Positions 1-20,316 of a stretch of 20,316 bases of DNA are shown in pieces. Origin of the DNA: a virus; IMG/VR virus record IMGVR_UViG_3300001450_006449, positions 9,949 to 30,264 of that record; one strand, 5' to 3'. The translations under genes and the position numbers were made by a program. The first letter of the stretch is position 1; the number at the start of each line of letters is the position of its first letter. The notes under the pieces were generated by a model. It ran no database searches and had not been told where the DNA came from. It was given only the letters and a program-made list of their open reading frames with translations.

Positions 1-362
1 TAATAGCAACTAATATGTTTACCCTCATCCCAGCGGTGGCGGGTAAATATATTGTTCCTATAACTATAGTTTCTAAATTAAACTTTGGCACTACTGTATA
101 TGATTTTGGAACTAATGATGCTGTACTTATTACCACACCATCGGCAGGGGGAATAGGTGGACCTGCTACTTTTTATAGTGGTATTACAGTATCAGTTCTA
201 AACTCGGCAGCTGATAGTTCAATGGGTAGTGGTAGTGGAGTTATTTCTCCTATTACTCCAAACGAGCCTTTAGTTTTATGGGGAGGAAACCAATTTTCTA
301 ATCCTTCTCAAGGAGACAGCTCGTTAACACTAAATATACAGTATAGATTAGTATCAATATAA
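1..362 (+). CDS. Beta-rich phage structural protein, C-terminal part (5' partial)
   Basis: The reading frame ending at the TAA at 360-362 stays open to the left edge of the window: the codons at 3, 6, 9 and 12 carry no stop. The ATG at 15 is therefore probably internal and the gene starts outside. The visible part is about 120 residues rich in Gly, Ser, Thr and Val, with no charged or helical stretches, as expected of a beta-sandwich. It holds a LIPAVAGKYIVP segment near its start. I associate a similar 'LLPAPGAGK' pattern with small virion-surface or tail-appendage domains of phages, but this is from memory. The gene ends 7 nt before the fibre gene at 370, so the two are probably co-transcribed and belong to the same adsorption apparatus. 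The exact role cannot be told from this fragment. Confidence 0.6.
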   Translation, partial: IATNMFTLIPAVAGKYIVPITIVSKLNFGTTVYDFGTNDAVLITTPSAGGIGGPATFYSGITVSVLNSAADSSMGSGSGVISPITPNEPLVLWGGNQFSNPSQGDSSLTLNIQYRLVSI

Positions 363-369
363 AGAAGAT

Positions 370-3300
370 ATGGCAAAAATTGAAAATATAAGAGTATACC
401 CTACGGTAAAACCCGCAGCGGATGACTTACTAATAGCAACTGATGTTAGTGACAATAATAAAACGGTCACATTTTTAGTAAGCGATCTCTCAGGAGGTGC
501 TGCAATATTACAAGGATTGCAATCTGTTTTAGATGTAGATAATGTTGCTACAGGAAAAGATATTCTTCTTACAGGAAATATTAATGCTTTTGGAGGATAC
601 ATGAATGCTGATCAGTATCACATTAATGGATCACCAGGACTTTTAGGTCAAGTATTAACTTCAGGAGGTCCATCTGGAAGTGCAACCTGGTCCACTCCTT
701 CAGGGGGTAGTATTTGTTGTAATATACAAGATACTTTAGCTGCTGGTGATATCACCACTTTATCTATGAAAATGCAGGGTGTGGGACAGGAGTTAGCTTT
801 AAGCGGTGGAACAGATTTTAATATAACAGGAATAGGGTCAGACATTAATGTTAATGCTGGGTCTAAAATTAATCTTTCCTCTACCTCTACAATAAAGTTT
901 TACACAGGAGCAACAATAACTGATTATTCAGATAATACAGGAACAGCGGGACAAATATTAACTATAAACGCAGCGGGTACAGGATTAGAGTGGTCAACGG
1001 GAGTTCCGGGAACAGCAGTACCTCCTTTACAAAGCGTTTTAAATATTGGGCATATAGCTTCAGGAGGACCAGGTATTAGTATGACTAATAGCTCTCCTTT
1101 AGTTTTAGACACAACTTCTGGGATAAATTCTCTTGGTGACAATAACTGGACAGGGATAAATACTTTTAAAGCAAACCCCCTCAGCACACCAACTGTTCCA
1201 GTTGAAACTATTTTTTTAGATCACTGTTTTATAAAAGATACTAATGGTAGTTTAGGTAATGGTAAACAAATTCTAACTCCTTTTGACCCAAACGGATTAA
1301 CAACGGGTATATTTTGGAATGATCAAATTTCAAACCAATCTTTACAAGAGACATTAGATATAGGTAACGAGGCAACACAAACTATTAATCTCCATGGTGA
1401 TATTATTATGGATGATGGATCAGGTGCGGTTACTGGTACATTAATATTAGGAGCTAATGTTCCAATTTTCGACGGTACAGGTACGGGTGGTACAGTAGGT
1501 TATGTGTTAACAGCAACAGCAACAGGGGTAGAGTGGGCTCCCGCAAGTGGAGGTCCTGGAGCTACACCTAATTTATCACAAGTTTTAGCAGTTGGAAATA
1601 CTGCAGATAACAATATTATATTAACAGATACGGGTGGATTAGGTGCAGCAGGAAATATTACTTGTGTTCAAATAACCCCTACCAATATAATTGCTAACAA
1701 TGGTATTGGATCTACCGGTCAAATATTGTCGGTTACAGCAACCGGAGAAATACAGTGGATTACTAATACAGCAACCGGGATGAATAACTGGTTGTTTGAA
1801 GGGGATACAGGAGTACAACAAAATATAACACAGGCTGCCTTAGTGCAGTTTTTAGGAGATAATACAGCAATAAGTACTCAGTCTACCTCTTTAGATACAT
1901 TAACTATTAGTCATGATACCTTTGGTACTGCAGCCACATATGCATTTCCAGTTAGCATACAAACTAATTCAACAGGACATGTTACAAATATAACGCAGGG
2001 TATGGCTCCTGTTTCTTATGCTTTGAGTTCTCAGGTTAATGGATCTAATACTGAGTTAGACCTAACAGATAGTCTTGGTGCTGTTACTACTGTAACTTTA
2101 GTCCCTGGAAGTGGAATGACTATATCTGATAATGGTAGTAATCAAATTACTTTTTCTGCAGCTACCGCGGCAGGAATGACTAACTTCTTTATAGTATCAG
2201 ATTCTGGAACAGGATCTAAACAAAGCGTTACTGATGGAATTGATTATTTATTTGAAGGAGGAACTTATATAACTACTGTTCAAGTGGGAGGTACACCAAA
2301 TACTCTTACATTAAATCATGATTCCACAAATAGAACAAATACAACTTCTGCGGCTTCACCGGCATTTGGTGGTACGTTTACAGTTATAGATACAATGACT
2401 TCAAATACTACGGGTCATATTACTGATGTAAACACTAAAACAATAACATTACCAGCATCATCCGGAGTAACTACTATTAATACAGGATTAGGATTAACAG
2501 GAGGTCCTATAACTAATACGGGGACAATAGATGTAGATTATATAGGCTCAGATAATGTAGTATTATCAGCTATAAATGGATCCGCTCTACCAATTACTTT
2601 GAGTGATAGTATTCTTCTTAGCTCAGCTACTGTTGGGCCTAATAGCGTTTATCACATAACTCTATCTCAACTTACAACAGCAATTGGAGGAGTAACTTCA
2701 TTTAGCGCTCAAATTAATGGTACTGCACTTACAGAATCTGTTACTAATCCAACTACTACTCCAGACTTGACTCTTGCATGGGCAGGATCGGCTTCACAAT
2801 ATGTAAATGGAGCGGGGGATTTAATTAATATATCTACTCTTGCAAACACAACATATGATTTAAGTGTCCCATCAGCAACTACAGCTATTAGATTAGCAGG
2901 TAGTGATAGTACAAATGATGATGTTACTATAACAGGTGGAGCTAATGTTACGGTAACACGAATTAGTGCTACTGAATTAAGTATTGCCGCTGCAGCTTCT
3001 TCAGGACTTACATCATTTACTTTAGATGGTGATAGTGGTCCTCAACAGACGATAGATAACACTAACCCAGACATGAATATTTTGGGAGGTTCGGTAATTT
3101 CTTCTGTAGCGTCAGCTACGAATACCGTTACTTTAAATCATGATGCGGTTTCAAGAACTGATGTGCCTACTTCTCAAACCCCAACTGCAGGTACTGTAAT
3201 TCCTATAGTAACAGCAATCACTTCAACTACCGAAGGACACATAACAGCAGCAGCTATAGATACTATTACATGGCCTTCATTTGTTTCATCGGTAGGATTA

Positions 3301-6300
3301 CAATATCTAACTACAGGAGGGTCGGCTGTAGCAGGAGCGCCAGCATTTACTGTAGCAAGTAGTCCTATTGGAGGGTCAGGAAATTTACAATTAATAGGAG
3401 GTGGAACTTCTTCACAATATGTTACTGGTGAAGGTAAATTAGCTACATTCCCAAATATACCAGCTACTCCAGTATATACTTTAGATACAACACAAAATGG
3501 TCCAGTACAGGTAGATATAGATTTAGATTTAAATGGGGTTTCTGCTTCTCAAATAAGTTTAGTGGGAGGGACAGGTATTACTTCTATAACCGATAGTTCG
3601 GGAGTGATAACAATAGTAGCGTCCGGAACAGGAACAGTTCAGAATTTTACTGCAAGTATTGGTGGTAACGCACTTACTGAAATAGTAACTAACTCGACTA
3701 CTACTCCAGATCTTGCTATGACATGGTTAGGGACTTCTTCTCAATATATAAATGGAGAAGGGAATTTAGTGACTTTCCCTACTATGGCTGTAGCAAATGA
3801 ATACACTATTAGTACTGCTTTTTCAGGGGTAACTAATATTGCAGATATTGACTTAACACATTCAGGATCAGGATCAGGAGTAAGCTCTCAATTTGAATTA
3901 GAAGCTGGAGCTAACATGAGTTTAAGTGTAGCGGGAAATAAAATTACGCTTGCTGCTAATGCTACAACAGGATTAAGTTCATTCACCTTAGATGGAGATA
4001 GCGGTCCTCAACAAACCGTAGACACTACTAATCCTGATATGAATATATTAGGAGGAACTGTAATCTCTTCAGTTGCATCATCCACTAACACAGTAACTCT
4101 TAACCATGACAACGTTACAAGAACTAATACTTCTGGAGGAACAGTTGCTCCAGGGTCGGGAGGAACAATAGATGTAATAACAGCATTCACCTCAACGGCT
4201 CAAGGGCATGTGGATCAAGTAACAACTACTACTCTTGAGTTGCCAGCAGTTGGAGGAACTGTAACCAGTGTAGGTTTAGCAGCACCATCTGCATTTACAG
4301 TTACTAATTCTCCGGTAACAATTTCAGGAACATTAACATTGGCTGGAGCAGGAACGACTGCCCAATATATTGACGGAACAGGTTCTTTACAAACTTTCCC
4401 TACAATTGACAATACTACATATACATATGATGCTTTACAAGTTGGGTCTAATGTAGATTTACAATTAACACCTTCAGTGGGAAGTGTTGATAAAGTAAAA
4501 TTATTAGCTGGACTGGGTATAACATTGGCCACAGGAGGGACAACAGATGAGGTTACCATTTCGTCTATCAATACCGGAACAGTAACTAATTTCAATATGA
4601 CTTATTCCGATGCGGGTGGAAATGCTGTTCCTGGAGACCCAGCATTTGTGATTGGAATTTCTAATCCAACTACAGCTCCAGTAGTAACATTTACGGGAGC
4701 CGGAAAAATAGGTCAATATATAGATGGAACGGGATCTTTACAAGCTTTCCCTACTATTGACAATACAACTTATGACCTTACTACTACCGCGGGGGCTACG
4801 AATTTTGCTAATATAAATTTAGTGCCAAGTTCCGGATCTACTGATGTACTTAAGTTAGAAGCAGGAAGTAATCTGAGTCTAAGTGTAGATGCGGCTACAG
4901 GTACAATTACTTTAAATGCCGCGGCTTCTTCAGGTCTTACATCATTTACTATGCTTGGTACAGGTGCAGGTAGTACAACGGAAACAGTAAATAACACCAA
5001 CAATCAAATTAATTTTGATGGATTTAATCTTATAGATGTCAGCACTAAAGCAACCAATAATGTTCAAATTTCACATAATACTGTAACTACAACTGCCACT
5101 GCAGCAGCTTCATCTCCAGGGCATGGAGGCCAAGTAGACTTAGTATCCGCTCTTACAATGGATGCTTATGGTCATGTAACAGATATTGAAACTGATACAG
5201 TAACCTGGCCAGCAGCTGCAGGTCAAGTAGATACAGTTGATTTAACTTATACTACCCCAGGTCCACTAACAGGACTTTCTGGAGCTCCGGCATTTATAGC
5301 ATCAGTAGGAGGAACAGCTATAAATCCAGCTTTAGATCTTGAAGCGCAAGGTAAAGGTGCATCACAATATATAAATGGTTCTGGAATATTAGAAACCTTC
5401 CCAATTATACCATCGCAATGGTCAGGCTGGATTGCTGATGCAGATGTAAACACGTCTCCTCCTTGGACTATTAATAATGCGGCTACTCTTAAATTTGTAG
5501 GATTGGTAACAGCTGGGGGTGCAGGAATAAAAACTGCTACAATTCCAAGTACTGAATTAGAAATTGGATTAATAAATAATGGTGGGACACCAAGTGCCAC
5601 TACATTCTACAATGGAGCTGGACAGTGGGCTACACCAACGGGTAATATTTATACTCTAAGTGGTGGGACTTCTAATACAGGAAACACTAATACCTTTATA
5701 AAACTTGAGGAGAATGGATTCCCTACCAGTAGTGTAAAAGTAGCAGGAACAGGGGGAACTACGGTATCCTATGATACTACTCTTAACACTTATACTATTG
5801 ATAGTTCTACAGGATCAGCTACTAACTTTGATGTACAAGGTAGTACAGGAACTACAGTTAATATAACACAGAGCGACACCTTATCACTTTTAGCGGGAAC
5901 TGGAATATCTACAGTGTCCAATTCAGCAGGAGACTCAGTAACCATATCTAATACAGGAGTTACGTCACTTATCGCTGGACCAGGGATAAGTTTAAGTGGA
6001 AGTACGGGGGCTGTAACCGTTGAGGCTTCAGGAACAGGAAAAGCTCTTGGCCTCCATCCTACCCGTAATTTTACATGGGCTTCGTGGATGCTACAAAACA
6101 GGTTTGGAACAACTGGAACAATGGTTAACCCAGTATTTACATATGCCCCACGAATATGGAACAATGGGACTCCACCTAATCAAATACCAAGTAATTCACC
6201 TGGTTCAACTTCTTTTCAGCTTGTTAATTATAGTGCTCAAGTGGATGATCTGACTTTCCCATACTATATAGTTAATGTGGCAGGAACACAATCAACCGGC

Positions 6301-6717
6301 CAGGTGAAAGGGTTGGAAGGAGCCAGTAATTCACATATATTTAAAGCGCCTTTAAAGCAGGGTTCTTCTACATGGGAAGGTTATCTTGAACAAGCAGATA
6401 TAGCAATATCAGGAACTCCGCCGCTATTTCAGGTTGCGCCAGGTATACAGGATATCAGAATCCAAATAATTAAATCAGACTCTTGTGGTGCGACTTTTAG
6501 TAACGCAATAATAATAGGAGAGAAAAAAATTAGTACGTTTACAACCACAAGATCAATAGATTGTTATACGGTGGATTTATCAGGGGCCTCTACTTCAGAT
6601 AGAACTATTCAGGGAGATTCTAATATATATATCCAAATTGCCTTTACCGGAACTATTGATCTTGCTACTGATAACGGGTTTGGGTTTGCAGGAGATATAG
6701 GTCTGTATATAATATAA
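370..6717 (+). CDS. Giant repeat-built tail fibre protein (2,115 aa)
   Basis: This is probably the host-recognition fibre or tail spike. The first 45 residues (MAKIENIRVYP, then a DDLLIATDVSD segment) resemble fibre N-termini that attach to the tail. Residues ~50-470 alternate a motif like LxQVLxxGN (~50, 220, 325, 402) with GQxL...W (~93, 194, 377, 450). From ~470 the protein consists of larger modules. Each opens with a SFTLDGDSG-type segment and carries a GH[IV] motif, with His at 537, 683, 957, 1280 and 1602. A QYxxGxGxL motif follows at 810, 1016, 1125, 1332, 1449 and 1666. Residues 882-1203, 1204-1524 and ~1525-1840 form three copies of a ~322-residue unit. The last ~225 residues (from ~1890) are non-repetitive, contain the only dense aromatic and Cys residues, and are probably the receptor-binding tip. 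No endosialidase-type intramolecular chaperone is visible. The start ATG has an A-rich leader and lies 7 nt after the preceding stop. Confidence 0.8.
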   Translation: MAKIENIRVYPTVKPAADDLLIATDVSDNNKTVTFLVSDLSGGAAILQGLQSVLDVDNVATGKDILLTGNINAFGGYMNADQYHINGSPGLLGQVLTSGGPSGSATWSTPSGGSICCNIQDTLAAGDITTLSMKMQGVGQELALSGGTDFNITGIGSDINVNAGSKINLSSTSTIKFYTGATITDYSDNTGTAGQILTINAAGTGLEWSTGVPGTAVPPLQSVLNIGHIASGGPGISMTNSSPLVLDTTSGINSLGDNNWTGINTFKANPLSTPTVPVETIFLDHCFIKDTNGSLGNGKQILTPFDPNGLTTGIFWNDQISNQSLQETLDIGNEATQTINLHGDIIMDDGSGAVTGTLILGANVPIFDGTGTGGTVGYVLTATATGVEWAPASGGPGATPNLSQVLAVGNTADNNIILTDTGGLGAAGNITCVQITPTNIIANNGIGSTGQILSVTATGEIQWITNTATGMNNWLFEGDTGVQQNITQAALVQFLGDNTAISTQSTSLDTLTISHDTFGTAATYAFPVSIQTNSTGHVTNITQGMAPVSYALSSQVNGSNTELDLTDSLGAVTTVTLVPGSGMTISDNGSNQITFSAATAAGMTNFFIVSDSGTGSKQSVTDGIDYLFEGGTYITTVQVGGTPNTLTLNHDSTNRTNTTSAASPAFGGTFTVIDTMTSNTTGHITDVNTKTITLPASSGVTTINTGLGLTGGPITNTGTIDVDYIGSDNVVLSAINGSALPITLSDSILLSSATVGPNSVYHITLSQLTTAIGGVTSFSAQINGTALTESVTNPTTTPDLTLAWAGSASQYVNGAGDLINISTLANTTYDLSVPSATTAIRLAGSDSTNDDVTITGGANVTVTRISATELSIAAAASSGLTSFTLDGDSGPQQTIDNTNPDMNILGGSVISSVASATNTVTLNHDAVSRTDVPTSQTPTAGTVIPIVTAITSTTEGHITAAAIDTITWPSFVSSVGLQYLTTGGSAVAGAPAFTVASSPIGGSGNLQLIGGGTSSQYVTGEGKLATFPNIPATPVYTLDTTQNGPVQVDIDLDLNGVSASQISLVGGTGITSITDSSGVITIVASGTGTVQNFTASIGGNALTEIVTNSTTTPDLAMTWLGTSSQYINGEGNLVTFPTMAVANEYTISTAFSGVTNIADIDLTHSGSGSGVSSQFELEAGANMSLSVAGNKITLAANATTGLSSFTLDGDSGPQQTVDTTNPDMNILGGTVISSVASSTNTVTLNHDNVTRTNTSGGTVAPGSGGTIDVITAFTSTAQGHVDQVTTTTLELPAVGGTVTSVGLAAPSAFTVTNSPVTISGTLTLAGAGTTAQYIDGTGSLQTFPTIDNTTYTYDALQVGSNVDLQLTPSVGSVDKVKLLAGLGITLATGGTTDEVTISSINTGTVTNFNMTYSDAGGNAVPGDPAFVIGISNPTTAPVVTFTGAGKIGQYIDGTGSLQAFPTIDNTTYDLTTTAGATNFANINLVPSSGSTDVLKLEAGSNLSLSVDAATGTITLNAAASSGLTSFTMLGTGAGSTTETVNNTNNQINFDGFNLIDVSTKATNNVQISHNTVTTTATAAASSPGHGGQVDLVSALTMDAYGHVTDIETDTVTWPAAAGQVDTVDLTYTTPGPLTGLSGAPAFIASVGGTAINPALDLEAQGKGASQYINGSGILETFPIIPSQWSGWIADADVNTSPPWTINNAATLKFVGLVTAGGAGIKTATIPSTELEIGLINNGGTPSATTFYNGAGQWATPTGNIYTLSGGTSNTGNTNTFIKLEENGFPTSSVKVAGTGGTTVSYDTTLNTYTIDSSTGSATNFDVQGSTGTTVNITQSDTLSLLAGTGISTVSNSAGDSVTISNTGVTSLIAGPGISLSGSTGAVTVEASGTGKALGLHPTRNFTWASWMLQNRFGTTGTMVNPVFTYAPRIWNNGTPPNQIPSNSPGSTSFQLVNYSAQVDDLTFPYYIVNVAGTQSTGQVKGLEGASNSHIFKAPLKQGSSTWEGYLEQADIAISGTPPLFQVAPGIQDIRIQIIKSDSCGATFSNAIIIGEKKISTFTTTRSIDCYTVDLSGASTSDRTIQGDSNIYIQIAFTGTIDLATDNGFGFAGDIGLYII
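517..1780 (+). repeat. Short-period repeats in the N-terminal third of the fibre gene
   Basis: At the protein level, four copies of a motif like L(Q/S)xVLxxGN (near residues 50, 220, 325, 402) alternate with four copies of G(Q/Y)(I/V)L followed ~10 residues later by a Trp (near 93, 194, 377, 450). The DNA copies have diverged, so this is a protein repeat and not a recent DNA duplication. Such motifs are typical of trimeric fibre shafts. Confidence 0.6.
3013..5900 (+). repeat. Three tandem ~322-residue super-repeats in the fibre gene
   Basis: Unit boundaries, set at the Ser of the S-F-T segment, fall at nt 3013, 3979 and 4942, i.e. spacings of 966 and 963 nt, both multiples of three. The GH motif recurs at residues 957, 1280 and 1602 (spacings 323 and 322). 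Units 1 and 2 are nearly identical in protein over their first 44 residues, and unit 3 is more diverged. The right end of unit 3 is approximate. Confidence 0.8.
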
Positions 6718-6744
6718 TAAAAAATTAAATAAAAATAAAATGAA

Positions 6745-6963
6745 ATGGACATTAGAAAAATATCAATCGGTGCTGACTATAAGTCAGGAGCGATGCATTA
6801 TATAGTAGGCCAGCCAGTTTTAGGAGGGTCGCACACTATTCATCTTATTCAACAAGCAAAAAATTCATATAAAATATGGATTGAAAAAGAGGAAAAGGTA
6901 TATATGTGGAAAGAGTTTATTGACACATTACCTATATCTGTAGAATATAATATAAACTTTTAA
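6745..6963 (+). CDS. Conserved-looking small protein of unknown function (72 aa)
   Basis: The protein is short and mixed alpha/beta: a hydrophobic N-terminal strand (IRKISIGADY), a central region with HYIVGQPV, then a charged helix (WIEKEEKVYMWKEF) and a terminal YNINF. No signal peptide, membrane segment or catalytic motif is visible. The start ATG lies 27 nt after the fibre stop behind an A/T-only leader. The stop TAA shares one base with the ATG of the next gene, which suggests translational coupling. It is the first of four compact genes leading to the terminase gene, so a virion-assembly role is likely by position only. I recall similar small proteins near terminase genes of crAss-like phages but cannot confirm it here. 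Confidence 0.7.
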   Translation: MDIRKISIGADYKSGAMHYIVGQPVLGGSHTIHLIQQAKNSYKIWIEKEEKVYMWKEFIDTLPISVEYNINF

Positions 6964-7526
6964 TGAGATCTCCATATTGCTTTATTGTAACTCCAGTAGA
7001 CAACAGGAGATATGATAATCTAAAACAAATAGGTGATGTTAAGTTTATTACCAGTGTATCTGAAGAAGATCACACTTCTTCTAATCGATTTGCTACAGTT
7101 ATAGAAACTCCTATTAATTATAAAGGTCCTATTGTAAAGGGAGATATTTTATTAGTTCATCATAATGTGTTTAAATTTTATAATGACATGAAGGGGAGAA
7201 GAAAAAGCGGGAGGAGTTATTTAAAAGAAAATTTATTCTTAGTAGACAATGATCAGTTTTTTATGTATAAACATAAAGACAAATGGAAGGCTTGGGGAAA
7301 GTATTGTTTTATAAAACCTGTAGATATAAAAGATTCTTATATCTTTAAGCCTGGTGGAGAGGAACCTCTATTTGGGGTAGTAAAATATATTAATGAGGAA
7401 TTATTAGATTTAGGTGTAAAAGAGGGGGATGAAGTATCTTTTATTCCTGGAAGTGAATATCCTTTTATTATAGAAGAAGAAAAATTATACCGTATGTTTA
7501 CTGATAATATAACTATGATCGCATGA
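6963..7526 (+). CDS. Putative tandem GroES-like co-chaperonin (187 aa)
   Basis: The sequence resembles two GroES-type beta-barrel domains in one chain. Half 1 (residues ~5-104) opens with YCFIVTPVD and continues with a loop region, ATVIETP and VKGDILLVHH. Half 2 (residues ~114-187) opens with YCFIKPVD and continues with FGVVKYI, LGVKEGDEVSF and a C-terminal EEKLYRMFTDNI. In GroES the equivalent pieces are the first strand, the mobile loop, a GxVxxVG strand, V(K/R)xGDxVxF and a terminal D-I-x-A-I strand. Known phage co-chaperonins (T4 gp31) replace GroES so that host GroEL can fold the capsid protein, which would fit a gene in the head operon. It overlaps the next gene by ATGA (7523-7526). The fold is an inference from motifs. 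An unrelated beta-barrel with an internal duplication remains possible. Confidence 0.6.
   Translation: MRSPYCFIVTPVDNRRYDNLKQIGDVKFITSVSEEDHTSSNRFATVIETPINYKGPIVKGDILLVHHNVFKFYNDMKGRRKSGRSYLKENLFLVDNDQFFMYKHKDKWKAWGKYCFIKPVDIKDSYIFKPGGEEPLFGVVKYINEELLDLGVKEGDEVSFIPGSEYPFIIEEEKLYRMFTDNITMIA
6975..7526 (+). repeat. Internal duplication within the co-chaperonin-like gene
   Basis: Residues 5-13 (YCFIVTPVD) and 114-121 (YCFIKPVD) are near-identical. Each is followed at a similar distance by a GD motif (VKGD at 58-61, VKEGDEV at 152-158) and then by a hydrophobic end segment. At the DNA level the halves begin at 6975 and 7302 and are diverged. Confidence 0.6.
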
Positions 7527-8101
7527 TACATATAGTAGATGACTTTATAGATAAAGATTTATTTAAGATAGCATCTAACTATTTAAAAAAAGGAGAGTTT
7601 ATAAAACATACTGTAGGTGAAAAAAACTTTTATGTGCAAGAATCTCCCACTACATTTGATGATTATGTATTAAGAAAATTAGCGATGATAGAGGGAAGGC
7701 CTTTAGAAAATATACTAAGTTTCTTTAGAGTATCTACCGATTCTTTAGATTCTAATTGGCGTATACATTCCGATTTAAATATAGATGGTCAAAAACCGGA
7801 TAGAGCCGCAGTACTGTACATGTCCCATAGAGAAAGAGAAGAGCTTCATGGAACAGCCTTTTGGGAACATGAAGTATATGGTAAAAATTTACCAACTCAT
7901 ATAACTAATGAGGAATATGATCGTATGATAAGGGTTGATTCTGAAGATTTAAATATGTGGAGATTAGTATCTGTTGCTGGTTATGAACAAAATAGATTAG
8001 TATCTTATCCAGCAAATTATTTTCATAGTAAATATCCTAATAAATCCTGGAAAGAAGGAAGGGAAGTATATGTAATATTTTATAAAATTAAAAAAAATTA
8101 A
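7523..8101 (+). CDS. 2-oxoglutarate/Fe(II)-dependent oxygenase (192 aa)
   Basis: The residues fit the double-stranded beta-helix oxygenase family, which uses Fe(II), O2 and 2-oxoglutarate to hydroxylate or demethylate a substrate. The iron-binding triad would be His82 and Asp84 (in WRIHSDL) and His168 (in NYFHSKYP). Arg180 in the EGREVYVIFY strand would bind 2-oxoglutarate. The N-terminal IHIVDDFID with an early helix, and the total length of ~190 residues, match prolyl-4-hydroxylase-like phage enzymes. The ATG overlaps the preceding stop (ATGA) and the stop directly abuts the ATG at 8102, so it is embedded in the head and packaging operon. The substrate cannot be predicted; protein side chains or modified DNA bases are both known for this family. 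The triad is intact, so the enzyme is probably active. Confidence 0.82.
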   Translation: MIHIVDDFIDKDLFKIASNYLKKGEFIKHTVGEKNFYVQESPTTFDDYVLRKLAMIEGRPLENILSFFRVSTDSLDSNWRIHSDLNIDGQKPDRAAVLYMSHREREELHGTAFWEHEVYGKNLPTHITNEEYDRMIRVDSEDLNMWRLVSVAGYEQNRLVSYPANYFHSKYPNKSWKEGREVYVIFYKIKKN

Positions 8102-8380
8102 ATGGATATAAGAGGTCTTAAAGAAAATATAATACTGGCAGCTGAGAAGGCTGTAAAGCAATTAGTAAAAGTAGCTAAAGAAGATATTATTAAGTTTGAC
8201 AGTGAAGATGAATTAGCTGCAGATAGATTAAAAAATGCAGCTGCTACTAAAAAATTAGCAATTTTTGATGCCTTTGAAATACTTAAACGAATAGAAGAAG
8301 AAAGAGCTATGCTGGACGGTAAAGTAGCTGAAAATAAAAACAATACACCTAAAGGTTTTGCAGAGTCACGATCAAAATAG
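8102..8380 (+). CDS. Small helical protein, candidate terminase small subunit (92 aa)
   Basis: The protein is almost wholly alpha-helical and charged. Segments such as ENIILAAEKAVKQLVKVAKE, ADRLKNAAATKKLAIFDAFE and LKRIEEERAML give amphipathic helices suited to oligomerisation or coiled coils. A disordered tail follows (from ~residue 77, KVAENKNNTPKGF). It starts at the base after the oxygenase stop and ends 13 nt before the preferred terminase start. A small helical protein directly upstream of the large terminase is the classical position of the DNA-recognising small subunit, which forms a ring and hands DNA to the motor. No helix-turn-helix is obvious, so this rests on position and composition only. 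Confidence 0.55.
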   Translation: MDIRGLKENIILAAEKAVKQLVKVAKEDIIKFDSEDELAADRLKNAAATKKLAIFDAFEILKRIEEERAMLDGKVAENKNNTPKGFAESRSK

Positions 8381-8393
8381 TCTACATAAAGTT

Positions 8394-10604
8394 ATGCACA
8401 ATATTGTGCCTAAGTCAGTTATCACTAATAAAAATAGAGGTAGGACTTGGTTGTATGGTTATAACGAAAAGTATGATATAGTTATTATATCTCACGACGG
8501 TACATTAGGAGAAATATATAATATAAATGGATTAAATATTGGATTACCTAAATCCCCTTCTTTAGTTTTTAAAAGATCTAATAAAAAAGAAGAACAATAT
8601 TGGCAGCCTTCCACTCTACCAAAAATATTAAGTCGTATTAAATCTATCTTTCAATGGCATGAAACTTCAGATGTATTTAAGGCTCAATGGGTTGAGTATA
8701 TTGAAACAGAGTTTGACAGAAGAGAACAAGGTTATTGGTTTATGAATAATGGCACTCCTACATATATTACAGGGACTCATTATATGTATTTACAATGGAC
8801 TAAAATTGATGTAGGAAATCCTGATTTTAGAGAGGCTAATAGAATCTTTTATATTTTTTGGGAAGCATGTAAGGCAGATAAAAGAAGCTTTGGTATGTGT
8901 TATCTAAAAATAAGACGTTCAGGATTTTCATTTATGAGTTCATGTGAAGGGGTAAATAAAGCTACTATAACTAAGGATGCCCGTATAGGTATTCTATCTA
9001 AAACAGGGTCGGATGCGAAGAAAATGTTTACCGATAAAGTAGTTCCTATATCTAATAATTATCCTTTCTTTTTTAAACCTATTCAAGATGGTATGGATAA
9101 GCCTAAAACAGAATTAGCATATAGGGTTCCGGCATCTAAGATTACAAAAAAGAATATGCATACCTTGGCCGACGAAGAGTTGGAAGGGTTAGATACTACT
9201 ATTGATTGGAAAAATACGGGGGATAATAGTTATGACGGTGAAAAATTACAACTACTACTTCATGATGAGAGTGGTAAATGGGAAAGGCCAGATAATATTC
9301 TAAATAACTGGAGGGTAACTAAAACTTGTTTGCGGTTAGGAAGTAAAATTATAGGAAAATGTATGATGGGTTCTACCTCTAACGCTTTAGATAAAGGGGG
9401 TAGTAATTTTAAATCTTTATATGAAGACTCTATACCCACCAAAAGAAATGCTAATGGTCAGACAAAGAGCGGTTTATATTGTTTGTTTGTTCCAATGGAG
9501 TGGAATTTTGAAGGGTATATAGATAGATATGGGATGCCCGTTTTATATACTCCCACTAAAACTATAATAGGGATTGATGGTGAGGATATTAAAGTAGGCG
9601 CTATTGATTATTGGACTAATGAAGTAGAATCTTTATCTCAAGATGCAGATGCTTTAAATGAATTTTACAGACAGTTTCCCAGAACAGAGTCTCATGCTTT
9701 TAGAGATGAAAGTAAACAATCTTTATTTAACCTTACTAAAATATACCAGCAAGTAGATTATAATGATTCTTTAATTATAGAACACCATACTACCAGAGGA
9801 TCTTTTCAATGGCAAGACGGTGTTAAAGACACAAAAGTTATATGGTCTCCTAATAAAAATGGAAGATTTTTAGTTACATGGACTCCAGGTCCTGGTCTTC
9901 AAAACAGAATGATAACAGAGAGAGGAAATAAGAAACCAGGGAATGAACATTTAGGGTCTTTTGGATGTGACTCTTATGATATATCAGGAGTAGTAGTAGG
10001 GAAGGGGTCTAACGGGGCTCTTCATGGATTAACAAAATTTAACATGGACGACGCTCCCAGTAATGAGTTTTTTTTAGAGTATATAGCTCGACCACAAACT
10101 GCGGAGATATTTTTTGAAGAAGTACTTATGGCTTGTATTTTTTATGGGATGCCTATACTTTGCGAAAACAATAAACCTCGACTTCTTTATCATTTTAAAA
10201 ATAGAGGATATAGAGGATACTGTTTAAATAGGCCAGATAAAACATATAATAAACTTTCTAAAACAGAGAAGGAATTAGGGGGGATCCCTAATAGTTCAGA
10301 AGATGTAAAACAATCTCACGCTTCCGCTATAGAATCATACATTGAAAAGCATGTAGGGGTTGATTTGGAAGGGCAATATAGAGAGACAGACGATATGGGT
10401 AGAATGTATTTTCAACGTACATTAGAGGATTGGGCAAAGTTTGATATAAGTAATAGAACTAAATTTGATGCGGCTATTAGTTCCGGGTTAGCTATCATGG
10501 CTAACCAAAAGCACTTATACACACCATCTAAAGAGAAATCAAAAATAAGTATTAACTTTGCAAGATATAATAATAAGAGTAAACTTAGTAAAATAATTAC
10601 ATGA
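8394..10604 (+). CDS. terL: Terminase large subunit (DNA-packaging ATPase/nuclease)
   Basis: This is the motor that pumps DNA into the prohead and cuts it. Numbered from the ATG at 8394 (736 aa), a GTHYMYLQW segment lies at ~127. A deviant Walker A follows (Lys172, then RRSGFSFMSS from 174). The Walker B LLLHDE ends at Asp291-Glu292 and is followed by SGKW. The C-terminal RNase H-like nuclease has GCDSYD (Asp526, Asp529) and a later acidic CENNKPR segment. The length and the RRxGxS motif agree with crAss-like terminases as I recall them. A longer frame begins at a TTG at 8358, overlapping the previous gene by 23 nt. I prefer the ATG because every other start here is ATG. The stop overlaps the portal start (ATGA at 10601), which suggests coupled translation. 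Confidence 0.9.
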   Translation: MHNIVPKSVITNKNRGRTWLYGYNEKYDIVIISHDGTLGEIYNINGLNIGLPKSPSLVFKRSNKKEEQYWQPSTLPKILSRIKSIFQWHETSDVFKAQWVEYIETEFDRREQGYWFMNNGTPTYITGTHYMYLQWTKIDVGNPDFREANRIFYIFWEACKADKRSFGMCYLKIRRSGFSFMSSCEGVNKATITKDARIGILSKTGSDAKKMFTDKVVPISNNYPFFFKPIQDGMDKPKTELAYRVPASKITKKNMHTLADEELEGLDTTIDWKNTGDNSYDGEKLQLLLHDESGKWERPDNILNNWRVTKTCLRLGSKIIGKCMMGSTSNALDKGGSNFKSLYEDSIPTKRNANGQTKSGLYCLFVPMEWNFEGYIDRYGMPVLYTPTKTIIGIDGEDIKVGAIDYWTNEVESLSQDADALNEFYRQFPRTESHAFRDESKQSLFNLTKIYQQVDYNDSLIIEHHTTRGSFQWQDGVKDTKVIWSPNKNGRFLVTWTPGPGLQNRMITERGNKKPGNEHLGSFGCDSYDISGVVVGKGSNGALHGLTKFNMDDAPSNEFFLEYIARPQTAEIFFEEVLMACIFYGMPILCENNKPRLLYHFKNRGYRGYCLNRPDKTYNKLSKTEKELGGIPNSSEDVKQSHASAIESYIEKHVGVDLEGQYRETDDMGRMYFQRTLEDWAKFDISNRTKFDAAISSGLAIMANQKHLYTPSKEKSKISINFARYNNKSKLSKIIT

Positions 10605-13036
10605 AAGCAGTAAAAATAGATATACAATCTGCTGTCTTTCCAGATCAATTTGTATCCGACAGTAAAAAGGCAACTCAAGAGTTCGGATTACAGGTAGGTC
10701 AGGCTATACAATACGAGTGGTTTAGAAAAGATGGCATGAATTGTAGGTTCTACAATCAATGGGCTGACTTTAATAGATTACGGTTATATGCCAGGGGAGA
10801 ACAGTCAATAGCAAAATACAAAAACGAATTAGCAGTAGACGGAGATTTATCTTATTTAAATTTAGATTGGACTCCAATTCCTATTATCCCTAAATTTGTG
10901 GATATAGTAGTTAACGGAATGTCTGACAGATTATTTAAAGTTAACTGTGTTGCTTCTGATGCTATGTCAGCAGAAAAAAGAAATCAATTCCAAAAAATGG
11001 TGGAGGTTAATGTTGCGGCACAAGATTTATTCCATCAAGTAGAAAGAGATTTTAAAATGGAAGTATTTCAGGTAGACCCAAAAACTTTACCTCAAAGTGA
11101 CACTGAAATGGAATTATATATGCAACTTAATTATAAGCCTGCGATAGAGATAGCTAATGAAATAGCTATTAATACCATGCTTGAAGAAAACCATTATCAA
11201 GATGTAAGAAAGCGAGTTGATATGGATCTAACAACTTTAGGGGTGGGAATTAGTAAACACATGTTTCAGCAGGGTGACGGTATTCGTGTAGAGTATGTAG
11301 ATCCAGCGAACGTGGTATATAGTTATACGGAAGATCCTTATTTTAAAGATGTTTTTTATTGGGGAGAAATTAAAACTGTACCTATTACTGAAGTTTTAAA
11401 AATAAACCCAGACTTAACAACTAAAGATTTAGAAGAAATATCAGAATACAGTCAAGCTTGGTATGATTATTATAATACAGCTCAAATGTATGAGAATAGT
11501 ATGTTTGCCAGAGATAGCTGTACTTTACTTTTCTTTAATTATAAAACTACAAATAGTTTTGTTTATAAAAAGAAAAAAACTGGAGAAGGAACATTTAAAA
11601 CTGTAGAGAAAGACGATGAGTTTAATCCTCCTGAAGAAATGATGGAAGAGGGTAATTTTGAAAGAGTAGAAAAAAGGATTGATGTGTGGTATGATGGAGT
11701 AATGGTAATGGGAAGTAATATGTTGTTGAAGTGGGAAATGATGGAGAATATGGTAAGACCTAATTCTGCTAATCAATATGCTATGTCCAACTATGTTGCA
11801 TGCGCCCCAAGAATGTATAAAGGAGCGTTAGACTCGTTAGTAAGAAGAATGATTCCTTTTGCTGATTTAATTCAGATTACTCATTTAAAAATCCAACAAG
11901 TAGTTTCAAAAGTAGTGCCAGATGGAGTGTTTATAGATGCTGACGGATTAAGTGAGGTAGACTTAGGAACGGGGAATGCTTATGATCCTTCTGACGCATT
12001 AAGACTTTATTTTCAAACAGGTAGTGTTGTTGGTAGAAGTTATACTCAGGATGGGGAATATAACAATGCTAAAGTTCCTATTACCCAACTTACATCAAAC
12101 AGTGGGAGTAGTAAAATGCAAATGCTTATAGGTAACTATAATCATTATCTCAATATGATTAGACAAGTTACGGGATTAAATGAAGCGAGAGATGCTTCTA
12201 CGCCAGATCCAAATTCATTAGTAGGTGTTCAGAAATTAGCAGCATTAAATTCTAATGTAGCTACCAGACATATTCTTAATTCAAGTCTTTATATAACACG
12301 AACTTTATCCGAAGCTTTATCTATTAGAACTGCGGATATATTAGAATATGCAGACTTTAAAGATGAGTTTGCTATGCAAATTGGTAAATATAATTTAGGT
12401 ATAATAGAAGAAATTAAAAACCTTTATTTATATGATTTCGGAATATTTATAGAAATGTCTCCTGATGAAGAACAAAGAGCTCAATTAGAAGCTAATATTC
12501 AAATGGCTTTACAAAAAGGAGGGATTGATTTAGAAGACGCTATTGATATTAGAACGATTAATAATTTAAAAATGGCTAATCAACTGTTGAAGGTAAAAAG
12601 AAAACAAAACCAAAAAGAGAAACAACAGCAAGAGATGGAGAAGCAAGCTATGCAAGGTCAGCAACAACAAGCTTTACAGCAGCAAGCTGCTCAATCTAAG
12701 ATGCAGCAAACTCAGGCAGAGATACAAGCTAAGATCCAAATAAAACAAGCTGAGATTGCTTTTGAAATTGAAAAACAAAATAATGAGGCTGACTTAAAAC
12801 GTAGGTTAATGGATGTTGAGTTTAGGTATAATATGCAAATAAGAGGTATGGAGCAGCAACAAATAGATACGAGGGAGCAGAAAAAAGAAGACGGTAAATC
12901 TCAAAGAATTGCAGAAGGTAACACTCAGCAATCTAAAATGATTACTCAAAGAAAAACAGGAGGATCTCCTATAAACTTTGAATCTAATGAGGATAGTTTA
13001 GATGGTTTTGATTTATCAGAATTTGATCCAAGGTAA
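10601..13036 (+). CDS. Portal protein (811 aa)
   Basis: This should be the dodecameric portal at the head vertex through which DNA enters and to which the tail attaches. Supporting points are its position directly after the terminase, its length (~800 aa, usual for large podophage portals), and an N-terminal region ending in YLNLDWTPIPIIPKFVDIVV (~85-104). The last is a signature I associate with crAss-like portals. The body is mixed alpha/beta with RMIPFADLIQITHLK and a long helical region before residue 660. Residues ~664-785 are extremely rich in Gln, Lys and Glu and predict a long coiled coil. They are followed by a GGSP linker and an acidic end (NEDSLDGFDLSEFDPR). The coiled-coil tail could project into the head or crown. 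The gene shares ATGA with the terminase gene. Confidence 0.88.
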   Translation: MKAVKIDIQSAVFPDQFVSDSKKATQEFGLQVGQAIQYEWFRKDGMNCRFYNQWADFNRLRLYARGEQSIAKYKNELAVDGDLSYLNLDWTPIPIIPKFVDIVVNGMSDRLFKVNCVASDAMSAEKRNQFQKMVEVNVAAQDLFHQVERDFKMEVFQVDPKTLPQSDTEMELYMQLNYKPAIEIANEIAINTMLEENHYQDVRKRVDMDLTTLGVGISKHMFQQGDGIRVEYVDPANVVYSYTEDPYFKDVFYWGEIKTVPITEVLKINPDLTTKDLEEISEYSQAWYDYYNTAQMYENSMFARDSCTLLFFNYKTTNSFVYKKKKTGEGTFKTVEKDDEFNPPEEMMEEGNFERVEKRIDVWYDGVMVMGSNMLLKWEMMENMVRPNSANQYAMSNYVACAPRMYKGALDSLVRRMIPFADLIQITHLKIQQVVSKVVPDGVFIDADGLSEVDLGTGNAYDPSDALRLYFQTGSVVGRSYTQDGEYNNAKVPITQLTSNSGSSKMQMLIGNYNHYLNMIRQVTGLNEARDASTPDPNSLVGVQKLAALNSNVATRHILNSSLYITRTLSEALSIRTADILEYADFKDEFAMQIGKYNLGIIEEIKNLYLYDFGIFIEMSPDEEQRAQLEANIQMALQKGGIDLEDAIDIRTINNLKMANQLLKVKRKQNQKEKQQQEMEKQAMQGQQQQALQQQAAQSKMQQTQAEIQAKIQIKQAEIAFEIEKQNNEADLKRRLMDVEFRYNMQIRGMEQQQIDTREQKKEDGKSQRIAEGNTQQSKMITQRKTGGSPINFESNEDSLDGFDLSEFDPR

Positions 13037-13064
13037 TAGCTTAAAAAAATAATTAAATTAAAAC

Positions 13065-13072
13065 TAACTTTG
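13065..13072 (+). promoter_or_regulatory. Bacteroidota-type promoter -7 box upstream of scaffold and capsid genes
   Basis: TAACTTTG matches the Bacteroidota -7 consensus TAnnTTTG. It lies in the 57-nt A/T-rich gap between portal and scaffold genes, 21 nt before the ATG at 13094. No clear -33 TTTG is visible. It would drive the scaffold and major capsid genes as one unit ending at the terminator at 15671. Confidence 0.55.
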
Positions 13073-13093
13073 TAAAAATTAAATTAAATAAAA

Positions 13094-14212
13094 ATGGAAG
13101 ATCAAAAAATTGTAGTAAAAGAAGTAACGGGTATTGAAGAAAAGTCTACTCAAGAAATTGAAGCAAGTCTACTTCAAAAACACGAAGAAAAAATTCAAGA
13201 AGAAAATACTGTAGATACTCAGACAGAAGAAACAGTAGACCTTTCAGTAAAAAAAGAAGAGCAAGAAGGGTTAGATGAAAAAAGTATTCTTTCTTATATT
13301 AAAGAAAGGTACGATAAAGACATATCTTCAGTAGATGAGCTATTTTCAACTACTAAAGATAATGAAGATTTACCTGAAGATGTTTCGGCATACTTTACGT
13401 ATAAAAAAGAAACTGGACGTGGAATTGAGGACTTTGTAAAATTACAACAGGACTATGATAACATGGACAGTGATAGGTTGTTGTCTCAATATTATTCTCA
13501 CACTGAAGAAGGTTTAGATAGTGAAGATATTAAAGACTTAATGATAGATAAATTTGGTTATGATCAAGATTTAGATGAGCCAAAAGAAATTAAGAAAATT
13601 GAGAGAGCAAAGAAAAGAGAACTTGTAAAAGCTAAGAAGTTTTTTAATGAACAAAAAGATAAATATAAAACTCCTCTTGAGTCAAGTGGAAGTGGGTTAT
13701 CTGATGAGGACAAAGAAAAATTTCAAGGTTATAAAAGTTATATAGAGGAGTCTACCAGCGCTCAAGAAGCACAGAAAAGAAGGTATGATTATTTTTTAAA
13801 TAAGACCGACGAGGTCTTTAACGATGAGTTCAAAGGTTTTGAGTTCAATATCGGAGAAAAAGAATTTACATTCCAACCTGGTGATGGTAAAGAGTTAAAA
13901 AGTAAACAATCAGATGTTAACAATTTCGTAGGTAAATTTATGGATAAGGAAACAGGAATGATTAGTGACGCTAAAGGTTACCATCGCGCAATGGCTGTAG
14001 CAATGAATATTGATAAATTTGCTGAATTTTTCTATAACCAAGGGGTAACCGAGGCTGTAGATAATGTAAGTAAAAAATCAAAAAACATAAACATGGATAT
14101 GCGAAACTCCCCAGGGTCACCGCGTAAAGATGGGCTGCAAATTAAAGCTGTTGGCGACACAAGCAGTGGTAAAGGGCTTAAAATTAGAAGTATTAAAAAA
14201 AGTGTAAATTAA
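13094..14212 (+). CDS. Putative capsid scaffolding protein (372 aa)
   Basis: The protein is highly charged and mostly acidic, with predicted helices and low-complexity linkers. Glu-rich residues 1-60 are probably disordered. A charged helix lies around residues 160-200 (EIKKIERAKKRELVKAKKFF). A more globular part follows (FEFNIGEKEFTFQPGDGKEL), and the C-terminus is basic (GLKIRSIKKSVN). Acidic helical proteins with a small basic C-terminal domain, encoded between portal and major capsid genes, are typically scaffolds that guide capsid assembly and are then removed. The start ATG has the leader ATTAAATAAAA and lies 22 nt after the -7 box. No protease motif is visible. The call rests on position and composition, not on a recognised domain. 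Confidence 0.7.
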   Translation: MEDQKIVVKEVTGIEEKSTQEIEASLLQKHEEKIQEENTVDTQTEETVDLSVKKEEQEGLDEKSILSYIKERYDKDISSVDELFSTTKDNEDLPEDVSAYFTYKKETGRGIEDFVKLQQDYDNMDSDRLLSQYYSHTEEGLDSEDIKDLMIDKFGYDQDLDEPKEIKKIERAKKRELVKAKKFFNEQKDKYKTPLESSGSGLSDEDKEKFQGYKSYIEESTSAQEAQKRRYDYFLNKTDEVFNDEFKGFEFNIGEKEFTFQPGDGKELKSKQSDVNNFVGKFMDKETGMISDAKGYHRAMAVAMNIDKFAEFFYNQGVTEAVDNVSKKSKNINMDMRNSPGSPRKDGLQIKAVGDTSSGKGLKIRSIKKSVN

Positions 14213-14227
14213 AAAAATTTAGAAATT

Positions 14228-15658
14228 ATGGCAGTAAATGCAACACCAGGGTTTGACCTCCAGCCAAGTGCGGAGCGAGTAGCCCTACCAAGTAACTACA
14301 TTACTAACTTTGATTTTCTTAATCAGTATCTTCCAGATACATATGAGAAAGAATTTGAAAGATATGGTAATAGAACAGTAGCTTCATTCTTAAGAATGGT
14401 AGGCGCTGAAATGCCTTCAAACTCAGACATGATAAAATGGGCTGAACAAGGAAGGTTACATAGTAAATATACAGATTGTGCTATCACAGCTGGTGCAACA
14501 ACGGCAGCGGGTACTATTACTGTTAGTGACGTGTTAAATCCAGTAGGCTCAAACATCGCAGTAAGAGTAGGTCAAACTATTTTTATCTCTGATAATGCAG
14601 CGGGTTCTACTAATTCAAACAAAGCAATTGTAACGGCTGTACCAACGGCTAACACAATTACGGTAGCGTTTTATGAAGCAGTACTAACAGTTCCAGTAGG
14701 TGCTGGACAAGTTTCTATAATGATCTATGGTTCTGAGTTCGCTAAAGGAACTTCAGGAATGGTTGATTCATTAGAGGCTAACGATGTATTCTTTGACAAC
14801 AAACCAATTATCATTAAGGATACTTACGAGGTAAGTGGTTCTGACATGGCTCAAATTGGATGGGTTGAAATCTCTACTGAAAATGGTGGATCAGGATACC
14901 TATGGTACATGAAGTCTGAGCATGAAACAAGATTACGTTTTGAAGACTACTTAGAAACAGCAATGATTGAAGCAGTTCCTGCGGAAGCAGCATCAGGGGC
15001 GGCAGATTACTTACAAAGTGTAGGTGCTGGTCTTGGAACAGCTAACGGATCTGGTTCTGAAGGAGTATTCCATGTAGTAGGAACAAGAGGAAATGTATGG
15101 GGCGGTGGTAACCCAACTACTCTTGCAGGTTTTGACTCTATTATTCAGAGATTAGATAAGCAAGGTGCTATTGAAGAAAATGTTCTTTTTGTTAACCGTC
15201 AATTCTCATTTGATATTGATGATATGTTAGCTGCTCAAAACTCTTATGGAGCGGGTGGTACATCATATGGTCTATTTGATAATGATGAAGAAATGGCTCT
15301 TAACTTAGGGTTCACAGGATTCCGTAGAGGTTATGACTTTTATAAGTCTGACTGGAAGTATTTAAATGATGCTTCAATGAGAGGAGATACTGTTGGTGGT
15401 GGAATCAATGGACTTTTAGTTCCAGCTGGATCTACTTCTGTATACGATCAAATCTTAGGTAAAAATGCAAAGCGTCCTTTCTTACACGTTAGATATAGAG
15501 CGTCTGAGACTGAAGACAGAAGATATAAAACTTGGATCACTGGTTCTGCTGGTGGAGCAAGAACATCTTCTTTAGATGCAATGCAGGTTAACTTCTTGAG
15601 TGAAAGAGCTTGTTGTACTTTAGGTGCAAACAACTTCTTCTTATTCCAAGATGCATAA
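14228..15658 (+). CDS. Major capsid protein, HK97-like fold (476 aa)
   Basis: This should form the icosahedral shell. The N-terminal region has QYLPDTYEKEFERYGNRT (33-50), FLRMVGAEMP (54-63) and WAEQGRLH (71-78), which I recognise as a signature of crAss-like major capsid proteins. Residues ~84-168 form a Thr/Ala/Val-rich, strand-like insertion, probably a surface or Ig-like domain. After it the sequence returns to capsid-like segments (FAKGTSGMVDSLEAN, VFFDNKPIIIKDTYEVS, then HVRYRASETEDRRYKTW near the C-terminus). No propeptide cleavage site is obvious. The gene lies 15 nt after the scaffold gene without a promoter box of its own, and a strong terminator follows 12 nt after the stop. Its codons are richer in TTC and AAC than neighbouring genes, as expected of a very highly expressed protein. 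Confidence 0.92.
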   Translation: MAVNATPGFDLQPSAERVALPSNYITNFDFLNQYLPDTYEKEFERYGNRTVASFLRMVGAEMPSNSDMIKWAEQGRLHSKYTDCAITAGATTAAGTITVSDVLNPVGSNIAVRVGQTIFISDNAAGSTNSNKAIVTAVPTANTITVAFYEAVLTVPVGAGQVSIMIYGSEFAKGTSGMVDSLEANDVFFDNKPIIIKDTYEVSGSDMAQIGWVEISTENGGSGYLWYMKSEHETRLRFEDYLETAMIEAVPAEAASGAADYLQSVGAGLGTANGSGSEGVFHVVGTRGNVWGGGNPTTLAGFDSIIQRLDKQGAIEENVLFVNRQFSFDIDDMLAAQNSYGAGGTSYGLFDNDEEMALNLGFTGFRRGYDFYKSDWKYLNDASMRGDTVGGGINGLLVPAGSTSVYDQILGKNAKRPFLHVRYRASETEDRRYKTWITGSAGGARTSSLDAMQVNFLSERACCTLGANNFFLFQDA

Positions 15659-15670
15659 TCAGTAATATTC

Positions 15671-15703
15671 AAGGGGGAGGATTAACCTCCTCCCCTTTTT
15701 TTT
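15671..15703 (+). terminator. Rho-independent terminator after the capsid gene
   Basis: An 11-bp G/C-rich stem (arms 15671-15681 and 15688-15698, with one G-U pair) closes a 6-nt loop and runs into eight T residues (15696-15703). It begins 12 nt after the capsid stop. Confidence 0.9.
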
Positions 15704-15710
15704 AACTTTA
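15703..15710 (+). promoter_or_regulatory. Weak promoter -7 box after the capsid terminator
   Basis: TAACTTTA differs from TAnnTTTG only in the last base. It sits directly behind the terminator T-run and 16 nt before the ATG at 15727. This is the same arrangement as the two better boxes downstream, which is the main reason for calling it. Confidence 0.4.
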
Positions 15711-15726
15711 ATTAAATTATAATAAA

Positions 15727-16563
15727 ATGAAAAAAACACAAACATACTCCGCTAAGAGTTATAAACTAAAAAACGGGCGATCTCCATTAGCCTACATGCT
15801 TTCTTCACATCATTCTAAGAGATCTAATCTTTTACATTTTGATGAAGACAGTGGTCAAAATCGAGCGTTAAGATATGCTCGTAATCAAAAAAGCCCATTT
15901 GAAGATGAACAAGATGGTAATATAATAATGGAACCTATTATTTTTGAAGATGGATTATTACATGTTGGAAAGCAGAATCAAGTGCTTCAACATTTTCTTT
16001 CTTTACATCCATCAAACGGACATTTGTTTGAAGAGATAAATCAAGCTAAAGATGCTTCTGAGGAATTAGAACTTGAAAACATTGTTTTAGAGGCTCAAAT
16101 TTTAGCTCGTGATTTATCAATAGAAAAACTTACTACTATTGGAAGAGTATTATTAGGAGCTAATGTAGATGCTATGAGTACTGCTGAATTAAAAAGAGAT
16201 GTATTAGTTTTTTCAAGAAATAATCCGTTAGACTTTATAGATATGTTAAACGATCCAAGTTTACAAATTCAAGATGATGTTGTTCTTTTCTTTCAGAACA
16301 GTCTATTAACTTTAAAGAATAAACAAAGAGATGTATATTTTAACTTACTTAATAATAAAAAGAAATTCTTAACAGTTCCATTTGGTGAAGACCCTATGGA
16401 TATTGTGGCTTCATATTGCCAGACAGATGACGGAATTGAAACCTACAAACTTTTAAAAAGAAAGTTAAAAGGGGAAGCTCCTAAATTTGAAATTGAGAAT
16501 GATATAAAAGAAGTGAAGATAGATCTTGAGCCTAAAAAGAAAAAGAAGGCTTCTAAAGAATAG
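15727..16563 (+). CDS. Conserved-looking virion or assembly protein, function unknown (278 aa)
   Basis: The N-terminus is basic (KSYKLKNGRSPLAYMLSSHH). A segment follows with NRALRYARNQKSPFEDEQDG (45-64) and EPIIFEDGLLHV. Next come helices, among them a Glu-rich stretch around 105-125 and a compact RVLLGANVDAMSTAELKRDV segment of about 45 residues. The last resembles small helix-extended-helix modules, but this is weak. The C-terminus is Lys-rich (EPKKKKKASKE) and probably disordered. I do not recognise an enzyme. I have the impression of similar proteins next to capsid genes of marine phages, without a function. It is flanked by terminators on both sides and so is probably expressed alone. 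A minor capsid or internal-head role is possible from position and basic ends. Confidence 0.75.
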   Translation: MKKTQTYSAKSYKLKNGRSPLAYMLSSHHSKRSNLLHFDEDSGQNRALRYARNQKSPFEDEQDGNIIMEPIIFEDGLLHVGKQNQVLQHFLSLHPSNGHLFEEINQAKDASEELELENIVLEAQILARDLSIEKLTTIGRVLLGANVDAMSTAELKRDVLVFSRNNPLDFIDMLNDPSLQIQDDVVLFFQNSLLTLKNKQRDVYFNLLNNKKKFLTVPFGEDPMDIVASYCQTDDGIETYKLLKRKLKGEAPKFEIENDIKEVKIDLEPKKKKKASKE

Positions 16564-16570
16564 TAAAGAG

Positions 16571-16597
16571 AGCACCTTAAATAGGTGCTTTTTTTTT
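16571..16597 (+). terminator. Rho-independent terminator after the 278-aa gene
   Basis: A perfect 7-bp stem (AGCACCT at 16571-16577, AGGTGCT at 16583-16589) with a TAAAT loop is followed by a run of nine T residues ending at 16597. It starts 7 nt after the stop of the upstream gene. Confidence 0.9.
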
Positions 16598-16600
16598 ATG

Positions 16601-16608
16601 TATCTTTG
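16601..16608 (+). promoter_or_regulatory. Bacteroidota-type promoter -7 box for the 92-aa gene
   Basis: TATCTTTG is a perfect match to TAnnTTTG. It lies 3 nt after the terminator T-run and 33 nt before the ATG at 16642. A transcript would start near 16615, downstream of the in-frame ATG at 16585, which decides the start of the next gene. The -33 region is occupied by the terminator stem and lacks a clear TTTG. Confidence 0.65.
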
Positions 16609-16641
16609 CACTTTATTAACCCATTAAAACCTTTTTATAAA

Positions 16642-16920
16642 ATGGCAAAATTTCTTAAAATTACGAATGCTCCTATCACTGGTCAGTTGATCAGCCTTGA
16701 TGGAGTTAAAGCAATTGGTACAGCAACTGCTACAGCAGCAACAGTTACAATCGACTATGTTGATGGTACAACTACTACGGTAACAACTGCAGCACAAGTT
16801 GCTCATGATGTTTACACAGCTATCTTAGACGCACAGGAAACAGCTTTAGCTACTTCTTGGCAAAAATCTTATTATGAGATGAATCTACCGAAAGCTGTAA
16901 CGAGTATTTTAAATGCTTAA
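16642..16920 (+). CDS. Small beta-rich structural-type protein (92 aa)
   Basis: The protein starts MAKFLKITNAPITGQLISLDGV. A Thr/Ala/Val-rich strand region (GTATATAATVTIDYVDGTTT, ~26-45) follows, then a helix (AAQVAHDVYTAILDAQETAL), and it ends in LPKAVTSILNA. The longer frame from the ATG at 16585 adds 19 residues but would start inside the preceding terminator and upstream of the promoter box at 16601, so I choose 16642, which also has the usual A/T-rich leader. Its composition and its place between capsid and ring genes fit a small capsid decoration or auxiliary head protein, but no family motif proves that. It has its own promoter and terminator, which suggests a need for high copy number. 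Confidence 0.75.
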   Translation: MAKFLKITNAPITGQLISLDGVKAIGTATATAATVTIDYVDGTTTTVTTAAQVAHDVYTAILDAQETALATSWQKSYYEMNLPKAVTSILNA

Positions 16921-16947
16921 TTAGATTAAGTATATCAGTAAGTAAAG

Positions 16948-16982
16948 AGAGGTCTACAAAAAAAGTGGACCTCTTTTTTTTT
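16948..16982 (+). terminator. Rho-independent terminator after the 92-aa gene
   Basis: A 10-bp stem (arms 16948-16957 and 16965-16974, one G-T pair) with an A7 loop is followed by a T-run to 16982. Confidence 0.88.
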
Positions 16983-16984
16983 AC

Positions 16985-16992
16985 TATCTTTG
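16985..16992 (+). promoter_or_regulatory. Bacteroidota-type promoter -7 box for the ring-protein operon
   Basis: TATCTTTG is a perfect TAnnTTTG match, 2 nt after the terminator T-run and 18 nt before the ATG at 17011. The predicted untranslated leader is only about 12 nt. No -33 TTTG is visible. Confidence 0.62.
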
Positions 16993-17010
16993 TGAAAACA
17001 TTTAAAGTTT

Positions 17011-17964
17011 ATGGCAGCATCAATAAATGAGGTACGGAATACGGTATTAGCAATAGCTAATAAAAATAACTACGGATATATATCTCCGCAAGATTTTAAT
17101 CTCTATGCTAAACAAGCACAAATGGATATGTTTGAAGATTACTTTTATCAATATAACCATTGGATAGGTAAAGAGAATAACAGAACTTCAGGAACGGGGT
17201 ATGCAGATATTACTAAAGGATTAGTAGAAGTAATAGATAGTTTTTCTACTTCAGTATTTTTAGCGCAAAATAATTCTAATACGTTTAATTTACCTGCTAA
17301 TTATTATTTAATAAATAAGTTGTTTTATTATTCTACTCCTTTTTTTACAGGAACAGCTACAGGGGTAAATCCGAATCAACTGTTAGATGCGTCAGCTGTA
17401 GGCTGGACAACTATTCCTACTTCAGCACCTACACCAGCTATTGGAAGTTTAGTGGTTAATACCACTAATTTAACACAGGCATATGTAACTGGAGTAGTAA
17501 ACACTACTACTCTTAATTTAAGTGCAGATATTTTTCCAGTGGGTACAGAAGATTATATTATTTATGCGTCTAATAAAGTTAAAGAGGTAGAAAGAGTAAG
17601 TCAAAATAAAATATTTTATTTAACTAATTCTATGTTAACAGCTCCAAGTAAAAGTTTTCCAGCATATGTTTTAGGGGAAAATATAGTAACAGTATACCCT
17701 ACAACTATTCTTAATGCAGGAGATATTCAATCTCAATATATTAGGTACCCTGAAGATCCTAAATGGACATGGCAAATATTACAAGGTGGAGAGCCAATGT
17801 TTGACCCTACCGCCAGTGACTTCCAGGATTTTGAATTACCTGATTCTGATGAGCCTACTTTGATAGCAAAAATATGTCAGTATGTAGGTATTGAAATTAG
17901 AGAACAAATGGTTTATCAATTTGGGGGAACTGAAGAGAATTTAGACACTCAAGAAACAAGTTAA
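17011..17964 (+). CDS. Putative neck/tail ring protein (317 aa)
   Basis: The N-terminal ~60 residues are helical (INEVRNTVLAIANKNNYGYI, then FNLYAKQAQMDMFEDYFYQY), as in connector or adaptor rings that bind beneath a portal. The middle contains FNLPANYYLINKLFYYS and a Thr/Ala-rich beta insertion (~110-185). From ~188 comes KVKEVERVSQNKIFYL, then SFPAYVLGENIVTVYPTTI and YIRYPEDPKWTWQ. This pattern I associate with ring or tail-tube-like proteins of crAss-like and marine podophages. The C-terminus is helical and acidic. It opens a new transcription unit and is followed after 2 nt by a second protein of similar size and likely similar role. The family call is from motif memory. Structural comparison could instead show a P22 gp4-like adaptor. 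Confidence 0.62.
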   Translation: MAASINEVRNTVLAIANKNNYGYISPQDFNLYAKQAQMDMFEDYFYQYNHWIGKENNRTSGTGYADITKGLVEVIDSFSTSVFLAQNNSNTFNLPANYYLINKLFYYSTPFFTGTATGVNPNQLLDASAVGWTTIPTSAPTPAIGSLVVNTTNLTQAYVTGVVNTTTLNLSADIFPVGTEDYIIYASNKVKEVERVSQNKIFYLTNSMLTAPSKSFPAYVLGENIVTVYPTTILNAGDIQSQYIRYPEDPKWTWQILQGGEPMFDPTASDFQDFELPDSDEPTLIAKICQYVGIEIREQMVYQFGGTEENLDTQETS

Positions 17965-17966
17965 TT

Positions 17967-18899
17967 ATGTCATATATTACAGCATATCAATATTACGAAA
18001 ATAATCAAGTACCTCCAGTCGGAAGTCCAGCGGATGAGAATTGGGGATCCTATCAATATGTTTCTTTAGAAGATATTGTAAATAACTTTATGTTAATGTA
18101 TCAAGGAAACAATGAGATTATAAATAATATAAATCGCTATCAAGTTTTATTTCACGCAAAACGTGGTATTCAAGAGTTAAATTATGATGCGATGAAAGAA
18201 GTAAAAATATTAGAGTTAAAAATTTGTGATCAACTACGATTTGTATTACCCCAGGATTATGTTAATTGGGTGAGAATTTCTTTAATGCATAACGGAATGT
18301 TATTCCCGATGACAGAAAATATTCAGACTAATTGGAGTGGCGCTTATTTACAAGATCATGACTGTCGTATTTTATTTGATATAGATGGGAATGTTTTAAA
18401 ACCTCATGATTCTTTCTTTGATATAAAAAGATTAGAAGGAACTCAAAAAAATATGTATTTAGGAACTGGTCCTTATAATAATCAAATGGGTTGGAATATA
18501 GATGGAAACTGGTATTTTGATTATAATATAGGTGGAGAATTTGGGTTAAATACAGAAACAGCTAATAGCAATCCAACTTTTAGTATAAATAAAAAAGGGG
18601 GGGTTATTAATTTTAATTCAGGTATGGCTGGTAAATTTGCTGTATTAGAATATGTATCAGATGGATTAGAAAACGGAGATGATTCTGCGGTTAGTGTAAA
18701 TAAATTATTTGAGGAATTTATTTATGCCTATATTAAGTTTTCTATTTTGAATGGAAGATTCGGGGTTCAAGAATATGTAGTTAATAGAGCAAGAAAAGAC
18801 AAATCATCTTTGCTTCGTAATGCAAAATTAAGGTTAAGTAATATACACCCTGGTCGCCTCTTACAAAATCTAAGAGGTCAGGATAAATGGATAAAGTAA
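17967..18899 (+). CDS. Putative second neck/tail ring protein (310 aa)
   Basis: The protein has a helical, acidic N-terminal region (LEDIVNNFMLMYQGNNEIIN, ~35-55) and RYQVLFHAKRGIQELNYDAM (~58-77). Then comes a strand-rich part with KICDQLRFVLPQDYVNWVRI (~86-105) and a long Gly/Asn/Tyr-rich beta region. A C-terminal helical part (FEEFIYAYIKFSILNGRFGV) ends in a basic tail. The LRFVLPQDYVNWVRIS segment parallels the FNLPANYYLINKL segment of the upstream protein, so the two may share a fold and stack as successive rings in the neck. It starts 2 nt after the upstream stop and is followed one base after its own stop by the next ATG, so the three genes form a tight operon. Confidence 0.6.
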   Translation: MSYITAYQYYENNQVPPVGSPADENWGSYQYVSLEDIVNNFMLMYQGNNEIINNINRYQVLFHAKRGIQELNYDAMKEVKILELKICDQLRFVLPQDYVNWVRISLMHNGMLFPMTENIQTNWSGAYLQDHDCRILFDIDGNVLKPHDSFFDIKRLEGTQKNMYLGTGPYNNQMGWNIDGNWYFDYNIGGEFGLNTETANSNPTFSINKKGGVINFNSGMAGKFAVLEYVSDGLENGDDSAVSVNKLFEEFIYAYIKFSILNGRFGVQEYVVNRARKDKSSLLRNAKLRLSNIHPGRLLQNLRGQDKWIK

Positions 18900-18900
18900 T

Positions 18901-20316
18901 ATGGCAGATATTAGAGCCAATTTTATAGCAGGTAGAATGAATAAAAGCGTTGACGAGCGCTTAATCCCTCAAGGGGAATACGTAGATGCGGTTAATGTTA
19001 GATTGGGATCAACAGAAACTACAGAGATCGGTGCAGTTGAAAATTCAAAAGGAAATAGTCAGCTTACTTTTTTACAATATCAAGGAACCCCTTTAGGCCT
19101 TACTACAACATCATGTATTGGAGTATATGAAGATGGAATGCAAGAGACTCTTTACTGGTTTGTGCATGACTCTAATAACCCACTATCTCCTACTAATAAA
19201 ATTGACATGATTGTTTCTTTTAACACTAACACTAATTTAGTTGTTTATCATGTTATATCTATTTCAGGGATTTTAAATTTTGATCCTAAATATTTAATTA
19301 CAGGGGTAAATAAAATAGATGATTTATTATTTTTTACAGATAATTTAAATCCACCACGCTATATAAATGTTACAAGAAATTATCCTGACCCAGTGGGATC
19401 AGCAGATAGTATAGTAGAAGAAGATCTAAATGTGATTGTTAAGCCTCCTGGATTTGAAGATCCAACCGTAACTAATATCCCTTTACCTGTTCCTAAAGTT
19501 ACATTAGCGAATTTACCGGGAGATGAAAATTATATGGAAACAAGATTTTTATCTTTTGCTTATAGATATCGTTATGAAGACGGAGAGTATAGTGCCACGT
19601 CTTTATTTTCTTTGTGTGCTTTTCAGCCAAGAGGGTTTCAGTTTGACTTAGATACTTATAGTAATGCAGGTATGGTAAATAGGTTTAATGGGGCTACTAT
19701 AGAGTTTTCTACTGGATCTAAAAGGGTAGTTCAAGTAGATTTGTTATATAAAGAAAGTACCTCTAATGTTATTTATGTAATAGAAAGATATAATAAAAAA
19801 GATTTAGGATGGGCGGATAATAATGTTCAGACTTTAACTTTTAGTAATAGTAAAATATTCACTACTTTAGGTTCAGATGAATTATTAAGGCAATATGATA
19901 ATGTACCCCGAATTGCTAAAGCTCAGACCATACAGGGAAATAGATTAATTTACGGAAATTATGTGGATGGATATGATATTGCAAACATCAACGGTCAAAA
20001 TATTGCTGTAAATTATAATACTGAACATCAAATTCAAGAGATAGGCGGTGTAGGGTTACCTACCCCGGTATCATCGACTGGAGTGTCTTATAGTATAGGG
20101 CAACCGGGAACAGGATCTTTTATAGAAACTAAAATTACTTTTGACTTATCAGCTGTAGATCTTCCTATAGAAGCTGGGTTGACATTTACTTTTTCCGTTA
20201 GTATGCAATCTGCAGCAGGGCCTAACAACCCTCAAACTAATGGAGGCCCTGACACTGACGCTTCTTTTAAAAACACAAGTCCTTTTGACATAGGGTGGAC
20301 TTTTACTGCTACTACC
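18901..20316 (+). CDS. Large tail-hub/stabilisation-like protein, N-terminal part (3' partial)
   Basis: The frame from the ATG at 18901 is open for 472 codons to the window edge, so the gene is truncated on the right. The start MADIRANFIAGRMNKSVDER is followed by LIPQGEYVDAVNVRLGSTE (~22-40) and EIGAVENSKGNSQL. I associate this pattern with podophage tail hub or stabilisation proteins (P22 gp10-like in function). Later segments such as DDLLFFTDNLNPPRYINVT and FAYRYRYEDGEYSATS are consistent with repeated beta-propeller or sandwich strands. The protein probably sits below the ring proteins encoded just upstream and forms the tail tip. In crAss-like phages the equivalent large protein forms the distal end of the tail, but the exact counterpart cannot be assigned here. 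Confidence 0.65.
   Translation, partial: MADIRANFIAGRMNKSVDERLIPQGEYVDAVNVRLGSTETTEIGAVENSKGNSQLTFLQYQGTPLGLTTTSCIGVYEDGMQETLYWFVHDSNNPLSPTNKIDMIVSFNTNTNLVVYHVISISGILNFDPKYLITGVNKIDDLLFFTDNLNPPRYINVTRNYPDPVGSADSIVEEDLNVIVKPPGFEDPTVTNIPLPVPKVTLANLPGDENYMETRFLSFAYRYRYEDGEYSATSLFSLCAFQPRGFQFDLDTYSNAGMVNRFNGATIEFSTGSKRVVQVDLLYKESTSNVIYVIERYNKKDLGWADNNVQTLTFSNSKIFTTLGSDELLRQYDNVPRIAKAQTIQGNRLIYGNYVDGYDIANINGQNIAVNYNTEHQIQEIGGVGLPTPVSSTGVSYSIGQPGTGSFIETKITFDLSAVDLPIEAGLTFTFSVSMQSAAGPNNPQTNGGPDTDASFKNTSPFDIGWTFTATT

Follow-up and report, generated by a model that had tools for sequence, protein, structure and literature searches.

Why would a virus that carries a complete GroEL/GroES set of its own also encode, just 5′ of its terminase, portal and capsid genes, a further GroES-like protein that appears to be double? 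This question is raised by one gene of a 60.4-kb virus record (IMGVR_UViG_3300001450_006449), of which positions 9949-30264, a stretch of 20,316 nucleotides, were analysed here and are called the window. A preliminary description of the sequence had proposed that the ORF at 6963-7526 encodes a fused double GroES-like co-chaperonin, on the grounds that the motif YCFI occurs at residues 5 and 114 and that each half contains a GD motif. The ORF and both pairs of motifs are confirmed (YCFI at residues 5-8 and 114-117; VKGD at 58-61 and KEGD at 153-156).

Gene and operon context

The gene and its neighbours, in window coordinates, are the following.

6963..7526, + strand: two-domain GroES-like protein of 187 aa, matching phrog_13932
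6745..6963, + strand: coupled ORF of 72 aa directly upstream of the double GroES, a conserved neighbour with a 1-base overlap
7523-8101, + strand: ORF of 192 aa between the double GroES and the terminase, weakly like DUF6445 and phrog_1644 ('minor coat protein')
8358..10604, + strand: terminase large subunit, the conserved downstream neighbour (phrog_6681, E 1e-178)
14228..15658, + strand: virion structural protein, likely the major capsid protein (phrog_13704, E 9e-100)

The double GroES gene thus sits in the head/packaging operon, upstream of the terminase, portal and capsid genes, which is the setting that the preliminary description had assigned to it. Its ATG shares bases with the stop codon of the preceding ORF (TAATG), and its stop codon shares bases with the next start (ATGA), so that the joints on both sides overlap as in a translationally coupled operon. 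A relative of the 72-aa ORF is present in 151 loci, with the same overlap in nearly all those listed. All 171 relatives with enough sequence to show it have the terminase gene downstream in the same orientation, 148 of them within 1 kb. The 192-aa ORF is found in just 32 of these 171 relatives, which indicates an optional insertion in the operon. Upstream of the operon, positions 370-6717 (+ strand) encode a repetitive, Gly/Thr/Ser-rich, fibre-like protein of 2115 aa.

Predicted fold and sequence homology of the two halves

An AlphaFold model of the full chain, built from 78 aligned sequences, consists of two GroES-type barrels (mean pLDDT 89.4, pTM 0.83). The parts of the chain to which the following paragraphs refer are these.

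6963..7277, + strand: N-terminal GroES-type domain, residues 1-105, a predicted fold
6996..7088, + strand: mobile-loop region of the N-half, residues 12-42, with the lowest pLDDT of the model
7176..7226, + strand: extra basic beta-hairpin of the N-half, residues 72-88, from the model strands, with the invariant G78
7278..7523, + strand: C-terminal GroES domain, residues 106-187, from structure and sequence profiles
7320..7370, + strand: shortened loop of the C-half, residues 120-136, from pLDDT and loop lengths

Searching with the full-chain model in Foldseek retrieved, as the two top entries of the PDB, 7ekq_R (Cpn20; E 1.4e-4) and 7ekq_Q (Cpn23; E 5e-4), followed by GroES. The VIA-alignment to Cpn20 (Z 10.2) superimposes 159 residues at 4.5 A, covers both domains and spans residues 1-187; compared with 7ekq_R and 7ekq_Q, the two domains of the model are arranged as neighbours in a ring, as they are in Cpn20-type chains. 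In a viral structure library, the closest named match was the 'cpn10' of phi18:3 (TM 0.78). Taken separately, the C-half aligns to bacterial GroES with Z 8-9.5, most of these alignments at 2-3 A. The N-half predicted alone (residues 1-108) is still a confident barrel (pLDDT 90, pTM 0.80), and each of its top 15 entries in VIA is a GroES, a Cpn10, a tandem Cpn20 or gp31 (Z 6.4-7.9, a range that the notes of the tool grade as middling). The GroES-like domains of dehydrogenases score below the GroES and gp31 entries against this half, at Z 5.4 or less. The preliminary description had staked its proposal on neither half adopting another fold; structure prediction combined with fold search gave GroES beta-barrels for both halves, ahead of other folds, and the proposal of a fused double GroES-like protein is supported. 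The GroES-type folds of the two halves and their mutual arrangement are, in this form, predictions of the model.

The sequence divides the halves differently. Pfam and NCBIfam searches with the double GroES gave no match, and the profile phrog_13932, named 'co-chaperonin GroES', was matched over its whole length (E 1.9e-18; residues 1-183 on profile positions 1-195 of 200). The phi38:1 and phi19:3 relatives reach 28.2 and 31.7 bits for the Pfam Cpn10 profile (PF00166, cut-off 21.1 bits), in both cases in the C-half, and the best PDB matches of the family profile are GroES structures aligned to residues 117-186 (E 7e-4). When the half-profiles were compared by HHalign with a separate Cpn10 profile, constructed for this analysis, the C-half scored 37.7 (E 1e-6), the maximum of 150 column shuffles being 23. 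In contrast, the N-half scored 16.5, inside its null (shuffled maximum 17.7), and alone in Foldseek it gave weak hits (best E 0.025), so that its assignment derives from predicted structure and not from sequence homology. Homology to Cpn10 is therefore shown at the sequence level for the C-half, and the N-half is detectable as GroES-type by its predicted structure only.

The repeated motifs were also considered as statistical proof of a duplication, and in this role the YCFI/VKxGD repeat had to be rejected. Aligned locally, the two halves reach a score of 31, where the 95% null is 33 (p = 0.11), 9% of shuffles also give a shared 4-mer, and the HHalign comparison of the two half-profiles covers 12 columns only, around the GD motif. 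The relatives, moreover, do not retain the exact YCFI in the N-half. The two YCFI copies do mark equivalent first strands, and the two-domain inference proved right because, in the two predicted GroES-type barrels, the motifs occupy positions that correspond structurally.

The halves are unequal in their loops. When its length is taken between equivalent landmarks, the region of the mobile loop spans 31 residues of the N-half and 17 of the C-half; the figure for E. coli GroES is 22. The weak stretch of the model, approximately residues 21-40 (block means 66 and 59), coincides with the position of the GroES mobile loop in the N-half. In this loop, the hydrophobic positions 26, 28 and 29 are kept, of which position 28 is hydrophobic in 78 of 78 sequences and position 29 in 76 of 78, a pattern that these two share with the IVL motif of GroES; judged by sequence and model, the N-half thus has a flexible loop with a putative hydrophobic GroEL-binding motif. 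The loop of the C-half is confidently ordered (pLDDT blocks 89-93) and is the most variable segment of the protein. The earlier suggestion that such a chain could present two types of mobile loop fits this pairing of a 31-residue flexible hydrophobic hairpin with 17 ordered residues. The roof region is short in both halves (11 residues in the N-half and 12 in the C-half, vs 19 in E. coli GroES), and neither half has a roof hairpin; the single GroES of the phage, with a roof of 10 residues, has none either. T4 gp31 is likewise reported to have a reduced roof, which enlarges the chamber. The N-half contains, in addition, a hairpin with model strands at residues 72-74, 80-82 and 86-88, which is basic in this group and whose G78 is invariant across the 78 sequences.

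Relatives, co-encoded chaperonins and known tandem chains

Relatives of the double GroES number at least several hundred in IMG/VR, and named ones occur in the Flavobacterium elemo phages, in the Cellulophaga phages phi38:1, phi40:1, Calle and phi19:3, in a Maribacter phage and in ctfjg026. The Cellulophaga and Flavobacterium versions are 24-37% identical over the whole length and occupy the same site upstream of the terminase. Public records already name them 'co-chaperonin GroES' or 'chaperonin cpn10' (phi38:1 gp089, phi19:3 gp101, Calle_1 gp13 and the Flavobacterium elemo phages), and the family as such is therefore not new. 'Chaperonin cpn10' has also been listed as a core protein of the Pervagoviridae (PMC8776804), and since Calle_1 has two genes named cpn10, one double and one single, it is uncertain which of them is meant there. 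No description of a two-domain GroES in a phage was found in the literature searched, outside which many subscription papers lie; the tandem design, the asymmetry of the loops and the relation of the phage family to Cpn20 appear to be undescribed. The host of the virus is probably a marine Bacteroidota bacterium. That the family might be a gene of bacterial cells was considered and rejected: genome contigs gave 17 matches, all of them in metagenome-assembled bins and mostly on short contigs, and these are likely binned phage DNA. A double GroES is also contained in CP070801.1, a 1.05-Mb MAG 'chromosome' labelled Aenigmatarchaeota, probably through chimeric assembly or the binning of phage DNA.

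The other chaperonin genes of the virus lie outside the window, at the following positions of the whole record.

965-2527 of the record: phage groEL
3081-3332 of the record: phage single-domain groES

Among 44 related virus records, 22 of which had been chosen via the single groES rather than the double, the double gene is present in 44, the single groES in 40 and groEL in 39. Of the four records in which the single groES is missing, two break off inside groEL or next to it, and the other two are fragments of about 50 kb that contain neither the single groES nor groEL. The phages phi19:3 and phi13:2 and one 72.8-kb record have the single and the double GroES without groEL, which implies that they use the GroEL of the host or another partner. 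A single groES also occurs in some other phages that lack the double gene. The carriers all come from a single broad lineage, for which reason the co-occurrence of these genes does not count as independent evidence of an interaction. Within this phage group, GroEL has been reported in 36 of 78 'group 2' environmental genomes with phi38:1 (PMC5332604), and the phi38:1 GroEL was detected during infection (PMC13288928).

The closest known design is that of the chloroplast and apicoplast Cpn20/Cpn23 (Chlamydomonas, 7ekq), which is the best whole-chain structural match and likewise joins two GroES-type domains head to tail, within a chain that is about 190-210 aa long and is encoded alongside a single-domain Cpn10 and a Cpn60. 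The phage protein differs in being viral, in sharing 11-13% identity with these chains, in its place in a packaging operon, in its unequal mobile loops and in its short roof loops. Further, E. coli GroES matches two stretches in Cpn20 and in Cpn23, whereas in the phage chain the C-half alone matches Cpn10. Because only the C-half is Cpn10-like by sequence, the protein is described here as Cpn20-like in design without being filed as a Cpn20-type member, and the phage fusion is probably independent of the chloroplast one. T4 gp31 shares with the phage protein a phage GroES-type fold, to which both halves align (1g31 and 2cgt, Z 6.7-7.6), and a reduced roof, but gp31 is a single-domain protein that works with host GroEL, whereas here two domains are encoded together with a phage GroEL and GroES. 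Canonical GroES (PF00166) is homologous to the C-half and shares the hydrophobic pattern of the mobile loop with the N-half; in contrast to the phage chain, it is one domain of ~95 aa that forms a homo-heptamer, with a 22-residue mobile loop and a 19-residue roof in E. coli. The phage proteins of phrog_13932 are of the same family and in the same place, and differ from the present one in sequence alone; the literature searched contained no description of a function or of two domains for them.

Tandem GroES chains have been described as specific to chloroplasts, and it is a matter of debate why a sevenfold barrel should be closed by a lid with an even number of domains. The phage family, which is widespread, apparently made its own fusion of two GroES domains and retained a single GroES and GroEL alongside, and it would be a compact system for testing the composition of the lid against the folding chamber, and for finding which head proteins need it. 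Some of its members are cultivated and have known laboratory hosts (Cellulophaga phi38:1 and the Flavobacterium elemo phages).

Possible roles of the double protein

The double GroES is most likely a phage tandem co-chaperonin that serves as a lid on a GroEL ring for the folding of head proteins, a reading that we consider reasonably probable. It is suggested by Cpn20/Cpn23 being the top full-chain matches, with each half matching GroES or gp31; by the Cpn10 homology of the C-half sequence; by a genome that encodes groEL and groES as well; by the invariant head-operon site; and by an N-loop whose hydrophobic pattern is kept and which is modelled with low confidence. Against it, the phage already has its full GroEL/GroES set, so that the need for another lid is not evident, the place in the packaging operon would equally suit a role in the virion or in assembly, and the N-half is not Cpn10 by sequence, has middling Z scores and gives Foldseek E-values above 0.02. 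The co-chaperonin activity, GroEL binding, ring composition and client of the double GroES are inferences. The two GroES-type domains of one chain would be placed as adjacent GroES subunits are in their ring, following the pattern of Cpn20, and would cap the GroEL of the phage or, in the relatives without groEL, that of the host. The long mobile loop of the N-domain would grip the apical groove of GroEL and the C-domain, with its short ordered loop, would mainly complete the ring; the shortened roofs of both halves might give a more open dome, as reported for T4 gp31. The capped ring could then enclose a chamber suited to the folding of phage head proteins, with the product of 14228..15658 as a candidate client.

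Two-domain chains cannot evenly fill a sevenfold ring, so that the single GroES may supply the odd site. In algae and plants, Cpn10 and Cpn20 form mixed rings of seven domains (PMC5780408), and a paper on Arabidopsis mentions that at least four of the seven loops have to be working ones (PMC4242682). If each double chain contributes one full loop, a ring of three doubles and one single would have four, and by this arithmetic the single GroES would be essential. A three-part machine, in which the phage GroEL and a seven-domain lid of three doubles and one single fold the capsid protein, is advanced as a tentative and fairly unlikely specification; such a lid would have evolved in viruses independently of its Cpn10/Cpn20 counterpart in chloroplasts, and would have unequal loops and a more open roof. 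Alternatively, three or four tandem chains may make up the lid by themselves, with no phage GroES in it, as a homo-oligomer of the kind that Cpn20 of Arabidopsis or Plasmodium can form. This is a sub-case of the lid reading, with which its probability overlaps, and we regard it as possible if somewhat unlikely. Both the action of Cpn20 as a homotetramer and the functioning of concatamers of six or eight GroES domains with GroEL have been reported (PMC5780408). However, every record of sufficient length has the single groES, even where groEL is absent, and if the N-loop alone grips, such a ring would make 3-4 contacts, which does not exceed the four working loops reported as necessary.

The strongest rival lies outside chaperonin work: a GroES-derived protein may have passed to a structural, scaffolding or packaging-accessory role with the terminase, the portal or the capsid. 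Its invariant place directly upstream of the terminase, also in the Cellulophaga and Flavobacterium phages, the ordinary groES elsewhere in the genome, and the extra conserved hairpin in a diverged N-half would all suit this role. The mobile loop, however, has stayed flexible and hydrophobic in almost every one of the 78 sequences, and the phi38:1, phi19:3, Calle_1 and elemo records label the neighbours as structural and not the double GroES, although this is a weak argument from annotation only. On balance, the packaging role is unlikely, and the lid on a GroEL ring is preferred to it. An action on the host, through competition for host GroEL, through its redirection, or through the capping of a different sevenfold machine such as ClpP, is more distant and quite improbable. 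The best structural match is a co-chaperonin on the chloroplast ClpP (the algal Cpn11/20/23 lid, 7ekq), and the single and double GroES without groEL in phi19:3 and phi13:2 would agree with such a partner, whereas the packaging-operon site favours assembly over an early takeover of the host and most of the related records (39 of 44) bring a GroEL of their own. Finally, that GroES is confined to the C-half and the second domain is a modelling artefact is highly improbable: sequence methods do detect the C-half only, but the N-half modelled alone keeps its barrel and has co-chaperonins in all of its top 15 entries, and tandem co-chaperonins are the best matches of the full chain.
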